DNA from: Halobacterium sp. R2-5
Lineage (GTDB): Archaea; Halobacteriota; Halobacteria; Halobacteriales; Halobacteriaceae
Direction: 5' to 3'
DNA length: 64,000 nt
Assembly (NCBI RefSeq): GCF_011734195.1
Contig: NZ_JAANTH010000002.1
Coordinates: 868,001-932,000, forward strand
In this document: positions 1 through 64,000 of the stretch, one piece after another
How positions within the stretch are numbered: position 1 is the stretch's first letter
Layout of the letters: each line of letters begins with the position of its first letter
Notes under the pieces: model-generated
What the model was told of the DNA's origin: nothing
Databases searched by the model: none
The model's input: the letters and a program-made list of their open reading frames with translations, nothing else
Position numbers and translations under genes: made by a program

Positions 1-1018
1 CGAGCTGATGGGCGTCGAGCAGTTCGCGCGCGTCGTCGTCTTCGCCGGGCACGCCAGCGAGACCGCGAACAACCCCTTCGACGCGAGCCTCGACTGCGGC
101 GCCTGCGCTGGCAACCCCGGCGGTCCGAACGCCCGCGTGCTCGCCGCCATCTGTAACGACGACGCGGTGCAGGCGGAACTCCGCGAGCGCGGCATCGACG
201 TTCCGGAGGACACCGTCTTCCTCGCGGGCGAGCACAACACGACGACCGACGAAGTAGAACTGTACGGGGACGTCCCCGAATCCCACGAGGCCGACGTCGA
301 GCAGTTGCGCGCCGACCTCGAAGTCGCGCGCGCCGGCGCCGCCGCGGAGCGGGCCGGGGACATGGGCGCCGACGTGGACGCCGACGCGGCCGTCCGGGAG
401 ACCGAGCGCCGCGCGGCCGACTGGGCGGAGACCCGCCCCGAGTGGGGGCTTGCGGGCAACGCCGGGTTCGTAATCGGGCCGCGCGCGCTCACCGACGACC
501 TCGACCTCGACGCGCGGGCGTTCCTCCACTCCTACGACTGGACGACCGACCCGGACGGCGACGCGATCGAAGCCGTCCTGACCGGGCCGATGGTCGTCAC
601 GCAGTGGATCAACGCCCAGTACTACTTCGCGACCGTGGACAACGCGGTCTACGGGAGCGGGTCGAAGGTGACGCACAACCCCGTCGGGAACGTCGGCGTC
701 TACCAGGGGAACGGCGGCGACCTGATGACCGGCCTCCCGCTGCAGTCGCTGACGAGCGCGGACGACCGCCCGTACCACAAGCCGCTCCGGCTCTCGACGG
801 TCGTCCATGCGCCCGTCGACCGGGTCGCCGGCGTCCTCGCCGACCACGACGAACTGACCGAACTGCTGGACAACGACTGGCTGTCGCTGACGGTCGTCGA
901 CCCCCAGCAGGACCACCGCGCGTTCCACTACGAGCGCGGCGGCGAGTGGACGGTGATCGCGAACCCGGACGACGAGCTCGCCGCGTCGGCAGTCGCGCCC
1001 TCGGTCGCGGACGACTGA
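1..1018 (+). CDS. dabA: DabA, inorganic carbon uptake subunit (5'-truncated)
   Basis: This is the C-terminal part of a UPF0753/DUF2309 protein, the DabA subunit of the DAB CO2/bicarbonate accumulation complex, which pairs with a membrane subunit DabB and is thought to work as a vectorial carbonic-anhydrase-like enzyme. The open frame enters from the left edge (codons from base 2), so the N-terminal half and two of the zinc ligands lie outside the window. The visible part carries the family hallmark GHAS...NNP...LDCGAC near bases 44-109, which supplies the His and Cys zinc ligands. The C-terminal motifs [11 protein letters not shown] and HNPVGNVG also fit. The first ATG at base 8 is internal to the family domain and is not the true start. 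dabB would be expected upstream but cannot be seen. Family assignment is firm; physiological role is by homology. Confidence 0.88.
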
Positions 1019-1036
1019 GGCGGGAGACGTGACTTC

Positions 1037-1600
1037 TCAGAGGTACCGCGACATCCGGTGGGCGGCGCCCATCGGGTTCACCGTCGAGAAGCCGGCGCGC
1101 TGGTAGAGCCGCTGGGCGTCGCGCTTCCACGCCTCGACGGAGAGCCAGACGTACTCGACGCCCTCGCTGCGGGCGTGGTCGAGGCCGACCGCGAGGAGGT
1201 TGGTGCCGATGCCCGCGCGCTGGTACTCCTGGTGGACGAAGATGGCGAGTTCGTGGCGGTCGGTGTCGTCCGGGACGAACATCACGTGCCCGACGACGTC
1301 GCCGTCGGCGCGCGCGACCACGTTCGGACCGTCGAGGACGTTCTCGAGCCAGTTCCGGATAGCGTCCTCGGCGAGCGGCGGCGTCCCTTGCGCGCGCTGG
1401 GCGGGGTCGAAGTCGTCGTACATCGCGACCAGTCCCTCGAAGTCCCGGTCCTCGTACGGACGGACGTGGACCTCGCGACCCTCGCCGTCCGTGAACGTCA
1501 GCGGCGGCGGGGTGAGCGCGATCTGCTGCGGGCGGAACCGGGAGACGAGCCGCCGCGCGAACCCCTTGACGCGCGGCAGCACTCCGCGGGGCGACGACAT
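1037..1600 (-). CDS. GNAT-family N-acetyltransferase
   Basis: A 187-residue protein with one GNAT acetyltransferase domain, roughly residues 45-187. The acetyl-CoA pyrophosphate-binding loop is visible as QRAGIGTNLL after a beta strand (ELAIFVHQEY), and the usual C-terminal Tyr-containing helix (RLYQRAGF) follows. The first 35 or so residues are basic and Arg-rich, unusual for an otherwise acidic halophile protein, and could contact RNA or membrane; this is inference. The ATG start at 1600 is preceded by a TATA-like ACCTATTAGT on the minus strand near base 1630. The acceptor substrate cannot be told from sequence. Confidence 0.85.
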   Translation of the reverse strand: MSSPRGVLPRVKGFARRLVSRFRPQQIALTPPPLTFTDGEGREVHVRPYEDRDFEGLVAMYDDFDPAQRAQGTPPLAEDAIRNWLENVLDGPNVVARADGDVVGHVMFVPDDTDRHELAIFVHQEYQRAGIGTNLLAVGLDHARSEGVEYVWLSVEAWKRDAQRLYQRAGFSTVNPMGAAHRMSRYL

Positions 1601-1659
1601 CGAGCGTGGTATTCACACCCGTCCCACTAATAGGTGGCTGCGAGGGGTAACGAGGAATA

Positions 1660-2436
1660 TTAGTCGTACGACTCCGCGAGCGCGTCGAGGGCCTCGTGGC
1701 GTTCGGTGGTATGCGGCGCGGTGAGCGGGGAGACAGAGATGTGGCCGTCGACGACCGCGCGCCGGTCCGTCCCGGTCGGATCCGGGATGTCGCCCTCGTC
1801 CATCCGGTCCCACATCCGGTCGTGGAGTGTGACCGTGTCGCCGTTCCGCTCGGCGGTCATGTCGTAGCCGTGCGACGGCCGCGTGACGACCATCTCGCCC
1901 GAGGCTTCGGCGTCGGGGTGGGGCGCGTTCACGTTCAGGTAGTCCGCGTGCTCGAAGACGCCCTGGCCGACGGCGTGCTCGACGAGGTAGGCGGTGGCGT
2001 CGACGGCCGCCTCGTAGTCCGCGGGCTCCGTGGGGCTCCCGAACGCCTCCGAGGTGAGGAACAGCGACGTCGCGATGGCGGGCACGCCGAAGAACGCCGC
2101 CTCGACGGCCGCGCTGACGGTGCCCGAGCGCCCGAGCACGTACATCCCGAGATTCGCGCCCTCGTTCACGCCGGAGACGACGACGTCCGGGTACGGTCCG
2201 AGCGCCTCCAGGCCCGCCACCACGCAGTCCGACGGCGTGCCGTCGACGGCGTACCCGAGTTCGTGCTCCTCGACGCCGACCTCCCTGGACATCGCGCGCC
2301 CGGTCGCGCTCTTGTCGCTCGCGGGCGCGACCACCGTCACGTTCCCGACTTCCTCGAGGCCCTCGGCGAGCGCGCGAATCCCGGGCGCATCGATACCGTC
2401 GTCGTTCGTCACGATGATCTCGGGTTCGTCGCTCAC
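1660..2436 (-). CDS. surE: SurE 5'/3'-nucleotidase
   Basis: A 258-residue SurE-type nucleoside monophosphatase, a metal-dependent enzyme that dephosphorylates 5'- and 3'-nucleotides. The N-terminal metal-binding motif NDDGIDAPG is at residues 11-19, the DKSATGRAMS segment supplies the conserved Ser, and SGVNEGANLG supplies the Asn ligand near residue 92. The start codon is GTG at 2436, the only start that leaves the N-terminal Rossmann strand complete. It lies downstream of the amino-acid permease gene on the same strand, separated by a gap of 67-odd bases. The length matches the family. Confidence 0.93.
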   Translation of the reverse strand: MSDEPEIIVTNDDGIDAPGIRALAEGLEEVGNVTVVAPASDKSATGRAMSREVGVEEHELGYAVDGTPSDCVVAGLEALGPYPDVVVSGVNEGANLGMYVLGRSGTVSAAVEAAFFGVPAIATSLFLTSEAFGSPTEPADYEAAVDATAYLVEHAVGQGVFEHADYLNVNAPHPDAEASGEMVVTRPSHGYDMTAERNGDTVTLHDRMWDRMDEGDIPDPTGTDRRAVVDGHISVSPLTAPHTTERHEALDALAESYD

Positions 2437-2503
2437 CGCCGACCGACCTCCGGCGCTGTCATTGAGCGAATCGTCGTCGCGGCCCGGAAAAAGCGTGTCG
2501 CCG

Positions 2504-4693
2504 TCAGAACACGAGGCGCTCGACGAGCCGGCGGACGAACCCGGGCTGGCGGGTCTCGTGAGGGTAGACGGTCAGCTCCGTGCAGTCGACGGCAGTCGGC
2601 GTGTGCGACCCGCGGCCACCTCTGATGCGGCTGTGGGCGCCCGTCCGAACCACGAGGTCGGGGTCCAGGTCCTCTCCGCCGTCGGTCTGGATCGGTCGGC
2701 TGCGCACGGGCGCGGACAGCAGGCCCGCGAGCTCGTCCTGGTAGGCCTGAATCGTCTCCCGGCGCGTCTCCGGCGGGTCGTCCGCGAGCGGGAACAGCAG
2801 CGTGACGTAGCCGTCGGTCTCCCCCGCGACCGTGTCGGCGAGCGCGACCGTCGACGGGTCGAACGGCCCGCCGTCGCTCTCCAGGACGACGTGCTGGGGG
2901 TCGTCGTAGCCGCGGTTCTCCACGAGCAGCACGTCGCAGTGGGCGTGCCGGACTACCCAGTCGATGGGGTCGCCGAGGACGCGCGAGCGCAGGCGGAGGC
3001 GCTCGTGCTCGGCGACGATGGCGTCGACGTCGCGGTGTTTCGAGAAGTTCACGATGGCGTGTTTCGTGTCGTGGCTGACGATCTCGCCGTACTCGACGTC
3101 GACGGCGAACTCCTCGGCGAGATCGCCGGTCTGCTCCTCGAAGCGGACGTCCGCGGGCGACTGCACCTCCGCGGCGTGGTCCAGGGGCGCCTGGTCGGGC
3201 ACCTCGTCGAAGCGCACGGCGACGACGCGGCCGTCCCGGGGCCGCACGAGGTCGGCGGCCATCGACAGCAGCGCGCGCTCTCGCTCGCGGCTCGTGTCCC
3301 GGGTGAACGCCACCAGCACCTCGGGGCCGTCGCCGTCGGCGAACTCGACGTCGACGACGTCCTCGGTCTCGGTGAGCACGTCGCGACCGAGCCGGCGGCG
3401 GATGACGTCCGTGGCGGCGCCCTCGCGGCGGATGCGCGAGCGCGCGTAGACGAAGTACCAGAGGACGCTCCCGACGGTGATGACGACGGCGCCGACCAGC
3501 GGCACCCACCCCATCTGCGTGAGCAACAGGATGCCGCTGACGACGCCGAACGCCTGCATCCACGGGTACAGCGGCGACTCGAAGACGGGGTCGTAGTTCT
3601 CGGTCGACCCCTCGCGGAACGCCACTAGCGCGAGATTGATGAGCACGAACACGAGAATCTGGAACGCGCTCGCGAGCTTCGCGATGTCGAGGATGGGGAC
3701 GAACGCGATGAGCACGAGCACGACGGCGCCCGTGAGCGTGATGGACGTCGTCGGCGTGCCGAAGCGCTCGTGTATCTCCGCGAACGTCGGCGGCGCGAGC
3801 TGGTCGCGGCTCATCGCGAACGGGTACCGCGACGAGGAGAGGATGCCGGCGTTCGCCGTGGAGACGAGCGCGAGCAGCGCCGCCGCGATGACCGCGTAGA
3901 CGCCCCAGTTGCCCAGCGTGACCTCCGCGGCGACCGCGACCGGGGTGGCCGAGCCGGCGACGCTGCCGGCCTCCGTGACGCCGACCATCACGGCGACGAT
4001 GCCGACGTACAAGAGCGTCGTGAACGCCAGCGACCCGAGGATGCCGATGGGGATGTTCCGGCCGGGGTCCTCGACCTCCTCGGCGACGCTGGCGACCTTC
4101 GTGACGCCGGCGTAGGAGACGAACACGAGCCCGGTCGCGGCGAGCAGGCCCTCGACGCCGCCCGCGAAGAAGTTCTCGTAGTTCGCGGCCTGGGTCTTGG
4201 TGGCGCTGCCGGCGACGAACCACCCCAGCGCCGCGAGCATCACGGAGACGATGACGACCTGCAGGCGGCCGGTCTGTTTCGCGCCGAGCAAGTTCACGAG
4301 GATGAGGAACGCGGCGAGGCCGAGCGCCACGGGCTTCACGGGGAGGTCGAACAGCAACACGAGGTAGGGGACGCCGCCGACGAGCGCGAGCGCGCTCTTG
4401 AACGACAGCGAGAACCACGTACCGACGCCCGCGATCGTTCCCAGCACGGGCCCCATGCCGCGCTCGATGTAGAGGTAGGTGCCGCCGGCTTCCGGCATCG
4501 CGGTCGCCATCTCGGACTTCGAGAGGGCGGCCGGGACGACGAGCACGCCGGCGAGCAGGTACGCCACGATCACTGCGGGGCCGGCGATGCCGAGCGCGAG
4601 CGCCGGGAGGATGAAGATGCCGCTGCCGATCATGGCGCCGACGCTGATGGCGAAGACGGCGCCGAGGCCGAGGTCTCGTTCGAGCGTTTTCAT
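2504..4693 (-). CDS. APC-family amino-acid permease with C-terminal USP-like domains
   Basis: About 729 residues. The first 430 or so form a 12-helix APC-superfamily transporter; the first helix has the hallmark GAMIGSGIFILP that binds the substrate amino group. The rest is soluble and resembles one or two universal-stress-protein modules: a first unit around residues 450-590 and a shorter second half with ERLRLRSRVLGDPIDWVV. Permease-USP fusions are known in haloarchaea and are thought to couple transport to nucleotide sensing. The ATG at 4693 is preferred; a GTG 15 bases upstream (4708) is an alternative. An Lrp/AsnC regulator is encoded immediately upstream, suggesting amino-acid-responsive control. 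Substrate is probably cationic amino acids, by family resemblance only. Confidence 0.88.
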   Translation of the reverse strand: MKTLERDLGLGAVFAISVGAMIGSGIFILPALALGIAGPAVIVAYLLAGVLVVPAALSKSEMATAMPEAGGTYLYIERGMGPVLGTIAGVGTWFSLSFKSALALVGGVPYLVLLFDLPVKPVALGLAAFLILVNLLGAKQTGRLQVVIVSVMLAALGWFVAGSATKTQAANYENFFAGGVEGLLAATGLVFVSYAGVTKVASVAEEVEDPGRNIPIGILGSLAFTTLLYVGIVAVMVGVTEAGSVAGSATPVAVAAEVTLGNWGVYAVIAAALLALVSTANAGILSSSRYPFAMSRDQLAPPTFAEIHERFGTPTTSITLTGAVVLVLIAFVPILDIAKLASAFQILVFVLINLALVAFREGSTENYDPVFESPLYPWMQAFGVVSGILLLTQMGWVPLVGAVVITVGSVLWYFVYARSRIRREGAATDVIRRRLGRDVLTETEDVVDVEFADGDGPEVLVAFTRDTSRERERALLSMAADLVRPRDGRVVAVRFDEVPDQAPLDHAAEVQSPADVRFEEQTGDLAEEFAVDVEYGEIVSHDTKHAIVNFSKHRDVDAIVAEHERLRLRSRVLGDPIDWVVRHAHCDVLLVENRGYDDPQHVVLESDGGPFDPSTVALADTVAGETDGYVTLLFPLADDPPETRRETIQAYQDELAGLLSAPVRSRPIQTDGGEDLDPDLVVRTGAHSRIRGGRGSHTPTAVDCTELTVYPHETRQPGFVRRLVERLVF

Positions 4694-4940
4694 TGGGTCG
4701 GTGGTCACAGAGGGGTCGGTCGTCGCGCTACGCTACCGGTCGCTGGCGGGGTCGTCACCACGTCGCGGCCCAACTGGCCGAGGAACGCGACTGCGGTTTA
4801 CGGTGCGTCCACGGGACGATGCACCGGCTACGCGGACGGCGCGGCCCACCGTGGACGCGGCTCCACGGGGAGTTTTACAGGACGGGAGAGCATAAAGACA
4901 CGGGGTTTTCTGCGGAGTCGTCAGAATACGGCGCCGATAA
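4694..4940. promoter_or_regulatory. Intergenic leader and promoter region of the permease gene
   Basis: These 247 bases separate the AsnC-type regulator from the permease start. Read on the minus strand they contain a TATA-like TCTTTATGCT near 4889-4898, in a locally AT-richer stretch (about 4868-4945). No convincing extra gene is seen. An Lrp-type operator is expected here but no clear symmetric site was recognised. Confidence 0.4.
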
Positions 4941-5420
4941 TCACGAGTCGTCAGTGCCGTCGGCGTCGAAGCGCTCGAACGGCCCGCAGTGGACGCTCCG
5001 GATGAGGTCCTCGTCGGCGACTTCCAGCCCGAGGTCGTCGAGGTCGCGGCCGATGCGGCTCAAATCGTCGCTGTCGGTGCCGACAGCGAACACGTGGACG
5101 TTCTCCTCGCCGGTCATCACCTCCTCGACGCGGACGACCCCGGGCACGTCGACGGCGGCCTCCGCGAGCTCCTCGCGGCGCGGCACGGGCGCGGTGCAGA
5201 CGATGAGCGTGTACAGCTGGTGGCCGGCGCGCTCGTAGTCGACGTCCACGTGGTAGCCGCGGATGATGCCGCGCTCCTCGAGGCGCTGAATCCGGTTGCG
5301 GACCGTGCTCGGGGAGACGCCGGCCTCGTCGGCGATGGTCTGCGAGGACGTCCGCCGCGCGTCCTGCTGGAGCGCGTAGAGAATCTGTCTGTCCAGGTCG
5401 TCGAGCCCCGTCAACGTCAT
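4941..5420 (-). CDS. Lrp/AsnC-family transcriptional regulator
   Basis: A 159-residue feast/famine regulator. The N-terminal winged helix-turn-helix (starting LDDLDRQILYALQQDAR, with recognition segment VSPSTVRNRIQRLEERG) is followed by a RAM/AsnC ligand-binding ferredoxin-like domain containing VMTGEENVHVFAVG, the usual effector loop. The ATG at 5420 is chosen because the preceding in-frame codons (up to 5447) are outside the family alignment. The gene lies just upstream of the APC permease on the same strand, so it probably regulates amino-acid transport. The effector is unknown. Confidence 0.9.
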   Translation of the reverse strand: MTLTGLDDLDRQILYALQQDARRTSSQTIADEAGVSPSTVRNRIQRLEERGIIRGYHVDVDYERAGHQLYTLIVCTAPVPRREELAEAAVDVPGVVRVEEVMTGEENVHVFAVGTDSDDLSRIGRDLDDLGLEVADEDLIRSVHCGPFERFDADGTDDS

Positions 5421-5480
5421 GGGGTGCCCTTGCTGGCCGACCCGCATAAGTACAACTCTCCGCTCGCGGCGACCCCCGAG

Positions 5481-6929
5481 TCAGACCCGGTCGACGACCG
5501 TCTCCTCGTCCACGACGAGGTTGTACGCCTCCTCGTCGTCGTTCCAGAGCACGAGCGCGGACTCCAGGGAGAGCAGGTCGCCGTAGTCCGCTTCGCGGAG
5601 GTCGCGGTTGAGGCTCGTCGGCCGGACGAGCACCGCGTAACACTCCTCGCGCTCGCTGCCGTCGCTCACCTTGAACAGGGGGTTCCCGTCTTCGGCGAGG
5701 TTCCGGGAGAGCTTCGCGAGCACCGCGTCGACGCGGTCCGTGACGCGGTCGTCGGCGTCCGCGAGCTTCAGCAGCCGGTCGGCGGACAGCGAGACCTCGT
5801 GCTGGCGGGCCCCGTCGGTACGCAGCAGCGAGTACGAGAACCGGACGTCGGTGTGCGAGAACTCGGAGGGGCGCTGGCTGGCGTCCGCGAGCCGCTTTTG
5901 GAACCCCGGCTGTTCGACCGCGGGACGCTCGTCGAACGTCCAGCCGCGGTCGCTCGGGCGTTCGCCCGGCCACAGCCGCGGCGTCGGGCCGTAGACGGTC
6001 GCGCCCCGGGATTCGAGGTCGCGTTCGACCTCGCGGAGGTGCGTGCTCGTGTGCTTGTCCGCGGGTGCGAGCGCGAGGAACGTGCCATCGTCGGCGAGCG
6101 CGTCGACGTACCGCTGGGCGGTCTCGACCGGCTCGTCGAGTTCGCTGAGCACGCTGCACGCCATCACGAGGTCGTACTCGCCGTCGGGGTCGAAGTCCTC
6201 GGCGGTCTCGCGGTGAATCGTCGGGTGGACGTTCCGCCCGGTCTCGTCGAGCAGTTCGTCGAGGACGTCCGCGGCGTCGCTCGGCTCGACGGCGTGGTAC
6301 TCCACGAGCGCGTCGTCGGGCAGGAAGTCGAAGAGGCCGAGCGCGGGGCCGCCGACGCCCGCGCCGACGTCCAGCACGCGCAGGTCGTCGGTCAGAAGGC
6401 CGCCCTCGGCGAGGTCGTCGAGGACGTACTGGGCCGCGGCGTAGTACGTCGCGAGGTGGTAGACGGCGTACCCGAGCGCGACCTCGTAGTCGTACTCGAC
6501 GGGGTGCTGGCGGTAGTAGTCCTCCTTGAACCGCCGAATCGTCTCCCGGAGCTCCTTCCCGGAGTCGCCGGTGTGCCAGTCCGCGCCCCAGCGCTCGATC
6601 AGCAGGTCCTCGACGACGCGCTCGTACCGCTCGGGGAGCGCGTCCACGCCGTCCCCAGAACGCTCTGCGTTCTGGCGGGCTACGGAAGACGGCTGTGCCG
6701 TCTTCCGAACGTCGAACTCGGGGCGTACCGGCTCGCCGCTCGCCGGGACGAAGATGCCGTCCTCGCGCTCCACGAGGCCGAGGTCGGCGGCGTGCTCGCG
6801 TAACACCTGCCGCACGACCGCCTCGTGGGGCTGGCTCTCGACGTACTCGCGGAGCTCACCGGGGTCAAGCGGCCGCACGCCCCGGAGGTACTTCGCGGCG
6901 TCGAGGACCGCGTCCCTATCGACCGGCAT
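5481..6929 (-). CDS. Rsm22-family ribosomal small-subunit SAM methyltransferase-like protein
   Basis: A 482-residue protein with an N-terminal helical region and a Rossmann methyltransferase core beginning LRVLDVGAGVGGPALG (about residue 184), followed by YHAVEPSD, which binds the SAM ribose, and DLVMACSVLSEL. These features and the N-terminal layout resemble the Rsm22/small-ribosomal-subunit methyltransferase family. The substrate is not established for archaea. Residues about 74-91 are encoded by a two-hairpin palindromic insertion (6655-6710) that looks foreign to the fold, in the linker before the methyltransferase core. The start overlaps the end of the prephenate-dehydrogenase-like gene by 14 bases, so the two are probably co-transcribed. 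Confidence 0.75.
   Translation of the reverse strand: MPVDRDAVLDAAKYLRGVRPLDPGELREYVESQPHEAVVRQVLREHAADLGLVEREDGIFVPASGEPVRPEFDVRKTAQPSSVARQNAERSGDGVDALPERYERVVEDLLIERWGADWHTGDSGKELRETIRRFKEDYYRQHPVEYDYEVALGYAVYHLATYYAAAQYVLDDLAEGGLLTDDLRVLDVGAGVGGPALGLFDFLPDDALVEYHAVEPSDAADVLDELLDETGRNVHPTIHRETAEDFDPDGEYDLVMACSVLSELDEPVETAQRYVDALADDGTFLALAPADKHTSTHLREVERDLESRGATVYGPTPRLWPGERPSDRGWTFDERPAVEQPGFQKRLADASQRPSEFSHTDVRFSYSLLRTDGARQHEVSLSADRLLKLADADDRVTDRVDAVLAKLSRNLAEDGNPLFKVSDGSEREECYAVLVRPTSLNRDLREADYGDLLSLESALVLWNDDEEAYNLVVDEETVVDRV
6655..6710 (-). repeat. In-frame two-hairpin palindromic element, copy 1
   Basis: Two perfect adjacent hairpins: an 8-bp stem with TCT loop at 6656-6674 and an 11-bp stem with TGT loop at 6683-6707, separated by 8 bases. 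Read in the coding direction the cassette gives RKTAQPSSVARQNAERS within the Rsm22-like protein. A related copy in the same frame and orientation relative to its host gene lies at 28701-28757. It is too structured to be ordinary coding sequence. Confidence 0.8.
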
Positions 6930-7647
6930 CCTCGTACACCTCCTCGAAGGCCTCGCGGTCGGCGTCGGCGAGCCGCCGGGCGGCCGCCGCGACGTCGTCG
7001 GCGCCGCCGAACGCGGCCTGGATGTCGGCGTACACGCGGGCGTTCCCGCCGGTCACGCGGTCGGCGAGCGCCGCGAGGTCCTCGTAGACGGGGGTCGCCA
7101 GTTCGTCGGGCACGTCCTCGGCGGCGAGCGCGAACGCCAGCACTGCGGCGTGCGCGCGTCCCTGAATCGTCACCATCGCGTCGTCGTGCTCGCTCGCGCC
7201 CACGTCCACGAGGTCGTTGCCGGCGGCTTCGAGCCACTCGCGGACGTGGCCGGTCGCCGGCCCGGGCGCGCTCTCGGAGACCGCGACCCGGCCGGGAGCG
7301 TGCTCGGGCGCGAACAGCGGGTGGAAGCTCACGCGCTCGCGGGCCGGCGCGTGCTCGGCCATCGCGGTCAGCGGCGCCACCATCTCCCCCGTGAAGTCCA
7401 CGACGGCCTGCTCGGCGCTCGCGGCGTGCGCTTCGACGGCGGCGACGGCGGCACCCATCGGCACCGCCACCGCGACGACGCCGAACGACTCCTCGGTGTC
7501 CAGCGGGACCGCCCTCGCGCGGCCGTCGTGGGCCGCCGCAGCGGCCTCTGCGCGGCTCTCGTCGACGTCCGCGAACGCCACCGGCGCGTCCGCGAGGTCC
7601 GCGAACCAGCGGCCGACGTCGCCGGCGCCCACCACGAGTACGTCCAT
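6916..7647 (-). CDS. tyrA: Prephenate/arogenate dehydrogenase-like NAD(P)-dependent enzyme
   Basis: A 243-residue protein with an N-terminal dinucleotide-binding fold (VVGAGDVGRWFADL, residues 4-17, followed by FADVDES) and the TyrA-like HPLF segment after VSFH near residue 128. TyrA enzymes oxidise prephenate or arogenate in tyrosine biosynthesis. The ATG at 7647 begins exactly at the Rossmann strand. The upstream in-frame codons to 7851 are poor coding sequence. The protein is shorter than bacterial TyrA, as is common for the haloarchaeal version. The rsm22-like gene follows with a 14-base overlap. Four other aromatic-pathway genes lie within the next 15 kb, which supports the assignment. 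Confidence 0.8.
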   Translation of the reverse strand: MDVLVVGAGDVGRWFADLADAPVAFADVDESRAEAAAAAHDGRARAVPLDTEESFGVVAVAVPMGAAVAAVEAHAASAEQAVVDFTGEMVAPLTAMAEHAPARERVSFHPLFAPEHAPGRVAVSESAPGPATGHVREWLEAAGNDLVDVGASEHDDAMVTIQGRAHAAVLAFALAAEDVPDELATPVYEDLAALADRVTGGNARVYADIQAAFGGADDVAAAARRLADADREAFEEVYEDAGR

Positions 7648-7771
7648 CGAGTCCGGATAGCGTCCGCCCCGGCAAAAACGTTCGCTCACGGGACTGTCGC
7701 GCCGGCCGCGATTTCCGTCGTTGATAACGCCGGACGCAGATTTTTGTACCCCGACGCGAACCCCGCGGTGT

Positions 7772-9145
7772 ATGCCGACGCTCGCGACTCGGTCGGCCGA
7801 CCGACGCCCCCGCCGCGACTGGCTGGTCGCGGCGCTCGGAGCCGCGCTCACGGCGGCCGCCGTCGCCCACTTCGGCAGCCACGGCCACGCCGAGCCGATG
7901 GTCGTCGCGACGACGGTGCTGCCCGCGGTCGCGGTGTTCGGCTACGGCGCGTGGTTCTGGACCCGCGGCCCGGACGCGGTCCGCGGCGACGCCGTCTTCG
8001 CGTGGGCGGTCGCGGGCGCCGGCGTCGTGCTCGCGCTCGACCTCTGGGCGATACGGGCGGGGGCGTACGGTACCGGCGCGGCGGTCGACCACGTGTTCGT
8101 CCAGCACACGAGCGTCGGCGCGCTCGGCGCGGCGCTCGCCGGCACGTACAGCGAGCAGGGCCGCGAGCACGCTCGCGCGCAGACTCGACTCAAGCACGCC
8201 CTCGACGCCGCGATGGACGGGGTCGCTGTCCTCGACGCCGAGCGCCAGGTGGTGTACGCGAACGCCGCGTTCCGCGAGGACTACCGGGCCGACGGCGGCG
8301 TCCTCGGCACGCACTGGGGAGAGTACTACCCCCCGGACGTCGAGAACCGGCTCTCGAACGTGCTCGACGACCTGGACGGGAACGGCGACAGCGACGACTA
8401 CTGGCACGGACAGGTGCTCGCGCGCCGCGGTGGCGGCCACACGTACCCCCAGGAGCTGTCCGTGACGGCGCTGGCGAACGGCGGCTACGTCTGGGTGTCC
8501 CGGGACGTGACGCGCCGCGAGGAGCGCGACCAGCGGCTGCGCGTGCTGAACCGCGTGCTCCGGCACAACGTGCGGAACTCGCTGAACGTCGTGCTCGGGC
8601 GCGCCGAGCGCTTCGAGGAGCGCAACGACGAGGACATCGACAACATCGTCACCGCTGCGGAGGACCTGCTCGCGGTCAGCGAGAAGGCCCGCGTCGTCGA
8701 GCGCGTGCTCGACGAGACCGACGCCGCGTCCGCGCCGCTGGCCGACCTCGTCCGCGCGGAGGTCGAGCAGGCGCGCTCCCAGTACCCCGACGCGGTCTTC
8801 GACGTGTCCGTCGATGTCCGTCGGGGCATCGAGGTGGACTCGCGGCTGCGGCTGGCCGTCCGGGAGCTGCTGGCGAACGCCGTCGAGCACAACGACGCCG
8901 AGACGCCGTACGTGTCCGTCACTGCCACCGGCGGCGGCCCCGCGGAAGTCAGGGTCGCCGACGACGGTCCCGGCATCCCCGAGCACGAGCGCCGCGCGCT
9001 CGACGGCGTCGCCGAGCAGTCCCTCGAACACGGCTCCGGCATCGGCCTGTGGGCGGTCTACTGGCTCACCCGCCACTGCGAGGCCGAGGTCGCCGTCCCC
9101 GACGGGAACACCGTCGTCGTGCGCGTGTCAACCGACAGTAATTAA
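7772..9145 (+). CDS. Membrane-associated PAS sensor histidine kinase
   Basis: A 457-residue kinase. Residues about 15-130 hold three to four hydrophobic helices. A PAS domain follows (LDAAMDGVAVLDAERQVVYAN onward, about 145-255). The dimerisation/phosphoacceptor segment has the haloarchaeal form VLRHNVRNSLNV, with the phosphorylatable His near residue 265. The HATPase domain has its N box (LANAVEHND), G1 box (DDGPGIP) and G2 box (GSGIGLW). The ATG at 7772 is preferred to the one at 7721, as the extra 17 residues are unlike a membrane protein start. The response regulator 50 bases downstream on the same strand is the likely partner. The signal is unknown. Confidence 0.9.
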   Translation: MPTLATRSADRRPRRDWLVAALGAALTAAAVAHFGSHGHAEPMVVATTVLPAVAVFGYGAWFWTRGPDAVRGDAVFAWAVAGAGVVLALDLWAIRAGAYGTGAAVDHVFVQHTSVGALGAALAGTYSEQGREHARAQTRLKHALDAAMDGVAVLDAERQVVYANAAFREDYRADGGVLGTHWGEYYPPDVENRLSNVLDDLDGNGDSDDYWHGQVLARRGGGHTYPQELSVTALANGGYVWVSRDVTRREERDQRLRVLNRVLRHNVRNSLNVVLGRAERFEERNDEDIDNIVTAAEDLLAVSEKARVVERVLDETDAASAPLADLVRAEVEQARSQYPDAVFDVSVDVRRGIEVDSRLRLAVRELLANAVEHNDAETPYVSVTATGGGPAEVRVADDGPGIPEHERRALDGVAEQSLEHGSGIGLWAVYWLTRHCEAEVAVPDGNTVVVRVSTDSN

Positions 9146-9176
9146 TATCGCGCCGGGAAAGAGTTAAACGAACTGA

Positions 9177-9189
9177 CTGACTTGGTCAG
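9177..9189. promoter_or_regulatory. Short inverted repeat before the HalX regulator
   Basis: CTGAC-TTG-GTCAG, a perfect 5-bp inverted repeat with a 3-base centre, ends six bases before the ATG at 9196. It is in a 50-base gap that also contains an AT-rich stretch (AGTAATTAATATCG, 9137-9150), a likely promoter. It could be an operator or a small RNA hairpin; the length is too short to be sure. Confidence 0.3.
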
Positions 9190-9195
9190 ACCGAA

Positions 9196-9780
9196 ATGAG
9201 GGAGCCGGCGACCGTCCTCGTCGTCGAGGACGAGCGCGAACTCGCGGCCCTGTTCGCGGACTGGCTGTCCGACAGCTACGACGTCCGGACGGCGTACAGC
9301 GCCGCGGCCGCGCTGGACGAGCTCGACGAGGACGTGAACGTGGTGTTGCTCGACCGCCGGCTCCCCGAGCAGTCCGGGGACGACGTGCTCGCGGAGGTCC
9401 GCGAGCGGGACCTCGACTGCCAGGTGGCGATGGTGACCGCCGTCGACCCCGACTTCGACGCGCTCGAACTCGGCTTCGACACGTACGTCGTCAAGCCCGT
9501 CGAGCGCGACGAGCTCGAAGACCTCGTGAAACAGCTGCTCGCGCGGTCGCTGTACAACGACGACGTCCAGGAGTACTTCGCGCTCGCGTCGAAGCGCGCG
9601 ACCATCGAGACCACGAAGAGCGCGGCGGAGCTCGCCGACGACGACCGCTACCAGCGGCTCTGCGACGAAATCCGCGAGCTCCGGTCGCGGCTCGACCAGC
9701 GCGTCGCCGACCTCGACGAGGAGGACTTCCTGGCCGTGTTCCACGACCTCCAGACCGGAGACGGGGCCACAAGTAACTAA
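9196..9780 (+). CDS. HalX-domain response regulator
   Basis: A 194-residue regulator. The receiver domain (residues about 7-120) has the acidic pair in VVEDERE, the phosphoacceptor Asp at residue 53 within VVLLDRRLPEQSG, Thr in VTAVDP and Lys in VVKPV. The rest (about 120-190) is the haloarchaea-specific HalX domain, a helical hairpin of unknown function containing LASKRATIE and LDEEDFLAVFHD. There is no DNA-binding domain, so output is probably by protein contact. A short inverted repeat sits just before the ATG at 9177-9189. It follows the histidine kinase and precedes a PAS protein. Confidence 0.92.
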   Translation: MREPATVLVVEDERELAALFADWLSDSYDVRTAYSAAAALDELDEDVNVVLLDRRLPEQSGDDVLAEVRERDLDCQVAMVTAVDPDFDALELGFDTYVVKPVERDELEDLVKQLLARSLYNDDVQEYFALASKRATIETTKSAAELADDDRYQRLCDEIRELRSRLDQRVADLDEEDFLAVFHDLQTGDGATSN

Positions 9781-9816
9781 CCGGAGCACGGACCTATCCC
9801 CGAGTAGCTTCTCGAC

Positions 9817-10779
9817 ATGGGCGACCAGATGCACGTCCTGTTCGTCGGCGAGGACGCGCGAACACGCGCCGCAGTCGAGCGCGCGCTCTCCGAGTACGCG
9901 GCGCTGACGGTGACGCCGCTGTCGACGGCCGCGGACGCCCTCGACGTGCTCTCCCGGCAGACCGTCGACTGCATCGCGACCGAGCACGCCGCCGACGGCA
10001 CCGACGGCCTGCAGGTGCTCCGGCTCGTCCGAGACACCGACCCCGCGGTCCCGGTCGTCGTCTACGAGGCCGCGGGCGCCGACTCCATCGCGAGCGAGGC
10101 CGTCTCCCTCGACGTAACCGAGTACGTCCGCCACGGCGACGAGGCCGACCCGCTCGCGGCGCTCGCGGAAGCGTGTCGGGACGCTGCGAGGTCGTACCGC
10201 GCCGAGCAGGACGTCGCGATGCTGAACGACCTCGCGCGCAACGTCTACGAGCGCATCACGGACGGCTTCTTCGCGCTCGACCGCGACTGGCGGTTCACGT
10301 ACCTGAACGAGGCCGCCGAGGAGATTCTGGACGTCGAGGCCGAGGAAGTCATCGGGCGGAACGTCTGGGACGCGTTCCCCGAGGCCGTCGGTACCGAGTT
10401 CTACACGGAGTACCACCGCGCGATGGCCGCCCAGGAGCCGGTGACGTTCCGCGAGCACTTCCAGCCCCTGGAGAAGACCTTCGAGGTGCGCGCGTTCCCC
10501 TCCGAGGACGGACTCTCCGTGCACTTCCGGACGGTCGTCGACGGCGAGGACGCCCAGCGCAGCGACCACCTCCTCGAACTCACGAACGTGCTATCCTCGG
10601 ACCTCGTCGAGTCCATCGACGTGCTCCGCGAGGACCTCGAGGCCACGCGGGAGACCGCCGGCGACAGCCCAGAGATAGCGGAGGCGCTGGAGTCCCTCGA
10701 CCGGATGGAGGCGCTCGTGAACTACTCGATTCGGCTGGCGAGCGAGCGCCCGACCCGGCAGACACCGCCCGAGACGTGA
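9817..10779 (+). CDS. PAS-domain signalling protein with degenerate receiver
   Basis: A 320-residue soluble protein. The first 125 residues have the receiver fold (MHVLFVGEDARTRAAVERAL) but the expected phosphoacceptor position is Glu56 (IATEHAADGTDG), where related haloarchaeal receivers have Asp. This suggests a pseudo-receiver or a phosphorylation-mimicking form. A PAS domain follows (about 145-250, RITDGFFALDRDWRFTYLNEAAEEIL), and then a helical tail (about 260-312) that looks like a truncated dimerisation helix without His or ATPase domain. It stands 36 bases behind the HalX regulator, so it is likely part of the same pathway, perhaps as a scaffold or sensor. Confidence 0.82.
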   Translation: MGDQMHVLFVGEDARTRAAVERALSEYAALTVTPLSTAADALDVLSRQTVDCIATEHAADGTDGLQVLRLVRDTDPAVPVVVYEAAGADSIASEAVSLDVTEYVRHGDEADPLAALAEACRDAARSYRAEQDVAMLNDLARNVYERITDGFFALDRDWRFTYLNEAAEEILDVEAEEVIGRNVWDAFPEAVGTEFYTEYHRAMAAQEPVTFREHFQPLEKTFEVRAFPSEDGLSVHFRTVVDGEDAQRSDHLLELTNVLSSDLVESIDVLREDLEATRETAGDSPEIAEALESLDRMEALVNYSIRLASERPTRQTPPET

Positions 10780-10785
10780 AGACGG

Positions 10786-11961
10786 TCAGCCGGTCAGCGA
10801 GATCTCGTAGTCGGTGAGGTTCTCGTACCCGTCCTCGGTGACGACGACGATGTCCTCGATGCGGACGCCGCCAACGTCGGGGTCGTAGAGCCCGGGCTCG
10901 ACGGTGACGACGTGGCCGGGACGGAGCTCCGGGCCGCCGTGGGAGAGCGCGGGCTGCTCGTGGACGTCGAGGCCGACGCCGTGGCCGGTCGAGTGGATGA
11001 ACCCGGTCTCGGTCTCCGGGTCGGTGTAGATGGTCGGATAACCGTGGTCGTCGTAGACGTCGACGACCGCCTGATTGACCGCTTCGCCCGTCGCACCGGG
11101 TTCGACGACGTCGAGCGCCGCGTGGAGGGCCTCCTCGGTGACGTCGTACCACTCGCGCTGGGTGTCGCTGGGCTCGCCGTTGAGGAACGTCCGCGTCATG
11201 TCCGCGTGGTACTTCGAGTCCTTGTCCCGCGGGAAGATGTCCACGATGACGAACTCGCCGGCCGAGAGCGGGCCGCTGCCGCGGTCGTGGGGGTCGGCGG
11301 CGTCCTGCCCGCACGCGACGATGGTCTCGTCGAGCGCGCAGCCGTGCCGCAGCAGCTCGATTTCGATCTCCTGCTTGACGGCCTCGCTGGTGAGCACGTC
11401 GCCGTCGGAGACGAGCTCGCCGGCGTCGTTCGGCTCGGCGCCTCGAATCAGCTCCTCGGCGCGCGCCATCGCGGCCTCGTTGGCCTTCTGGGCGTCGCGG
11501 ACGTGCTCGATCTCCGTGTCGGTCTTGGTCGCGCGCACGTCCGTGACGACGCCGTCGGCGTCGGGCTCGACGGTGACGCCCTGCTCGCGGAGCACGTCCG
11601 CGAGCCCGACCGGGAACTCGTCCTGGACGGCGACCCGCTCGCAGCCGAGGTCCGCGAGGAACTCCGCCGCCATGCGCGCCCGCGCTCCCGTCAGGCCGTG
11701 CGCCTCGCGTTTCTCCCGGAAGTCGTAGTCGGTGTGTCGCTTCACGACGTCCGCGCGGCTCTCCTTGTTCGCGCGGCCGTACTCCATCGAGGAGACGAGC
11801 ACTCCCGTCCGCTCGGGCGTGTAGACGGCGAAGAAGGCGTCCGGCGCCGAGAACTGGGTGACGTAGTAGAGGTCGCTGTTCGAGGCGTCGTCCTCGAAGG
11901 CGTACCCGTCGAGCCCGTTCTCGTCGAGGTACTCGTCGAGCCGCGAGAAGTCGGGGTCCAT
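10786..11961 (-). CDS. M24-family Xaa-Pro aminopeptidase
   Basis: A 391-residue peptidase of the pita-bread fold. The N-terminal creatinase-like domain (about 1-150) precedes the M24 catalytic core. Metal ligands are visible: the two Asp of VDIFPRDKDSKYHADMTR, His in IHSTGHGVG, Glu in VTVEPGLY and Glu in GGVRIEDI. Such enzymes remove N-terminal residues before proline. The ATG at 11961 fits the N-terminus of homologues; upstream in-frame sequence is not protein-like. It converges on the PAS gene, with only a six-base gap. Confidence 0.92.
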   Translation of the reverse strand: MDPDFSRLDEYLDENGLDGYAFEDDASNSDLYYVTQFSAPDAFFAVYTPERTGVLVSSMEYGRANKESRADVVKRHTDYDFREKREAHGLTGARARMAAEFLADLGCERVAVQDEFPVGLADVLREQGVTVEPDADGVVTDVRATKTDTEIEHVRDAQKANEAAMARAEELIRGAEPNDAGELVSDGDVLTSEAVKQEIEIELLRHGCALDETIVACGQDAADPHDRGSGPLSAGEFVIVDIFPRDKDSKYHADMTRTFLNGEPSDTQREWYDVTEEALHAALDVVEPGATGEAVNQAVVDVYDDHGYPTIYTDPETETGFIHSTGHGVGLDVHEQPALSHGGPELRPGHVVTVEPGLYDPDVGGVRIEDIVVVTEDGYENLTDYEISLTG

Positions 11962-12312
11962 GCACGCGACTCCGCGCGGCCGCCGCAAAGTCCTACCGCC
12001 ACCGGTCGTTCGGCACGGGTACTGGGTGGCCGGACAACCTGCTGATTTGGCGAACAGGTGTTTCCCCCACCTACGCAACCGGCTCGCCTGGTGGATTGAA
12101 AGGGAGAGGGCGTCTGCGGGAACCCCGGCGAAGCAAGCACCGCAGGAGCGAGCGCTGCGAGCGACGAGGAGCACAGCGAGTCGCGGGACCGCAGACGCCC
12201 GAGGGCTTTCGAGGGGAAGTACCAACTACGTCCACGGAAGCACGCTCAGAAACAACTCGTACTAGTCGCCGTCGTCGGAACCCTGATGCCGGGCCCCGCC
12301 GTCGCCGTACGC
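11962..12312. other. Intergenic region between M24 peptidase and aroA
   Basis: A 351-base divergent intergenic region with no convincing gene. Its centre is occupied by a long palindromic repeat (12093-12215, listed separately). The rest is presumably the two promoters. AT-rich stretches at 12038-12066 and 12235-12270 are candidates, but no clear TATA box was assigned. Confidence 0.5.
12093..12215. repeat. Long-stem palindromic intergenic repeat (GATTGAAAG...GGGCTTTC type)
   Basis: The element is bounded by GAAAG at 12098-12102 and CTTTC at 12206-12210. These flank 12-bp perfect inverted arms, GGGCGTCTGCGG at 12108-12119 and CCGCAGACGCCC at 12189-12200. The roughly 70-base interior is rich in degenerate GCGAGCG and GCAGCGAG units. 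Elements with these ends are, from general familiarity, common between genes in haloarchaea. It may be a non-autonomous mobile repeat or a structured RNA; there is no coding potential. Confidence 0.7.
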
Positions 12313-13596
12313 ATGGACGTCACTGTCGCGAATTCGCGGGTCGCGGGCGCCGCTCGCGCCCCGCCGTCGAAGAGCTACACGCACCGCGCGCTCCTCGCTG
12401 CGGGCTACGCCGGGGGTGCGCTCGTGCGGAACCCGCTGGTGAGCGCGGACACGAAGGCGACCGCTCGCGCCGTCGAGCACTTCGGCGGGGACGCCGAGCG
12501 AGCGGGCGAAGACTGGGAGATTACGGGGTTCCGCGGCGAGCCCGCCGTGCCAGCGGACGTCGTGGACTGCGCGAACTCCGGGACGACGATGCGGTTGGTC
12601 TCCGGGGCCGCCGCGCTCGCGGACGGGACGACCGTACTCACTGGGGACGAGTCGCTGCGCTCGCGGCCGCAGGGACCGCTGCTGGACGCCATCGCGGACC
12701 TCGGCGGCGCGGCGCGCTCGACCCGCGGGAACGGGCAGGCGCCCCTCATCGTCGACGGCCCGATCGAGGGCGGGCGCGTGGAGATGCCGGGGGACGTCTC
12801 CTCGCAGTTCGTCACGTCGCTGTTGATGGCGGGCGCGCTCACCGACGACGGCGTCGAAATCGAGCTCACGACGGAGCTGAAGTCCGCGCCGTACGTCGAC
12901 ATCACGCTCGACGTGCTGGAGTCGTTCGGCGTCGACGCCGCGGAGCAGTCGAACGGGTACCGCGTGCCGGGCGGCCAGACGTACGAACCGGAAGGCGGCG
13001 AGTACGCGGTGCCCGGGGACTTCTCGTCGGCGTCGTACCTGCTGGCGGCGGGCGCGCTCGCGGGCGGCGACGAGGTCGTCGTGGAGGGCGCGCACCCGAG
13101 CGCGCAGGGCGACGCTGCAATCGTGGACGTGCTCCGCGAGATGGGCGCCGAAATCGAGTGGCGGAAAGACGTCGGGGAAATCGTCGTCGGGCAGTCCTCG
13201 CTCGACGGTATCACGGTCGGCGTCGCGGACACCCCGGACCTCCTGCCGACGATTGCGGTGCTGGGGGCGGCGGCGGACGGCACGACGACGATCACGGACG
13301 CCGAGCACGTCCGCTACAAGGAGACCGACCGCGTCGCCGCGATGGCCGAAGAACTCGCGAAATTCGGGGTGTCTGTCGAGGAGCGCCCCGACGAACTCGT
13401 CGTGCACGGCGGTGACAGCGACCTCTCGGGGGCGCGCGTGGACGGTCGCGGCGACCACCGCATCGTGATGTCGCTCGCGGTCGCCGCGCTCGTCGCGGAC
13501 GGCGAGACCGTCATCGAGGGCGGCGAGCACGTCGACGTCTCCTTCCCGGAGTTCTTCGACTCGCTGGCAGCCCTCGGCGCGGCCGTCGAGCGGTAG
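12313..13596 (+). CDS. aroA: 3-phosphoshikimate 1-carboxyvinyltransferase (EPSP synthase)
   Basis: A 427-residue EPSP synthase catalysing transfer of enolpyruvate from PEP to shikimate-3-phosphate, the sixth step of the shikimate pathway. Family motifs are clear: [14 protein letters not shown] near the N-terminus (substrate-binding Lys and Ser), [42 protein letters not shown], and the C-terminal [11 protein letters not shown] and [13 protein letters not shown]. The ATG at 12313 begins the alignable sequence; an ATG 27 bases upstream would add an unlikely extension. Chorismate synthase is encoded 312 bases downstream on the same strand. Confidence 0.96.
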
Positions 13597-13599
13597 GCG

Positions 13600-13881
13600 T
13601 CAGAACGGCGCGTCGACGTCGCCGGGGTCGGCGGACTGCGGGTCGTCTGTGCCGGCACGGCCGACGAGCACACGGAACTCGCCCGGGTCGCGGGCGCGGT
13701 ACTTCCAGCGGAACTCGGGGCCGGCCTCGGCCTCGAACTGGTGGTACAGCGGCTTCGGGTCGTGGTCGTTGACGAGCACGAATCCCTCCCCCGATTCGAG
13801 GCCGTCGTAGGCGTCGAAGATGGCCTCGTGGCGCTCCGCGATGCAGCGTGACCGGTCCCCGTTGCGTGGACTGCAAGTCAT
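13600..13881 (-). CDS. DUF2249-domain protein
   Basis: A 93-residue protein with a single DUF2249 domain: RHEAIFDAYDGLESGEGFVLV, then the DHDPKPLYHQF motif and FRWKYRARDPGEFRVLVGR. The fold is TusA/SirA-like. Members often occur near redox and nitrogen-oxide functions, but no activity can be assigned here. It lies on the opposite strand between aroA and aroC; its stop is three bases from the aroA stop. ATG start at 13881. Confidence 0.85.
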   Translation of the reverse strand: MTCSPRNGDRSRCIAERHEAIFDAYDGLESGEGFVLVNDHDPKPLYHQFEAEAGPEFRWKYRARDPGEFRVLVGRAGTDDPQSADPGDVDAPF

Positions 13882-13908
13882 AAGCCCCTCGGGACGTATG
13901 CTCCGGTA

Positions 13909-15060
13909 ATGAACGGCAATCGGTTCGGACGGTTGTTCCAGGTGACGACGTACGGCGAGAGCCACGGTCCGGGGATGGGCGTCGTCGTCTCGGGCTGTCC
14001 CGCGGGACTGGAACTGGACGAGGAGACGATTCAGCGTGAACTCGACCGCCGGAAGCCCGGCCAGTCGATGATCACGACCTCGCGAGGTGAGCCCGACGAG
14101 GTGACTATCAACTCCGGGATTCAGGACGGCTACACGACGGGCACTCCCATCGGGATGACCATCCAGAACAAGGACGCCCAGTCCGGGAAGTACGAGCCGT
14201 TCGTCACCGCGCCGCGACCGTCGCACGGCGACTTCACGTACTCCGCGAAGTTCGGCACGCGCAACTGGGGCGGCGGCGGGCGCTCCTCCGCGCGCGAGAC
14301 CGTGAACTGGGTCGCCGCGGGCGCAATCGCGCAGGAGATTCTCGAGCGGGAGGGCGTGCAGGTGAAAGCCCACGTGAACCAGATCGGCGACGTCGAGGCG
14401 CCCGAGGTGTCCTTCGAGGAGATGCTCGAGCACACCGAGGACAACGACGTGCGCTGCGCGCACCCCGAGACCGCCGAAGAGATGCAGGAACTCATCGAGG
14501 ACTACCAGGAGCGCGGCGACTCCATCGGCGGGTCCATCTACTTCGAGGTGCGGGGGGCGCCCCGCGGACTCGGCGCGCCGCGGTTCGACTCCGTGGAGTC
14601 CCGCCTCGGTCAGGCGATGATGTCGGTGCCCGCGAGCACGGCCTTCGAATTCGGGCTGGGGAAGGAGGCGCGCACCTACGCCGGGAAGGAGCGCAACGAC
14701 GACTGGGAGTTCGACGACGAGGGGGAGCCGGTCCCCGCCGAGAACGACCACGGCGGCCTGCAGGGCGGTATCACCACCGGCGAGCCGATCTACGGCGAGC
14801 TCACGCTACACGCGCCCACGTCGATTCCGAAGAAACAGCAGACGGTCGACTGGGAGACCGGCGAGGAGAAGGAAGCCCAGGTCGTCGGTCGCCACGACCC
14901 CGTGCTGCCGCCGCGTGGCGTCCCGGTCGTCGAGGCGATGCTGAGCGTCACCATCCTTGACTTCATGCTGCTCGGTGGTCGCATCAACCCGGACCGGCTG
15001 GACGGCCAGCCCGGCGAGTACGACACGGATTACCACCCGAGCAGCCCGCGCAACGAGTGA
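13909..15060 (+). CDS. aroC: Chorismate synthase
   Basis: A 383-residue chorismate synthase, which eliminates phosphate from EPSP to make chorismate using reduced FMN. Diagnostic motifs are GNRFGRLFQVTTYGESHG at the N-terminus (catalytic His), the GGGGRSSARET segment and DPVLPPRGVPVVEAM near the C-terminus. Length matches the family. The start is at 13909, 27 bases from the divergent DUF2249 start. aroA precedes it on the same strand. Confidence 0.97.
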   Translation: MNGNRFGRLFQVTTYGESHGPGMGVVVSGCPAGLELDEETIQRELDRRKPGQSMITTSRGEPDEVTINSGIQDGYTTGTPIGMTIQNKDAQSGKYEPFVTAPRPSHGDFTYSAKFGTRNWGGGGRSSARETVNWVAAGAIAQEILEREGVQVKAHVNQIGDVEAPEVSFEEMLEHTEDNDVRCAHPETAEEMQELIEDYQERGDSIGGSIYFEVRGAPRGLGAPRFDSVESRLGQAMMSVPASTAFEFGLGKEARTYAGKERNDDWEFDDEGEPVPAENDHGGLQGGITTGEPIYGELTLHAPTSIPKKQQTVDWETGEEKEAQVVGRHDPVLPPRGVPVVEAMLSVTILDFMLLGGRINPDRLDGQPGEYDTDYHPSSPRNE

Positions 15061-15121
15061 GCGCGCTCCGAGTGGCGGGGTAGGGACGGACACAAGGGCC
15101 GTCGCTGCCTACGATTCCACG

Positions 15122-15754
15122 ATGGACGCACACCAGCAGGGAACAAAGAATCCCTACGGGATGGACGAGGACTGCCGGAACTGTCCCGGCCTCTGCGACG
15201 TCCGCGAGCGCGTCGTCCACGGCTACGGCGACGTCGGCGCGGACTTCGTGTTCGTCGGCGAGGCGCCGAGTCTGGGCGCCGAAGAGACCGGAGTTCCGTT
15301 CACGGGCGACGAGGCCGGCGAGCGCTTCCAGCACATCCTCGGGAGCGTCGGCCTGAACTACTCGCTGCCGGACAGCGACGAGCCAGAACTCGACAACGCC
15401 TACCTGACGTACCTGACGCGCTGCCGGCACCCCGACCGCGCGCCCACCGACGAGGAAGTCGTGACCTGCGAGCCGTACCTGAACGCCGACGTGCGCATGA
15501 TCAACCCCGAGATTCTCGTGCCCGTCGGGCAGCGCGCGCTCACCGAGCTCGGCGAGGAGTACACGACGACGCCCGCCGACGACCTCGACGTCGACGACCT
15601 CCACGCGTCGACGGTTCGCGGCCGGGGGTTCGAACTCGCGCCGATGGTCCACCCCGCCGGCCAGACGGACGAGCAGACCGAGGCGTACGTCGAGTTCTTC
15701 CTCGACCTGCTCGACACCGATTACCGGCAGACGAAGGGGCGGCGCGGTCGGTGA
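15122..15754 (+). CDS. udg: Uracil-DNA glycosylase, family 4-like (Fe-S)
   Basis: A 210-residue glycosylase that would excise uracil arising from cytosine deamination, important in a GC-rich genome. The N-terminus has CRNCPGLC (Cys 18, 21, 25) and further Cys occur in TRCRHPD and VTCEPY, fitting the 4Fe-4S cluster of family 4/5 enzymes. The active-site motif A is FVGEAPSLGAEETGVPFTG, and the second motif is the MVHPA segment near the C-terminus. The ATG at 15122 sits next to the Cys cluster. Family subgroup (4 versus 5) is not certain. Confidence 0.88.
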   Translation: MDAHQQGTKNPYGMDEDCRNCPGLCDVRERVVHGYGDVGADFVFVGEAPSLGAEETGVPFTGDEAGERFQHILGSVGLNYSLPDSDEPELDNAYLTYLTRCRHPDRAPTDEEVVTCEPYLNADVRMINPEILVPVGQRALTELGEEYTTTPADDLDVDDLHASTVRGRGFELAPMVHPAGQTDEQTEAYVEFFLDLLDTDYRQTKGRRGR

Positions 15755-15791
15755 CGGTTCGTCGGAGAGACCGAGGAGCGTCGGTGGCGTG

Positions 15792-15998
15792 TTACCAGTA
15801 CGGCGTCCGCGTGCCGCCGCGTCCGCTGCCGCCGTCGACGCCGGCGCCGACGACGGCGAGCACCACGAGCGCGACGAGGAGTGCTGCGGCCACGCCGACG
15901 ATGTCTTCGAACCCCGACGCCAGTGAGGCGACGGAGCCGACCGCTACGACTGCGACGACCGCGAGCGCGAGGCCCGCGAGTGGCTTCAACACGTCCAT
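15792..15998 (-). CDS. Small two-helix membrane protein
   Basis: A 68-residue hypothetical protein with two hydrophobic helices (about residues 7-27 and 34-52) separated by a short FEDIV turn and ending in a Gly/Arg-rich tail GSGRGGTRTPYW. I do not recognise a family. Clean start and stop codons and a typical hydrophobic pattern support it being real. It is convergent with udg. Confidence 0.55.
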   Translation of the reverse strand: MDVLKPLAGLALAVVAVVAVGSVASLASGFEDIVGVAAALLVALVVLAVVGAGVDGGSGRGGTRTPYW

Positions 15999-16117
15999 GG
16001 GGACACACTCGTAGGGACGCGTTCGACTTAGGCGGTTCGGCGGTGTGCCAAGTTTAGGACGAGGACTGCGGGCGCCGTATCGCGGCGTTCAAGCGTCCCG
16101 CGGACACACGCTCACGT

Positions 16118-16882
16118 ATGACTGTCGTCGCCGTCATGGTCGACCCGCCGCGGGAGGGCCTCGTGCTCCCCGAGCTCGCCGCCACGTCGCCGCTGACCGA
16201 GGCCGAAGCCGCGACCCTCTACGAGGCGATGGCCGCCGACGCGTTCCACGCGGCCGCCGACAGCGGCGGTGACCTCCTCGTGAACTACCGCCCGGACGAC
16301 GAACTCCCGGACGAGCACGTCCCCGAGGGTGCGGACGCGGAGCGGGAGGTTCGGGATCTCGTCGAGGACGCCCTCGACGAGGACCAGGTCGAGGAGGCCC
16401 GCGTCGAGGTGCAGGTCGGGTCCTCGAAGCACGCGCGCGTCGGGAACACGGTCACGCACCTGCTCGACAACGAGGAGGTGGCGTCGGTCGGCGTGCTCGA
16501 ACCGGACGCGCCGCTGGTCGCGCGGAAGGACGTCGACAGCGCCGCGATGAAGCTCCGGCGGAACCCCGTCGTTCTCGGGCCGTCCCGGGGCGGGCGCGTC
16601 TACTTCGCGGGGTTCCGCGAGCCCGTCGACTTCGAGGGTGCGTGGGACGCGCCGGAAGTCGAGAGCGTGACCGCGCGCGGCGTGGACGCGGGCTGGGACG
16701 TCGACTTCCTCCCACAGCAGGTCCGCGTCCGGACCGGCGACGACCTCGTCTCACTGGTCGCCGAGTTGCGCGCGCGGCGCGCGGCGGGCCGGTTCGTCCC
16801 GGCGTACACGACCGCGTACGTCGAAGACCTCGGCCTGCACGTCGTCGGAGAAGACGGCGAGCGCGTGCTCGCCCGGGACTGA
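16118..16882 (+). CDS. Conserved haloarchaeal protein beside oriC, possible nucleotidyltransferase-like fold
   Basis: A 254-residue protein with no confidently recognised family. The N-terminal sequence VVAVMVDPPREGLVLPELA followed by a helix and a second strand DLLVNYRPDD has the rhythm of DUF2064/CofC-type GT-A folds, but the usual AxxPxxGxxKTRL signature is absent, so this is only a suggestion. The C-terminal part contains LRRNPVVLGPSRGGRVYFAGF, which would fit a ligand-binding loop. It ends 31 bases before the first origin recognition box and converges on orc1/cdc6. Confidence 0.7.
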   Translation: MTVVAVMVDPPREGLVLPELAATSPLTEAEAATLYEAMAADAFHAAADSGGDLLVNYRPDDELPDEHVPEGADAEREVRDLVEDALDEDQVEEARVEVQVGSSKHARVGNTVTHLLDNEEVASVGVLEPDAPLVARKDVDSAAMKLRRNPVVLGPSRGGRVYFAGFREPVDFEGAWDAPEVESVTARGVDAGWDVDFLPQQVRVRTGDDLVSLVAELRARRAAGRFVPAYTTAYVEDLGLHVVGEDGERVLARD

Positions 16883-16913
16883 CTTCGCAGAGTCGCACCC
16901 GGAACGACAGACG

Positions 16914-16937
16914 GGCACCCCTGTTTGCAAGTGTTGT
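16914..16937 (-). other. Origin recognition box (ORB) 1
   Basis: On the minus strand this reads ACAACACTTGCAAACAGGGG followed by TGCC. It matches the shared pattern ACACTYGMAAA-N2-GGGGTG of four other copies around orc1/cdc6. The dyad-like core next to a G-string is the haloarchaeal ORB layout. It lies downstream of the orc gene. Confidence 0.65.
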
Positions 16938-16970
16938 GAACGCGCCAATGGGAGTGTGTGGCGGTCGAAG

Positions 16971-16998
16971 GCCCCCACCCCGGTTTTCAAATGAAACC
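16971..16998 (-). other. Origin recognition box (ORB) 2
   Basis: Minus-strand reading begins GGTTTCATTTGAAAACCGGG and continues GTGGGGGC. The TTTCA-TTTGAAA dyad and the long G-string are typical of haloarchaeal ORBs. Same orientation as ORB 1 and ORB 3. Confidence 0.7.
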
Positions 16999-17040
16999 GA
17001 TCGAGGTGAGCGAGAGGAGACAGCCGAGGGTTGTGAGACA

Positions 17041-17069
17041 GCACCCCACCCCGAATTTCGAGTGTTCTG
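17041..17069 (-). other. Origin recognition box (ORB) 3
   Basis: Minus-strand reading begins CAGAACACTCGAAATTCGGG and continues GTGGGGTGC. It is nearly identical in its core to ORB 5 on the other side of orc1/cdc6 but in opposite orientation. It ends 40 bases beyond the orc stop codon. Confidence 0.75.
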
Positions 17070-17108
17070 ACTATAGCTGCCGGTCCGTTCCGGACGCCCG
17101 AATGCGGA

Positions 17109-18305
17109 TTACTCGGTCTCGTCGGCCATCGCTTCCTCGACCATCTGGGCGTCGACATCGAGCTCGTACTCGAAGAACTGGCCGCCGCCGCGGCCGTAGT
17201 TGCGGTCGTGCTGGCGGAGGAATCCGAGCATCGAGAGGTCGTTGAGGTGGTCGTGGACGCTGCGCTGGCTGAGCGGCTCGGAGGCGTACTCCGCAGCGAC
17301 CTCCTCGTAGACCTCGTAGAGCTCCTTCGCGCGGGCCGGCGTCTCGCCACTGACCGCCATCTCCGTCACCGCGAGGAGGACGTACTGGCCGTGGGTCGTG
17401 AGGTCCTTGATGGAGTCCTTGATGCGGCCGCGCTCGACGCGCTCGACGGCCGTGTCGACGTCCTCCTCGGAGACGACCTCGCGGCCGTCCTCGACGGCGA
17501 CGTTGACGGCCTCCCGGAGGAGGTCGATGGCTTGGCGCGCGCTCCCGCGGTCGCGGGCGGCGAGCGCCGCGCACTGCGGAATGACGCCGTCTTCGAGGAC
17601 GTCCCCGCGGAGCCCGCGCTCCGCGCGGTCCGTGAGAATCGTGACGAGCTCGTTGGCGTCGTACGGCGGGAACTTGATCTCGCGCTCGCAGAGTGTGTCC
17701 TGGACCTTCGGCGAGAGGTCGTTCCGGAACGTGTAGTCGTTCGAGATGCCGACGACCGCGACCTGCGAGTCCTCGATGTTGCCGTTCGTCTTCGCGCGCG
17801 GCAGCTGGTAGAGGAGCATGTCGTCGTCGCCGAGGTTGTCGATCTCGTCGAGCACGATGAGCACGGTGCCCTCGCGCGCCTCGATCTCGTCGAACAGGGC
17901 GTTCAGGACGTCCGACGTCGACAGCCCCGTCGTGAGCGGATCGCGATCGGTGTCCGAGCGGAGCTCGTTCACGAGCGCGATCGCCGCCTGGTACGAGGAC
18001 GGGTGGTGGTGGCAGTTGACCTCGACGCTCACCACGTCGTCGACGCCCTCACGCTCCTCGGCCTCGAACTCGAGGGCGTCCATCATGTACCGCGTCACCG
18101 CGGTCTTCCCGACGCCAGTCTTCCCGTAGACGAAGACGTTGTCCGGCTCCCAGCCGTCGACAACGTCCTGGAGGGCGTTGGCGTACTGGTCGATCTCCTC
18201 GTCGCGTTCGAGAATCTCCTCGGGCTCGTAGTGGTCCTTGAGGACGTCCTTGTTGGTGAACAGCTCGACGCGGTCGCGGAACGGCGTCTTCATCGCTGCT
18301 GGCAT
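17109..18305 (-). CDS. orc1: Orc1/Cdc6 replication initiator ATPase
   Basis: A 398-residue initiator that binds ORBs and loads the MCM helicase. The AAA+ domain has Walker A VYGKTGVGKTAV, Walker B IVLDEIDNLG, sensor 1 (VVGISNDYTF) and sensor 2 (RDRGSARQAIDLL). The C-terminal winged helix (about 310-398) includes LSQRSVHDHLNDLSMLGFL. The start at 18305 (MPAAMKTPF) is preferred, with MKTPF at 18293 the alternative; the longer frame to 18407 runs into origin sequence. ORBs lie on both sides of the gene, so this is an orc/cdc6-adjacent origin. The downstream stop overlaps no neighbour. Confidence 0.95.
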   Translation of the reverse strand: MPAAMKTPFRDRVELFTNKDVLKDHYEPEEILERDEEIDQYANALQDVVDGWEPDNVFVYGKTGVGKTAVTRYMMDALEFEAEEREGVDDVVSVEVNCHHHPSSYQAAIALVNELRSDTDRDPLTTGLSTSDVLNALFDEIEAREGTVLIVLDEIDNLGDDDMLLYQLPRAKTNGNIEDSQVAVVGISNDYTFRNDLSPKVQDTLCEREIKFPPYDANELVTILTDRAERGLRGDVLEDGVIPQCAALAARDRGSARQAIDLLREAVNVAVEDGREVVSEEDVDTAVERVERGRIKDSIKDLTTHGQYVLLAVTEMAVSGETPARAKELYEVYEEVAAEYASEPLSQRSVHDHLNDLSMLGFLRQHDRNYGRGGGQFFEYELDVDAQMVEEAMADETE

Positions 18306-18461
18306 CGTTTCGACTCCCCCGACATAATACCTCTGGTTCTTCTGTTTCCAGAGTTTCGTGTGTTCGCTCGGTTCGACCGCCCCCACCCGTCCTCGAGGCG
18401 TCCCCAATCGTCGTCTAGGGTGTTCTCCTCTGCCGCGCGGTAAACGCTCCGATACTCACGC

Positions 18462-18490
18462 GGGAACACTTGCAAAACGGGGTGGGAGTG
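18462..18490 (+). other. Origin recognition box (ORB) 4
   Basis: Plus-strand reading begins GGGAACACTTGCAAAACGGG and continues GTGGGAGTG. It shares the ACACTTGCAAA core with ORB 1 but points the other way, G-string away from orc1/cdc6. Confidence 0.75.
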
Positions 18491-18592
18491 TACGGTGAAC
18501 CGTGTCCCGATAATCACCGCTAGCTCGTCTCGTTTCTTCGACGGCCTGGAACCACTTCCACCGTCGTTATCACTGACGCTCCACATCTCCTG

Positions 18593-18622
18593 CAGAACAC
18601 TCGAAAATCGGGGTCGGGGGTG
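18593..18622 (+). other. Origin recognition box (ORB) 5
   Basis: Plus-strand reading begins CAGAACACTCGAAAATCGGG and continues GTCGGGGGTG. The CAGAACACTCGAAA core is shared exactly with ORB 3. It ends 57 bases before tRNA-Ser. Confidence 0.75.
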
Positions 18623-18679
18623 CGCACTCGCCCGACAACGACAGTTTCAACCGTCCACTCGTCGTACGACCGTCCGCGC

Positions 18680-18762
18680 GGTGAGGTGGCAGAGCGGCCC
18701 AATGCGCCGGTCTTGAAAACCGGTGGCGTCACGCCTCATGGGTTCAAATCCCATCCTCACCG
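18680..18762 (+). tRNA. tRNA-Ser (anticodon TGA)
   Basis: An 83-base tRNA. The acceptor stem is GGTGAGG paired with CCTCACC, discriminator G. The anticodon arm is CCGGT-CTTGAAA-ACCGG, giving anticodon TGA (18714-18716), which reads UCN serine codons. The long variable arm GGCG-TCA-CGCC is diagnostic of tRNA-Ser. The T arm is TGGG-TTCAAAT-CCCA. No intron is seen and CCA is not encoded. It sits next to oriC and before a rearranged, lower-GC patch. Confidence 0.96.
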
Positions 18763-19010
18763 TAGACCTTTTGCGCTGTGGGCCGGCTTCGCCAGCCCGC
18801 GGCAAAAGCTCCGTCAAAAGCCCCGTCGGACCCCCTCAGGGTCCTCGGGGCCAGCGCGCGTGGCGTGCTGTGAATCGCGGACCTCGGACCCATTCGAGCC
18901 ATTCGGTCCGCGAACGCTCGGTACCAACTTTCAGGTTTACTCGCTCGGCCCCCCGAAATTCCGGCGCCGATTGAGAAACGGTTTTGGGGCCCGCGCGGAA
19001 CAGTCCCAGT

Positions 19011-19337
19011 ATGGCAGAGATGGAAGACCCCTCGGGGCGGGACTGGGTCCACGACCCCGACGGCGAGAAGGGCAGCGAGGGCGGCCGCAACTACGACATG
19101 GCGGTCCTCTCGAAGATGACCGACGAGGACGACGACTTCCCGCTGGAGGCGTCCGAGTTCCTCGACGAGTTCGGCGACTGGCCTGTCCGCGTCAACCACG
19201 AGAAGGTGCTGTCCGTCTCGGAGATCTTCGAGCACGTCGAGGAGGACAGCTTCGAGACGAAAGTCGACTTCCACAAGGCCGTCGGCGACGGCCTGCGGCG
19301 CGCGAACGTCTGGGACTACCACCCGCCGGAGAAGTAG
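19011..19337 (+). CDS. DUF5785-family small haloarchaeal protein
   Basis: A 108-residue acidic protein, recognised as the haloarchaeal DUF5785 family from the N-terminal DPSGRDWVHDPDGEKGSEGG segment and the conserved helical block VLSKMTDEDDDFPLEASEFL. The ATG at 19011 is preferred over one 27 bases upstream. The central part (about residues 40-100) could be a small alpha/beta domain. Function unknown. It is transcribed away from tRNA-Ser. Confidence 0.85.
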   Translation: MAEMEDPSGRDWVHDPDGEKGSEGGRNYDMAVLSKMTDEDDDFPLEASEFLDEFGDWPVRVNHEKVLSVSEIFEHVEEDSFETKVDFHKAVGDGLRRANVWDYHPPEK

Positions 19338-19383
19338 CTCTCCGTCAGTCGGCGTCTGCTACTCCGCTACTGATTCTGCTCTC

Positions 19384-19530
19384 TCATCGGCGCCCGCGCA
19401 CGTCCCGAACCGCTTCGACGGAACCAACATCGACGTCTGCCAGCCACCCCGATCGGACGTCCCCGTGTTTGGCCGTCGCGTCGTCAGCCTCGTCGCCGGA
19501 ATCGGCCCAGTCCGGTGGCGTCGCGTCACA
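19384..19530 (-). pseudogene. Decayed copy of the VapB-like antitoxin gene
   Basis: The minus-strand frame reads DATPPDWADSGDEADDATAK and continues closely parallel to the intact antitoxin at 21123-21275, ending VEAVRDVRGRR. The last 46 codons are conserved, with the stop codon embedded in the same TCAT overlap that in the intact copy provides the toxin ATG. Beyond that ATG the toxin sequence is gone: the frame stops after six codons. The original start region is also changed. This is the remnant of a second toxin-antitoxin module. Confidence 0.75.
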
Positions 19531-19596
19531 TCCACATCGCTTGCTCTGGGGCGGAGTAGTCACAAACATCTTCACCGGTCGTCAGTTTTTGTTCGT

Positions 19597-20328
19597 ATGG
19601 TTGACCGCCCTCGTGGTTCCCTCCATGCTGTACTACTGGCCGCGGTCGTACTGCTAGCTGGCTGTTCGGGTCTGCCTTCCACAGACCAACAGAGTTCCAC
19701 TCCTCAACCGACCGTGGAGAACTTTTCGTACCCTTCGGGGTGGTCTCAAGCGGGGATTACCGACGCTCGAAACCTTACTGTCGTGATGCGGACGCACGAC
19801 GAGACTCTGAAAAACGCCTCTCGGACGAGTCGGTTAGTCACCACTGGCGGGGACTCGAATCGCACGATGGTCAGAACAGTAGACACCGATGCTGGCACCG
19901 GTTCGCTACGCTTCATCGACACGGCGCTCGGCATCGATATTCACGTCTACTACAGTCCCGAGGGCGTGTTCGAGTACAATCGGATAACAGGGGAACTGAG
20001 TCGGATGCCCGACGAAAACTGGACAACAGCAGGTGTAGCCACACAGCCGGAACTGGACCGACCACTCCGGAATCTCGAGATGAACGCGACTGAGACTGTG
20101 ACCGTCGGAGGTGAGACGGCCGTCAGATACACCGTGACTGGAATCAGGGACCCTGACTCCGTCCCGTCGGATACCGCGACCGGACACGTCACTGTCGCCG
20201 AAGCAGGATTCATCGCGGAGTACGACGTCACGAGAGGCAACGACGAGTTCACGCGCCAGACGCGGTACAACCTCTCCGCGTTGGAGACTGCGACGGTTAC
20301 ACGGCCAGCGTGGCTGCCCGACGAGTAG
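19597..20328 (+). CDS. Haloarchaeal lipoprotein of unknown function
   Basis: A 243-residue exported protein. The N-terminus has an Arg-containing start, a hydrophobic stretch and a lipobox LLAGC (Cys near residue 23), so it should be lipid-anchored outside the cell. The mature part is rich in Thr, Ser and Asn and is beta-like, resembling the outer-membrane-lipoprotein-like domains of haloarchaeal lipoproteins. The ATG at 19597 directly precedes the signal peptide. Base composition is visibly less GC-rich than neighbours, with more A/T third positions, and the gene interrupts a duplicated vapB/aroQ-tail unit, so recent acquisition is likely. Confidence 0.8.
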   Translation: MVDRPRGSLHAVLLAAVVLLAGCSGLPSTDQQSSTPQPTVENFSYPSGWSQAGITDARNLTVVMRTHDETLKNASRTSRLVTTGGDSNRTMVRTVDTDAGTGSLRFIDTALGIDIHVYYSPEGVFEYNRITGELSRMPDENWTTAGVATQPELDRPLRNLEMNATETVTVGGETAVRYTVTGIRDPDSVPSDTATGHVTVAEAGFIAEYDVTRGNDEFTRQTRYNLSALETATVTRPAWLPDE

Positions 20329-20733
20329 CCACACTCGCCTGTCGGATCTGCCGTGTCGACAGCTGTGCGAACACGCTGAGATCTGTGACTACGAACGTCC
20401 TGTGTGACAAGCAGCGGTGCTGAGTGGACCGCTCAACAGATATCTCGCCCACTCACCAAACCAGCTGTGCAGCTGTACGCAGCGAGATTTGGTCGTCCCC
20501 TCTGAATTCGGGATATTGCACGAAATCCTCGCGGCTGCGTGTACAACGTACACAGAGTGTCGCTGGAGGCTCTGAAGCAGCCCTTCCCCGTCTACCGGTT
20601 CTCCCGCTGCTCGACCTCGTTCAGATAGGCGAATTCTACCATACAACGTGTTGAATCGAGACGCTACCGAACTGCCAGTCCTTGACGACAATCTACACTG
20701 GTCGTCGTTCTCGTAAAACCAGAAGCCTCGTCT
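20329..20733. other. Gene-poor lower-GC region with duplicated sequence
   Basis: A 405-base stretch without a convincing gene. It contains two short matches to the sequence beside the intact chorismate mutase gene: 20491-20512 (matching 21333-21354 with three differences) and 20592-20625 (matching 21501-21534). The only long open frame here (minus, 20389-20691) shows no protein-like features. Confidence 0.55.
20592..20625 (-). pseudogene. Remnant of the 3' end of a chorismate mutase gene
   Basis: On the minus strand these bases encode LNEVEQRENR followed by a stop, almost the same as the C-terminus LNKVEQRENR of the chorismate mutase at 21501-21767. Nothing else of that gene remains here. 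It marks the boundary of an old tandem duplication. Confidence 0.65.
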
Positions 20734-21126
20734 CTACGCGATGAGGTCGCTCGGTTCGACTGCTCCGTTGTCGAGGAGTTCGCCGTCGAACGTAGCGAGC
20801 GTGGCATCGAGGTCGTCGGCCAGAGCGAGGAGGACGCAATCGAGCGTGTACAGCAACGTGTCCTGTTGGAGGCTGTACGCCGAAATCTGGTCGCTGATCT
20901 CCGGTGCGTAAATATCGACCTGCGCGTAGATGTCGGCGAGTACGTCCTCGACTCTGTCCTGTTCGACTCGTTTCTTCTTCGTCATCACCGACCGGAGCTC
21001 CATGAGGTTCAGGATGGACGTACAGAAGTCGTGATCCTGGTTCAGCAGCTCTGTTGCAATGTCTCCACGGGCAGGTTCGTCGGTCAAACTGGCGACGAAG
21101 ACGTTCGTATCGACCAGAACTTTCAT
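20734..21126 (-). CDS. vapC: PIN-domain toxin, VapC-like
   Basis: A 130-residue PIN-domain protein, a probable metal-dependent RNase. The first acidic residue is in VLVDTNVFV (Asp6), the second in the LMELRSVMTKK helix (Glu43) and later ones in LYTLDCVLLALADDL and LATFDGELL, as in VapC toxins. The ATG overlaps the antitoxin stop (ATGA), the classic translationally coupled layout. It is on the minus strand in a lower-GC patch. Substrate RNA is unknown. Confidence 0.85.
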   Translation of the reverse strand: MKVLVDTNVFVASLTDEPARGDIATELLNQDHDFCTSILNLMELRSVMTKKKRVEQDRVEDVLADIYAQVDIYAPEISDQISAYSLQQDTLLYTLDCVLLALADDLDATLATFDGELLDNGAVEPSDLIA

Positions 21127-21275
21127 CGGCGCTCGCGCACGTCCCGTACCGCTTCGACGGAGTCGATATCGACATCCGCCAGCCGCCCCGAGAGGAGGTC
21201 CCCGAGTTTAGCCGTTGTGTCATCAGCCTCGTCGCCGGAGTCAGTCCAGTCCGGCGGCGTTGCGTAGCTTCCCAT
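21123..21275 (-). CDS. vapB: VapB-like antitoxin
   Basis: A 50-residue protein starting MGSYATPPDWTDSGDEADD and ending SVEAVRDVRERR. It is too small to be noticed easily but is placed and overlapped (4 bases) exactly like an antitoxin before the VapC-like toxin. There is no clear AbrB or ribbon-helix-helix motif; it may be a short haloarchaeal antitoxin type. A diverged second copy at 19384-19530 shows which residues are constrained, with changes mostly conservative, implying that both were once expressed. Confidence 0.7.
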   Translation of the reverse strand: MGSYATPPDWTDSGDEADDTTAKLGDLLSGRLADVDIDSVEAVRDVRERR

Positions 21276-21500
21276 GCGTTAGAATAGAGATGACTGACGT
21301 AAATTCCTTCGGACGAGTACGGGGGTGGAACTGGTCGTCTCTGCTGAATTCGGGTTGCTTGAACCGGTGGTCGTGGCCCATGCAGCAGACTACCATCAAA
21401 TATTCCGGCTGCTCATCAAGCCCTGAACAATTGATGGATGACGTTATCCCTCTACTGGCAACTAACCGGCCCCTAGACGTCCTGTAATGGCTGTTTTTGA
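21276..21500. promoter_or_regulatory. Intergenic region between vapB and aroQ
   Basis: 225 bases with no gene seen. It must contain the vapBC promoter, read to the left; AT-rich blocks (AGAATAGAGATGACTGACGTAAATTCC near 21281-21307, given here only by position) are candidates. A 22-base segment at 21333-21354 is repeated at 20491-20512. Confidence 0.4.
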
Positions 21501-21767
21501 CTACCTGTTCTCCCGCTGTTCGACCTTGTTCAACTCGATGAGCAGCCGGAAGATGGCCTTCACGAGGTTCGGCTCGACGCCGAACGACTCGGCGTTCCGG
21601 CCGGCGCGGTCCATCACCGCTTGCTCCTGGCTCTCGTCGGTCGTGGCCATGCCGCGCTCGTCTTTGACCTCCGCGATGGTCTCGGCGACGTACGTGCGTC
21701 GCGCGATGAGGTCGACGATCTCGCGGTCGATGGATTCGATTTCCTCGCGCAGTTCCTCCAGGTTCAT
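21501..21767 (-). CDS. aroQ: Chorismate mutase, AroQ type
   Basis: An 88-residue all-helical chorismate mutase that converts chorismate to prephenate for Phe/Tyr. The N-terminus MNLEELREEIESIDREIVDLIARR has the family Arg and the catalytic residues, and FRLLIELNKVEQ closes the domain. The ATG at 21767 overlaps the shikimate kinase stop as ATGA, showing translational coupling and fixing the start; an ATG at 21830 would give an odd extension. Its 3' end is duplicated as a remnant at 20592-20625. Confidence 0.92.
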   Translation of the reverse strand: MNLEELREEIESIDREIVDLIARRTYVAETIAEVKDERGMATTDESQEQAVMDRAGRNAESFGVEPNLVKAIFRLLIELNKVEQRENR

Positions 21768-22618
21768 ATCGTCCGGGCCCCGTCCGGCTGTGTCGTCGTC
21801 AGCCGGACCGTCCCCGGGTTCTCGTCCCATAGTGGTTTCACCTCTTGTAGTGCGTCTTCCTCGCCGACGGCGACGTAGCTCGGTCCGGTGCCCGAGAGAG
21901 ACGCCCCGTCGGCGTGCGGGAGCGCGTCCACGATCGGCTCGGTCGGGTGACCGAGCGCCGCCGCGAACGCCAGTCCGTTGACCGTCATCGCGGTACCGTA
22001 CTCGCCGTCGGCGGCGAGGTCCGCGACGTGCTCGGCGAGCGGCGCCACCTGCCGACAGCGCTCGACGTCCGCGTCCGCGGAGAACGACTGCTCGGGCGGC
22101 GTCCACACGAGCGCCGTCCACTCGACTTCCTCGCGGAACAGCAGCTCGTCCTCGCGGTTGTCCGTCATCGTCAGTCCGCCGAGCATGCTCGCCGAGGCAT
22201 CGTCGAACGCGCCCGTGACGGTGACTCCGACTTCGCGGGCGGCCTCGACGCCGAGCCGCGCCGCGTCCTCGCGAGCGACCTCGTCGGCCAACTCGAGCGC
22301 GTCCAGCGTCGCGAGCACGGTCGCGTTCGCCGCCGCGCTCGAACTCTTCAGCCCCGAGGCCAGCGGCACCTCGCTGTCCGTGCGGACTGAGCCGCCCTCG
22401 CCGTCGCCGTACCGCTCGGTCACCAGCGACACGCAGCGCTCCACGAGCGCGGTGTCCGCGTCGGGATGGTCGGTGATCTCGCCGGCGACGCCGTCGGCGG
22501 CCGCGTCCAGCGTCACCGCTGCTGTCACGTCGAAATCGAGCGCGAACGCCGACCCGATGCCGGTCGCGAGCGCGTTCAACACCGTGCCCGCGGCCGGCGC
22601 TGCTGCGCGGCCGTCCAT
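21764..22618 (-). CDS. aroK: Archaeal shikimate kinase (GHMP family)
   Basis: A 284-residue GHMP-fold kinase unrelated to bacterial AroK/AroL. It phosphorylates shikimate at O3. The N-terminal strand AAGTVLNALATGIGSAFALD and the ATP-binding loop VPLASGLKSSSAAANA are diagnostic, as is the C-terminal SLSGTGPSYVAVG. The start at 22618 is preferred to 22633. It is the first gene of a two-gene operon with chorismate mutase. Confidence 0.94.
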   Translation of the reverse strand: MDGRAAAPAAGTVLNALATGIGSAFALDFDVTAAVTLDAAADGVAGEITDHPDADTALVERCVSLVTERYGDGEGGSVRTDSEVPLASGLKSSSAAANATVLATLDALELADEVAREDAARLGVEAAREVGVTVTGAFDDASASMLGGLTMTDNREDELLFREEVEWTALVWTPPEQSFSADADVERCRQVAPLAEHVADLAADGEYGTAMTVNGLAFAAALGHPTEPIVDALPHADGASLSGTGPSYVAVGEEDALQEVKPLWDENPGTVRLTTTQPDGARTI

Positions 22619-22797
22619 GTGTTCACCTGCCACGGCCCGTACTTACGACTGGCGCTTCTGGCAACCGTAGCGTGACCTCCCTTCGGTTGACCACGCTGCT
22701 CACGGCTCCCGCTGGTCGCCGTTCGCGTTAACGTGGCCTCCCTGCGGTCGGCCACGCAAACGGCGGCCTTTTCCACCCCCGCCTGCAACGCTGGAGT
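22619..22797. other. Intergenic region with two hairpin repeats
   Basis: The divergent gap between aroK and the DUF5796 gene. It holds two similar palindromic sequences, at 22670-22696 and 22731-22756, described separately. No gene is seen. Confidence 0.5.
22670..22756. repeat. Tandem pair of hairpin repeats (CGTGGCCTCCC...GGCCACG)
   Basis: Copy 2 (22731-22756) forms a 7-bp perfect stem CGTGGCC/GGCCACG around TCCCTGCGGTC. Copy 1 (22670-22696) has the same frame, CGTGACC...GACCACG, with two mismatched positions. The spacing is 61 bases. Both lie between divergent promoters and could be regulatory or simple dispersed repeats. Confidence 0.55.
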
Positions 22798-23232
22798 ATG
22801 AGCGGCCGCAACGACGTCCCGCCGAGCACCATCGGCGTCGAACTCGCCGAGGAGGGCGTCTACGTCGAGTACGAGGACGACCGTCGAGCGTTCTACAACG
22901 GCGTCCCGGAGAAGGTCTACGGGACGGTGCGGTGTCGTCCCGGGAAGGACGTCCACGTCCTCGTCACGGACCCGACGGAGACCGAGGGCGTCCTCGTCTA
23001 CGTGAACGACCTGAAGACCGACGACGAGATTCTGGAGTCGACCGGCGTCGGCCGCGTGCTGCTCGACCCGGACGAAGAAGAGGAGCTGTTCCCCGGCGTG
23101 ACGGTACGAGCGGACGGCTACGCGGTCGAAGTCGAGGCCGACCCCGAGGAGGCGCGCGGTCGCGTGTTCGTCTTCGAGGAGGACGAACTCGGCGAACGCT
23201 CGTTCGAACTGTTCGCCGAGTCCGAGGCGTGA
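22798..23232 (+). CDS. DUF5796-family haloarchaeal protein
   Basis: A 144-residue, strongly acidic protein recognised as DUF5796. It opens with PPSTIGVELAEEGVYVEYED and contains KVYGTVRCRPGKDVHVLVTD, suggesting a small beta domain. Function is unknown. It is read divergently from aroK; its start at 22798 follows the second hairpin repeat by 41 bases. Confidence 0.85.
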   Translation: MSGRNDVPPSTIGVELAEEGVYVEYEDDRRAFYNGVPEKVYGTVRCRPGKDVHVLVTDPTETEGVLVYVNDLKTDDEILESTGVGRVLLDPDEEEELFPGVTVRADGYAVEVEADPEEARGRVFVFEEDELGERSFELFAESEA

Positions 23233-23248
23233 CGCCGGCTCCGGTAGG

Positions 23249-23383
23249 CTACTGGAGGTAGGAGGGGTCCTCGGCGTCGCAGTTCTGTTCGTGCTGGGTC
23301 GCGTCCCCCTGGTCGTCGAACATCAGCCCGCACTCTTCGCAGCGGTACCAGACCATGTCGTCCCGCTCAGTCTCCTCGACCAT
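23249..23383 (-). CDS. Small C2H2-like zinc-finger protein
   Basis: A 44-residue protein with WYRCEECGLMFDD followed by QHEQNCD, giving a CxxC...H...C zinc site of rubredoxin/C2H2 type. Proteins of this exact shape are widespread in haloarchaea (DUF7128-like). The ATG at 23383 or the internal one at 23356 could be used. A role in nucleic-acid or protein binding is likely but unproven. Confidence 0.8.
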   Translation of the reverse strand: MVEETERDDMVWYRCEECGLMFDDQGDATQHEQNCDAEDPSYLQ

Positions 23384-23511
23384 GGGAGAGACTGCGTCGC
23401 CCGAGCTAAAAACCGTTGCCCCGCTTGAACGACCCCTCCTCATAATGCCTGCCCGCGAGCCGACGGCACTGCGTGTTGCCTTCCGGAGTGCGTGTTCGCT
23501 GCACTCGACGA

Positions 23512-24078
23512 CTAGGGGCGCACGCAGCGCTCCGGGTCGAACGGGAGCCCGAGGTGGTCGAAGGCGTTCCGCCACCTCCCGATGTCTCTGTCTTCGATGA
23601 TGCAGGGCGCGTAGCCGGCGTTCAAGTAGAGCGCGAGCGCGGGGTACCGTTCGGGCCCGACGCCCACCCGGACGCTGTCGTAGCCCGCGTCGAGCAGCCG
23701 GCGAGTCGCCGCGGCGGTGAGCGCGCGACCCAGCCCCTCGCGGCGGTGCTCCGGGTCGACGACGAGGTACGCGAGCGCGCCCCCGAACGGGAAGCGGTGC
23801 TCGCCCGCGTTCGGCCTGTGGACGGCCGAACACGTCCCCAGGACGGCGTTCGTCGCGCGCTCGACGGCGACGAAGCAGCCGTTCGGGAGCACGCTGTCGC
23901 GGAACTCCTCGAAGGAGCCCTCGTCGACTGTCCACCCGCCCGCGTCGAGCAGCGACGCGACGGCCTCGCGGTCCCGGCCCGTCAGCCGGCCGGTGCGGAG
24001 CGCGTACCCGTCGGGGGCGTCGACGTCCGGCGGCCGCAGGCCGTCCGGCCAGCAGAGGTAGAGCGTTTCGTCGGTCAC
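23512..24078 (-). CDS. GNAT-family N-acetyltransferase
   Basis: A 188-residue acetyltransferase. The acetyl-CoA loop HRREGLGRALTAAA follows the beta-strand LAYLVVDPE, and the C-terminal LALYLNAGYAP is the usual alpha4-beta6 region. It appears to start at GTG 24078. Substrate unknown. It lies 58 bases downstream of lhr on the same strand and may be part of that transcript. Confidence 0.85.
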   Translation of the reverse strand: MTDETLYLCWPDGLRPPDVDAPDGYALRTGRLTGRDREAVASLLDAGGWTVDEGSFEEFRDSVLPNGCFVAVERATNAVLGTCSAVHRPNAGEHRFPFGGALAYLVVDPEHRREGLGRALTAAATRRLLDAGYDSVRVGVGPERYPALALYLNAGYAPCIIEDRDIGRWRNAFDHLGLPFDPERCVRP

Positions 24079-24136
24079 GCGTCCGCGTTCGCACCGGGGC
24101 GTGGAACGCGTTGCGGTGTGCGGGCGACGCGAGCAG

Positions 24137-27010
24137 TCACCAGAACGCCTTCGTGCGGGCGTACTCGCGCTCGCGTTCGAGGATGTCCCGGTAGAAGTCC
24201 GCCTCGTCCTCGCGGTGGCGGTTGATAACGCGGGCGGCGTTCCGCGGGCCGACGCCGCGCGCGGACAGCGCGACGACGGCCTTCCTGCCGTGGCTCTGGA
24301 CGAGGCTCGCGTTCCGGAACACGCGCTCCGTGCGGTCCTCCTGCTCGTCGTCCTTCTCGCTGGTCTTGACCGCTGTCACGGCGTCGTCGGCCCACGGCGA
24401 CAGCGCGGCGATTCGCGTCGACCCGCAGAGCGGGCACTCCGGCTGGTCGCTGACCCTCCGCACTTTCGTCTCGTGTTCCCAGTCCCGACAGTGCGTGCAG
24501 AACAGCTTCACGCGGTCGTCCCGGATGCGGTCCCGGACCGCCTGCACGACGCTCGCGTCCGCGTTCTCCGGGGTGAGGAGTTCCGTCCCAGAGGACCGCC
24601 CGCCGACGCCGATGGCGGTGCGCTCGCCGACGATGGCGACGTCGAGGTCCCCGGACTGGATGCCGTCGAGCACTTCGCTGGCGCGCTCGACGTCGAGGTC
24701 CGTGTGGAACACCTCGCGGATGGCCTCGTCGTAGACCGGCGTGTCTTCGAGCGCGCCCAGCAGCCGGGAGAGCCCGACGCCGTCCCTGCCTTTCCAGCGC
24801 TTGAGCGCGCCGAACTTCGCGGCGACCTGCGCGAGCGTGAACTTCAGCGTCTCGGACTGCTTGAGGCTGAGCTCCAGCAGCGGCTCGACGTGGTCGGGGT
24901 CCGTATCCCGGAGCAGGTCCACGACGTCGTTCGCGCTGATGCGCGCCGGCACGTCCAGCTCGACGCGGTACGGGCCGACGTCCAGCCCCACGGAGGAGCC
25001 GGTGCGCTGGCCGAGTAGGGCCGACAGCAGCCGGCCGATGGTCTCGTTGGCCTCGTGACCGAGCGCCGCGTTCACGACGATCGTCCGGCCCTCCTGCTCG
25101 ACGACGATGCGATCGTCGCTCGGCACCGGGTTCCCGGAGTCGACGTGGTACTCGACCTGTTCGAGCGCCTCGCTCGCGGTGTAGTCGTCCGTCGGGTAGC
25201 GGCCCGTGAACTCCCGTGCGACGCTCTCACGCAGCGCGTGAGAACTCGACGAGCTCTGCTCGTCGGTGGCCTCGCGGGTCGCGCCGGCCTCGAACTGGTC
25301 GGCGGCGACCTCGCGCATCTCGCCGACTTCCTGTGCGACGTCGTAGGGCACGGGAATCTCCTGACCCGTCCACGACGGCACCTCGCCGGCGGGGTCCTCG
25401 ATGGGGGAGACGTTGACCTCCTCCTCCTCCTCGTCGATGTTCGTGATGCGCCACATCTCGCCGCGCTGGACGAACGTCGCGCCGGGTTCGGCGAAGTTCA
25501 CGACGAAGCGCTCGTCCAGCGTCCCGACCTGCCGGCCCCCGGCCATGTCGTAGACGGCGTACGTCTCCTCGTCGGGAATCATCGAGAGGTTCGCGTAGTA
25601 GTACTGCCACGTCCCCCCGGACTTCGAGAGCGTGTCGTCGTCCTCGTCGACGTACACCACGCGGTTGTTGTGCAGTTCCATCGCGACCTCGCGGAACGTC
25701 TCCTCGTCGAGGTCCCGGAACGGGTACGCTCGCGTCACGATCTGGTAGGCGTGCCGGGCGCTCGTCTCCCCGAAGTCCATCACCACGCCGACGATCTGGT
25801 TCGCGACCGTGTCGAGACTGCCGTGGTGAATCTGCGTGACCTCTACTTCCCCGGCTGCTGCCCGCCGGGCGATGGCGAGCGCCTCGAACGTGTCGTCCGG
25901 GCTGCCCGTGATGACCGTGCCGTGGCTGACCTCGTCGCGGCGGTGGCCGGCGCGCCCGACACGCTGCAAGAGCCGAGCGACCTCCCGCGGCGACGAGTAC
26001 TGCACGACGTGGTCGATGCGGCCCACGTCGATGCCGAGCTCCATCGACGACGTGCAGAGCAGGCCGTCGATTTCTCCGGCTTTGAACCGGTCCTCGACCT
26101 CGATGCGCGCGTCCTTCGACAGCGACCCGTGGTGGACGCCGATGTTCGCGTCCAGTTCCTTGAACCGCGACCCCAGCGCCTCCGCGGTCTGGCGGGTGTT
26201 CACGAAGATCAGCGTGGAGTCGTGCTCGTCGACGATCTCCTGAATAGCGCGCACGTGGCTCGCCATCGACGGCGACGTCATCAGCTCGTTGCTCAGGCGC
26301 TCGTCGCCGTCGGTGACCTCGGGCTCGCGCACCGAGAACTCCACTTTCGACGTGACGTCCACCTCGATGATCTCGCAGCCGCGGCCGCCGGTGAGGAACG
26401 CCCCCACCTCCTTCGGGTCGCCGACCGTCGCCGACAGTCCGATGCGCTGGAAGTCCCCCGCGAGTTCCACGAGTCGCTCCATTCCAATCGAGAGCTGGGC
26501 GCCGCGCTTCGCGCCCGCGAGCTCGTGGACCTCGTCGACGACGACGTGCTCGACGTCCGTGAGACCGTCCCGGAGCTTCTCCCCGGTGAGCATCGCCTGC
26601 AAGGTTTCGGGCGTCGTCACGAGCACGTCCGGCGGGTCGTCGGCCTGCTTCCCGCGCTGGTACTGGGTCGTGTCGCCGTGCCGGACGTCCACGTCGAGGC
26701 CGAGCGTCTCCCCCCACCAGTCGAGGCGCTCGCGCATGTCGCGGTTCAGCGCGCGCAGCGGCGTCACGTACAGCGCCGCGAACCCCTCGGGCGCGCCCTC
26801 TTCGACGATGCTGTTCAGCACCGGGAGCATCGCCGTCTCCGTCTTCCCCGTGCCCGTGGGCGCGACCACGAGCCCGTTCCTGCCGTCCGCGAGCGCGGGA
26901 ATCGCGCGGCGCTGTGGCTCCGTCGGCGTCGTGAACCCGCGCTCGGAGAGCGCCGCCCGCACCTCGCTGCCGAGGTGGGCAAACGCGTCCATCCCCCGCG
27001 TCTCACTCAT
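24137..27010 (-). CDS. lhr: Lhr-type large helicase
   Basis: A 957-residue superfamily-2 helicase. RecA-like domain 1 has Q motif TEPQRRAIPAL, Walker A APTGTGKTE and DEVH box VVVDEVHEL; domain 2 has LQRVGRAGHRRDE (motif VI). The Lhr core winged-helix and beta-barrel domains follow. The C-terminus has a Cys4 zinc ribbon (CTHC...CPLC). Lhr enzymes translocate 3' to 5' and act in DNA repair. Residues about 582-594 come from a palindromic in-frame insertion (25225-25265) rich in Ser. It is downstream of rpa1-rpap-rpe, a gene context pointing to replication and repair. Confidence 0.95.
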   Translation of the reverse strand: MSETRGMDAFAHLGSEVRAALSERGFTTPTEPQRRAIPALADGRNGLVVAPTGTGKTETAMLPVLNSIVEEGAPEGFAALYVTPLRALNRDMRERLDWWGETLGLDVDVRHGDTTQYQRGKQADDPPDVLVTTPETLQAMLTGEKLRDGLTDVEHVVVDEVHELAGAKRGAQLSIGMERLVELAGDFQRIGLSATVGDPKEVGAFLTGGRGCEIIEVDVTSKVEFSVREPEVTDGDERLSNELMTSPSMASHVRAIQEIVDEHDSTLIFVNTRQTAEALGSRFKELDANIGVHHGSLSKDARIEVEDRFKAGEIDGLLCTSSMELGIDVGRIDHVVQYSSPREVARLLQRVGRAGHRRDEVSHGTVITGSPDDTFEALAIARRAAAGEVEVTQIHHGSLDTVANQIVGVVMDFGETSARHAYQIVTRAYPFRDLDEETFREVAMELHNNRVVYVDEDDDTLSKSGGTWQYYYANLSMIPDEETYAVYDMAGGRQVGTLDERFVVNFAEPGATFVQRGEMWRITNIDEEEEEVNVSPIEDPAGEVPSWTGQEIPVPYDVAQEVGEMREVAADQFEAGATREATDEQSSSSSHALRESVAREFTGRYPTDDYTASEALEQVEYHVDSGNPVPSDDRIVVEQEGRTIVVNAALGHEANETIGRLLSALLGQRTGSSVGLDVGPYRVELDVPARISANDVVDLLRDTDPDHVEPLLELSLKQSETLKFTLAQVAAKFGALKRWKGRDGVGLSRLLGALEDTPVYDEAIREVFHTDLDVERASEVLDGIQSGDLDVAIVGERTAIGVGGRSSGTELLTPENADASVVQAVRDRIRDDRVKLFCTHCRDWEHETKVRRVSDQPECPLCGSTRIAALSPWADDAVTAVKTSEKDDEQEDRTERVFRNASLVQSHGRKAVVALSARGVGPRNAARVINRHREDEADFYRDILEREREYARTKAFW
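25225..25265 (-). repeat. In-frame two-hairpin palindromic element, second type, in lhr
   Basis: Two adjacent perfect hairpins with 8-bp stems and 3-base loops: TCTCACGC-AGC-GCGTGAGA (25225-25243) and CGACGAGC-TCT-GCTCGTCG (25247-25265), three bases apart. In the coding direction the sequence gives DEQSSSSSHALRE inside the helicase. The architecture matches the elements in rsm22 and rpap although the sequence differs. Confidence 0.65.
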
Positions 27011-27080
27011 CCTCTCGACGTAGGCCCGCGACCCGAATAAGCACGTTGCCGGGAGAAGTCGCCGCCCGGAACGCGACCGT

Positions 27081-27830
27081 TCAGACGTCGCTGTACCGCC
27101 CGAGCCGCGTCCCGTCGAGCAGGTAGAGTTCGGCGTCCGGACACGCCTCGGGGAGGAACGGCGCGAGGAATCCCTGCCCCTCGACGTTCACCCACGTCCC
27201 CCCGGAGAGGTCGTTGAACGCCGGGAACACCGCGAGGTCTCCCCTCACGTCCAGCTCCTCACCGTGATACTTCTCGAACGGCGCGGCGTCCAGCGGGCCG
27301 CGCAGCCACGCGCGCTCGACGCGCGCCCCGCCGACTTCGTCCTCCAGCCGGACTGTCGGATGCTCGTGACCCACGCAAATCGTCTCCGCTTCCAGCACAT
27401 CGGGCGCGGGCCACGTGTGGCCGTGCGCGAACCCCACGTCGCCGATGCGCGCGCCCTCCGGCGGCGTCGCGTCGACGTCGAACTCGTCGGCGAGCCCGCC
27501 GTCGTGGTTTCCCACCACGAGCGTCACGGGCACGTCGAGCGCGTCGAACAGCGCCGCGAGTTCGTCGTGCTCGTTGCCCTCCGGCGTGCCGATGGCGTGC
27601 CCGAGGTCCCCGAGGAAGATGACGCGGTCCGCCCGCGTCTCCCGGACGAGGTCGAGCGCGCGCTCGCGGCGCGCGTCCGCGCGACTCTGGACTTCCAGCC
27701 CCTCGCGGCGCAGCGACCGCTCGATGCCCGCGTGGTAGTCCGCCACGACGAGCGCGTGTTCGTCGCCGCTCCCGCCGGAAATATCGGCGACCGCGGCGGG
27801 CTCGTCGAGCACCGGCTCGACCAGCGCCAT
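27081..27830 (-). CDS. rpe: Calcineurin-like metallophosphoesterase, RPA-operon type
   Basis: A 249-residue two-metal phosphoesterase. Ligand motifs are VVADYHAGIE (D-x-H), VIFLGDLGHA (GD), VVGNHDGG (GNHD), and later AHGHTWPA and CVGHEHPT. It lies directly after the RPA-associated protein gene, one base between stop and ATG, and before lhr. In haloarchaea a phosphoesterase gene of this kind (rpe) is linked to rpa1 and rpap1. Bacterial homologues also pair with Lhr-type helicases. The natural substrate is unknown. Confidence 0.88.
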   Translation of the reverse strand: MALVEPVLDEPAAVADISGGSGDEHALVVADYHAGIERSLRREGLEVQSRADARRERALDLVRETRADRVIFLGDLGHAIGTPEGNEHDELAALFDALDVPVTLVVGNHDGGLADEFDVDATPPEGARIGDVGFAHGHTWPAPDVLEAETICVGHEHPTVRLEDEVGGARVERAWLRGPLDAAPFEKYHGEELDVRGDLAVFPAFNDLSGGTWVNVEGQGFLAPFLPEACPDAELYLLDGTRLGRYSDV

Positions 27831-29489
27831 CTAGATGGCTTTCAGGTGGTCGTCGCCGGACTCGTAGCAGCGCCCGCTCATCAGCGCCTCCTGGATGGCG
27901 TCCTCGATCTCGCCCTCGTCGGCGTCGCGTTCGTCGGCCGCCGTCGCGACGACGTTCTCGCGGAGCGCGCCGTCGCCGTCGTCGAGCTCGTCCATCAGCT
28001 CCACGACGTAGTCCTCGAGGTCGAGGTCCATCGACGCGGCCTCTGAGTCCTCGCTGTCCGACTCGGGCTCGTCGTACTCCTCGGCCGTGAAGTCGTCGAG
28101 GTCGTCGGCGTCCTCGTCCTGGGCCTCGTCGAACGCCTCGTCCTCGGCGTCGAAGTCCCCAAGGTCGTCACCGGCTTCGGATTCGGAGTCCGCAGCAGGC
28201 TCTTCGTCCGGTTCGGGCGCGTCGATGTCCGACTCGCCCGCGTCCGGCACTTCCGAGCCCGTGGAGAAGCCGACGTCGTAGTTCTCCTTGACCTCCTCGC
28301 GCTCCTCCTCGGAGAGCTCGTACATCTCGCCGTCGCCGGCCGCCTCTTCGCCCTCCGGTGCGGCCTCCGCGGCCACTTCGTCGGGTTCGGGGGTCTCCGC
28401 CGCCGGACCGGGTTCGGTCTCCGTCTCCGCCTCGGATTCGGACCCTCCGGTCTCGGACTCGGTTTCCGCTCCTGTTCCCGCGGACTCGTCGCCGAATCCC
28501 TGCGCTTCGGGTTCGTTCAGCTCCTCGTCGTCAGCGGCGGGCGAGTCGGGCTGCTCGGCGCCGAACCCCTCTGCCTCGGGCTCCGTGGCCGGCTCGGGTT
28601 CGCTCTCAGCAGCTGATTCCGCTTCGGCTTCCGCTTCGAGGTCGTCCTCCAGGTCGGCTTCGTCGCCCGCCGGTTCCTCGGGGGACTCGATCTCGACGTC
28701 CTCAGACCGCTCTGCGTTCTGATGGGTTGCGGAAGACGACTGCGTCGTCTTCCGAACGCCGAGGTCGGTCGCGAAGTCGAGGGGCGCGTCGCCCTCGTCG
28801 GTCGGGGCGACGGAGAGCTCGCCGACCTCGTCGCGCTCGCCGGCGACGACGCGCGCGGCGTCCAGCGCGAGTTCGCGTACCGCGTCGAGGTACGCCGGCG
28901 TCGTGCCGTAGTGGTCGAGCGCGAGCGGGATGCCCGCAGCGAGTCCGGGCTGGACGCCCCCGCGTTCGAGCACCTCGCGGAGGGTGTCGCCGCGCTCGAC
29001 GCGCTCGTGGGCGGCCGCCATCGTCGCCACGCGGTCGACGGTCTGCTCGGCGGTCGACACCACCCAGCGGTCGCGGGTCTCGGCGTCCACCTCGCTGACC
29101 TCCTCCGGGCGAATCGACGTGTAGACGACGTCCGCGTCGTCCGGCTGGAACGTTCGGGCCTTCCCCGTCACCGCGACGAACGACGGCGTGTCCGCGGATT
29201 CGAGCGCCGCCAGCGCCTCCGGCTGGTACTGGCCGGCGTAGACGACGAACGCGCCCGTCGGGTCGACGACGCGCGCCCGCACCACGTCCTCGCTGACCTG
29301 CTCGACCTCCGTGAGCACGCCCACGACGAACACGCGGTTGACGCGCGCGCCGGTCGGCGTCACCACGTAGTTCGGCGCGCGTTCCTCGTCGCTCTCCGCG
29401 TAGCTGTAGTCCGCGTCCTCGAACTCCGCCGCGAACAGTCGGTAGGCGACCTCGCGGCGGTTGACCTCCTCGGAGTCGGACGAACTCAT
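27831..29489 (-). CDS. rpap1: RPA-associated protein (RPAP) with long acidic C-terminus
   Basis: A 552-residue protein. The N-terminal 230 or so residues are the COG3390 RPAP domain, with an OB-like region (VNRVFVVGVLTEVEQVSEDV, VYAGQYQPEALAAL) that works with RPA in haloarchaeal DNA metabolism. A palindromic cassette encodes residues about 245-263 (RKTTQSSSATHQNAERS). Then follows a roughly 220-residue low-complexity Glu/Asp/Ser/Pro tail and a conserved C-terminal segment (MDLDLEDYVVELMDELDD...GRCYESGDDHLKAI). The start overlaps the rpa1 stop by ATGA, so the pair is translationally coupled. Confidence 0.9.
   Translation of the reverse strand: MSSSDSEEVNRREVAYRLFAAEFEDADYSYAESDEERAPNYVVTPTGARVNRVFVVGVLTEVEQVSEDVVRARVVDPTGAFVVYAGQYQPEALAALESADTPSFVAVTGKARTFQPDDADVVYTSIRPEEVSEVDAETRDRWVVSTAEQTVDRVATMAAAHERVERGDTLREVLERGGVQPGLAAGIPLALDHYGTTPAYLDAVRELALDAARVVAGERDEVGELSVAPTDEGDAPLDFATDLGVRKTTQSSSATHQNAERSEDVEIESPEEPAGDEADLEDDLEAEAEAESAAESEPEPATEPEAEGFGAEQPDSPAADDEELNEPEAQGFGDESAGTGAETESETGGSESEAETETEPGPAAETPEPDEVAAEAAPEGEEAAGDGEMYELSEEEREEVKENYDVGFSTGSEVPDAGESDIDAPEPDEEPAADSESEAGDDLGDFDAEDEAFDEAQDEDADDLDDFTAEEYDEPESDSEDSEAASMDLDLEDYVVELMDELDDGDGALRENVVATAADERDADEGEIEDAIQEALMSGRCYESGDDHLKAI
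28701..28757 (-). repeat. In-frame two-hairpin palindromic element, copy 2
   Basis: Hairpin 1 (28703-28721) has the CAGACCGC-TCT-GCGTTCTG form with one mismatch; hairpin 2 (28730-28754) is a perfect 11-bp stem with TGC loop. The spacer is 8 bases, as in copy 1. The longer stem differs from copy 1 by a paired G-C to A-T change that preserves pairing. It encodes VRKTTQSSSATHQNAERSED in the RPA-associated protein. Confidence 0.82.
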
Positions 29490-30754
29490 GCGTCCACCTC
29501 CGCGAGGAAGGCCTGCGCACGCTCGGCGGGGTCGTCGCCGGACTCGCGGAACTCGGTCGTTTCGAGGTTCGCGCCGTAGTCGTCCACGGAGAGGTGGCCG
29601 CGGACCGTGTACTCCGCGCCCACGAGCGCCTCCGCGATGGTGTCCGCGACGACCTCCTGGTCCATCGCGTCCCGCGCCTGCTGGCGCGCGTCCTCGATGC
29701 CGCCGCCGTACACTTCCTCGGTGAGGTCGCGGTCGAGGATGACCGTGACGGTGTCCGTGCCGTCGTCGAGAATCGCCTTCACGCGCAGGTCGTCCTCGCC
29801 CTCGACGTCGCCGTGCTGGCGGCACTGCCCCTTCTGGACGACGCGCCCGCACTCGGGGCAGCGCTGGATGAGCCCGGAGCCGTCCCGGACCTCGATGACG
29901 TTCCCGACGAGCTCGACGTCGTACGCGCCGCCGCGCTCGACGGCCTCCCGAATCGCCATCCGCGTCGGCCCGCCGACCTCCACGGGCTCGTCGAGGCTCG
30001 CGACCGTCGAGAACTCCGAGACGTTCACCGACGGCACGCCGCGGAACTCGCGGACGTAGACGTCTTCGAGTCGGACGGACGCGCCCTCCGCGAGTTCGGC
30101 GTGGGGGTCCCAGTCCGTGAACGGGAGGCGCGCGCTCTCGTCGCCGAGCACGCCGCTCAGAATCTCGGTCTCGCCGTCCCGGCCGTCGATGGTCCGGGTC
30201 TCGACCTCGGTCACGCGCACCTCGACGTTCCGCCCCCGGTCGCCCGGCGCGAGGTCGGCGAGGCTGCGGTCGCCGCCCACGTCGTAGGGCACGTCGATGC
30301 CCTCGGCCTCGCTCACGGTGGAAGACTCCCCGAAGTTGAGCTCGGGTTCGCCCTCGTACTCGCGCACGCTCGCGTTCCCGATGGTGACCGTGTCGCCGGG
30401 TTCGAGCCCGAAGTCCTCCCACGCCGTGTACGAGATCTTCCCGGTCTCGTCGGCGAGTTCGCCCTCGCCGATGACGTGGTCGTCGCCCTGGTAGCGAATC
30501 GAGCGCTTCCCCGCGGTCAGCACCTTCGCGGTCACCGTGACGTTCCCCGAGTCGGGGCCGACGTCGGCGATGTCCGCTGCGGTCGGGCCGCCCGAGTCGC
30601 CGCCCGAGTCGTCGCCGTACTTCCGACGGAGGCTGCGTTTGGCCTCCTCGACGGGAACGCTGTACTCCACGAGGTTCTGCAGGTTCTCTTTGACCTCCGC
30701 TTTGTCTACACCGAGGTCGGAGGCGAGCTCCTCGGCGTGTTCGTCGACGTTCAT
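29486..30754 (-). CDS. rpa1: Replication protein A, multi-OB large subunit
   Basis: A 422-residue single-stranded DNA-binding protein with an N-terminal helical domain (about 1-55), then at least three OB folds (VTVTAKVLTAGKRSI, LADLAPGDRGRNVEVRVTEV, YDVELVGNVIEVRDGSG) and a zinc finger CPECGRVVQKGQCRQH near residue 315. This is the layout of haloarchaeal Rpa1 rather than the single-OB Rpa3. It heads the operon rpa1-rpap1-rpe-lhr. ATG at 30754. Confidence 0.92.
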   Translation of the reverse strand: MNVDEHAEELASDLGVDKAEVKENLQNLVEYSVPVEEAKRSLRRKYGDDSGGDSGGPTAADIADVGPDSGNVTVTAKVLTAGKRSIRYQGDDHVIGEGELADETGKISYTAWEDFGLEPGDTVTIGNASVREYEGEPELNFGESSTVSEAEGIDVPYDVGGDRSLADLAPGDRGRNVEVRVTEVETRTIDGRDGETEILSGVLGDESARLPFTDWDPHAELAEGASVRLEDVYVREFRGVPSVNVSEFSTVASLDEPVEVGGPTRMAIREAVERGGAYDVELVGNVIEVRDGSGLIQRCPECGRVVQKGQCRQHGDVEGEDDLRVKAILDDGTDTVTVILDRDLTEEVYGGGIEDARQQARDAMDQEVVADTIAEALVGAEYTVRGHLSVDDYGANLETTEFRESGDDPAERAQAFLAEVDA

Positions 30755-30851
30755 GCGTCTACAACTCGGGCACCCTCCCCTAAAAGGGTTCCCGCGAGCG
30801 GGCGCGCGTGAGAGCGAAACGCGTTTCCCGCGGCCGCCCCGCTTGCCGCGT

Positions 30852-31511
30852 ATGCACGTCGTCGTCAACGCAGCGATGAGCGCGGACGGCAAGCTCTCGA
30901 CGCGCCGCCGCGAGCAGGTCGCGCTCAGCGGCGAGGCGGACTTCGAGCGCGTCGACGCGCTCCGTGCGAGTGTCGACGCCGTGATGGTCGGTGTCGGCAC
31001 CGTCCTCGCGGACAACCCCTCGCTGACCGTCGACGACTCCGACCTCGTCGCCGAGCGCGACGCCCGCGGGAACTCCCCCCAGCCCGCCCGCGTCGTCGCC
31101 GACTCCCACGCCCGCACGCCACCGGGCGCCCGCGTGCTCGACGGCGCCGCCCAGACGTTCGTCCTCGTCGCCGAGGAGGAGCCGGTCGAGCACCGCCAGT
31201 CGCTCGAAGACGCCGGTGCCACCGTCGTCGTCGCGGGCGAAACCCGCGTCGCGCTCCCCGAAGCGTTCGCCGAACTGGAAGCGCACGGCGTCGAAGACCT
31301 CATGGTCGAGGGCGGCGGCGAGCTCATCTTCTCGCTGTTCGCCGACGACCTCGTCGACGAGCTCTCCGTCTTCGTCGCGCCGACCATCATCGGCGGCCGC
31401 GACGCCCCGACGCTCGCGGACGGTGACGGCTTCGTCTCCGAACTCCCCGAACTCGACCTGGTCGGCGTCGAGCGAGTCGACGACGGCGTCCTCCTCGAGT
31501 ACGACTGCTAG
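30852..31511 (+). CDS. arfC: 2,5-diamino-6-(ribosylamino)pyrimidinone 5'-phosphate reductase
   Basis: A 219-residue RibD C-terminal-like reductase, an NADPH-dependent step in archaeal riboflavin and F420 precursor synthesis. The N-terminal MHVVVNAAMSADGKLSTRR binds cofactor and substrate, followed by VGVGTVLADNPSLTV, and the C-terminal half has the MVEGGGELIFSLF motif. It is divergent from rpa1. The start at 30852 is 97 bases from the rpa1 start. Confidence 0.9.
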   Translation: MHVVVNAAMSADGKLSTRRREQVALSGEADFERVDALRASVDAVMVGVGTVLADNPSLTVDDSDLVAERDARGNSPQPARVVADSHARTPPGARVLDGAAQTFVLVAEEEPVEHRQSLEDAGATVVVAGETRVALPEAFAELEAHGVEDLMVEGGGELIFSLFADDLVDELSVFVAPTIIGGRDAPTLADGDGFVSELPELDLVGVERVDDGVLLEYDC

Positions 31512-31605
31512 CCCGGCTCCCTCGGCCGTCTCGACGCCGAAAGCGCTGTGACGCGGCGCGCCCGAAGCAAGAGTGATTTAGGCGGCAGGTGCGGAGACAC
31601 GCGCC

Positions 31606-32121
31606 ATGAGACGCCGCGTCGGGACGAGCCTCTACGCCGGCCTCCTGTTCACGGTGCTCGGCGTCGTCGCGTGGGCGAGCGGCCAGCCGTTCATCTTCCC
31701 GAGCCTCGGCCCCACTGCGTTCGTGCTCGCGTTCGACCGGCGCAGCGAGCGCACGCAGACGTACCGCGTCCTCGCCAGCCACCTCATCGGCGGCGTCGCG
31801 GGGCTGCTGGCGTGGTCGCTGATCGCGACCGGCGCGTCGATAACTGCGACCCCGCCGCCGCTCTCCGTCGAGGGGTTCCGGCTCACCGCGAGCGCGACCG
31901 CCTCCATCGTGCTGACGAGCTGGGCGATGATCGCGACCGACACGATTCACCCGCCGGCCTGCGCGACGACGCTCATCGTCTCGCTCGGCCTGCTGTCGAC
32001 GCCGCTGCGCGTCGCCACTATCGTCGTCAGCGTCGCCATCCTCGTCGCGTTCCACGCCGGCGTCCTGCACGTGTTCAAGCGCATCGTCGGCGACTCCCAC
32101 CCGCTGTATCGGGACGACTGA
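31606..32121 (+). CDS. HPP-family integral membrane protein
   Basis: A 171-residue protein with four hydrophobic helices and the HPP signature IHPPACATTLIVSLG near residue 125. Plant and cyanobacterial relatives move nitrite across membranes; no such role is shown here. SLGPTAFVLAF in helix 2 is also conserved. The start ATG at 31606 is preceded by a TATA-like GATTTAGG about 30 bases upstream. Confidence 0.9.
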   Translation: MRRRVGTSLYAGLLFTVLGVVAWASGQPFIFPSLGPTAFVLAFDRRSERTQTYRVLASHLIGGVAGLLAWSLIATGASITATPPPLSVEGFRLTASATASIVLTSWAMIATDTIHPPACATTLIVSLGLLSTPLRVATIVVSVAILVAFHAGVLHVFKRIVGDSHPLYRDD

Positions 32122-32170
32122 GCGAGCTGCCGCACAGCCGTCCGGTGCCCTGTCTGGGAGACGGCTCCGT

Positions 32171-32187
32171 CGCCGCGAATCGCGGCG
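32171..32187. terminator. Hairpin between convergent genes, candidate terminator
   Basis: A perfect stem CGCCGCG-AAT-CGCGGCG between the HPP gene stop (32121) and the stop of the convergent gene (32248). It lacks a following T-run, so this is only a candidate. Confidence 0.35.
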
Positions 32188-32247
32188 TGCCCGCTGCCGA
32201 CGAACAGCGACGACGTCGAAAAGCGTTCTGCGCGCTGTGGCGAGGGG

Positions 32248-32532
32248 TTAGTGCTGGTGGCCGGTCGCTTCCGCGTACGTCTGCCCGAAGCGCTCCTCGA
32301 ACTGGTCGAGAGTCGCCTGCTCGACGTCCTGGAGCTCCTCGGTGGGCTCGCCCTGGCTGTGGTGGACGAGCGCGTGCGCTCGCTGCGCGAACGCCATCAG
32401 CGCGATGTCGCCGACGACCTGCGCCTCGCTCTCGTCGTCCTCCTCGCTGAAGATTTCGACGAGGCGAGCGGGAATCGTCACTTCGTCGGTGTCTCCGTTC
32501 GGGTCCTCGATGGTGAACGTGGCTTCGTCCAT
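32248..32532 (-). CDS. Small haloarchaeal conserved protein
   Basis: A 94-residue acidic protein with a beta N-terminus (ATFTIEDPNGDTDEVTIPA) and two helices (VGDIALMAFAQRAHALVHHSQG; TLDQFEERFGQTYAEATG), ending GHQH. The two-His C-terminus could be metal-binding. I do not assign a family name. ATG start at 32532, 44 bases from the neighbouring lipoprotein gene on the same strand. Confidence 0.7.
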   Translation of the reverse strand: MDEATFTIEDPNGDTDEVTIPARLVEIFSEEDDESEAQVVGDIALMAFAQRAHALVHHSQGEPTEELQDVEQATLDQFEERFGQTYAEATGHQH

Positions 32533-32576
32533 ACCTCACAGACGGGACCCCGACTAAAAGAGATGTGGAAAGCGGG

Positions 32577-33338
32577 CTACGCCGCTTCGTCCGTCCACGA
32601 CGGCTCCTCGACGGTCGTCTCGTTCACGCCCGTCGTCGACAACGACAGCGACGCCGTCGACTCGCCGTCGCCCTCGTCGACGGTCAGCGTCAGCGACAGC
32701 GTTCGGACGTACCCGTCGTCGTCGACGACGAGCGTCGCCGACGACTCGGTGACGTCGCTCGCGTCGAAGCTCGTGTCCTCCGAGGACGCGATGCTGTCAG
32801 CCTCGAAGCGGTACGCGCCGTCCTCGGTCCCGACGTACTCGAACTCCAGAGCGTCGAAGACGCCACCGGTCGTCCGCAGCCGGGACTGCTGGTCGACGAG
32901 CTGTTCGAACTCCCCGCTGGTCACGTTCTGGCTGCCGTACCGGTACTCGCCGTCCGTCCCGGACTGCGAGTACGCCACGCCGTCGGCGACGTACGTGTTC
33001 TGGGTCTGCTCGGTCCCGCCACGCGTGGTCGCGATCTGCAGTAGCACGGTCTCCGCGTCCCGGTCCACGAGGACTCTGGACGTCGACTCGGCGCCGCCGT
33101 CGCTGGACGTGTTCTGCGCGTACTCGAAGCTAGACGCGTTCGCGATGACGTTCGCGTGGCTCTCCTGGAGCCGCTCGTACGCCACGCTCTCGTTGTCGTC
33201 GACCCAGGTCTGTTCGGCGACCGGCGGGAGGTCACTCGTCGCGTCCGAGGACGCGCCGTCGTCGCCGGGAACGCCCCCCGTACAGCCGGCGAGCGCGACG
33301 AGCGCGACCACTGCCACTGCAAGTATGCGATTCGACAT
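32577..33338 (-). CDS. Haloarchaeal lipoprotein
   Basis: A 253-residue exported protein with signal peptide and lipobox VALAGCTGG (Cys near residue 19). The mature part starts with an acidic/Ser linker and then a beta-rich domain with repeated amphipathic strands (ETVLLQIATTR, RTLSLTLTVDEG), like the LolA/LppX-type fold of other haloarchaeal lipoproteins. It resembles the lipoprotein at 19597 in layout, though not closely in sequence. Function unknown. Confidence 0.8.
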   Translation of the reverse strand: MSNRILAVAVVALVALAGCTGGVPGDDGASSDATSDLPPVAEQTWVDDNESVAYERLQESHANVIANASSFEYAQNTSSDGGAESTSRVLVDRDAETVLLQIATTRGGTEQTQNTYVADGVAYSQSGTDGEYRYGSQNVTSGEFEQLVDQQSRLRTTGGVFDALEFEYVGTEDGAYRFEADSIASSEDTSFDASDVTESSATLVVDDDGYVRTLSLTLTVDEGDGESTASLSLSTTGVNETTVEEPSWTDEAA

Positions 33339-33401
33339 ACTCCCACAGGTGTCACCGCGAAGAAAAACGCACCGACACGCGGTTACGACGCGGCCGTCCG
33401 G

Positions 33402-34724
33402 TCAGTCGTCGGCGGGCGCGGCCTCGGTGCCTTCCGCGGCGCTCGCGCTCGCCTCGCTCTCCAGGTACTCGTCGGCGTCCAGCGCGGCCTTACAGCCCAT
33501 GCCGGCAGCGGTGACAGCCTGCTGGTAGTGGTAGTCGACGACGTCGCCCGCGCCGAAGATACCGCCGACGTCCGTTCGCGTCTGGCCGCCTCCCTTGCCG
33601 CCGCGCGTTATGATGTACCCCTCGTCGTCGAGCTCGACGCCCGTGTCTTCGAGGTAGCCCGTGTTCGGCGTGTGGCCGATGGCGACGAAGAACGCGCCGA
33701 CGGACAGCGCGAACTGCTCGGTCTCGTCGTCGTCGAGCTTCGCGGTCGGGTGACCCTCGGGGTGGCGCACCAGCGTCACGTCGTCGACGCCGGACTCGGG
33801 CGTCCCCTCGATCTCGACGGCCTCCGTGTTCCAGAGCACCTGCATGTCGCCGTTGTCGACGTGCTCCTGGACGCGCTCCTGCCAGTAGTCCTCCGCCCGG
33901 AGCTCGTCGCGGCGGTGGACGAGGTAGACTGTATCGGCGAACTTCGTGAGGAAGCTGGCCTCCTCGGCGGCCGCGTCGCCGCCACCGACGACGACCATGT
34001 CCTCGCCCTTGAAGAACGCGCCGTCGCAGGTCGCGCACGTCGAGACGCCGTACCCCATCAGCTCGTCCTCACCCGGGATGCCGAGCGTGCGCGCGCTCGC
34101 CCCGGACGCCGCGATGACGGCGTCCGCGGTGTAGACGTCGCCGTTCGCCAGCTCCACGCGGAACGGCCGCTGGGAGTCGTCGACGTGCTCCACGACGCCG
34201 TGTTCGAGTTCAGCGCCGAAGCGCTTGGCCTGCTCTTTCATGTTGTTGATGAGGTCCGGCCCCGAGATGCCCTCCGGGAACCCGGGGTAGTTCTCGACCT
34301 CCGTGGTGAGCGTGAGCTGGCCGCCGGGCTCGTCGCCCTCGAACAGCAGCGGGTCGTTGTTCGACCGCGCCGCGTAGATGCCCGCCGTCAGCGCCGCGAT
34401 GCCCGTCCCCGTGATGACGAGCTTCCGGTGTTCGACGACGTCGTCGGTGCTGTCGTCCGCGATGCCGAGCTTCTCGTCGAGCTCGCCGCTCTGGTCGAGT
34501 TCGTGCGTGTCGTCCCAGCCGCCGATGAGCTCGTCGTCGATGAACACCTCGGGCGCGGTCTCGCGGCCGTCCGCGCGCGCTCTCATCTCCTCGAACAGCT
34601 CCTCGTCGCCCGTGACGTTGTACGTCACGTAGTCGACGCCCTTCTCGTCGAAGAGGCCCTTGGCTTTCTCGCAGTACGGACAGTCCGTCTTCGTGTAGAT
34701 CTCCACCTTCGGGTCCGCGGTCAT
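33402..34724 (-). CDS. trxB: Glutaredoxin-thioredoxin reductase fusion
   Basis: A 440-residue flavoprotein with an extra N-terminal glutaredoxin domain (about 1-85, active site CPYC at 15-18). Thioredoxin reductase follows: FAD-binding GTGIAALTAGIY, redox centre CATC, NAD(P)-binding VVGGGDAAAEEA and C-terminal FAD site GGIFGAGDVVDYHYQQAVTAAGMG. A Thr/Asp-rich linker joins the two. The natural fusion may pass electrons directly from the flavin to the glutaredoxin disulfide. ATG at 34724. Confidence 0.92.
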   Translation of the reverse strand: MTADPKVEIYTKTDCPYCEKAKGLFDEKGVDYVTYNVTGDEELFEEMRARADGRETAPEVFIDDELIGGWDDTHELDQSGELDEKLGIADDSTDDVVEHRKLVITGTGIAALTAGIYAARSNNDPLLFEGDEPGGQLTLTTEVENYPGFPEGISGPDLINNMKEQAKRFGAELEHGVVEHVDDSQRPFRVELANGDVYTADAVIAASGASARTLGIPGEDELMGYGVSTCATCDGAFFKGEDMVVVGGGDAAAEEASFLTKFADTVYLVHRRDELRAEDYWQERVQEHVDNGDMQVLWNTEAVEIEGTPESGVDDVTLVRHPEGHPTAKLDDDETEQFALSVGAFFVAIGHTPNTGYLEDTGVELDDEGYIITRGGKGGGQTRTDVGGIFGAGDVVDYHYQQAVTAAGMGCKAALDADEYLESEASASAAEGTEAAPADD

Positions 34725-34832
34725 GCCTACTACTCGACGCCCGCGGCGCTTGTAGGTTGTGTTGACCGGGAAGCGTGCCGCCACCCCGTTCGACACCCCA
34801 GCGCTTACGCCGCACGTCCCCCACGTTCCCGT

Positions 34833-35117
34833 ATGCCCGCCGACCTCCACGAGAAGATGGACCGCTACGAGGGCCTGCTGGCGGAGGCGCTCGCGGAAGC
34901 CGAAGCCGTTCCGCCCGCCGACACGCCGCTCGGCGAGGCCGCCGCCGAGTACGAGGAGATGGCGCAGTCGTACCTCGACGACGGCCGTCACTTCCGCGAG
35001 CACGACGACCCCGTGAACGCGCTCGCGGCGTTCTCCTACGGGCACGCGTGGCTGGACGCCGGTGCCCGTATCGGGCTCTTCGACGTGCCCGAGTCCGGCC
35101 ACCTGTTCACCGTCTGA
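34833..35117 (+). CDS. DUF357-family protein
   Basis: A 94-residue helical protein of the DUF357 family, with the conserved EMAQSYLDDGRHFREHDDPVNALAAFSYGHAWLDAGARIG segment described here by its two halves (EMAQSYLDDGRHF and ALAAFSYGHAWLDAGARIGL). Archaeal members are small helical bundles of unknown role. It is divergent from trxB; ATG at 34833. Confidence 0.85.
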   Translation: MPADLHEKMDRYEGLLAEALAEAEAVPPADTPLGEAAAEYEEMAQSYLDDGRHFREHDDPVNALAAFSYGHAWLDAGARIGLFDVPESGHLFTV

Positions 35118-35186
35118 GCGCCCGGAAGCCGGCACGCGACGCGGGCTCGGGTGGTTTTACGGGCCTGCGCCGCGTCTCACGAGGCG

Positions 35187-35462
35187 ATGGAGGCCGCGCT
35201 CTGGTACGTGTTGACTGGGACGCGCGGCGGCCCGAACCGCGTCCGCATCCTGCGTGCGGTCGCCGAGCGGCCGAGGAACGCGAACCAGCTCGCGGAGGAC
35301 CTGGACCTCGACTACAAGACGGTCCGCCACCACCTGGACGTGCTCGTCGACAACGACATCGTCGAAGCCAGCGGCGACGACTACGGCGCGGTGTACCTGC
35401 CGACGGACGCCGTGAGAGACCACTGGGACACCGTCGAGGAGATCATGGAGGAAGTCGAGTGA
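35187..35462 (+). CDS. Winged helix-turn-helix regulator
   Basis: A 91-residue DNA-binding protein with a single winged HTH: RVRILRAVAERPRNANQLAEDL, then the recognition helix YKTVRHHLDVLVDNDIV and a wing VEASGDDYGAVYLP. It is of ArsR/MarR style with no visible effector domain or Cys metal site. The next gene, 73 bases downstream on the same strand, encodes a small membrane protein that may be its partner or sensor. Confidence 0.85.
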   Translation: MEAALWYVLTGTRGGPNRVRILRAVAERPRNANQLAEDLDLDYKTVRHHLDVLVDNDIVEASGDDYGAVYLPTDAVRDHWDTVEEIMEEVE

Positions 35463-35535
35463 TGCGCGCTACGAACCGAATATCGGCGGAATTTGGGAAA
35501 GTGTATAACTACCGCTCCTCCCAACGGTGGTGTAG

Positions 35536-35838
35536 ATGACCGTCTGGGCGGACGTCACGCGAGCCGCGATGGCGCTCAACGTCCTCGCGCTGCTCGCGCT
35601 CTGCAGCGTGTGGGCTCGCAACTACCGCCAGATGCATTCGAAGCACGCGCTCGGCCTCCTCCTGTTCGGCTTGCTGTTACTCGGCGAGAACCTCCTCGGG
35701 CTCTACTACTTCGCGATGCACGCCCAGCTGACGGCGTGGTTCAGCGGCCTGCCGTCGATCTCGGCGACGGCGATGATGGCGCTGCGGCTGCTGGAGACCG
35801 CTGCTATCGGGTTCCTGTTGTGGGTCACCTGGGACTGA
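35536..35838 (+). CDS. Small three-helix membrane protein
   Basis: A 100-residue protein with three transmembrane helices (about 9-27, 38-60 and 76-98) and a charged loop RNYRQMHSKH after the first. Pairs of a small winged-HTH protein and such a membrane protein recur in haloarchaea. A TATA-like GTGTATAACT at 35501-35510 precedes it, so it has its own promoter. Function unknown. Confidence 0.75.
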   Translation: MTVWADVTRAAMALNVLALLALCSVWARNYRQMHSKHALGLLLFGLLLLGENLLGLYYFAMHAQLTAWFSGLPSISATAMMALRLLETAAIGFLLWVTWD

Positions 35839-35959
35839 ACGGTCCCGAGCCGGCTGCTCGGGCGACGAGACTCGGTACGTTACCGGCAGATTACCCGAGA
35901 GTCCGACTGCGCGAGGACCGGCCTCAACCTTTTTCCCCGCAGCCGTCGCAGTTGCGGGC

Positions 35960-36142
35960 ATGGCGCACGAGGCGTACGTGCAGTTATCCTGTCCTGAATG
36001 CCAGAAACGGTGGGAGAGCACGCCGAGCGAGCTGCCCACGCACGACAAGAACTTCAGTTGTCCGAACTGCCACGCGACGCGGCGGACCGCGGAGTTCATG
36101 CGGACCGACCGCGACCTGGAGAACCTGAAACGACTACAGTAG
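35960..36142 (+). CDS. Small two-CxxC zinc-ribbon protein
   Basis: A 60-residue protein with two CxxC knuckles, LSCPECQ and FSCPNCH, forming a zinc ribbon, and a basic C-terminal helix. Proteins of this size in haloarchaea match DUF7836-like families. It is convergent with the aIF2-beta gene, three bases apart. Role unknown. Confidence 0.8.
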   Translation: MAHEAYVQLSCPECQKRWESTPSELPTHDKNFSCPNCHATRRTAEFMRTDRDLENLKRLQ

Positions 36143-36145
36143 CTT

Positions 36146-36544
36146 CTACACCGCCGAACGGGCGCCACACGCCTCGCAGTGGAGGCGCTCGGTGTCGTCC
36201 TCGACTTCGAGGTTCGTGTCCGGCAGCCCGCACTCCGGGCAGAGGACGTACGTGTCGACGTACTCGTCGAGGACGTCCTCGACGCGGCGCTGGCGGAACT
36301 CGCCGGTGAGCCGGGCGCGCCCGCGCTCGTCGATCTGGGCGCTCGTCCCGAGCTCGTTCTGGATGAACTTCAGGACGTGGTCCTCCTCGCGGCCGAGGCG
36401 GTCGAGGGTGTCCTGGAAGTTCTCGTAGACGGTGACGTTGCCTTCCTCGCGGACGTTCGGCTCCGGCACCTCGAATCGGCTCTCGCTGCCCGCGACGTCG
36501 GACTTGTCCTGCATCGCGCGGTCGAGTTGCTCTTCGTAGTCCAT
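36146..36544 (-). CDS. eif2b: Translation initiation factor aIF2, beta subunit
   Basis: A 132-residue beta subunit of the heterotrimer that brings initiator tRNA to the ribosome. It contains the alpha/beta core (VTVYENFQDTLDRLGREEDHVLKF...) and C-terminal zinc-binding domain with CPECG and CEACG. The length is typical of archaeal aIF2-beta. ATG at 36544; the longer frame to 36571 is not expected. The family identity is clear. Confidence 0.94.
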   Translation of the reverse strand: MDYEEQLDRAMQDKSDVAGSESRFEVPEPNVREEGNVTVYENFQDTLDRLGREEDHVLKFIQNELGTSAQIDERGRARLTGEFRQRRVEDVLDEYVDTYVLCPECGLPDTNLEVEDDTERLHCEACGARSAV

Positions 36545-36678
36545 ACCGGTTCGAAGTGGCGGCCCGCACAAAAGCCTTTCAAAAACCCGGGTGAGATACG
36601 GCGGCCCACGGGAGAGAGAACCGTGGTAACAGGTCTCAGGATAATACTATAACCCCGTGACCGTTAGAATTGGCTGCC

Positions 36679-36918
36679 ATGAAGAAGCAGGAGCTCATCC
36701 ACCTTCACGGCCTCCTCGCAGAGGTCGGGAACTACTACGAGGAATGTGAATCCGACGAGATTTCCCTCGACGAGTACGAGGACCTCGGCGTACGACCCAC
36801 ATCCATTCACAAATCGAAAACTGACCACAAAGCAGCTGTTTTCGCGCTCGCGGGCGGCATCACTTCGGCGATGGAAGACACCGAAGAACAGGAAGCCGTC
36901 CCCGCCCAGGCCGACTAA
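36679..36918 (+). CDS. UPF0058-family protein
   Basis: A 79-residue protein of the UPF0058 family found across Euryarchaeota: MKKQELIHLHGLLAEV then a helical segment with HKSKTDHKAAVFALAGGI. A strong AT-rich promoter-like sequence GATAATACTATAAC lies at 36642-36655, about 25 bases before the start, suggesting a leaderless or short-leader transcript. Function unknown. Confidence 0.9.
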   Translation: MKKQELIHLHGLLAEVGNYYEECESDEISLDEYEDLGVRPTSIHKSKTDHKAAVFALAGGITSAMEDTEEQEAVPAQAD

Positions 36919-36971
36919 CGTAGCGAAACGCGACGTCTCCTCGCGCGACCCGGAACCGTCTAGCAGCGCCG

Positions 36972-37394
36972 CTACGCTCCGTCTCCGTCCTCGTCGTCCC
37001 TCGCTTCGCTCTCCTCGCCGTTCGCCGCTTCCGCGTTCTCCGCGTCGCTCTCGGCTTCGACTTCCTCCTCGACGTGCAGCACCTCTAGCGGGATGTTCTC
37101 CAGGCGCTGGCCGATCTCCTTGCGCGCGATCCGGGAGGCGTGCTCCTCGCGCTCGACGTTGAACACGCTCATCTCCAGTTCGAGCGCGACGAGGCTCTCG
37201 TCGGCGGCGACGAACGCGGGGTCGAGGGCTTCCCCGCAGTGCGGGCAGGAGCGCTCGCCCATGTTGATCTCGACGTAGTTCAGGTCCGGGTTCAGCATCT
37301 CGCCGGTCTTCGAGATGGCGATGCGGACCGCTTCGTCGGGTGTCTCGACGTCGTAGACGGGGACCGCTGCTTCGACGACCACCCTACAATCCAT
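36972..37394 (-). CDS. UPF0212 (DUF555) protein
   Basis: A 140-residue protein: DUF555 core with DCRVVVEAAVPVYDVETPDEAVRIAISK described in part by MDCRVVVEAAVPVYDVETP, a CPHCG zinc knuckle near residue 50, and a strongly acidic tail (EEEVEAESDAENAEAANG). The family occurs only in archaea and its role is unknown. It converges on the UPF0058 gene. Confidence 0.9.
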   Translation of the reverse strand: MDCRVVVEAAVPVYDVETPDEAVRIAISKTGEMLNPDLNYVEINMGERSCPHCGEALDPAFVAADESLVALELEMSVFNVEREEHASRIARKEIGQRLENIPLEVLHVEEEVEAESDAENAEAANGEESEARDDEDGDGA

Positions 37395-37482
37395 AGCTAC
37401 GTGACGTGTTCGCGGGCGACGTAGAAGAAGGTTAGCCCGAAACCGATTGCGTCTTCCCACAGCGCCGCCAAGCCCGCCCGAG

Positions 37483-38373
37483 ATGGAGCGCGGCGCCATT
37501 CCGACGGCCGACGTCCCGGGCGCTGTCGACGTGCAGTCGACCCTGGAGAGCGGACAGACGTACCTCTGGTGGCGTCCCGACGGCGCGACCTACGAGACCG
37601 ACGGCGCGTACGGCGGCGACGCGTGGTACCGCACCGTCGTCGACGGCGACGTCGTCGAAGTCCGCCAGACCACGGACGCGGTCGAGTGGCAGTCCACGAC
37701 CGACGCCGACCCGCTGGTGCGCGAACTGCTCGGGCTGAACGACGACCTCCACGAGATTCGCGCCGCCGCCGTCGACGACGACCTCACGGCGGCCGCGTGG
37801 GACGCCTACGACGGCCTCCGCATCGTCCGCGACCCGTTCTTCGGCTGCCTGGTATCGTTCATCTGCTCGGCGCAGATGCGCGTCGAGCGCATCTTCGCGA
37901 TGCAGGAGTCCCTCCGCGAACACTACGGCGAGCCGATCGACTACGACGGCGAGACCGTCCACGCGTTCCCCGAGCCGGAAGCCCTCGCGGCCGCCACCGA
38001 GGACGACCTCCGCGAGCTGAAACTCGGCTACCGCGCGCCGTACGTCCAGCGGACCGCGGAGATGGTCGCGTCCGGCGAGCTCGCCGAGCGCGACGTCGAC
38101 GGACGGGCGTACGAACTCGCCCGCGAGGAGCTCACGGGGTTCGTCGGCGTCGGCGACAAGGTCGCGGACTGCGTCCTGCTGTTCTCGCTGGGCTACCTCG
38201 AAGCGGTCCCGCTGGACACGTGGATTCGGTCGGCAATCGAGGACCACTACCCGGACTGCGACTGCGGCAACTACGCCGACACCTCCCGCGCTATCCGGCA
38301 GCGACTCGGCCCGTACGCCGGCTACACGCAGACCTACCTCTTCCACTACCTCCGTTCGGGCGGCGACGAGTGA
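37483..38373 (+). CDS. ogg: 8-oxoguanine DNA glycosylase, Ogg1/AlkA (HhH-GPD) family
   Basis: A 296-residue HhH-GPD glycosylase. The N-terminal domain precedes the catalytic hairpin-helix-hairpin FVGVGDKVADCVLLFSLGY; Lys226 and Asp245 (in VPLDTW) have the 19-residue spacing seen in human OGG1 (K249/D268). This implies a bifunctional glycosylase/lyase for 8-oxoguanine. The protein is longer than archaeal Ogg2 and fits Ogg1. The gene is followed by acylphosphatase 42 bases on. Confidence 0.9.
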   Translation: MERGAIPTADVPGAVDVQSTLESGQTYLWWRPDGATYETDGAYGGDAWYRTVVDGDVVEVRQTTDAVEWQSTTDADPLVRELLGLNDDLHEIRAAAVDDDLTAAAWDAYDGLRIVRDPFFGCLVSFICSAQMRVERIFAMQESLREHYGEPIDYDGETVHAFPEPEALAAATEDDLRELKLGYRAPYVQRTAEMVASGELAERDVDGRAYELAREELTGFVGVGDKVADCVLLFSLGYLEAVPLDTWIRSAIEDHYPDCDCGNYADTSRAIRQRLGPYAGYTQTYLFHYLRSGGDE

Positions 38374-38415
38374 CCCGCGCGTAGCTTTTTGACGGACGCC
38401 GCCCCACTCGGTGAC

Positions 38416-38694
38416 ATGAGCGAGCGGACTCGCGCACGGGTGTTCGTCTCCGGGAAGGTACAGGGCGTCTACTACCGCGCGACCACCCGCGAGCAGGCGA
38501 CCGACCGCGGCGTCGACGGCTGGGTACGGAACCTCCGGGACGGCCGCGTGGAGGCGGTCTTCGAGGGCCTCGAAGACGACGTCGAGGCGATGGTCGAGTG
38601 GTGCCACGAGGGCAGCCCCGCGGCGCGCGTCGACGACGTCGAGGTCGAGTACGGCGACCCGGAGGGCTTCGACGGGTTCGAGATCCGCCGGTGA
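38416..38694 (+). CDS. acyP: Acylphosphatase
   Basis: A 92-residue acylphosphatase hydrolysing carboxyl-phosphate bonds. The substrate-binding loop VSGKVQGVYYRATT (Arg23) and the WVRNLRDGRVEAVFEG segment with catalytic Asn are diagnostic. ATG at 38416. Same strand as ogg and nnrDE. Confidence 0.95.
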   Translation: MSERTRARVFVSGKVQGVYYRATTREQATDRGVDGWVRNLRDGRVEAVFEGLEDDVEAMVEWCHEGSPAARVDDVEVEYGDPEGFDGFEIRR

Positions 38695-38740
38695 TCCCGC
38701 ACGCGGAGTTTTTACGGCGGCCCCCGCCGAACGTCCGGAC

Positions 38741-40177
38741 ATGATCACCAGCGAGCGGATGGCCGCCGTCGACCGGAACGCGGCGGCGGTCGGCGTGCCG
38801 CGCAAGCAGCTGATGGAGTCCAGCGGGAACGCCGTCGCGTGTGCCGTCCGCGAGACCGCCGACGCGGGCGCGAGCGTCGCCGTCGTCGCGGGCCGCGGGA
38901 ACAACGGCGGGGACGCGTTCGTCGCGGCACGCTTCCTCGGCGAGTACGACGTCACCGTCCACCTGCTCGGTCGGCCCGAGACAATCACGACGGACATCAG
39001 CCGCGAGAACTGGGCGGCGCTCCAGCAGGCCGAACTCCCCACGGAAGTCGTCAAAGACTCCGAGTCCCTCGACCTCGGCGACCCGGACGTCGTCGTGGAC
39101 GCCGTGCTCGGCACCGGCGTCTCGGGTGCGCCCCGTGAGCCAGAAGCCACAGCAATCGAAGCGATCAACGGCGCCGACGCGCCGGTCGTCGCCGTCGACG
39201 TCCCCTCGGGGATGGACGCCGACACCGGCGAGACGCCCGGCGCCGCCGTCGACGCCGACCGCGTGGTGACGTTCCACGACGTGAAGCCCGCGCTCGCGGA
39301 CCGCGAGGACGTCACCGTCGCGGACATCGGCATCCCCGACGCGGCGGAACTGTTCGTCGGGCCGGGCGACCTCCAGCAGCTCGAACGCGACCCGCAGGCC
39401 CACAAGGGCGACTTCGGGCGCGTGCTCGTCGTCGGCGGCGGTCCCTACACGGGTGCGCCAGCGTTGAGCGCGCGGGCGGCGCTGCGGGCGGGCGCGGACC
39501 TCGCGTACCTCGCGGTCCCCGACAGCATCGCGGACACCGTGAAGGGGTACAGCGAGAACCTCATCGTCGACTCGTACGTCGGCACGCGCCTGCTCCCCGA
39601 GCACGTCGACGAGATTCTCGACCGCGCCGCGGACGTCGACGTGGTCGTCCTCGGGCCGGGACTCGGCGACGCCAGCGACACGCTCGCAGCGGTCCGAGAG
39701 TTCCTCGCCTCGTACGACGGCCGCGCGGTCGTCGACGCCGACGCTCTCCAGGTCGTCCCCGACGTCGAGACGGACGCCGACCTCGTCTGCACGCCCCACC
39801 AGGGAGAACTCCGGAAGATGGGCGGTCCCGCGGAAGACGACTGGCGTGAGCGCGCGGACACCGTCGGAGCCTTCGCCGCCGACCTCGGGCAGACGGTCCT
39901 CGTGAAGGGCGCCTACGACGTAATTTCGGACGGCGAGACGACGCGCGTGAACCGCACCGGGAACCCGGGAATGACCGTCGGCGGCACCGGCGACGTGCTC
40001 GCGGGCGCGACGGCCGCGATGTTCTCGACGCTGGACGCGCTCCCCGCAGCGAGTGTCGGCGCGTACGCGAACGGCGCCGCCGGCGACTACGCCGTCGACG
40101 ACCACGGCTACGGTCTGCTCGCGACCGACCTGGTGGACGCGCTTCCCGCGGCGCTGTGGGGTGGTTCTGATGACTAG
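38741..40177 (+). CDS. nnrDE: Bifunctional NAD(P)H-hydrate epimerase/dehydratase
   Basis: A 478-residue fusion repairing hydrated NAD(P)H. The YjeF-type epimerase domain (about 1-205) carries VVAGRGNNGGDAFVAARFL. The ADP-dependent dehydratase domain (about 215-478) has GDFGRVLVVGGGPYTGAPALSA, LGPGLGDAS and the C-terminal GGTGDVLAGATAAMF. The end overlaps the moaC start by eight bases (tail GGSDD), so they are likely one transcript. Confidence 0.94.
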   Translation: MITSERMAAVDRNAAAVGVPRKQLMESSGNAVACAVRETADAGASVAVVAGRGNNGGDAFVAARFLGEYDVTVHLLGRPETITTDISRENWAALQQAELPTEVVKDSESLDLGDPDVVVDAVLGTGVSGAPREPEATAIEAINGADAPVVAVDVPSGMDADTGETPGAAVDADRVVTFHDVKPALADREDVTVADIGIPDAAELFVGPGDLQQLERDPQAHKGDFGRVLVVGGGPYTGAPALSARAALRAGADLAYLAVPDSIADTVKGYSENLIVDSYVGTRLLPEHVDEILDRAADVDVVVLGPGLGDASDTLAAVREFLASYDGRAVVDADALQVVPDVETDADLVCTPHQGELRKMGGPAEDDWRERADTVGAFAADLGQTVLVKGAYDVISDGETTRVNRTGNPGMTVGGTGDVLAGATAAMFSTLDALPAASVGAYANGAAGDYAVDDHGYGLLATDLVDALPAALWGGSDD

Positions 40178-40661
40178 CGACGATCCCGGAGACGACCTCA
40201 CGCACACGACCGAGGACGGCGACGTGCAGATGGTGGACGTCGGCGACAAGCCCGACACGGCGCGCCGCGCGGTCGCGCGCGGCGAGATTCGCCTCTCGGC
40301 GTCGACTGTCGACGCGATTCGCGGCGACGAAATCGGGAAGGGCGACGTGCTCGCGACCGCGCGCGTCGGCGCCGTGCAGGCGGTCAAGCACACGTGGGAG
40401 ACGATTCCGATGTGCCACCAGATCCCCATCACGAACGTCGAGACGGACTTCGACGTGCGCGAGGACCGCGTGATTCTCGAAGTCGCCGTCGAGACCACCG
40501 GGAAGACGGGCTGCGAGATGGAGGCCCTGGAGGGCGTGACGACCGGCCTGAACGTCGTCTGGGACATGGTGAAGGCCGCGGAGAAGGACGACGACGGCCA
40601 GTACCCCGGCACCGCTATCGAGGGCGTCGAGGTCGTCAGCAAGGAGAAGCGCGAACTCTAG
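40170..40661 (+). CDS. moaC: Cyclic pyranopterin monophosphate synthase MoaC
   Basis: A 163-residue MoaC, second enzyme of molybdenum cofactor synthesis. Motifs are GKGDVLATARVGAVQAVKHT, PMCHQIPITNV and TGKTGCEMEALEGV with the catalytic Lys. The ATG overlaps the nnrDE coding end. The 3' end overlaps the convergent hflX stop by four bases. Confidence 0.96.
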   Translation: MTSDDPGDDLTHTTEDGDVQMVDVGDKPDTARRAVARGEIRLSASTVDAIRGDEIGKGDVLATARVGAVQAVKHTWETIPMCHQIPITNVETDFDVREDRVILEVAVETTGKTGCEMEALEGVTTGLNVVWDMVKAAEKDDDGQYPGTAIEGVEVVSKEKREL

Positions 40662-41965
40662 GCTTCCGCGACGAGGTCGCTGGCCTTCGCGCGGGACTTC
40701 TCGACGACTGGGGGGCGCGCCTCGAAGTCGACGACGACCTGCTCGTCGCCGTAGTCGACGTCGCGGACGTGGGCGTGGTCGTGGACCCACGACACCACGC
40801 TCATCGTGTCCTCGGTCATCGGGAGGACGAGCGTCTCGCGTTCGCGGGGCGGCAGTTCGTCGTCGATGCGCTCGCGGAGCGCGTCGACGTCGATCCCTTC
40901 CCTCCCGCTGACCGCGATGGGGTTCGGCGCGAGCGCGGACAGCGCCTCCTGTTTCTCCGCGAGCTCGTCGTCGTCGACCTTGTCCACCTTGTTGAACACG
41001 GTGACGATGGGGGCCTCGTTGCGCTCGTAGAGCGTGTCGTGGCTGGTGACGAGCTTCTCGCGGATGTCGTCGAGGGGCTCGCTGGCGTCCACCACCAGCA
41101 GCACGAGGTCGGCCTGGTAGACGGACTCCAGGGTGGACTTGAACGACTCCACGAGCCAGTGCGGGAGGTCGCTGATGAACCCGACCGTGTCCGTCAGCAG
41201 GACGTCCCGGCGGTCCATCTCCAGCCGGCGGGTCGTCGTCCCCAGCGTCGTGAACAGCCTGTCCTGGGACTCGGCGGTGGTGTCGAGGTCGGGGTGGAGG
41301 TCGTCGTTCTCGTCGACGTCGAGGTCGTCGGCGAGCCGCCGCAGCAGCGTCGACTTCCCGGCGTTCGTGTACCCGGCGAGGGCCACCAGCTCGAAGCCGG
41401 ACTCGCGGCGGGTCTCCCGGCGCTGCCGTTCGGTCTTCTCGATGCTCTCCAGTTCGTCCCGGATGCGGCTGATCTGGGCCTTGATGTCCTGCTCGCGACT
41501 CTCGTCGTACTCGCCGAGGCCCATGAACCCGGGGCGCTCGTCGCGCTTCGCGAGGCTGGTCTTCGCCTCCGCGCGCGGGAGCTCGTAGCGCAGCTCCGCG
41601 AGCTCGACCTGCAGCTGGGCCTTCCGCGTCCGAGCGCGCTGGCCGAAGATGTCGAGGATGAGCCGGAAGCGGTCGACGACTTCCGTGTTCTCGGGCAGCC
41701 GCTGGCCGAGGTTGTACGTCTGGTAGGGGCCGAGGCGGTTGTCGAAGACGACGCGCTCCGCGCCCGTCTCCGCGACGAGCGCCGCGAGCTCCTCGACTTT
41801 CCCCTCGCCGAGCTGGAGCGCGGGGTCGGCGGTACGGGTCTGGGTCACTTCGCCGCCGACCTCGTAGCCCGCGGCTCGGACGAGGTCCCTGATTTCGGCG
41901 GTGTCGGCCTCGCCGTCGTCGACGCGCTTGGCCACGACCGCCGTCTTGGTCGCTGTTCCTGTCAC
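40658..41965 (-). CDS. hflX: HflX-type ribosome-associated GTPase
   Basis: A 435-residue GTPase of the HflX family. The N-terminal domain (about 1-180) has the glycine-rich-region helices, and the G domain has G1 GYTNAGKST, G3 DTVGFISDLP and G4 FNKVDK. The start is GTG at 41965. HflX proteins split or rescue stalled ribosomes in bacteria; the archaeal role is inferred. The C-terminal extension (about 360-435) may be an extra domain. Confidence 0.93.
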   Translation of the reverse strand: MTGTATKTAVVAKRVDDGEADTAEIRDLVRAAGYEVGGEVTQTRTADPALQLGEGKVEELAALVAETGAERVVFDNRLGPYQTYNLGQRLPENTEVVDRFRLILDIFGQRARTRKAQLQVELAELRYELPRAEAKTSLAKRDERPGFMGLGEYDESREQDIKAQISRIRDELESIEKTERQRRETRRESGFELVALAGYTNAGKSTLLRRLADDLDVDENDDLHPDLDTTAESQDRLFTTLGTTTRRLEMDRRDVLLTDTVGFISDLPHWLVESFKSTLESVYQADLVLLVVDASEPLDDIREKLVTSHDTLYERNEAPIVTVFNKVDKVDDDELAEKQEALSALAPNPIAVSGREGIDVDALRERIDDELPPRERETLVLPMTEDTMSVVSWVHDHAHVRDVDYGDEQVVVDFEARPPVVEKSRAKASDLVAEA

Positions 41966-42033
41966 TCGACGCGTACTACGCCCCGGCGCTACTTAAGCCC
42001 CGGGCGCGGATAACGGCTCCCGGTATCGCCCGG

Positions 42034-43521
42034 TCAGAACGGGTACTCGCGGGGCTCGTGCTGGACGGAGATCCACTTCGTCTCGGTGATCTCCCGGAGG
42101 AACGCGTCGCTGTTGTACTCGCCGACGCCGGACGCGCCGATGCCGCTGAACGGCACGTGAGCCTCGTCGTTGATCGGCTGGTCGTTGATGTGGACGTTCC
42201 CGGTCTCCATGCGGTCGGCGATCTCCCGTGCGACCGAGAGGTCGCCCGAGTGCACGGCGCCGGAGAGGCCGTACTCGGTGTCGTTGGCGATTTCGACGGC
42301 CTCGTCGACGTCCGAGAACGGGATCACGGGCGCGATGGGACCGAAGTGCTCGTTGCAGGCGGCCGCCATGTCGTTGGTGACGTCCGAGAGCACCGTCGGC
42401 TCGACGACCAGCGAATCGTCGACACCGTCGATGTCGGCGGTTTCGCCGCCGGTTTCGAGGGTGGCGCCCGCCTCGACCGTCTCCTCGACGTATTCGAGCA
42501 TCTCGTCGCGCTGGGACTCGTCGATGATCGGGCCGACGACGGTGCCGCCCTCGTGCGCGCTCCCGACGGCGAGTTCCTCGGCGCGCTCGGTGAGCTTCTC
42601 GACGTACTCGTCGTAGACGTCTTCGTGGACGACGTGGCGGTTGATGGAGATACAGACCTGTCCCTGATGGACGAACGAGCCGAACGTCGCCGCGTCGACG
42701 GCGCGGTCGAGGTCGGCGTCCTCGGTGACGACGAACGCGTTGTTGCCGCCGAGCTCCATCGCCGGCACCGCGAGGTTCTCGCCCGCGAGCCCGGCGACGT
42801 GCTGGCCGACCGACGTGGAGCCGGTGAACGAGACGACGTCGCTCTCGGGGTGGCTGGCGACGCGGTCACCGATCTCCGAGCCCCGGCCCGTCACCACGTT
42901 CAGTACGCCGCCGGGGAGGTCGGTCTCTTCGAACAGCTTCGCGAACAGCAGCCCGCCCGTGATGGGGGAGTTCGTCGAGGGCTTCAGCACGACGCTGTTG
43001 CCCGCGGCGATGGCGGGGAGGACGGCGCGAGCGCTGAGGTTCAGCGGGAAGTTCCACGGCGAGATGACCGTCACCACGCCCTTCGGCCCGCGCTCGACGA
43101 TGTTCTCCTTGCCGGGGATGTTCGACTCGGCGTGCTCGCCTTTCATCCGCCGCGGCAGCGTCGCCGCCTCGCCAGCGTGGTCGCTGGCGATCTGGATGGA
43201 CGTCTCGCCCATGATGGCGGAGCCGCCGACCTCGTGTGCGAGCAGGTCGACGACCTCGTCGCTGTGTGCCTGGAGCGCTTCCAGGAACTGCTGGACGACC
43301 GCCGCGCGCTGGGCTGGCGGCGCCTCCGCCCACTCCGTCTGGGCTTCCGCAGCGGCCTCGTAGGCTGCGTTCACGTCGGCTCCCGAAGCGGACGGTACCT
43401 CGGCGACGACCTCCCGCGTGGAGGGGTCCTCGACGTCGATTGTCTCGCCGCTCTCGGCGGGCGTCCACTCGCCGTCGACGTACAGTTCGCTCCAGTCGGC
43501 GTCTATCGAGAAGTCACTCAT
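42034..43521 (-). CDS. NAD(P)-dependent aldehyde dehydrogenase
   Basis: A 495-residue aldehyde dehydrogenase. Motifs include VISPWNFPLNLSARAVLPAI, catalytic Glu in AMELGGNNAFVV, catalytic Cys in FVHQGQVCISINR and the C-terminal FSGIGASGVGEYNS. Sequence style is close to the vanillin/benzaldehyde dehydrogenase group, but substrate is not known. The ATG at 43521 follows an operator-like site (43528-43545) shared with pirin and the flavoprotein downstream. Confidence 0.93.
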   Translation of the reverse strand: MSDFSIDADWSELYVDGEWTPAESGETIDVEDPSTREVVAEVPSASGADVNAAYEAAAEAQTEWAEAPPAQRAAVVQQFLEALQAHSDEVVDLLAHEVGGSAIMGETSIQIASDHAGEAATLPRRMKGEHAESNIPGKENIVERGPKGVVTVISPWNFPLNLSARAVLPAIAAGNSVVLKPSTNSPITGGLLFAKLFEETDLPGGVLNVVTGRGSEIGDRVASHPESDVVSFTGSTSVGQHVAGLAGENLAVPAMELGGNNAFVVTEDADLDRAVDAATFGSFVHQGQVCISINRHVVHEDVYDEYVEKLTERAEELAVGSAHEGGTVVGPIIDESQRDEMLEYVEETVEAGATLETGGETADIDGVDDSLVVEPTVLSDVTNDMAAACNEHFGPIAPVIPFSDVDEAVEIANDTEYGLSGAVHSGDLSVAREIADRMETGNVHINDQPINDEAHVPFSGIGASGVGEYNSDAFLREITETKWISVQHEPREYPF

Positions 43522-43527
43522 CCGTGT

Positions 43528-43545
43528 TTTACCAGACGGTACAAA
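43528..43545. promoter_or_regulatory. Operator-like palindrome, site 1 (aldehyde dehydrogenase)
   Basis: TTTACC-AGAC-GGTACAAA, an imperfect inverted repeat ending seven bases from the ATG of the aldehyde dehydrogenase gene (read on the minus strand). It closely resembles sites 2 and 3 before the next two genes. Confidence 0.55.
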
Positions 43546-43646
43546 CACACTAAAGTGCGGAGGACGGGGAGAGTGCCACCGGTTGACGAACGACTCACAC
43601 GTCCCTCGCCGGCCGCTCGACGCGGCGAGCGCCCCTTCCGACAGCC

Positions 43647-43662
43647 TTTACCGGCCGGTAAA
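43647..43662. promoter_or_regulatory. Operator-like palindrome, site 2 (pirin)
   Basis: TTTACC-GGCC-GGTAAA, a perfect 16-base palindrome. Its TTTA lies about 26 bases before the ATG of the small ORF at 43676, so it probably overlaps the TATA element. Confidence 0.7.
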
Positions 43663-43675
43663 CGAAGTGCGGGGC

Positions 43676-43729
43676 ATGAGACAGCCGCTCCGCCGACCCG
43701 ACAGCCCCGAGGAGGGAGCCGACCGATGA
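43676..43729 (+). CDS. Small upstream ORF overlapping pirin
   Basis: A 17-codon ORF, MRQPLRRPDSPEEGADR, whose stop TGA overlaps the pirin ATG (ATGA at 43726-43729). A GGAGGGAG Shine-Dalgarno-like stretch lies inside it, before the pirin start. It starts 14 bases after the operator palindrome, so the transcript may be leaderless. It could be a translation-coupled leader peptide or chance. No homology is claimed. Confidence 0.45.
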   Translation: MRQPLRRPDSPEEGADR

Positions 43730-44463
43730 GTTCGAGCGACCCGAGCCAGCCGGTTCCGGGCCAGACCGTCCGGCACGGCACCGGCGTCAACTCGAACCGC
43801 GCGTTCCCGACGAACAGCTTCCCCCGGCACCTCGACCCGTTCGTGCTGTTCGAGCGCTTCTACATCGAGCCCGACGAGGGGTTCCCGATGCACCCCCACG
43901 AGGGGTTCGAGATCGTCTCCTACATGCTCGACGGCGGGATGGCCCACGAGGACTCCCTCGGCGTCACCAACACCGCCCGCGAGGGCGAGGCGATGCGCAT
44001 CACCGCCGGCAGCGGCATCCGTCACTCGGAGTTCCCGGCGGGCGGCCGGGGCTGCAACGGCCTCCAGCTCTGGGTGAACCTCCCGCGCGACCGGAAGGAC
44101 GCCGACGCCGGCTACGAGGACGCGAGTACCGACGACCTCCCGACGGAGTCCCTCGACGGCGCGACCGTGACGACCGTCGTCGGCGAGGGGTCGCCGCTCT
44201 CGCTGTACACGCCGATGGAGTACCTCGACGCGACCGTCACGGACGCGTGGACGTGGTCGCCCCGGGAGGACTGGACCGGCTTCCTCTACGGCGTCGACGG
44301 CGAGGGCGCGGTGAACGGCCACGCGTTCGGTGTCGGCGACGTACTCCCCGTCGTCGAAGCCGAGGACGTCGCCGTCGAGAGCGAGGACGCCCTCCGCGCG
44401 GTCGCGGTCTCCGGCCGCCCGCACGGCGAGGAGATCCACCAGCGCGGCCCGTTCGTCCGCTGA
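43726..44463 (+). CDS. Pirin-like cupin protein
   Basis: A 245-residue bicupin. The N-terminal cupin metal site is in MHPHEGFEIVSYMLDGGMAHED (positions described: His-x-His, Glu and later His in GSGIRHSEFP), the usual Fe site of pirin; QLWVNLP is also conserved. Some pirins oxidise quercetin, others regulate transcription; this one is unassigned. Translation start is ATG 43726, overlapped by a small ORF. It is in a cluster with aldehyde dehydrogenase, flavoprotein and TetR. Confidence 0.9.
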   Translation: MSSSDPSQPVPGQTVRHGTGVNSNRAFPTNSFPRHLDPFVLFERFYIEPDEGFPMHPHEGFEIVSYMLDGGMAHEDSLGVTNTAREGEAMRITAGSGIRHSEFPAGGRGCNGLQLWVNLPRDRKDADAGYEDASTDDLPTESLDGATVTTVVGEGSPLSLYTPMEYLDATVTDAWTWSPREDWTGFLYGVDGEGAVNGHAFGVGDVLPVVEAEDVAVESEDALRAVAVSGRPHGEEIHQRGPFVR

Positions 44464-44482
44464 ACTCGTCAGCCGGCCGACT

Positions 44483-44498
44483 TTTACCGATTGGTAAA
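44483..44498. promoter_or_regulatory. Operator-like palindrome, site 3 (flavoprotein)
   Basis: TTTACC-GATT-GGTAAA, arms identical to site 2, located 32 bases before the ATG of the one-domain flavoprotein at 44530. Confidence 0.7.
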
Positions 44499-44529
44499 CT
44501 ACTTCTGCGAGCCGCTGCTCCACTCGCGT

Positions 44530-45090
44530 ATGGCAGACGTAGCAGTCGTCGGCGGCGGCCCCGCCGGCCTGACCGCGGCACAGTACGCAGCGAAGAACGA
44601 CCTCGACACCGTCGCCTTCGACACGGGCGAGTCCTGGATGGGGAAGGCCCACCTCTTCAACTACCCCGCGATTCGCAGCATCAGCGGCGACGAGTTCCTC
44701 ACCATCGCCCGCGGACAGGCCGAGGCCCGCGGCGCGACGCTCCACGAGGCGGAAGTCACGGGCGTCGAGCAGAGCGACGACGGGTTCGTCGTCAGTACCG
44801 ACGAGGACGAGTACGAGGCGGACTACGTCGTGCTCGCGACCGGCGGCAACCGCGAGCTCGCCGAGGACCTCGGCTGCGAGTTCACCGACGAGGACGTCGT
44901 CGACGTGAACGTCGACATGGAGACCAGCGTCGAGGGCGTGTACGCCACCGGCGCGATGGGCCGCGCGGAGAAGTGGCAGGCCGTCATCGCCGCGGGCGAC
45001 GGCGCGGCCGCGATCCTCGACATCCTCTCGAAGGAGAAAGGCGAGTACTACCACGACTTCGACGTGCCCTCGGACGTCCCCGAGCTCTGA
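44530..45090 (+). CDS. Single-domain FAD/NAD-binding oxidoreductase, thioredoxin-reductase-like
   Basis: A 186-residue protein with an N-terminal FAD-binding Rossmann motif VVGGGPAGLTAAQYA and a C-terminal GVYATGAMGRAEKWQAVIAAGDGAAAI, so it is the FAD domain of thioredoxin reductase without the NADPH domain. The CxxC redox centre is absent. It may use other electron donors or act as a sensor. It is preceded by operator-like site 3. Confidence 0.85.
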   Translation: MADVAVVGGGPAGLTAAQYAAKNDLDTVAFDTGESWMGKAHLFNYPAIRSISGDEFLTIARGQAEARGATLHEAEVTGVEQSDDGFVVSTDEDEYEADYVVLATGGNRELAEDLGCEFTDEDVVDVNVDMETSVEGVYATGAMGRAEKWQAVIAAGDGAAAILDILSKEKGEYYHDFDVPSDVPEL

Positions 45091-45170
45091 ATTTCGGGCG
45101 TGTACGCCCGTAGCTCGCGCGTGTCCGCCGTAGTAACTGACTTCAACCTCGCGCGCGAACGGGCACTACG

Positions 45171-45812
45171 ATGAGCGACTCCGACGGGAACGCCGGCTCC
45201 ACGGACACGCGGGAGGCCATCATGGAGGCGACGTTCCGCGCGCTTCGCGAACACGGCTACAAGGACCTGCGGGTGCGGGACATCGGCGACGAGATGGAGC
45301 AGTCACGCCAGCTGATCCACTACCACTTCGACGGCAAGTACGACCTCATGTCGTCGTTTCTCGCGTACGTCATCGACCAGTACGAGGGCAGCGTCGAGGT
45401 GGACACGGACGCGGACCCGCGGACGGAACTCGACGCGCGCATCGACCAGTGCCTGTTCGGCCCGGAGCTCGAGGAGTTCGAGCACTGGGACCGCATGAAG
45501 GTGTACCACGAGCTGTACGCGTACGCCCAGCACGACGAGCGCCACCGCGAGCTGTTCGACGAGCACTACGACCGCATCCGCGGCAGCATCGTGGCCGTCG
45601 TCGAAGACGGCATCGAGGCGGGCGTCTTCCGCGACGTGGACGCCGAGCGCGTCGGCCAGCTCGTCACGGACCTGATTCACGCCGCCCGCGAGCGCCGGCT
45701 CTCGCTCGGCCACGAGGACGCGCCCGAGCAGGCGCGGCAAGCCATCGACGAACTCGTGCTGGACTCGCTGACCGCAGAGGACGCGGCCGACGCGTCCGCA
45801 CTGCGCCAGTAG
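45171..45812 (+). CDS. TetR-family transcriptional regulator
   Basis: A 213-residue regulator. The N-terminal HTH (ATFRALREHGYKDLRVRDIGDEM, recognition SRQLIHYHFDGKYDLM) is followed by a helical ligand-binding domain. It is 80 bases downstream of the flavoprotein gene on the same strand. It is the natural candidate to bind the three TTTACC-N4-GGTAAA palindromes of this cluster. Ligand is unknown. Confidence 0.9.
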   Translation: MSDSDGNAGSTDTREAIMEATFRALREHGYKDLRVRDIGDEMEQSRQLIHYHFDGKYDLMSSFLAYVIDQYEGSVEVDTDADPRTELDARIDQCLFGPELEEFEHWDRMKVYHELYAYAQHDERHRELFDEHYDRIRGSIVAVVEDGIEAGVFRDVDAERVGQLVTDLIHAARERRLSLGHEDAPEQARQAIDELVLDSLTAEDAADASALRQ

Positions 45813-45877
45813 GGACGGCTTACCGCGTCAGTGCGACCGACAAAAGAGACTTACCGGTAGCCGACCGACGGGCGAGT

Positions 45878-46195
45878 ATGGCAGACATTAATCTGACGAC
45901 CCTCGGGCTGGAATTCGGGGGTGGCGCCGGCATCGGCGCCGTCATCGGGTTCGCGGCCAAGAAGGTCGCGAAGCTCATCGCGGTCATCGTCGGGCTGGAG
46001 CTCGCGCTGTTCAAGTTCCTGGAGTCCCGGGGCATCCTGACGGTCGACTGGGACCGCCTCACGGGCGGGATGCTCGACATCACGCAGGCCGCCAACGGCG
46101 CTGCGCCGCCGTCGTGGATGAACACCATCCTCTCGACGCTGTCGGTCAGCGCCGGATTCACGGGGGGGTTCCTGGTCGGCTTCCGGAAAGGATAG
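45878..46195 (+). CDS. FUN14-family membrane protein
   Basis: A 105-residue protein with Gly-rich helices. The conserved LEFGGGAGIGAVIGFAAKKVAKL and FTGGFLVGFRKG ends identify the FUN14 family, related to mitochondrial mitophagy receptors by domain only. Two or three transmembrane helices are predicted. It converges on the SBDS gene with a one-base gap. Confidence 0.85.
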   Translation: MADINLTTLGLEFGGGAGIGAVIGFAAKKVAKLIAVIVGLELALFKFLESRGILTVDWDRLTGGMLDITQAANGAAPPSWMNTILSTLSVSAGFTGGFLVGFRKG

Positions 46196-46196
46196 C

Positions 46197-46922
46197 TTAC
46201 CGCGTGTCGAGTTCGCCTTTGTCCTTCACGATGGTCGTCTCGCCCTCCCCCTCCGAGACCTCGTTGACGAGGTCGTAGAAGTCGTTCTGCATCCCGGCCG
46301 GGAACGTCAACACGCCCACCCAGGAGCCGTCGGCCTGCCACTCCTCGCGGTCGAGTTCGCCGAACTCCCGGATCTTGGCCTGCCCGCTGCCCGCGTGGTC
46401 CGGCGGCAGATTCACCGCGACGGTGACCTCCTCGAAGCGGATCGGAATCACGGGCCGCAGCGCGTCCAGCGCCTCGTCGACCTGGCTCTCCGCGGGCTCC
46501 ATCGGGTCCACCGTGAACCCCGCCTCTTCGAGCGCGTTCTCGATGCGCTCGGGCGGGTGGGGCGCGTTGTCCATCTGGGGGTTGACCGCGTTCCGCGTGA
46601 TGGTGTTGACGAGCTTGCGGCGCTTCTGCTCCTGCATCTCCTCGCGCTGCTCGGCGGTGATCTGGATCTCCCCGCGCTCGATGACGTCGGGGATAATCTC
46701 CATCGGCTCGGTCGTCCCGAACACCTCTTCGAGGTCCTCCTCGGCGGGCCGGTCGCCCCGGGAGGCGTTCTCGAAGACGTCCCGCGCGGCGATGACGTCC
46801 TCCAGTTCGCCGTCGAACTCGCCGCGCTTCATCGCGAGCGCGGCGTCCGGGTCGACGAGCACTTCGAAGCGCTCCCCGTGGGTTTCGAGGCGAGCCGTCA
46901 CCGCCTCGTCGAGTGATATCAT
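46197..46922 (-). CDS. sdo1: SBDS-family ribosome maturation protein
   Basis: A 241-residue SBDS homologue. The N-terminal FYSH domain (SLDEAVTARLETHGERFEVLVDPD), central three-helix domain (EQREEMQEQKRRKLVNTITRNAVNP) and C-terminal ferredoxin-like domain (IRFEEVTVAVNLPP) are complete. It assists release of aIF6 from the large ribosomal subunit. A TATA-like TTTTAAGTAC on the minus strand near 46945-46954 suggests its own promoter besides read-through from psmA. Confidence 0.95.
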   Translation of the reverse strand: MISLDEAVTARLETHGERFEVLVDPDAALAMKRGEFDGELEDVIAARDVFENASRGDRPAEEDLEEVFGTTEPMEIIPDVIERGEIQITAEQREEMQEQKRRKLVNTITRNAVNPQMDNAPHPPERIENALEEAGFTVDPMEPAESQVDEALDALRPVIPIRFEEVTVAVNLPPDHAGSGQAKIREFGELDREEWQADGSWVGVLTFPAGMQNDFYDLVNEVSEGEGETTIVKDKGELDTR

Positions 46923-46977
46923 GCGTGTTGCTTCGGGGAGTGTACTTAAAAGAGCTTTTCCCCGCCGTGGGAGCGGA

Positions 46978-47751
46978 CTACTCCTCGTCTTCGTCGGGGT
47001 CCGCTTCGTCGCCGCTGGTCCCGTCGTCGAGCAGGTCGTGCTCGTCGAGGTACTCGCTGATCTCGTCGTTCGACAGCTCGATGAACGCGCCCGTCTCCGC
47101 GTCGATGGTGGCGACGCCGACGCCCTCGGGCGCCAGCGAGTCGCGAATCTGGCCGAGCGCGCGCAGCGCCAGCTCCACGCCCTCGTCGAGGGGCAGCGAC
47201 TCGTCGTAGTTGTCCTCGAGGTACTCCTGGACAGTAGAGCGGTCCTCGCCGATGGCGATGGCCTTCCACTCGTACGGCGTCCCCGACGGGTCCGTCTCGA
47301 AGAGGCGGGGCTCGCCGTTCGTGACGCCGCCGATGAGGAGCGCGACGCCGAACGGCCGCGCGCCCCCGACCTGCGTGTACTGCTGGATGTGGTCGGTGAT
47401 GTCTTTCGTCAGCGTCTCCACGCCGATGGCCTGGTCGTAGCGAAGGCGCTCGACCTGGGCGTCGCGGCGCGCGAAGTCGATGAGTTTCCGGGCGTCGGCG
47501 ACGTGGCCCGCGCTCGCGATGCCGACGTGGTTGTCGGCCTTGTGTATCTTCTCGACGGACGCCTCCTCCATCAGCGGCGAGCTGATGCGCTTGTCCACGA
47601 GGAGGACGACGCCGCCGTCCGTGCGCACCCCGATGCTGGGCGTCCCTCGCTTGACGGCCTCCCGGGCGTACTCCACCTGGTAGAGGCGCCCGTCCGGCGA
47701 GAAGATCGTGATACCGCGGTCGTAGGCCTGCTGTTGGTTCTGTCCTTGCAT
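46978..47751 (-). CDS. psmA: Proteasome subunit alpha
   Basis: A 257-residue alpha subunit of the 20S proteasome. The N-terminal YDRGITIFSPDGRLYQVEYAREAVKRG is described by YDRGITIFSPDGRLYQVEYA, which includes the gate-forming residues; GVRTDGGVVLLVDKRI and VGIASAGHVADARKL follow. The C-terminus is acidic (DEADPDEDEE) and not processed. The stop of rnp2 lies two bases downstream of its own start on the plus axis, meaning rnp2 is immediately upstream. Confidence 0.96.
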   Translation of the reverse strand: MQGQNQQQAYDRGITIFSPDGRLYQVEYAREAVKRGTPSIGVRTDGGVVLLVDKRISSPLMEEASVEKIHKADNHVGIASAGHVADARKLIDFARRDAQVERLRYDQAIGVETLTKDITDHIQQYTQVGGARPFGVALLIGGVTNGEPRLFETDPSGTPYEWKAIAIGEDRSTVQEYLEDNYDESLPLDEGVELALRALGQIRDSLAPEGVGVATIDAETGAFIELSNDEISEYLDEHDLLDDGTSGDEADPDEDEE

Positions 47752-47753
47752 GG

Positions 47754-48230
47754 TTAGCAGTCGAGGTCCGTCGCGCCCGCGAACCCGTCCTCGCAGTCGA
47801 CGTCGACGAGGTCGCCCCGGCGGACGGCGCGACGGGTGCCGCCCGCGAACGCGACGCTGGCTTCGTCTCGGGATTCACTCGGCCGGCCTAAATACTTTTC
47901 TTCAGCCGCCCGCATCGTGCCCGAGACGCCGCGTACCGCCACCCTGACGGGGTCACCGCGGACCTCGTCGACGCACGCCAGCGCCGCCCGCCCGCGCTCC
48001 ACTTCGCCGTGGCGAACCCGCACTAACGCCTCGCCGGTGCCGTCGCTGAAGGAGAACTCCAGCACGCGCAGGTCGGCGTCCGCGCTCCCGGCGTCACCGT
48101 AGAGGTTCTGCGCGGCGAACCAGACGCTGCGCTGGAAGTCCCCCTGCGAGACGTCGGCGTCCGGCCACGCCTCCAGCTCCACGGCGAGGTAGCGCCACCG
48201 CGGCCGGAGGTGCTTCGGGAGGTGTTTCAC
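47754..48230 (-). CDS. rnp2: RNase P protein component 2 (Pop5)
   Basis: A 158-residue Pop5 homologue of archaeal RNase P. The start is GTG at 48230 and overlaps the methyltransferase stop (GTGA), which fixes it: VKHLPKHLRPRWRYLAVELE. The DFQRSVWFAAQNLYGDAGSA region and LRVLEFSFSDGTGEALVRVRHG are typical. It acts with rnp3 and the RNA subunit in tRNA 5'-end maturation. The C-terminus is longer than average, rich in Arg/Asp. Confidence 0.9.
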   Translation of the reverse strand: MKHLPKHLRPRWRYLAVELEAWPDADVSQGDFQRSVWFAAQNLYGDAGSADADLRVLEFSFSDGTGEALVRVRHGEVERGRAALACVDEVRGDPVRVAVRGVSGTMRAAEEKYLGRPSESRDEASVAFAGGTRRAVRRGDLVDVDCEDGFAGATDLDC

Positions 48231-48829
48231 AGCCGCTCCGCGACGAGCACGCCGACCTGCTCGTGGACCATCTCGACGGCCGTGACCGCGTACCCCGCGT
48301 CCGTGAACGCGTCCGCGAGCACGCCCACCGTCGCCGGGTCGTCGACTTCGGGGCTGTAGAACGGCTCCTCGGGGTCCGGTTCCCCGAAGAACATCACGTC
48401 CCCGAGCACGATTTTCCGGGGCTCGAGGTCCGCGATGACCGAGACGGTCTCGCGTTTCTCCTCGTCGCTCAGGTGGTGCATCGCGAAGTTCGACGTGACA
48501 ATGTCCACCTCGCCGTCGTAGTTCGGCTCGCGGAACTGGCCCTGTCCGAACTCGACGTTCTCGATGCCGCGTTCGTCGGCCTTCCGGCGCGCCTCGTCCA
48601 TCATCCCCTCGCTGATGTCGCGGCCGACGACGCGGCCCGCCGCCTCGGCGAGCCCGAGCGCGATGGCGCCCGTCCCGCAGCCGAGGTCGAGGACCGTGTC
48701 GTCGCCGTCCGGGTTCGCGCGTTCGAGGACGAGCGCGACGCACTCGTTGTACTCCGGGGACTTCTCGTCGTCGTAGTCGGCCGCGAGGTCGTCGAAGCGC
48801 GCGGCGTGCTCGTCAAGCGTCTTCTTCAT
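48227..48829 (-). CDS. Class I SAM-dependent methyltransferase
   Basis: A 200-residue Rossmann methyltransferase: motif I TVLDLGCGTGAIALGLAEA, then VVGRDISEGMMDEARRK and DIVTSNFAMHHLSDEEKR. The substrate is unknown. Its stop overlaps the rnp2 GTG start and its ATG overlaps the end of rnp3 by 17 bases, so it is locked in this operon and probably works in RNA processing. Confidence 0.9.
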   Translation of the reverse strand: MKKTLDEHAARFDDLAADYDDEKSPEYNECVALVLERANPDGDDTVLDLGCGTGAIALGLAEAAGRVVGRDISEGMMDEARRKADERGIENVEFGQGQFREPNYDGEVDIVTSNFAMHHLSDEEKRETVSVIADLEPRKIVLGDVMFFGEPDPEEPFYSPEVDDPATVGVLADAFTDAGYAVTAVEMVHEQVGVLVAERL

Positions 48830-49517
48830 ACCTGCCGCGTTCGACGCCCTCCGCAATGAACTCCTCGGACGTCCGGTGGCGGTTGCGCGCCGCGAGCTCA
48901 CCCCACGCCTCCAGGCCCGCCCGGATCCGGTCGCGCTCGAAGCCGATCTCCTCGCCGACGGCGAGCAGTTCCCGGGGCGCGCGCAACTGGAGGTGCGACG
49001 TCGGGTCGGCGCTCACGACGTACGGCGCGTCGTAGTGGTCGACGAGCTCGCGGAGCTTCCGCAGGCCGCGCAGCGCCTGCACGCGCTCGCCGCCGCTCGC
49101 GCGCAGCACCCGCGAGAAGTCGAACTCCACGTGGACCGCGTTCCGCTTCGCGGCCTTCACGACGACGTGGTTGACGTCGCCGCCCCCCCGCATCGGCCCG
49201 GCGAGCACGTCCGCCCGCGCGGACTCCGCGACGAAGCGATTGAGGTCGGGCGTGCCGCCGCGCACCGCCAGCACCGTCGCGTCCTCGCGCAGGTCGCCGA
49301 TGGCGCCGCTCGCGTGGGACGCGTCCTCGGCGTCGAGCTCTACGCCGGACACCACGTCGACGCCGTACTCCTCGCCGACGGCTTCGTAGTCCACTTCGGG
49401 TCGGGCGTCCGAGCGGCTCCGCACCACGACGCCGTCGTAGCCGACGCTCGCGGCCGTCGCGGCGAACCGCGCGACGGTGCTGTCGCCGTCCGGGTGGGCG
49501 TGAACGGCCTCGTACAC
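48813..49517 (-). CDS. rnp3: RNase P protein component 3 (Rpp30)
   Basis: A 234-residue p30-type subunit with TIM-barrel-like PHP relation. Motifs are YEAVHAHPDGDSTVAR, VVRSRSDARPEVDYEA, VNHVVVKAAKRNAVHVEFD and APYVVSADPTSHLQLRAP. The start codon is GTG at 49517. It is the first gene of the tightly overlapping rnp3-methyltransferase-rnp2-psmA run. Confidence 0.92.
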   Translation of the reverse strand: MYEAVHAHPDGDSTVARFAATAASVGYDGVVVRSRSDARPEVDYEAVGEEYGVDVVSGVELDAEDASHASGAIGDLREDATVLAVRGGTPDLNRFVAESARADVLAGPMRGGGDVNHVVVKAAKRNAVHVEFDFSRVLRASGGERVQALRGLRKLRELVDHYDAPYVVSADPTSHLQLRAPRELLAVGEEIGFERDRIRAGLEAWGELAARNRHRTSEEFIAEGVERGRYEEDA

Positions 49518-49566
49518 GACTGCTCGTTCGCGGGCGGCCCGTAAAAACGCGTGCGTTCGCGCCGGC

Positions 49567-51126
49567 TCAGTACGCGAACACGTCCCACGCCCACTCGCCG
49601 AGGGAGCGCGACCCGAGCGCGTCCGGCCGGCGCGCGTCCACCGCAGCGCCGGTCTCGACGGTGTAGCTGACGTTCCGAACGAGCCGGGCGCCGTTCACCG
49701 TGGCGTTCAAGCGCGCTCGCCCCCCGAGCACGACGCCGCGGTCGGCGTCGACGCGCATCCGTACCCACGCTGTCTCCGCGCTCACGGCTCCGGCGTCAGT
49801 CCCCTGGACGGCCTCGAACACCGCCGCGTCGCCGTTCAGTTCGAGCGTCCGCGTGCCGTCGGCTGCGGCCACCGTCGTCCACGTTCCCGTTTGGGCAGCC
49901 GGGAGGCCGTACCCGGCGCCGAGGCCGTCCACGAGCGTGTAGTCGCCGCTGGCTTGCCAGTAGCCCGGGAGGGCGCGTGCGGTGTCATCGCCGACACGAG
50001 CCGTGCCGAGACTGAAGACGCCGGGAGAGTAGCCGCGGAAGCGGTAGGCGACGCCGCTGTCAGCGTACCCGACGTCGGTCCGGTCGTGACGGCGGAGCGA
50101 CGCCCGGAACTGGCGCGCGGAGCGTTCGACGACCGTCGTGGCCACGACGCGGTCGCCGTCCAGTCGCTCGGTCGCGACCACCCGGTGGTCGGCCGCAGCC
50201 GTCCGGCCTAGCGCCGCCGCGTAGGCCGGGGTCGCGTCCTCGGGGAGCGGCGACGACGCGACGGCGGTCCCGGGGCGGGCGTCAGTGACGCGAACCGCGC
50301 TCGCACCGGCTACCAGTCCCGCGACGAGCAGGGCCGCGAGTGCGACACGCCGCACCGGAACGGCACGCGCTTCGGCCGAATCAGACGCGGCGAGTGCGAC
50401 GTGCAGCGGGTAGACGACTGTCCCGACGAGGACGAGCGTTCCAGCGACCGCGCCGACGGTCGCGAGGAACGCGAGGCGCGCGGCGTCCTGTGTGGCGTAG
50501 CGCTCGCCCGCGAGCACCAGCGTAGCGGCGAAGATAGCGGTCACCGCGAGAACGCACGCGAGGTGCAGACCGAGCGCGGCGGCGGCGGTTCGCCGGCGGC
50601 CGCCGAGTGCGTGCAGCGGCGCAGCGGACGCCGCGCGGAGTCCGTCGCCGGCGACGACGCGTTCGACGGCCGGCGCGAGCACCGCCCACGCGACGAGTGT
50701 TCCGGCGGCGACACCAGCGAGCGGCGCGACCTGGACCGTCGTGGTCGAGAGCGTCGCGCCGGTCGCGTAGACTGCCGCACGGAGTGGCGTGTCGAGGAGG
50801 AGGAACGCGGCCGCGCCGAGCGCGAGCGCGACGAGGTGCCCGCCGACGGCGACCGCGAGAAGCCGCGGGCCGCGCTCGCGGAGTGTCGTGGCGACGGTCC
50901 ACGGCGGTGTCGCGTCGGGACTGGCGACGGCGGCGTCGACTGACGGCGCGGCCGCGCCGAGCACGGGGATAGCGACGACGGGCGGGAACGCAACTGCGAG
51001 AACCGGGTGGACCACGGCGAGCGCGAGCCGGACGAGCGCCTCACAGAGGAGCGTCGCGCCGGCGAGTGCGAACACGCGCGGTCGGTTCAGGGCGACGTGG
51101 AGGGCGTCGCGGAGCGCGGGAGCCAT
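49567..51126 (-). CDS. Polytopic membrane protein with large extracytoplasmic domain
   Basis: A 519-residue protein not recognised as a named family. The first 270 residues have about six transmembrane helices rich in Ala/Val (for example VFALAGATLLCEALVRLALA). The rest, about 280-519, is soluble and beta-rich, presumably outside the cell, with Ala/Asp/Arg-rich sequence. The ATG at 51126 is preferred over a GTG at 51135. It sits between COG1325 and rnp3, where other archaea usually have no such gene. Confidence 0.75.
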   Translation of the reverse strand: MAPALRDALHVALNRPRVFALAGATLLCEALVRLALAVVHPVLAVAFPPVVAIPVLGAAAPSVDAAVASPDATPPWTVATTLRERGPRLLAVAVGGHLVALALGAAAFLLLDTPLRAAVYATGATLSTTTVQVAPLAGVAAGTLVAWAVLAPAVERVVAGDGLRAASAAPLHALGGRRRTAAAALGLHLACVLAVTAIFAATLVLAGERYATQDAARLAFLATVGAVAGTLVLVGTVVYPLHVALAASDSAEARAVPVRRVALAALLVAGLVAGASAVRVTDARPGTAVASSPLPEDATPAYAAALGRTAAADHRVVATERLDGDRVVATTVVERSARQFRASLRRHDRTDVGYADSGVAYRFRGYSPGVFSLGTARVGDDTARALPGYWQASGDYTLVDGLGAGYGLPAAQTGTWTTVAAADGTRTLELNGDAAVFEAVQGTDAGAVSAETAWVRMRVDADRGVVLGGRARLNATVNGARLVRNVSYTVETGAAVDARRPDALGSRSLGEWAWDVFAY

Positions 51127-51172
51127 CGTCCGCACGTGCTCACAGGGACCCCAAAAGACGGTCGGTGGGCGG

Positions 51173-51592
51173 CTACGACAGCGCTTCGCGGGCGTTCTCG
51201 ACGGCGGCCTCCTTGTTCGCGGGGTAGGCCTCGACTTTCGCGCGGAGCGCGATGCCGTCGCCGAGCTGGGCGTCCCCGAGGAACGCCTCCTGTTTGTCGA
51301 GGTGGACGAACAGCGAGCAGTTGTCGTCGACGCGCTGGTCGAGCTCCTCGCGGATGCGTTCGATGTCCGCGCCGTCGCGGAGCTGGCCGAGCACGTGGCG
51401 CATCTCGTCGGCGCGCTCGACGCGCGCGGACAGCACGACGATTCGGTCGCCGAGGTGGCCTTCGCTCTCGGCGCGCTCGAGTTCGACGTCCTCGGGGAGG
51501 AAGTGCCGGAGCGCGTCGGCGACGCGGACCTCGTCCTCCGTGCCGTAGCAGAACGCCCGGAGGTCGACGTAGTGGAACGGAACCTCGCTCAT
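51173..51592 (-). CDS. COG1325-type RNA-binding exosome-associated protein
   Basis: A 139-residue protein beginning EVPFHYVDLRAFCYGTEDE, the conserved start of COG1325, an RNA-binding family linked with the archaeal exosome by gene neighbourhood. Sequence DRIVVLSARVERADEMRHVLGQL and the C-terminal EAFLGDAQLGDGIALRAKVEAYP are typical. It is upstream of rnp3 and psmA, as in many archaea, but with a membrane gene between. Confidence 0.88.
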   Translation of the reverse strand: MSEVPFHYVDLRAFCYGTEDEVRVADALRHFLPEDVELERAESEGHLGDRIVVLSARVERADEMRHVLGQLRDGADIERIREELDQRVDDNCSLFVHLDKQEAFLGDAQLGDGIALRAKVEAYPANKEAAVENAREALS

Positions 51593-51700
51593 TGCCGCGA
51601 CGTAGCGGGCGCGGCGGTAAAAGCGTCGCCACTGGCGGACGGCGTTCGTTGCGGATCACCGACAGAACTACTTGGGGTGCCGTAGAAGCGCAACTGACAG

Positions 51701-52552
51701 ATGCAGGACCAGCGCTTCCTCGAGTCCGACTGGGACTACTGCGTGGTGCTCGACGCGTGTCGCTACGACGTGTTCAGCGAGCTCTACGACGACTACCTCG
51801 ACGGCGACCTCGAGAAGCGCTGGAGCACCGGCTCGTCGACCCCCGAGTGGGCGTACCGGACGTTCACGGGCGACCACGACATCGCGTACTTCTCCGGGAA
51901 CCCGTTCATCAACAGCCTCGGCATCCCGCTGAACGAGCTCAAGTGGGGGGCGAGCTGCGACTACGAGTGGAGCGCCGACGACCACATCAGCGACGTGGTC
52001 GACGTCTGGAAGCACGGCTGGGACGACGACCTCGGGACGATTCCGCCGGAGAGCATGGCGGCGTCGTTCCGCGACAACCAGGACCTCGTCGCGGACGCCG
52101 AACGCACGGTCGTCCACTACATGCAGCCCCACGCGCCGTACCTCTCGCGGGGGAAGGGCCAGAAGCTCACGCAGATCCAGAAGGGCATCCAGCGACAGGG
52201 CGAGCGCGACGAGGACGACGGCGGGCTGCTCGCGAGCGTCGGGGACGCGGTGCGGCCGCGCGTCGAGAGCGTCCTCGACGACAGCAACCTCGCGATGAAG
52301 GTCGGGCTCTGGCTGGAGACCGGGCTCGGCGGCGTGGTCACCGACGGCACCCGCGAGACCGCGATGCAGTACTACGAGGAGAACCTCCGCATCGCGCTGG
52401 AGGGCGTCGCGGAGCTCACGGAATCGCTCGACGGCGACGTGGTGGTCACCGCCGACCACGGCGAGGCGTTCGGCGAGGAGGGCGTCTGGGAGCACCACAT
52501 CGAGACCCACATCCCGGCGCTGATGGAAGTGCCGTGGCTGGAGCTCGACTAG
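51701..52552 (+). CDS. Alkaline-phosphatase/sulfatase-superfamily enzyme A
   Basis: A 283-residue hydrolase or transferase. Metal-binding Asp lies in VVLDACRYDVF, a nucleophile-like Ser/Thr in TGSSTPEWAYR, then YMQPHAPYLS, and the C-terminal metal site VVTADHGEAFGE with HHIETHIPAL. No Cys formylglycine motif (CxPxR) is seen, so it need not be a sulfatase. It shows the same layout as enzyme B at 54765, about 2.2 kb away. Confidence 0.85.
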   Translation: MQDQRFLESDWDYCVVLDACRYDVFSELYDDYLDGDLEKRWSTGSSTPEWAYRTFTGDHDIAYFSGNPFINSLGIPLNELKWGASCDYEWSADDHISDVVDVWKHGWDDDLGTIPPESMAASFRDNQDLVADAERTVVHYMQPHAPYLSRGKGQKLTQIQKGIQRQGERDEDDGGLLASVGDAVRPRVESVLDDSNLAMKVGLWLETGLGGVVTDGTRETAMQYYEENLRIALEGVAELTESLDGDVVVTADHGEAFGEEGVWEHHIETHIPALMEVPWLELD

Positions 52553-53541
52553 TCGGCGCTGGCCGGCGAGTCACTCCCCGACGGGCCGGGCTCGGGGATG
52601 TACGACGCCGCGATCTCGGCGATGCGCTTCGCGCCGTTGGCGTGCGGTTCGGGCGCTTCGACGGAGTCGAGGAGCGCCTCCACGCCCGCGATGGAGTCCG
52701 CGGCGTAGAATCCGGGCGTGTCCGCGAGCGCGTCCACGACGCCGCGCTGTTCTGACGTCGCCGGCAGCACGATGCAGGGCGTGCCGGCGACGGCGGCCTC
52801 CATCACCGTGGAGTAGCCGCTACAGATGACGAGGTCGGCGCCCGCGATGAACGGCTGGAGGGACTCCTGGATCTCCCAGCCGTCGCCGCCGACGAGGGTC
52901 ACGTCCCGTCCCTTCGCCGCTAAGGCTTCCGCGAGCCCGTCGGCGTCGACGCTGAACTCGCTCGGGACGACGAGCACGTCGACGTCCTCCTCGGGCGCCC
53001 CGCCGTCGGGCGCCATCGGCGGCACGTCGACGGCGCCCGGAATCGAGGGGTCGCCGCTCCACACCTTCGGCACGAGGAACTCCTCGGCGCCGCGGCGCGC
53101 GATGCGGTTGCGCAGCCACGCCCCAGCGCGCTCGACGGTCGTCGTGTAGAACTCCGCGGGGTCGTGGGAGACATAGACGAACCGCTGGCCGTGGAGGGTG
53201 GCGGCGACGGCCGCGGAGATGTCGTCGGTGACCAGAAGGTCTGGGGCTTCCGCGTCGAACCACTCGCGGTACTGGCTGACGCGCTCGTACACCGCGGGCC
53301 CGCTGTTCCGGAGGACGTCGAGGAGGCCGCCGCCCTGGAAGTCGCCGACGAAGTCGACGTCGAGGGGCTCGTACTCCGTGTAGCCGTTCGCCTCGACGAA
53401 CTTCGTGCCGGGGCCACCGCCGGCGAGGACGGTCTCGTAGCCGGCGGCCTGGAGCTCTTCGACGACCGCTAGCATCCGGGTGGCGTGGCCGGCGCCCTCG
53501 CAGTAGTGGGCGACGGCGACTTTCGGGGGCTGCCCGCTCAT
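52549..53541 (-). CDS. Glycosyltransferase of the MurG/UGT-like GT-B fold
   Basis: A 330-residue GT-B glycosyltransferase. The N-terminus VAVAHYCEGAGHATRMLAVVEELQAAG has the GxGHxxR acceptor-binding loop described as CEGAGHATRM. The C-terminal half has DLVICSGYSTVMEAAVAGTPCIVLP, the nucleotide-sugar binding segment. It is convergent with enzyme A (four-base overlap). Probably acts on lipid or surface glycan; donor sugar unknown. Confidence 0.88.
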   Translation of the reverse strand: MSGQPPKVAVAHYCEGAGHATRMLAVVEELQAAGYETVLAGGGPGTKFVEANGYTEYEPLDVDFVGDFQGGGLLDVLRNSGPAVYERVSQYREWFDAEAPDLLVTDDISAAVAATLHGQRFVYVSHDPAEFYTTTVERAGAWLRNRIARRGAEEFLVPKVWSGDPSIPGAVDVPPMAPDGGAPEEDVDVLVVPSEFSVDADGLAEALAAKGRDVTLVGGDGWEIQESLQPFIAGADLVICSGYSTVMEAAVAGTPCIVLPATSEQRGVVDALADTPGFYAADSIAGVEALLDSVEAPEPHANGAKRIAEIAASYIPEPGPSGSDSPASAD

Positions 53542-53603
53542 GTCGCGGTCACGTTACGACCCTCTCGGAGCCCGAGCGGTATAAAACACTCCGAACCGGC
53601 CCG

Positions 53604-54617
53604 CTACGAGCGCACGCCGAGCGCGCTGGTGGCGGCGGCGCCGACGGTGCTCGTCAGCAGGTAGCCGCCGACGCTGTGAATCGTCACGACCGCCGCGATA
53701 GTCGGCGCGCTCACCGCCGTCAGCAGCGTCAGCAGCGTGACGTTGATGGCTTCCGTGCCGCCGAGGCCGCCGGGCGTCGGGAACACGGAGCCGACCTTCC
53801 CGAGCGGCAGCACGAAGAACGGCACGTACAGCGGGACGAACGAGTCGAGCGCGAGAAAGGTCACCCAGAGGCCGAGCGCCTGGAACGCCCACCCGAGCGC
53901 CGAGCAGCCGACGGCGGCGGCGAGGCGCTCCCGGGAGACGGCGACCCGGCCGAGCGCGTCCGCGAACCCGCTGACGCGGGCGGCGAGGTCGTCGGCGCTC
54001 GGCAGGCTGACGCGGGGAACCACGCTGACGACGCGCGCGAGCGCCGTCGTGGCCGTGGTGCCGAACCGCGCGCGGAGCGGCGCGCGGAACCGCCACGCGA
54101 GCAGCGCGGCGAGCGGCAGGGCGACAGCCGCCGTGATGACCGCGAGCGGGAGGACGCCGAGGGGACCGCCGGTCTCCGTGGTGACGTAGTAGAGCGAGCC
54201 GACCGCCGCGAACGTCAGCGACGGCACGACGTTGATGGCGTCGAGGCTGGTGATGGAGGCCAGTCCGACCTCGTACTCCGTGTCAGCGGTCTTCGAGAGC
54301 AGCCACGCGGTCACGGGCTCGCCGCCCGCCTGCCCGAACGGCGTGACGTGGTTGGCGAACGCGCCCGCGGCGTTCACGAGGACCGCGGTGTGGACGGGCA
54401 GCGGGATGTCGAGCGCGCGCACGACGTTCCAGAGCGCGAGCCCCCAGGACACGTTCCACAGCAGTATCGTGCCCGCGACCGCCGCGAGCAACACGGGGTC
54501 GGCGCCGCTGGCCGCCCGGAACACCTCGCGGGCGTCGACGATGTAGAACATCAACGCGAACACGAGCGCCGCGCTCGCGAGCCCCGCGACGGTCGCCAGC
54601 AGGTCGTCTCGCTGCAC
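53604..54617 (-). CDS. UPF0104/LPG-synthase-like membrane protein
   Basis: A 337-residue polytopic membrane protein (seven or eight helices) with the family signature FPTPGGLGGTEAI near residue 290 and GQAGGEPVTAWLL. Such proteins are lipid flippases or transfer enzymes related to MprF and AglD-like transport in archaea. The GTG at 54617 is preferred, since the frame upstream to 54647 has only a TTG. Its neighbours are glycosyltransferase and phosphatase-superfamily genes. Confidence 0.8.
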   Translation of the reverse strand: MQRDDLLATVAGLASAALVFALMFYIVDAREVFRAASGADPVLLAAVAGTILLWNVSWGLALWNVVRALDIPLPVHTAVLVNAAGAFANHVTPFGQAGGEPVTAWLLSKTADTEYEVGLASITSLDAINVVPSLTFAAVGSLYYVTTETGGPLGVLPLAVITAAVALPLAALLAWRFRAPLRARFGTTATTALARVVSVVPRVSLPSADDLAARVSGFADALGRVAVSRERLAAAVGCSALGWAFQALGLWVTFLALDSFVPLYVPFFVLPLGKVGSVFPTPGGLGGTEAINVTLLTLLTAVSAPTIAAVVTIHSVGGYLLTSTVGAAATSALGVRS

Positions 54618-54764
54618 GCCTCCGAGTGGCGCGCGGGCGTGAATCAATCCATCGAATCCCGCGGCACGCGACCAGCGGCCGAATGGGAGGTTTTTTGCCC
54701 GGCTGGCACTACCGGGTCACCGAGTACCGCCCCGCAATGTTCGAGAAGACTCCGGTGTCCGCCG

Positions 54765-55697
54765 ATGGTTGACGTGCCCGCTCAGGCGGCCAACGTCGCC
54801 CGCAACCTCCGCTACCGGGGCGTCGACGCCGTCCGCGAGTTCGCGTCGATGGTGACGCACTCGCTGCGGTCGACGACCGAACCGGACCCCGTGCTGGACG
54901 CCGACTGGGACGCCCTCGTGGTGCTTGACGCGTGCCGCGCGGACCTCTTCGCGGAGGTCGCCGCGGACGCCGCCTACGACTTCCTCCCCGAAGACCCGGG
55001 CTCGCGGACGTCGCCCGCGAGCTCCTCCGTGGAGTGGATGGAGTCCGTGTTCGGTGGCGCGCCGGAGGGCGCGCTCGCGGACGTCGCGTACGTCACCGGC
55101 AACCCCTACTCCGCGTCGAAGTTCGACCACGACCGCTGCCACTCCGTCGAGGAGGTGTGGCGGTACGCGTGGGAGGACGCCCTCGGGACGATTCCGCCCC
55201 GGCCCGTCACCGACGCCGCCGTTCGGACCGGCCGCGAGACCGACGCCGACCGGCTACTCGTCCACTACATGCAGCCGCACTTCCCCTCGGTCGCGGAGCG
55301 CGAGCGGCGCAGCGACGGCGTCGAACTCGACGAGTTCGGCGACCGGGAAATGTCCGTCTGGGACGACCTCCGGTTCGGCCGCCGCAGCGAGGCCGACGTC
55401 TGGCGGGCCTACCGCGGGAACCTGGAGTTGGTCCTCGACGACCTCGAACTACTCTTCGCGAACCTCGACGCCGACCGCGTCGTCGTCACCGCCGACCACG
55501 GGAACGCGTTCGGCGAGCACCACCTCTACGGCCACCCGGGCGGCGTCGACGTACCCGTCCTCCGGGAGGTGCCGTGGTGCGAGACGACCGCGGCCGACAC
55601 CCGCAGCCACGAGCCCGAAGCGGCGGGCCGCGACGACACCGGCGACGACGGCGACGTCATCGAAGCGCGCCTCGAAGACCTCGGCTACCGGACCTGA
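54765..55697 (+). CDS. Alkaline-phosphatase/sulfatase-superfamily enzyme B
   Basis: A 310-residue enzyme similar in plan to enzyme A: ALVVLDACRADLFAEV (metal Asp), TSPASSSVEWMES (nucleophile region), VTGNPYSASKFDH, HYMQPHFPSV and VVTADHGNAFGEHHLYGH. The extra N-terminal 40 residues and an acidic C-terminal tail are distinct. The start ATG is 54765. It is followed after two bases by enzyme C, so they are co-transcribed. Confidence 0.87.
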   Translation: MVDVPAQAANVARNLRYRGVDAVREFASMVTHSLRSTTEPDPVLDADWDALVVLDACRADLFAEVAADAAYDFLPEDPGSRTSPASSSVEWMESVFGGAPEGALADVAYVTGNPYSASKFDHDRCHSVEEVWRYAWEDALGTIPPRPVTDAAVRTGRETDADRLLVHYMQPHFPSVAERERRSDGVELDEFGDREMSVWDDLRFGRRSEADVWRAYRGNLELVLDDLELLFANLDADRVVVTADHGNAFGEHHLYGHPGGVDVPVLREVPWCETTAADTRSHEPEAAGRDDTGDDGDVIEARLEDLGYRT

Positions 55698-55699
55698 CC

Positions 55700-56941
55700 A
55701 TGGACGACACTACCGACACTCCGAACCTCCTGCTGGTCGTGGTGGACTGCCTCCGACAGGACTTCCTGCGCCGGGACGCCGTCGACACGCCGTTCCTCGA
55801 CGGCCTCCGCGAGCGCGGCGTGGAGTGCACCGAGCTGTACGCCACTGCGACCACGACCACGCCAGCGGTCGCGAGCCTGCTGACGGGCGCGTACGGCGAG
55901 CGCAACGGCGTCCAGTCGCTGCGCCGCGGCAGCCTCTCCGAGGACGTCGAGCCGATGGCCGAGATTCTCGGCGACGCCGGCTACCACACCGAAGCGATGG
56001 CGACCGGCCCGCTCGTCCCGGAGACCGGCCTCGACAGGGGGTTCGACCGCTACGAGTGCCGGGACCGCGACGAGTCGATGTTCAGCGACTGGCGCGAGGA
56101 GGGTCTCGACAGACTGGCGGGCCTGCCGGAGCCGTTCGCGGCGTTCGTCCACCTCTGGGAGATTCACGAGGACGTCCACGTCCCCCGCGAGTACGACAGC
56201 CCCGAGTACGGCGAGACGCCGTACGGCCGCGCGTTCTCCGCGCTCGACCGCGAAATCGAGGCGCTCGTCGACGCCGTCCCCGACGATACAGTGGTGGCGG
56301 TCGTCGGCGACCACGGCGAGAGCATCACCCACTGGAGCAACCCGATTCGGCTCGCCGTGAAGTCACTGCGGGACGCCGTGAAGTACTACGGCGGCGTCGA
56401 CACCCGCGGCGTCGTCGAGCGCGTCAATCAGTACTGCGAGCGCTTCGGCCCGGACATCGACGACCACTTCGTCGAGAAGGGGCACGGCGAGAACGTCTTC
56501 GACTTCACCACGAACGTCCCGTTCGTGCTCGCGGGCCCCGGTATCGAGTCCGCCACAGTGGACGCCCAGGTCCGACAGATCGACGTGCTGCCGACGCTGC
56601 TGGACGCGCTCGGCGTCGACCACGAGACGGACGGCGACCGCATCGAGCCCGGTGTCGAGGACCGCGTCGCGTACATGCGGGCCTGCGGCGCGTCCCTGCA
56701 CGGCGAACGCAACTGGGCGCGGGCCGTCCGCTACGGCGACGCCAAGTACGTCGAGTACACCGAGCGCGACTGGGAGCCCGGCGTCTACGACCTCGACGAG
56801 AACCCCCGGGAGCTGGAGCGCGTCGACGACCCCGACCTCGAAGCCGAGCTCCGCGAGCGCCTGCCCGAGCGCGGCGTCGACCCGACGGACGTCGAGATGC
56901 TGGAGATCAACGAGCGCCTCGAAGACCTCGGCTACCTCTGA
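55700..56941 (+). CDS. Sulfatase-family enzyme C
   Basis: A 413-residue sulfatase-fold protein: LLLVVVDCLRQDFL (metal Asp), the nucleophile-like TATTTTPAVASLLTGAYGERN where Thr stands in the usual Cys/Ser place, VVAVVGDHGESIT and GHGENVFDFTTNVPFVLAGPGI. It is full length for the family, unlike A and B. The modification Cys in CxPxR is absent (TTPAV), so phosphate or phosphoglycerol transfer is possible. Begins three bases after enzyme B. Confidence 0.88.
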   Translation: MDDTTDTPNLLLVVVDCLRQDFLRRDAVDTPFLDGLRERGVECTELYATATTTTPAVASLLTGAYGERNGVQSLRRGSLSEDVEPMAEILGDAGYHTEAMATGPLVPETGLDRGFDRYECRDRDESMFSDWREEGLDRLAGLPEPFAAFVHLWEIHEDVHVPREYDSPEYGETPYGRAFSALDREIEALVDAVPDDTVVAVVGDHGESITHWSNPIRLAVKSLRDAVKYYGGVDTRGVVERVNQYCERFGPDIDDHFVEKGHGENVFDFTTNVPFVLAGPGIESATVDAQVRQIDVLPTLLDALGVDHETDGDRIEPGVEDRVAYMRACGASLHGERNWARAVRYGDAKYVEYTERDWEPGVYDLDENPRELERVDDPDLEAELRERLPERGVDPTDVEMLEINERLEDLGYL

Positions 56942-56980
56942 GCCGCGGGCTACCCGGTCGGAGAAGCAGGAGAGAGAGTG

Positions 56981-57172
56981 CTACTCTTCGTCTTCGTCGG
57001 CGGCTTCGAGGTTGTCCTCGGGGACGCCGGCCTCCTGGCCGTCGTCGAAACTGACCGTGTAGTTGGGCTCGCCGAACATCGTCTCGACGACCTGCGTGAC
57101 GGTGCCGGTCTCGCCGTCGAACTCGCTGTGCTTGTCGTGGAGGACGACCTCGTCGTCTTCTTCGAAGCTCAT
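56981..57172 (-). CDS. DUF1918-like small protein
   Basis: A 63-residue acidic protein: EEDDEVVLHDKHSEFDGETG then TVTQVVETMFGEPNYTVSFDDGQE and VPEDNLEAADEDEE. This SH3-like DUF1918-type pattern occurs in small haloarchaeal proteins. ATG at 57172; convergent with enzyme C. Confidence 0.75.
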   Translation of the reverse strand: MSFEEDDEVVLHDKHSEFDGETGTVTQVVETMFGEPNYTVSFDDGQEAGVPEDNLEAADEDEE

Positions 57173-57318
57173 ACTGACAGATTCCGGCGGCCGACTCAAA
57201 AGCGACCCGGTTTCCGCGCTCCGAAACCGTCACCCGTGCGTGCGCCGTAGTCCCGGTATGCCCACCGCTCGCCCCTCTCCCGGCTCGCCCGCCAACCGCA
57301 CCCGCCCCCGCCAACTCG

Positions 57319-57876
57319 ATGCCCGTCGATGACCTCTGGTTCCTCGCGAGCCGCGCCGAGCAGCGCGCCGAGCGGGCGTACCACGCGCTGACCGACGCCC
57401 ACGACGGCTTCCTGGAGTTCGACCGGCGGCGCTCGGTGTCCCGCCGCCGCTTCCGCACGCTCGCCGAACGCGTCGAACGCACGGGCGGACCGTACGGCGC
57501 CCACACCGCGGTCTACCGTGAGGACGGCGACCTGCTGCTGGTGCGCCACGACGGCGTCGACCTCTGGGTGCCGCCGGGCGGCGGCGTCGACGACGGCGAG
57601 TCGTTCCGCGAGGCCGCCGAACGCGAGCTCGCCGAGGAGGCGGGCGTCGGCGCCACCTACTGCGGGCTCGCGATGCTGACCGCTGTCACCTTCGAGTGCG
57701 GCGCGTACTCCGCGTGGGGCGTCGTCCCGGTCTTCGAGGCGTGCGCCGACGACACCAGCCTCGCCGTCCGGGACCCGGACGGCGAAATCTCGGACGCGGC
57801 GTGGTTCGCGGACCTCCCCGAGGACACCCGCGACCGCGGCCACCTGCGGCGCTGGCGGGAGCGCGCGCTCTCGTAG
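57319..57876 (+). CDS. NUDIX hydrolase
   Basis: A 185-residue Nudix enzyme. The helical N-terminal 60 residues precede the Nudix domain with box GGVDDGESFREAAERELAEEAGVG described by REAAERELAEEAGVG (pattern Gx5Ex7REUxEExGU is complete). Substrate is unknown, perhaps a nucleoside diphosphate derivative. Acetyltransferase gene follows 32 bases downstream. Confidence 0.92.
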   Translation: MPVDDLWFLASRAEQRAERAYHALTDAHDGFLEFDRRRSVSRRRFRTLAERVERTGGPYGAHTAVYREDGDLLLVRHDGVDLWVPPGGGVDDGESFREAAERELAEEAGVGATYCGLAMLTAVTFECGAYSAWGVVPVFEACADDTSLAVRDPDGEISDAAWFADLPEDTRDRGHLRRWRERALS

Positions 57877-57908
57877 CGCTTTTCTCGGTCCTCGGCGTCC
57901 CTCCGGTA

Positions 57909-58370
57909 ATGGACGTGCGCGTGCCGTCGGACAGCGAGCGAGCGGCGGTCGCCGACCGGCTGCTCCGGCCGGCGTACCGCGCGGCCGAGGCCGTCGACCC
58001 CGCGTTCAACGACCTCGACGAGTCGGTCGTCGCCGACGAGGACTGCTCGCGCTGGCTGGACGACGACGGCCGCACGATGTTCGCCGCGTACGACCCCGAG
58101 CCCGTCGGCGTCGTCACCGGCGGCGTCTCGTCGTCGCCGGAGCTCTACGCGCGCGGCGACAGCTGCTACGTCGATGGCCTCTACGTCGTCCCCGAGCGCC
58201 GCCGCGAGGGCGTCGCTGGCGAACTCCTCGACCGCATGAAAGCGTGGGGTCGCGAGCGCGGCTGCGAGTACGCGCGGCTCTCCGTGCACGTCGACAACCA
58301 CGCCGCGATGGCGTTCTACGAGGCCCACGGCTTCGAGCCGAAGTTCCGCAGCCTCCGCCGGCGGCTCTAA
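57909..58370 (+). CDS. GNAT-family N-acetyltransferase
   Basis: A 153-residue acetyltransferase: the acetyl-CoA loop VVPERRREGVAGELLDRMK after VDGLYV, then YARLSVHVDNHAAMAFYEAHGFEP, typical of RimI-like GNATs. The 3' end overlaps the stop of the convergent gene at 58367 by four bases. Confidence 0.88.
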   Translation: MDVRVPSDSERAAVADRLLRPAYRAAEAVDPAFNDLDESVVADEDCSRWLDDDGRTMFAAYDPEPVGVVTGGVSSSPELYARGDSCYVDGLYVVPERRREGVAGELLDRMKAWGRERGCEYARLSVHVDNHAAMAFYEAHGFEPKFRSLRRRL

Positions 58371-59197
58371 CTGTCCGGTCCGAAGGACTTCCCGTCGCGC
58401 TCCTCGGCGTCCATCCGGCGGAGCGCGGCGCGCGCGTTGCTCGCCTCGTACCCGAAGAAGACGCCCTCGGCGTACTCCTCGACGACCTCGGCGGCGTGAA
58501 TCAGGTTGTCGACGTCGACGTTGACGGCGTACAGCTCCACGCTGAACGGGACGTCGAGGAAGTCAGCGAATCCGGACGCGATGGTCTCCAGCCAGTACGT
58601 CGTACCGTAGTTCGTGTCGTACAGCGGCACGACGAACTCGTCGACGTGCTCGGCGAGCGCCTCGACGTCGAGGCCGGAGCGCTCGTAGAGGTGGCCGGGG
58701 TAGGGGTCGGGGTAGAGCGTGAGGTACGTCGTCCCCGGAATTCGGTCGGCGGCGTCCGCGACGAACTCCGTGACGACGTCCGCGCGCCAGTCGTACCAGT
58801 CGTCGAACTCGGATTCCGCGAACGCGGTCTCGCAGCGCTCGCAGTGGCAGTACTCGGCGCGCGGGAACCCGACGTCGTCGAGGCGGACGTCGCCGTTGAC
58901 CTCGCCGCAGGTCTCGATGACGGTGAGGAGGCCGTTCCGGTAGTCCTCCGCGAGCGGGCAGATGTACGACCAGTCGAAGTACGGCTGCTCGCGGGTGGCC
59001 GCGTTGCCCTCGTCGTCGACGGGCACGAGGTCGGGTTCGGTGCCTGCGGTGGCGTTGTCGCCGAAGCATGACACCATGTTGACGGCGTCCTCCAGCGGGT
59101 CGGTGTGACGGCCGGTGACGTCTTTGACCTCGTAGAACGCGCGGTCGAACTCCGGCCACTCGACTTCCTCCGCGTTCCGCGTGACGACGCCGTACAT
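58367..59197 (-). CDS. Conserved protein, possible glycoside-hydrolase-like TIM barrel
   Basis: A 276-residue protein of unknown family. VRLDDVGFPRAEYCHCERCETAF resembles the strand-4 motif of hypothetical glycosyl-hydrolase families (DUF4015/GHL group, with xDxxRFP and a CxC...C cluster), and YLTLYPDPYPGHLYERSGLD fits a barrel strand. The Cys residues suggest a metal site. The start at 59197 is clear. This is weak evidence and other TIM-barrel functions are possible. Confidence 0.7.
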   Translation of the reverse strand: MYGVVTRNAEEVEWPEFDRAFYEVKDVTGRHTDPLEDAVNMVSCFGDNATAGTEPDLVPVDDEGNAATREQPYFDWSYICPLAEDYRNGLLTVIETCGEVNGDVRLDDVGFPRAEYCHCERCETAFAESEFDDWYDWRADVVTEFVADAADRIPGTTYLTLYPDPYPGHLYERSGLDVEALAEHVDEFVVPLYDTNYGTTYWLETIASGFADFLDVPFSVELYAVNVDVDNLIHAAEVVEEYAEGVFFGYEASNARAALRRMDAEERDGKSFGPDS

Positions 59198-59306
59198 GTC
59201 CGCGACTTTGCCGGCGGGCCGCCTAAGTCGTTCGCTCTCGGCACGCGACGGCGAGAAAACGGCGGCAGTTAGCGCGCGAGACGGGGACCGTGTGGCGTGT
59301 GGGCGG

Positions 59307-59426
59307 TCAGTCGATGCGGTCGACTTCCTGCGGGGCCTCCGGGGCCTCGTCGCCCCCGATGACGAACTTCCAGACGAGCGCTACGACGACCAGTGCGGCG
59401 ACGGCTTTCACGAGTTTCCCTGCCAT
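59307..59426 (-). CDS. Small 39-residue single-helix membrane protein
   Basis: A very short gene: MAGKLVKAVAALVVVALVWK, then FVIGGDEAPEAPQEVDRID. It has a single transmembrane helix and an acidic Pro/Glu tail. A clean start (59426) and stop, with a helix of normal length, support it; similar tiny proteins are common in haloarchaea. Function unknown. Confidence 0.55.
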   Translation of the reverse strand: MAGKLVKAVAALVVVALVWKFVIGGDEAPEAPQEVDRID

Positions 59427-59499
59427 GGCTGACACTACCGGTGCTGCTGTTAAACGCTTTGCGGGGCCGGCACGAATCCCTGTATTCGCGCCGACACCC

Positions 59500-59958
59500 T
59501 CAGTCCCGGAGGTGGGCGGTGATGTCCTCGCGGACGATCTCCCCGCAGTACTCGCAGCGCAGCCCGTCGTCGAGCACCGCGAACGTCGGGTCGACGGGCT
59601 CGCCCGCGTTCGTGATGCACTCGCGGTTCGGACAGACGAGCACGCCGCCGACCTCCTCGGGGCGCTCGACGCGGCGCTTCTCGACGACGTCGTAGTCGCG
59701 GATGATGTTGATGGTGGCCTCGGGCGCGATGAGCGAGAGGACTTCCGCCTCCGAGTCGCTGAGTTCGCGGCCCTCGACTTTCACGACGTCCTTGCGGCCG
59801 AGCCTGTCGGAGGGAACGTTCATCCCGAGGCTGACCGTCGTGCCCCCGGTGCCGTCGATGCCGAGCAGTTTGAGCACGTGCAGCGCCTCCCCGGCGGAGA
59901 CGTGGTCGATGACGGTGCCGCTCTGAATCTTCGAGACGCGGAGTTCTGTATCAGTCAT
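59500..59958 (-). CDS. pyrI: Aspartate carbamoyltransferase regulatory chain
   Basis: A 152-residue regulatory subunit. The N-terminal nucleotide-binding domain has [17 protein letters not shown] and [20 protein letters not shown]; the C-terminal zinc site is CPNRECITN...CEYCG. It binds ATP/CTP and controls PyrB in pyrimidine synthesis. The ATG overlaps the pyrB stop by eight bases. Confidence 0.96.
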
Positions 59959-60862
59959 CGTTCAGGAGGAGGTCGAGGAGGGCCATCCGCACCGGGACGC
60001 CGTTGTGCGCCTGTTCGAAGTACGTCGCGTTCTCCGTCTCGTCGATGGCGCCCGAGATCTCGTCCACGCGGGGCAGCGGGTGCATCACCGCGAGGTCGTC
60101 GCTCGCCGCGTCGAGGGTCTCCGGCGTGATGCGGTACTCGCCGGCGACTTCCTCGTACTCGTCCTCGTCGGGGAAGCGCTCGCGCTGGATGCGCGTGACG
60201 TACAGCACGTCGAGGTTCGGGAGGACGGCCTCGAGGTCTTCGTGCTCGCGGACCTGCGCGCCGGCCTCGTGGAGGTCGTAGCGCACCGACCGGGGCAGCC
60301 GCAGGCTCTCGGGGCTGACGAAGTGCTGGCGGACGTCGAAGTTCGTGAGCGCGTGCGCCAGCGAGTGGACGGTGCGGCCGTACTTCAGGTCGCCCATGAT
60401 GCCGACGGAGATGTCGTCGAGACCGGCGCGCTCCCGGATCGTGTAGAGGTCCAGCAGCGTCTGGCTCGGGTGGTGGCCGGCGCCGTCCCCGGCGTTCACC
60501 ACGGGCACGTCGACGTGCTCGCTGGCCATCTTCGCGGCGCCCTGCTTCGGGTGCCGGAGCACGATGCCGTCCGCGTACCCCTCGACGACGCGGACGGTGT
60601 CGGCCAGCGATTCGCCCTTCTTCACGGAGGAGGACTCCACGGAGCCCATGTCGACGACGTCGCCGCCGAGGCGCTTCGCGGCCGTCTCGAAGCTCATCTT
60701 CGTGCGCGTGCTCGGCTCGAAGAAGCACAGCGCGAGCAGCGTGTCCGCGTACCGCTCGCTGGCGGCCTCCGGGTCGTCGTCGAAGGCGGCCGCCCTGTCG
60801 AGGACCGTCTCGATGTCGGCCCGCGAGAGCTGCTTGGCGGTCAGGAGGTGGTCGTGACGCAT
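59951..60862 (-). CDS. pyrB: Aspartate carbamoyltransferase catalytic chain
   Basis: A 303-residue catalytic subunit of pyrimidine synthesis. The carbamoyl-phosphate site is [21 protein letters not shown] (STRTK), followed by [15 protein letters not shown] and HPLPRVDEI. Start ATG at 60862. A 7-bp stem hairpin lies 20 bases upstream (60882-60900). It forms an operon with pyrI. Confidence 0.97.
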
Positions 60863-60881
60863 CGATTCAGTACGCGAGCCC

Positions 60882-60900
60882 CGGGAGCGTAAAGCTCCCG
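60882..60900. promoter_or_regulatory. Hairpin in the pyrB leader
   Basis: CGGGAGC-GTAAA-GCTCCCG, a perfect 7-bp stem with a 5-base loop, 20 bases before the pyrB start. It may be an operator or RNA element controlling pyrBI. Confidence 0.4.
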
Positions 60901-61009
60901 AAGCGCGACCGAAGCGCGGCGTGCCACCGCGGCGCACGCAGCCCCGCAGTCACGGAGTGTCGGGTGTTCGCCAGCGTTCCCGCTTCGCTCCGCGAAAAAC
61001 ACCCGCTCC

Positions 61010-61726
61010 CTACTCCATCTGGTTCTCGGCGCGCCGCATCAGCCCGAGCACCGTGTTGATCTCCCGTCCGGTCGGGTGGCTGCGGCCGACCATCCGGCGG
61101 AGCATCCGCATCGCCTTGTCGCGTTTCTCGTCGGGGTAGTCGATGGCCGCGAGGAACCCCTCGGCGTGCTCGTAGAACCGGTCGATCTCTTCCTCGTCGG
61201 CGCGGTGGCGTTCGACGTCCGGGAGCTGGGTCTCGCTCATCGCGAGGTCGCGGAGCTCGTACAGCGCGACCGTGGCGGCCTGCCCGAGGTTCATCACGGG
61301 GTAGTCGTGGTTCGCGGGAATCGACGCCACCTCGTCGATTTGGGCGAGCTCGTCGTTCGTCAGGCCGACGCGCTCGCGACCGAACACGAGCGCGGTGTCC
61401 GCCTCGACGTCCGCGAGGCTGTCCGATAGTTCGGCGGGCGTTCGGAACGGGAAGCGCACGTGCTTGGTGGCGTCCTCGTTCGTGATGGCGGTGAACCCGA
61501 CCGTGTGGAACTCGGAGACGAGCTCGTCGAAGGCGAGCTCGCGCGCGGTCGGGAGCACGTCCTCGCGGGCGTGGCCGGCGAAGCCGTACGCCTCGGAATC
61601 CCGGCCAAGGTACGGCGGGTCGACGAGCAGGAGGTCCTCGAACCCGAAGTTCTTCATCGCCCGCGCGATGGTGCCGACGTTCCCCGACGTCTCGGCGTCC
61701 ACGACGGCGACGGTCGGCTTACTCAT
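61010..61726 (-). CDS. trmJ: SpoU-family RNA methyltransferase, TrmJ-like
   Basis: A 238-residue SPOUT methyltransferase for 2'-O-methylation of tRNA. N-terminal VAVVDAETSGNVGTIARAMKNFGF gives motif 1; LVFGRERVGLTNDEL and ASIPANHDYPVMNLGQAATVALYEL give motifs 2 and 3. The C-terminal helical extension (about 165-238) fits archaeal TrmJ. Its ATG overlaps the 61719-62273 gene by eight bases. Confidence 0.93.
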   Translation of the reverse strand: MSKPTVAVVDAETSGNVGTIARAMKNFGFEDLLLVDPPYLGRDSEAYGFAGHAREDVLPTARELAFDELVSEFHTVGFTAITNEDATKHVRFPFRTPAELSDSLADVEADTALVFGRERVGLTNDELAQIDEVASIPANHDYPVMNLGQAATVALYELRDLAMSETQLPDVERHRADEEEIDRFYEHAEGFLAAIDYPDEKRDKAMRMLRRMVGRSHPTGREINTVLGLMRRAENQME

Positions 61727-62273
61727 CGGCGGTCGGGTACTCGGCGTCCAGTTCCACGTCGAGGTCGTCGGCGTCGATCTCCGGCCGGAGGTCGATGCCC
61801 GCCTGTTCGTCCTCCGGGAGCTCGACGTTCTGAATCTCGGGGTCGGGGACGTCCGGGTCCGGCGTCTCCGCGGGGTCGGTGGCGACGTGCTCGGGGCCGT
61901 CGTACCACTCCGGGGCGCGCTCGCCGTCCGCGAACCACTCGCGGAACGCCTCCTGTAGTTCTTCCGTGCCGCGGTACTGCTCGCCGCCGTCCTCGAGGAA
62001 CCAGTAGTAGAAGTCGACCTCGTGGGCGTCGCAGAGCAGCACCTCGGCGCGTGGCTCGCCGTACACCGCGGCGGGCGTGTTCCGCGCCTCGTAGTCCTCG
62101 CCGTGCACCAGGTAGCAGGCGTCGCAGGGCCGGTCCATCAGCGTCGGGAGCCGGCGCAGCCGCGCGCTCGCGTCGTCTCCCATCTCCTCGAAGCTCCGGT
62201 AGTCGCCGTCCTTGTCGAACACCTCGTCCTCGTCGAAGCGCCACCCCCGGAAGCCGATGCTCACCTTGCTCAT
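61719..62273 (-). CDS. Haloarchaeal conserved protein with Cys motifs
   Basis: A 184-residue protein. It has RPCDACYLVHGEDYEARNTP and EVLLCDAHEVDFYYWFLED, giving three Cys and a His that could bind zinc, and an acidic Pro/Asp-rich C-terminal tail ending TADE. Overlap with trmJ suggests a role linked to RNA modification. No family name is assigned. Confidence 0.75.
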   Translation of the reverse strand: MSKVSIGFRGWRFDEDEVFDKDGDYRSFEEMGDDASARLRRLPTLMDRPCDACYLVHGEDYEARNTPAAVYGEPRAEVLLCDAHEVDFYYWFLEDGGEQYRGTEELQEAFREWFADGERAPEWYDGPEHVATDPAETPDPDVPDPEIQNVELPEDEQAGIDLRPEIDADDLDVELDAEYPTADE

Positions 62274-62387
62274 TGCCGGCGGCTAGGCGGCCGACCTACA
62301 AAAGTCGCCTGAAGCCCGCGCTTGCCGGAGCCGGCCGTCAGTCCCGGAACCGATTGGCCTATGAGCGGCCGGTCCCGCCTTCGAGGC

Positions 62388-63503
62388 ATGCAGACGGTCG
62401 ACGCCGCCGGCCTCCCCATCGGAGACGGCCACCCGCCCCGCATCATGGGCGTGCTGAACGTCTCGAAGGAATCGCCGTACGACCCGAGCGTCTTCGACGA
62501 CCCCGACGAGGCGGCCGCGTACGTCGACAAGGCGCTCGTCGGCGAGGGCGCGGACATCGTCGACGTCGGCCTCGAGTCCGCGAACAAGAAGTTCGACGTG
62601 CTCTCCGCCGAGCAGGAGTTAGCGCGCCTCGATACGGCCGTCGAGACCATCCAGCGGGTCGACGGCGACGCCGTGTTCTCCATCGAGACGCGGTACGCCG
62701 AAGTCGCCGACGAGGCGCTCTCGCGGGGCTTCGACATGGTCAACGACATCTGCGGGTTCGCCGACCCCGAGATGCCCGCGGTCTGCGAGGCCCACGACGT
62801 CGCCGTCGCGAAGATGGCGAGCCCGCCGGACCTCGAACGTCCGGGCGCGGTCGAGGACGTCGACGACATCTACGACGCGCTCACGCTGAACGGCTTCACG
62901 GACAAGACCATCGTCGACCCCGCGTTCGGCGGGTGGAGCGAGGCCAAGACCCTCGACGACGACCGCGAGACGTTCGACCGGCTCCGTGAGTTCCGCGGGC
63001 ACGGCCACCCGATTCTGGTCTCGATCAACCGGAAGAACTTCCTCCGGGAGGTCGCCGACCGCTCCACGGCGGAAGCGCTCCCGGTCTCGCTGGCGGCGAC
63101 GTCGATGGCGGTTGAGCGCGGTGCGCACGTGATCCGGACCCACGACGTCGCGGAGACCCGGGACGCCGCCCTCGTCGGCTACGAGTTCCGCCGGGACCGC
63201 CGCGACGACGGCCGCGTCGAGGAGCTCGACGTGACGACAGTCCGGGAGGCCGAGCGCCACGTCTCGCGGCTCGACGGCGACCTCGACGCGGCGGCCGACG
63301 CGGCCGCCAGAGCGTACGAAGTACACGGGTTAGGCACCGATGAACGGGCCGCGCTAGCGGACGCGGGGGTCGCCGTCACGGGGGACGACCCGGCGTTCGT
63401 CGCGGCGCCCGTGAGCGTCCTCCGGGCGGCCGCGGCGGAACTGGAATCGCGGGACAGCGCGCTCGCCGACCTCTTCTCGGCGTGGTCGGTAAGCGACACG
63501 TAA
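62388..63503 (+). CDS. Dihydropteroate-synthase-like protein
   Basis: A 371-residue pterin-binding TIM-barrel enzyme. The start PRIMGVLNVSKESPYDPSVF replaces the usual LNVTPDSFSDG; VDVGLESANKKFDVLSAEQE replaces the usual GGESTRPG. ETRYAEVADEALSRGFDMVNDICGF and KMASPPDLE are also conserved. It is likely the archaeal DHPS or a related methyltransferase. The next gene mptE encodes the preceding step, which supports pterin synthesis. ATG at 62388. Confidence 0.82.
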   Translation: MQTVDAAGLPIGDGHPPRIMGVLNVSKESPYDPSVFDDPDEAAAYVDKALVGEGADIVDVGLESANKKFDVLSAEQELARLDTAVETIQRVDGDAVFSIETRYAEVADEALSRGFDMVNDICGFADPEMPAVCEAHDVAVAKMASPPDLERPGAVEDVDDIYDALTLNGFTDKTIVDPAFGGWSEAKTLDDDRETFDRLREFRGHGHPILVSINRKNFLREVADRSTAEALPVSLAATSMAVERGAHVIRTHDVAETRDAALVGYEFRRDRRDDGRVEELDVTTVREAERHVSRLDGDLDAAADAAARAYEVHGLGTDERAALADAGVAVTGDDPAFVAAPVSVLRAAAAELESRDSALADLFSAWSVSDT

Positions 63504-63634
63504 CGGGAAAGCTTATACCGACGGGGACTAAATCCCGGATTGGAAGCCGGACCCCCGCTGGGTAGGGGTACTTTGCGGGGCGTCTCGGCTCGAACCAGGA
63601 ATCCTTTCATTTATTCAGGCCCGTAGCGACAGCC
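63504..63634. promoter_or_regulatory. Intergenic region between the DHPS-like gene and mptE
   Basis: 131 bases with no gene. A TATA-like GCTTATACC at 63511-63519, an A/T-rich CATTTATTC at 63609-63617, and a hairpin CCCCGC (63553-63558) / GCGGGG (63575-63580) between them. The hairpin could be a terminator, a leader structure or a small RNA. Confidence 0.4.
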
Positions 63635-64000
63635 ATGGAGTTCGCCGACTGGGCGCCCGTCTACGCCGAGATTCTCGACGACTTCGGGTTCGACAGGGCC
63701 GCCGACGAGCGGGCGCGGGACGTGCTCGCCGAGTTCGCGGAGCCGTTCGACGTCTCGCGGCTCGACTGCACCGGCCGGCGGGTCGCTATCGCGGGCGGCG
63801 CCCCGTCGCTGGCGGACGAAGCGACCGTCGCGGCCGACGCGGACGTGGTGTTCGCGGCGTCGACGGCCGTGGACGTGCTCGCCGACGACGGCGTCGGCGT
63901 CGACCTGATGGTGACCGACCTCGACAAGAACCCGGAGACGGCACGCCGGCTCACCGAGTCCGGGACACCCGTCGCGGCGCACGCCCACGGCGACAACGTT
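63635..64000 (+). CDS. mptE: 6-hydroxymethyl-7,8-dihydropterin pyrophosphokinase MptE (3'-truncated)
   Basis: The first 122 codons of a DUF115-type pterin pyrophosphokinase. The N-terminus is MEFADWAPVYAEILDDFGFD; then RVAIAGGAPSLADE and VDLMVTDLDKNPETARR (DUF115 core with DxD). The gene runs off the right edge. It follows the DHPS-like gene, the next step of the same pathway. Confidence 0.9.
   Translation, partial: MEFADWAPVYAEILDDFGFDRAADERARDVLAEFAEPFDVSRLDCTGRRVAIAGGAPSLADEATVAADADVVFAASTAVDVLADDGVGVDLMVTDLDKNPETARRLTESGTPVAAHAHGDNV

Follow-up and report, generated by a model that had tools for sequence, protein, structure and literature searches.

The window, by which we mean the whole stretch of 64,000 nucleotides analysed here from Halobacterium sp. 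R2-5, carries two copies of a short paired-hairpin element, both lying in one shared frame of intact open reading frames: an Rsm22-like methyltransferase gene (5481-6929) and an RPAP gene (within 27831-30422). The features are as follows.

5481..6929, minus strand: Rsm22-like methyltransferase gene containing copy 1 (ORF of 482 aa; Methyltransf_12/Rsm22 hits; orthologues in 26 of 26 family genomes)
6651..6710, minus strand: element copy 1, encoding VRKTAQPSSVARQNAERSGD, in the Rsm22-like gene (covariance-model hit, exact empty site, protein alignment)
6683..6707, minus strand: hairpin A of copy 1, 11-bp stem and 3-nt loop (sequence, covariance-model alignment)
6656..6674, minus strand: hairpin B of copy 1, 8-bp stem (9 with the flanking pair) and 3-nt loop (sequence, covariance-model alignment)
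6711..6713, minus strand: target trinucleotide GAC of the host, directly 5' of copy 1 (most orthologues have it at the empty site)
28698..28757, minus strand: element copy 2, encoding VRKTTQSSSATHQNAERSED, in the RPAP gene (covariance-model hit; relatives L246, L247 and L248)
28730..28754, minus strand: hairpin A of copy 2, 11-bp stem and 3-nt loop (sequence, covariance-model alignment)
28703..28721, minus strand: hairpin B of copy 2, 8-bp stem with one mismatch (non-pair marked in the covariance-model alignment)
28758..28760, minus strand: target trinucleotide GGC 5' of copy 2 (junction in L246)

A sequence-only reading of this DNA had described paired hairpins in the Rsm22-like gene with a related copy in RPAP, in one frame and with a spacer of the same length, and this arrangement is confirmed by the sequence, the covariance-model hits and the ORFs. 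It had placed the copies at 6655-6710 and 28701-28757, which is the right location but too short an extent, as the exact inserted segment is 60 bp in both cases (6651-6710 and 28698-28757). It had also called the hairpins perfect, which is true of copy 1, with stems of 11 bp (A) and 8 bp (B, 9 counting a flanking C-G pair) and a 3-nt loop each; copy 2 is laid out alike, with a spacer of equal length, yet one mismatch in its B stem means that its hairpins are not both perfect. With a slash marking each insertion boundary, copy 1 reads GAC/GTTCGGAAGACGGCacaGCCGTCTTCCGTAGCCCGCCAGAACGCagaGCGTTCTGGGGAC/GGC on the coding (minus) strand, and both copies follow the coding-strand scheme GRC/GTTC-[A]-spacer-[B]-GRGGAC/. 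Copy 1 scores 86.7 bits (E 1.7e-23) and copy 2 83.6 bits (E 1.4e-22) under the covariance model, these E values coming from a rough calibration, and the next independent match within the window reaches 17 bits. Both window copies belong to the seed alignment of the model; dozens of unseeded copies score 50-86 bits.

Comparison with loci lacking the element defines its boundaries. The empty site in Rsm22 reads TTCGAC/GGCGTG, and about 24 alignable family loci join both flanks with a gap of 0 and no insert (a few with a one-base alignment offset); one further locus aligned elsewhere by DNA and was uninformative, and protein alignment shows it to be empty too. The possibility that the peptide is part of a conserved domain, which orthologues without the hairpins would then still carry, was rejected, since the exact empty site in Rsm22 and the protein alignment show the peptide to be absent from them altogether. 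Insertion is precise and in frame at two sites in trpB, in fibrillarin and in TnpB: a 60-bp insert occupies trpB of Haloferax profundi and Natrialba at positions 3 bp apart, with more than 20 orthologues empty; fibrillarin carries a 54-bp insert in 2 species, with the exact empty site in 27 congeners; and within one genome two IS copies are filled in their TnpB gene and a third has the empty site GGC/GTC. Comparison with the TrpB sequence places a third TrpB site in G109. Precise in-frame insertion is likewise supported at RPAP, where the insert site is a fast-evolving acidic linker; among relatives without the insert, L246 reads ..GACCTCGGC/GTCGAG.. and L247 and L248 read CTCGAC/GTGGAC, so that the junction matches as GGC/GTC in one relative and as GAC/GTG in two.

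The right tip of the element is GAC in 159 of the 167 better copies, with GGAC as its fixed form, and insertion occurs 3' of G(A/G)C, the left trinucleotide being GGC in 68 copies, GAC in 67 and others in the remainder. GAC on both sides had suggested a three-base target duplication, but this was rejected: the tip is GAC even where, as often happens, GGC, AGC or AAC precedes the element, and the empty counterparts of GGC sites read GGC. Copy 2 is a case in point, as its 5' GGC differs from the terminal GAC of the element. By analogy, we infer insertion beside a short target in a manner resembling IS200/IS605.

The sequence-only reading would have been refuted had the two copies been unique; they are not. 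An initial DNA search recovered two further loci in the window's own genome (a two-hairpin copy and a four-hairpin chain), together with copies at about 80-86% identity in related genomes. A covariance model built from 22 copies then matched all 26 family genomes at E<=0.05, with 31 matches in the window's genome and 69 in G012, counts that take in overlaps and weak hits; copy number is about 20 in the window's genome and about 50 in one congener. At E<=1e-6 the model matched 242 of 292 haloarchaeal genomes across the class (67 of 76 genera); in a sample of the phylum, 54 of 60 haloarchaeal genomes were positive and 0 of 236 non-haloarchaeal genomes had a match at this threshold. A pattern scan of 84,980 genomes returned six haloarchaeal contigs, plus one match that is probably due to chance. 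The element family is restricted to haloarchaea and is an order-wide phenomenon, with carriers including Halobacterium sp. TGN-42-S1, Haloferax profundi, Natrialba hulunbeirensis and Natrinema zhouii. Intergenic regions and IS605-type elements account for most of the copies, and since many class-wide copies are carried within other repeats, they may have spread together with those repeats. An exact scaffold match was also seen in an IMG/VR viral contig (L296:14197-14235), a possible transfer vehicle.

In the hairpins, 97% of cells are paired in the covariance-model alignment, 10 of 19 pairs show compensatory change (18 cells, compared with a mean of 1.9 after shuffling) and G-T makes up 1.6% of 1925 stem pairs. 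Stems start with C-G first pairs, and loops are of 3 nt in 94 of 107 copies, GAA and GGA being the commonest; the DNA hairpin d(GCGAAGC) is unusually stable. In orthologous copies (a DUF2797 pair and a TnpB quartet) the loops alone differ, with 0 changes at the other 54 and 48 sites, and the flanks of the same copies differ by about 9-14%. The differences among L201, L203, L204 and L123 (TnpB) and between L126 and L174 (DUF2797) lie nearly all in the two 3-nt loops, and fifteen IS-embedded copies flanked by CAGTCTCCACA..TTGATTCGG show nearly the same pattern, with stems and spacer almost constant and loops differing.

Structural variants were also observed. At G010 C1:2585950 hairpin A lacks one pair and hairpin B has an extra one, and the total stays 60 bp. 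Chains of three or four hairpins occur at L060, L043, L152, L158, L160 and L162, with linkers CAGTCGACC, GGATGACGA and GAACCACCCAT between the outer A and B. Among L044, L052, L055, L180, L153 and L038-L040, a subfamily with the spacer CGCACACC lies inside palindromes resembling IS605-type left ends, and another occupies the palindrome at a TnpB right end, which recalls the SMR-A targeting described in Haloquadratum. In histidine kinases of the window's genome and G012 (L133, L134, L164, L166 and L167), the HATPase N-box bears repeats of the form AVEHGST..QNAKRSED-AVEHG, sometimes in tandem, with hairpin A formed from the N-box sequence itself; this looks like a related yet distinct insertion or duplication.

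To call copies as coding we applied a codon-usage score, trained on the window, to their 210-bp flanks, leaving the insert unused. By this measure 30 of 200 copies lie in one coding frame on both sides, and 27 of these 30 occupy one frame (+0) on one strand, encoding the peptide xVRKTTxSSSAAHQNAERSED; of the remaining three, one is a chain of hairpins, one a histidine-kinase copy that was mis-anchored and one a weak hit. The result is stable at other thresholds. Given that only 36-42% of GRC sites within genes fall in the +0 phase, target choice alone is insufficient to account for the frame bias (p about 1e-7 against the GRC phase distribution, a value that is truly weaker because some copies are related, and 1e-5 with 20 independent copies). 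Among coding copies, 27 of 30 have a length divisible by three, versus 56 of 136 among noncoding copies (Fisher 1e-6). The element shares with Rickettsia palindromic elements the presence of a palindromic repeat, in frame, in many unrelated ORFs.

The host proteins, as assigned by Pfam, include NAD kinase, MinD, PAS/response regulator, TnpB, DUF2797, lipoate ligase, fibrillarin, tRNA synthetase (W/Y class; TrpRS), ABC ATPase, XPB-like helicase, the PLP-enzyme TrpB, acetyl-CoA synthetase, GNAT, M20 peptidase and PhoU. TrpB aligns lengthwise to solved structures on either side of the insert, which forms a loop without counterpart there. AlphaFold models Rsm22 with a mean pLDDT of 88; values under 50 over three or more consecutive residues occur only at residues 75-92, and the insert alone is left disordered in the prediction. 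Two MinD/ParA-like ATPases from different genomes (L080 and L175) carry the insert at different places, one of them just past the P-loop helix.

Alongside the precise insertion, multi-copy spread, compensatory stems, single frame and kept reading frame observed here, we propose that this is very probably a miniature non-autonomous mobile DNA element of haloarchaea only, tolerated as a predicted in-frame loop. Its unit would be 54-60 bp, GTTC-[hairpin A]-GCAGCCCAT-[hairpin B]-GAGGAC, with stems free to vary while they remain complementary, and it would enter 3' of a GRC trinucleotide that is not duplicated. For genic copies in the sense strand and in one phase, the product would be a loop of 18-20 residues, hydrophilic and disordered, which the host protein would tolerate, and only such genic copies would persist, so that the frame would be set by selection and not by the element; we infer that the filter is tolerance by the host protein. 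By analogy with IS200/IS605 or REPIN/RAYT, the unit may, at close to even chances, move as single-stranded DNA whose hairpins are recognised by a trans-acting enzyme. A bolder version, which we consider possible but doubtful, would make it a haloarchaeal single-stranded-DNA hairpin parasite served by an enzyme other than IS200 TnpA, with triloops changing far faster than stems and short disordered loops placed in dozens of core proteins across the order.

The alternatives differ from this proposal largely in origin and mover. Of these the nearest fit by mechanism is a PATE, in which fused IS605-type transposon ends, left after deletion of the core, are mobilised by IS200 TnpA; this would concern origin and mover and not the in-frame insertion. 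Two near-terminal palindromes, the lack of target duplication, the fixed 3' tip and the short size all agree with it, and an IS605 element of 52 bp, made up of the termini only, has been described in Haloquadratum. We nevertheless regard it as unlikely, because the IS605 ends inspected in the genus have other, GCCGTTTACGGC-type hairpins unrelated to the element, and because near the 23 genus TnpA matches the scaffold occurs as complete inserts only (within TnpB in two IS copies, and once more next to one of these). Moreover, TnpA (PF01797) gave no match in six genus members, the window's genome included. TnpA as the present driver was set aside, as copy number is not significantly correlated with TnpA number (Spearman 0.37, p 0.21). 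No autonomous copy, with a gene separating hairpins A and B, was present in the retrieved loci, where isolated B modules were variants or hairpin chains. An origin as a remnant of the TnpB gene 3' end was rejected, since the peptide is absent from the TnpB C-termini inspected in the window's own genome.

Somewhat less probable still is a REPIN-like doublet, again an account of origin and mover only, in which two inverted REP units with outward GTYC tags (GTTC, GTCC) are moved by a RAYT-like enzyme. The tagged head-to-head hairpins, the intergenic abundance and the chains of three to four hairpins (L060, L152, L158) would suit it, and CGTC-tagged REPs include Rickettsia RPE-4 and RPE-6. Against it, the window's genome and five other genus members gave no PF01797 match to the RAYT (TnpA-REP) gene that would mobilise a REPIN, though one may have been present in the past, a published TnpA survey lists Archaea with the IS200 subclass only and no RAYT (PMC6006769), and the CGTC-tagged REP features (an 8-9 bp stem from A-T pairs, a 4-5 nt loop and a CCA tail; PMC3733652) give way here to C-G first pairs and 3-nt loops. 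That the hairpins are instead a functional RNA structure or regulatory hairpin under selection in host genes, and not mobile DNA, is very improbable: the stems of orthologous copies are indeed unchanged outside the loops amid diverged flanks, but the host genes are unrelated, nearly all orthologues lack the insert, G-T pairs are rare and the same unit also lies between genes and inside IS elements.

As the sequence-only reading had supposed for haloarchaea, we found no earlier account of an archaeal protein-coding palindrome in the open-access literature. The mobile element proposed here would be a second case, haloarchaea-wide, in which selfish palindromes can supply core proteins with new peptide segments again and again. 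As haloarchaea are genetically manipulable, both its effects on host proteins and its mode of movement are testable.

Comparison with known systems places the element close to several of them. It shares with IS200/IS605 transposition (TnpA Y1, HUH) an unduplicated left target, hairpins near both ends and a fixed right tip, but no enzyme is linked to it and TnpA is absent from the window's genome; the terminal inverted repeats and target duplication of MITEs are both lacking. PATEs, a haloarchaeal category of Dyall-Smith et al. 2011, and SMR-A repeats are likewise small and without target duplication in the parts of that account used here (PMC3119063). The PATE pattern of near-terminal palindromes without target duplication recurs in our element (GGC before, GAC at the end, empty site GGC); PATE ends resemble IS605 ends, and no palindromes so related were among the IS605 ends inspected, which were from the genus only. 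SMR-A, as described there, has no known mover and lies in palindromic ends of IS605-type elements, as do some copies here, but is about 110 bp with inverted terminal repeats, unlike our 54-60 bp unit with about 4 nt of terminal similarity (GTTC/GTCC). The same parts of that account describe no coding insertions for either class. The GTAG/CGTC-tagged REPs (Di Nocera 2013, PMC3733652) also form short tagged hairpins, head-to-head dimers and clusters, some of them intragenic; they differ in having loops of 4-5 nt against 3 nt here and no archaeal case among the phyla listed, and in the haloarchaeal element no RAYT was found and spacer and tip are conserved. Rickettsia palindromic elements (Ogata 2000, 2002) are about 150 bp according to a review, and bacterial, in contrast to a haloarchaeal unit of 54-60 bp with two hairpins and a GRC target; the likeness is one of behaviour and need not mean membership in the RPE families, from whose described length and ends the element differs. 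The analogy drawn in the sequence-only reading nonetheless holds for the way of working (PMC10969869; PMC3733652), in that both are dispersed palindromes lying in frame in many unrelated genes and encoding a tolerated peptide.

Follow-up and report, generated by a model that had tools for sequence, protein, structure and literature searches.

An in-frame two-hairpin insert in the haloarchaeal helicase gene lhr and its probable place in a family of mobile palindromic elements

The lhr gene and its double-hairpin insert

The window analysed here, a 64-kb stretch of DNA from Halobacterium sp. R2-5, carries on its minus strand the gene lhr (24137–27010), which encodes an Lhr-family helicase of 957 amino acids with 5v9x and 7lhl as its best solved relatives. 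Two hairpins lie within this gene, each with a perfect stem of 8 bp and a 3-nt loop. On the forward strand they read TCTCACGC-AGC-GCGTGAGA (25225–25243) and CGACGAGC-TCT-GCTCGTCG (25247–25265), with the spacer ACT separating them. On the coding (minus) strand the cassette reads CGACGAGC-AGA-GCTCGTCG, AGT, TCTCACGC-GCT-GCGTGAGA, and the hairpins are numbered in this order below, the first being that at 25247–25265 and the second that at 25225–25243. The lhr reading frame reads through both hairpins as DEQSSSSSHALRE and, with their edges, as TDEQSSSSSHALRES. Two perfect hairpins of this form, in frame inside lhr at 25225–25265, were what the original prediction had described, and both proved exact.

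Lhr orthologues are present in all 12 congeneric genomes, with identities of 81–94%. In a codon alignment, 11 of the 12 lack 15 residues of the window protein, and the gap measures exactly 45 bp. This delimits an in-frame insert of 15 codons at 25223–25267 (minus strand), the edges of which are ambiguous by a few bases. The insert corresponds to residues 582–596 and falls near residue 656 of the Mycobacterium smegmatis Lhr-core structure 5v9x, in a stretch that is weakly aligned. The prediction was to be refuted by a Ser-rich segment common to most Lhr orthologues; as 11 of the 12 congeners are without the 15 residues, this comparison does not refute it. The alignment shows that the cassette came as one block in this lineage. 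The twelfth orthologue (L008) has 39 unrelated, non-palindromic base pairs at the same place, without the two-hairpin form; thus, this loop of Lhr tolerates other insertions.

A second site of insertion in Lhr follows residue 738 in the numbering of the window protein. Here the orthologue in G006 (L012) carries a different 45-bp double-hairpin insert (YRTTSGRPSASADDG), with the hairpins TACCGGAC-TAC-GTCCGGTA and GTCAGC-TTCC-GCTGAC on either side of GGCC. L008 has an insert at this site as well, again non-palindromic and without the two-hairpin form.

Palindromes might arise by chance in a Ser-rich, GC-rich coding stretch, and single 8-bp stems are indeed not rare, about four being expected per 64 kb. 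In the window, 12 perfectly paired stems reach 8 bp or more around a 3-nt loop, against 3.7 ± 2.0 in 30 dinucleotide shuffles (largest value 7). Pairs of hairpins no more than 12 nt apart are another matter: two were found against a mean of 0 in the same number of shuffles, namely the lhr cassette and a cassette at 6655–6707 of the type termed QNAERS. As a single strand the lhr cassette folds with −23.7 kcal/mol (z = −4.5), and none of 200 shuffles folded equally well. Over 864 kb from five genomes of the genus, stems with 3-nt loops (100 against 66 ± 6) and 4-nt loops (85 against 66 ± 3) are in excess, and no excess was seen for loops of 5–8 nt. Given that hairpin pairs are unexpected, that the stretch is a lineage-specific insert and that homologous cassettes occur in other genes, the last of which already refutes it, the chance reading retains virtually no probability.

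Relatives of the cassette within the genus

When the whole 41-mer was searched for with up to three mismatches, it was found in lhr only, both in 13 genomes of the genus and in 26 of the family. The cassette at first seemed to be an orphan, a status that was overturned once each hairpin was searched for separately. The first hairpin, stem included, occurs exactly in three of the 13 genus genomes and is a module common to relatives. The second is a variable module, with no match other than lhr in the 13 genomes at up to one mismatch. Within these genomes, the search of other haloarchaea suggested by the original prediction fails for the 41-base sequence as a unit and succeeds for its first hairpin. 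Since the 41-mer is single-copy in the 26 family genomes, no recent activity of the lhr subtype is seen in this genome.

A sister cassette lies in a HisC-like gene of the congener G006, where the exact first lhr hairpin is followed by a closely similar second one (DNA CACCGACGAGCAGAGCTCGTCGAGCAATCACGCGTCGCGTGATGACGTG, peptide TDEQSSSSNHASRDDV). The inner six pairs of the second stem, TCACGC/GCGTGA, are common to both cassettes. One pair further out they diverge in both arms, with C-G in lhr and A-T in the HisC cassette. The latter is a clean 45-bp insert that is missing from all 12 orthologues.

Cassettes of the QNAERS type are found twice in the window, both on the plus strand. The one at 6655–6707 belongs to a 60-bp insert that is missing from four of four syntenic genomes. 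The other, at 28702–28757, lies in a gene near lhr, and the orthologous stretch is missing in two of four syntenic genomes and divergent in the other two. Among the matches listed there are 15 copies of this type, in seven of the 13 genus genomes. The lhr cassette had been taken to be unrelated in sequence to these, a view contradicted by copies in which an lhr-type first hairpin is joined to a QNAERS-type second one. Such combinations occur in Natrialba Hef (TDEQSSSSDQNAERSE) and in the congener G008 (VDERSSSGNQNSKSSDDA), where the second hairpin is TCAGAACTC-GAA-GAGTTCTGA. The lhr and QNAERS cassettes are thus two combinations within one superfamily. A second hairpin of the TCAGAAC type was found at 36 places in 10 of the 13 genus genomes (none in the control) and is preceded, in the copies read, by at least 10 different first hairpins, the lhr type included.

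The edges of the cassettes have some features in common. GAC is found near both edges in most copies. On the coding strand of lhr the tag CGTC stands closely after the second hairpin, and it also borders many QNAERS-type copies; relatives of the lhr type mostly have GAC on both sides. Repeats of 4 bp flank some QNAERS-type copies, and none is certain at lhr, where the edges are ambiguous.

Hairpin-bearing insertions are more widespread than these two types. A census covered 864 kb of syntenic sequence from five genomes. An insertion was kept only if it was apparent relative to two or more other genomes, and a hairpin was counted where a perfectly paired stem of 7 bp or longer enclosed a loop of 3–4 nt. 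Hairpins were present in seven of 10 insertions of 36–66 bp and in none of 26 insertions of 12–35 bp (p = 1.4e-5), leaving three of the longer insertions without one. As two of the seven share one site, in G005 and G009, the count by site is six of nine. Only 2.3% of random 60-bp windows contain such a stem. The stems of the census insertions differ in sequence, and the TCGCGGGCNNNGCCCGCTCG set is represented many times in the genus, the control giving six matches. Three further observations concern elements of other make-up. Another genus-wide double-hairpin family, seen for example in L120, L131, L228 and L229, combines TCGCGGGCnnnGCCCGCTCG with a second stem that varies, one form being CGAGGGACnnnGTCCCTCG. 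A hairpin insert of 50 bp, a length that is not divisible by three, is present at G009:C1:1508537-1508586 and missing from four other genomes. Finally, a 120-bp composite of several hairpins lies within one gene at G005:C1:1859120-1859240 and is inserted relative to four genomes.

Distribution, host proteins and reading frame

A family pattern, CGACGAGCNNNGCTCGTCGRGNNNTCA, was built from lhr-type copies. Among one genome each of 84,980 species, its exact form matched seven records, all seven from Halobacteria (a Halobacteriales MAG, Halobacterium, Natrinema, Halolamina, Natrialba, Halorussus and Halococcus). With up to one mismatch it had 36 matches, spread over 28 of 391 haloarchaeal genomes and 17 of 86 genera, and the reversed control gave none. 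Viral contigs contained neither lhr-type nor QNAERS-type hairpins. The original prediction had envisaged that palindromic elements lying in frame form a family in this genome; the lhr and QNAERS cassettes bear this out, and the family extends beyond this genome to others of the class.

Thirty of the 36 places could be read as loci, and together with the seven exact-pattern records, minus repeats, they provide 33 distinct copies. All 33 are read from one strand and in one frame, within open frames of 173–1373 amino acids. Of 20 such reading frames that were scanned, 17 contain a Pfam family in the frame of the cassette, the exceptions being L179, L180 and L155. The host proteins comprise an MFS transporter, a Hef-like helicase/ERCC4 protein, an M20 peptidase, FolD, a valyl-tRNA synthetase-like protein, adenylosuccinate synthetase (PurA), TsaD/Kae1 with a kinase domain, a lipoyl acyltransferase, D-aminoacyl-tRNA deacylase, a T2SSE ATPase, a class I/II aminotransferase, Cdc6, a LonB-like AAA protein, an alpha/beta hydrolase, AAA_22, PEBP and an LMW phosphatase. 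Relative to solved structures the cassettes form extra residues in FolD (3p2o), Kae1-Bud32 (3en9) and ValRS (1gax).

In the Kae1-Bud32 host, seven distinct copies were read (L156, L166, L170, L172-L175), with a conserved second stem, CAACAGGC/GCCTGTTG. This conservation suggests an old insertion that was vertically inherited. As several class-wide copies, those in Kae1 and Hef among them, look vertically inherited, the 36 matches represent fewer independent events. A secretion-ATPase-like reading frame of Halorussus (L149, 4150-4240) contains two lhr-type cassettes in tandem.

The second hairpin keeps its form in most copies. A stem of 6–10 bp with a 3-nt loop, 3–5 nt after the first hairpin, is present in 24 of the 33 copies (in one with a single mismatch), and at random points the same criterion was satisfied 191 times in 60,000. 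In eight further copies the second stem is imperfect, long-looped or decayed, and L155, which is without a second hairpin, is probably a chance match. Because the 24 copies have 12 different second stems between them, the second hairpin varies while its pairing is kept. In a swapped-arm test on 22 of the 33 copies, the others being dropped as orthologues or repeats, 99% against 47% were paired, figures that are biased towards pairing by the choice of the best stem. Together with the occurrence of the TCAGAAC-type hairpin behind so many first hairpins, the varied second stems indicate that the element is modular.

The perfect arms, and the differences in the second hairpin from copy to copy, would also be seen if each site had acquired its hairpins de novo, through fold-back template switching in replication, with no need of a mobile element. 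Moreover, the right part of the lhr insert (CGTGAGAGC) resembles its left flank (CGCGAGGCC) better than it does the flanks of any of 18 other hosts, a resemblance that is weak over the 19 hosts, since 84 of 2000 shuffles were equally good. Thus, the notion that the second hairpin may have been copied from the target flank is weakly supported. Fold-back switching, however, cannot yield an identical first hairpin in unrelated genes of distant genera, and relative to the empty sites of lhr and hisC all arms of both hairpins are new. As a full explanation of the cassettes it is improbable.

Benefit to the host gene is similarly unlikely to account for them. A cassette kept as an adaptive peptide linker, or as a regulatory hairpin in the mRNA, would explain why 33 of 33 copies share a frame and hydrophilic residues, and why the stems vary while the pairing stays. 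Against this, the functions of the hosts are unrelated, most orthologues are without a cassette, and the frame and the acidity would also result from purifying selection alone.

A probable mobile element that persists by translation

Protein-coding palindromic elements are recognised by a palindromic block placed in frame in conserved genes and by repetition at unrelated loci. Both are found here: the site is empty in 11 of 12 orthologues for lhr and 12 of 12 for hisC, and 28 of 391 genomes have the pattern, at 36 places. The cassettes are inserted as blocks, are dispersed among unrelated conserved genes and keep a single frame, and their hairpins behave as exchangeable units. It is therefore probable that the lhr cassette is a copy of a haloarchaeal family of non-autonomous mobile two-hairpin elements, some 45–60 bp in size, which persist through harmless translation. 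An enzyme supplied in trans would recognise the hairpins, probably as single-stranded DNA, and spread copies of them. Selection would then retain only those insertions that preserve the frame in tolerant loops, frame-breaking ones being purged. The translation of the cassette is a hydrophilic loop rich in Asp, Glu, Gln and Ser; the element would persist because it is translated harmlessly, and no gain for Lhr need be assumed. The single frame may have been imposed by selection favouring the acidic, Ser-rich reading, or it may reflect Asp codons being the preferred target.

A more specific version of this proposal is possible, if tentative, in which modular double hairpins invade proteins class-wide. 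Their modules would be recombined or re-made on moving, the second hairpin perhaps from the target flank, and would be spread by some unrecognised activity that is not a resident Y1 transposase. On the same tentative footing, copies would keep their architecture and not their sequence.

The source of mobility bears on a further alternative. Haloquadratum walsbyi harbours PATEs, some of which, according to the portions of PMC3119063 available, are terminal-only forms of 52 bp that have a pair of near-terminal palindromes and lack target duplication. Like the PATEs so described, the cassettes are haloarchaeal, very small and free of a transposase, with palindromes near their ends. The two hairpins could thus be the left and right ends of an IS200/IS605-type element, recognised by its Y1 transposase and joined after loss of the core, and the size, the palindromes and the lack of a clear duplication all fit. 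PATEs, however, derive from IS605-type ends, and no link of the cassettes to Y1 elements was found in the genus or in class-wide co-occurrence. Y1 transposase has no match in this genome and is present in seven of 13 genus genomes, and both lhr hairpins are missing around all 23 Y1 matches in the genus. Across the class, Y1 is rarer in cassette-bearing genomes (14 of 28) than in others (253 of 363; p = 0.036), an association in the negative direction. Nor do the available portions of PMC3119063 contain PATE insertions inside proteins in one fixed frame. A resident Y1 transposase was accordingly not supported as the mobiliser, there being no match in this genome and no positive class-wide association; these data argue against a resident Y1 and not against a past or different one. 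An origin as a PATE-like remnant is doubtful, and a mobile family persisting through translation is preferred.

A 54-bp QNAERS-like double hairpin was encountered in two copies of a Y1-bearing insertion sequence (L094 and L100, near 920-974) and is missing from a third (L089). It was considered as the end of a parent element and rejected, since it is itself an insert that the L089 copy is without.

The best reading is that the family is similar in kind to the Rickettsia palindromic elements (RPEs), being modular, non-autonomous and protein-coding. As far as the accessible parts of PMC2996958 and PMC2229807 describe them, RPEs of Rickettsia and Wolbachia are short palindromic mobile DNA that interrupts unrelated housekeeping genes without breaking the frame, typically where the protein is non-structured, and the cassettes resemble them in being in-frame palindromic inserts in such genes. 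The differences, on the same partial accounts, are that RPEs measure 105–146 bp (PMC2229807) and have long stem-loops and terminal inverted repeats, whereas the lhr insert has 45 bp, two separate 19-nt hairpins and modular exchange. Within the scan of 84,980 species the cassettes are restricted to haloarchaea, and the likeness to RPEs is one of kind, by description. Palindromic coding repeats of Methanocaldococcus jannaschii (Suyama 2005), as cited in those parts of PMC2229807 and PMC2996958, are likewise archaeal palindromes fused into protein genes, and by that citing description the cassettes resemble them.

The cassettes share traits with REPs of the GTAG/CGTC superfamily, which occur as dimers inside genes (PMC3733652). 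In CGTC-tagged REPs the stem opens with two A/T positions and the loop has 4–5 nt (PMC3733652), whereas the first pair of the cassettes is C-G or T-A and the second C/G, the lhr stems starting with CG or TC, and the loops have 3 nt. Furthermore, REPs are mostly intergenic and the cassette copies all lie in open reading frames. In Nematomorpha mitochondria, perfect inverted repeats are translated inside genes; the stems there are long, with arms that code for conserved residues, according to the excerpted text of PMC6649704, whereas the arms of the cassettes encode inserted, dispensable ones. The cassettes do not qualify as MITEs, as the two ends of the lhr insert are not linked by an inverted repeat and target duplication is not clear. 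The double-hairpin elements of Allomyces mitochondrial DNA are very small mobile units of two hairpins. The cassettes may correspond in architecture to these mitochondrial elements.

No description of haloarchaeal elements of this kind was found in the open-licence literature, and other journals may hold one. Selfish DNA inside proteins has been described for the most part in bacteria with an obligately intracellular life and in a single methanogen, according to the parts of PMC2996958 available. The haloarchaeal family, which looks like selfish DNA surviving by being translated, strikes genes of replication, translation and tRNA modification in a free-living and genetically tractable setting. 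This setting allows one to ask how such elements move, why one frame is kept and whether the proteins change, and natural pairs of filled and empty sites are available for Lhr, HisC and others. Ser/Asp/Glu-rich loops of haloarchaeal proteins may, on this evidence, be inserted DNA and not salt adaptation.
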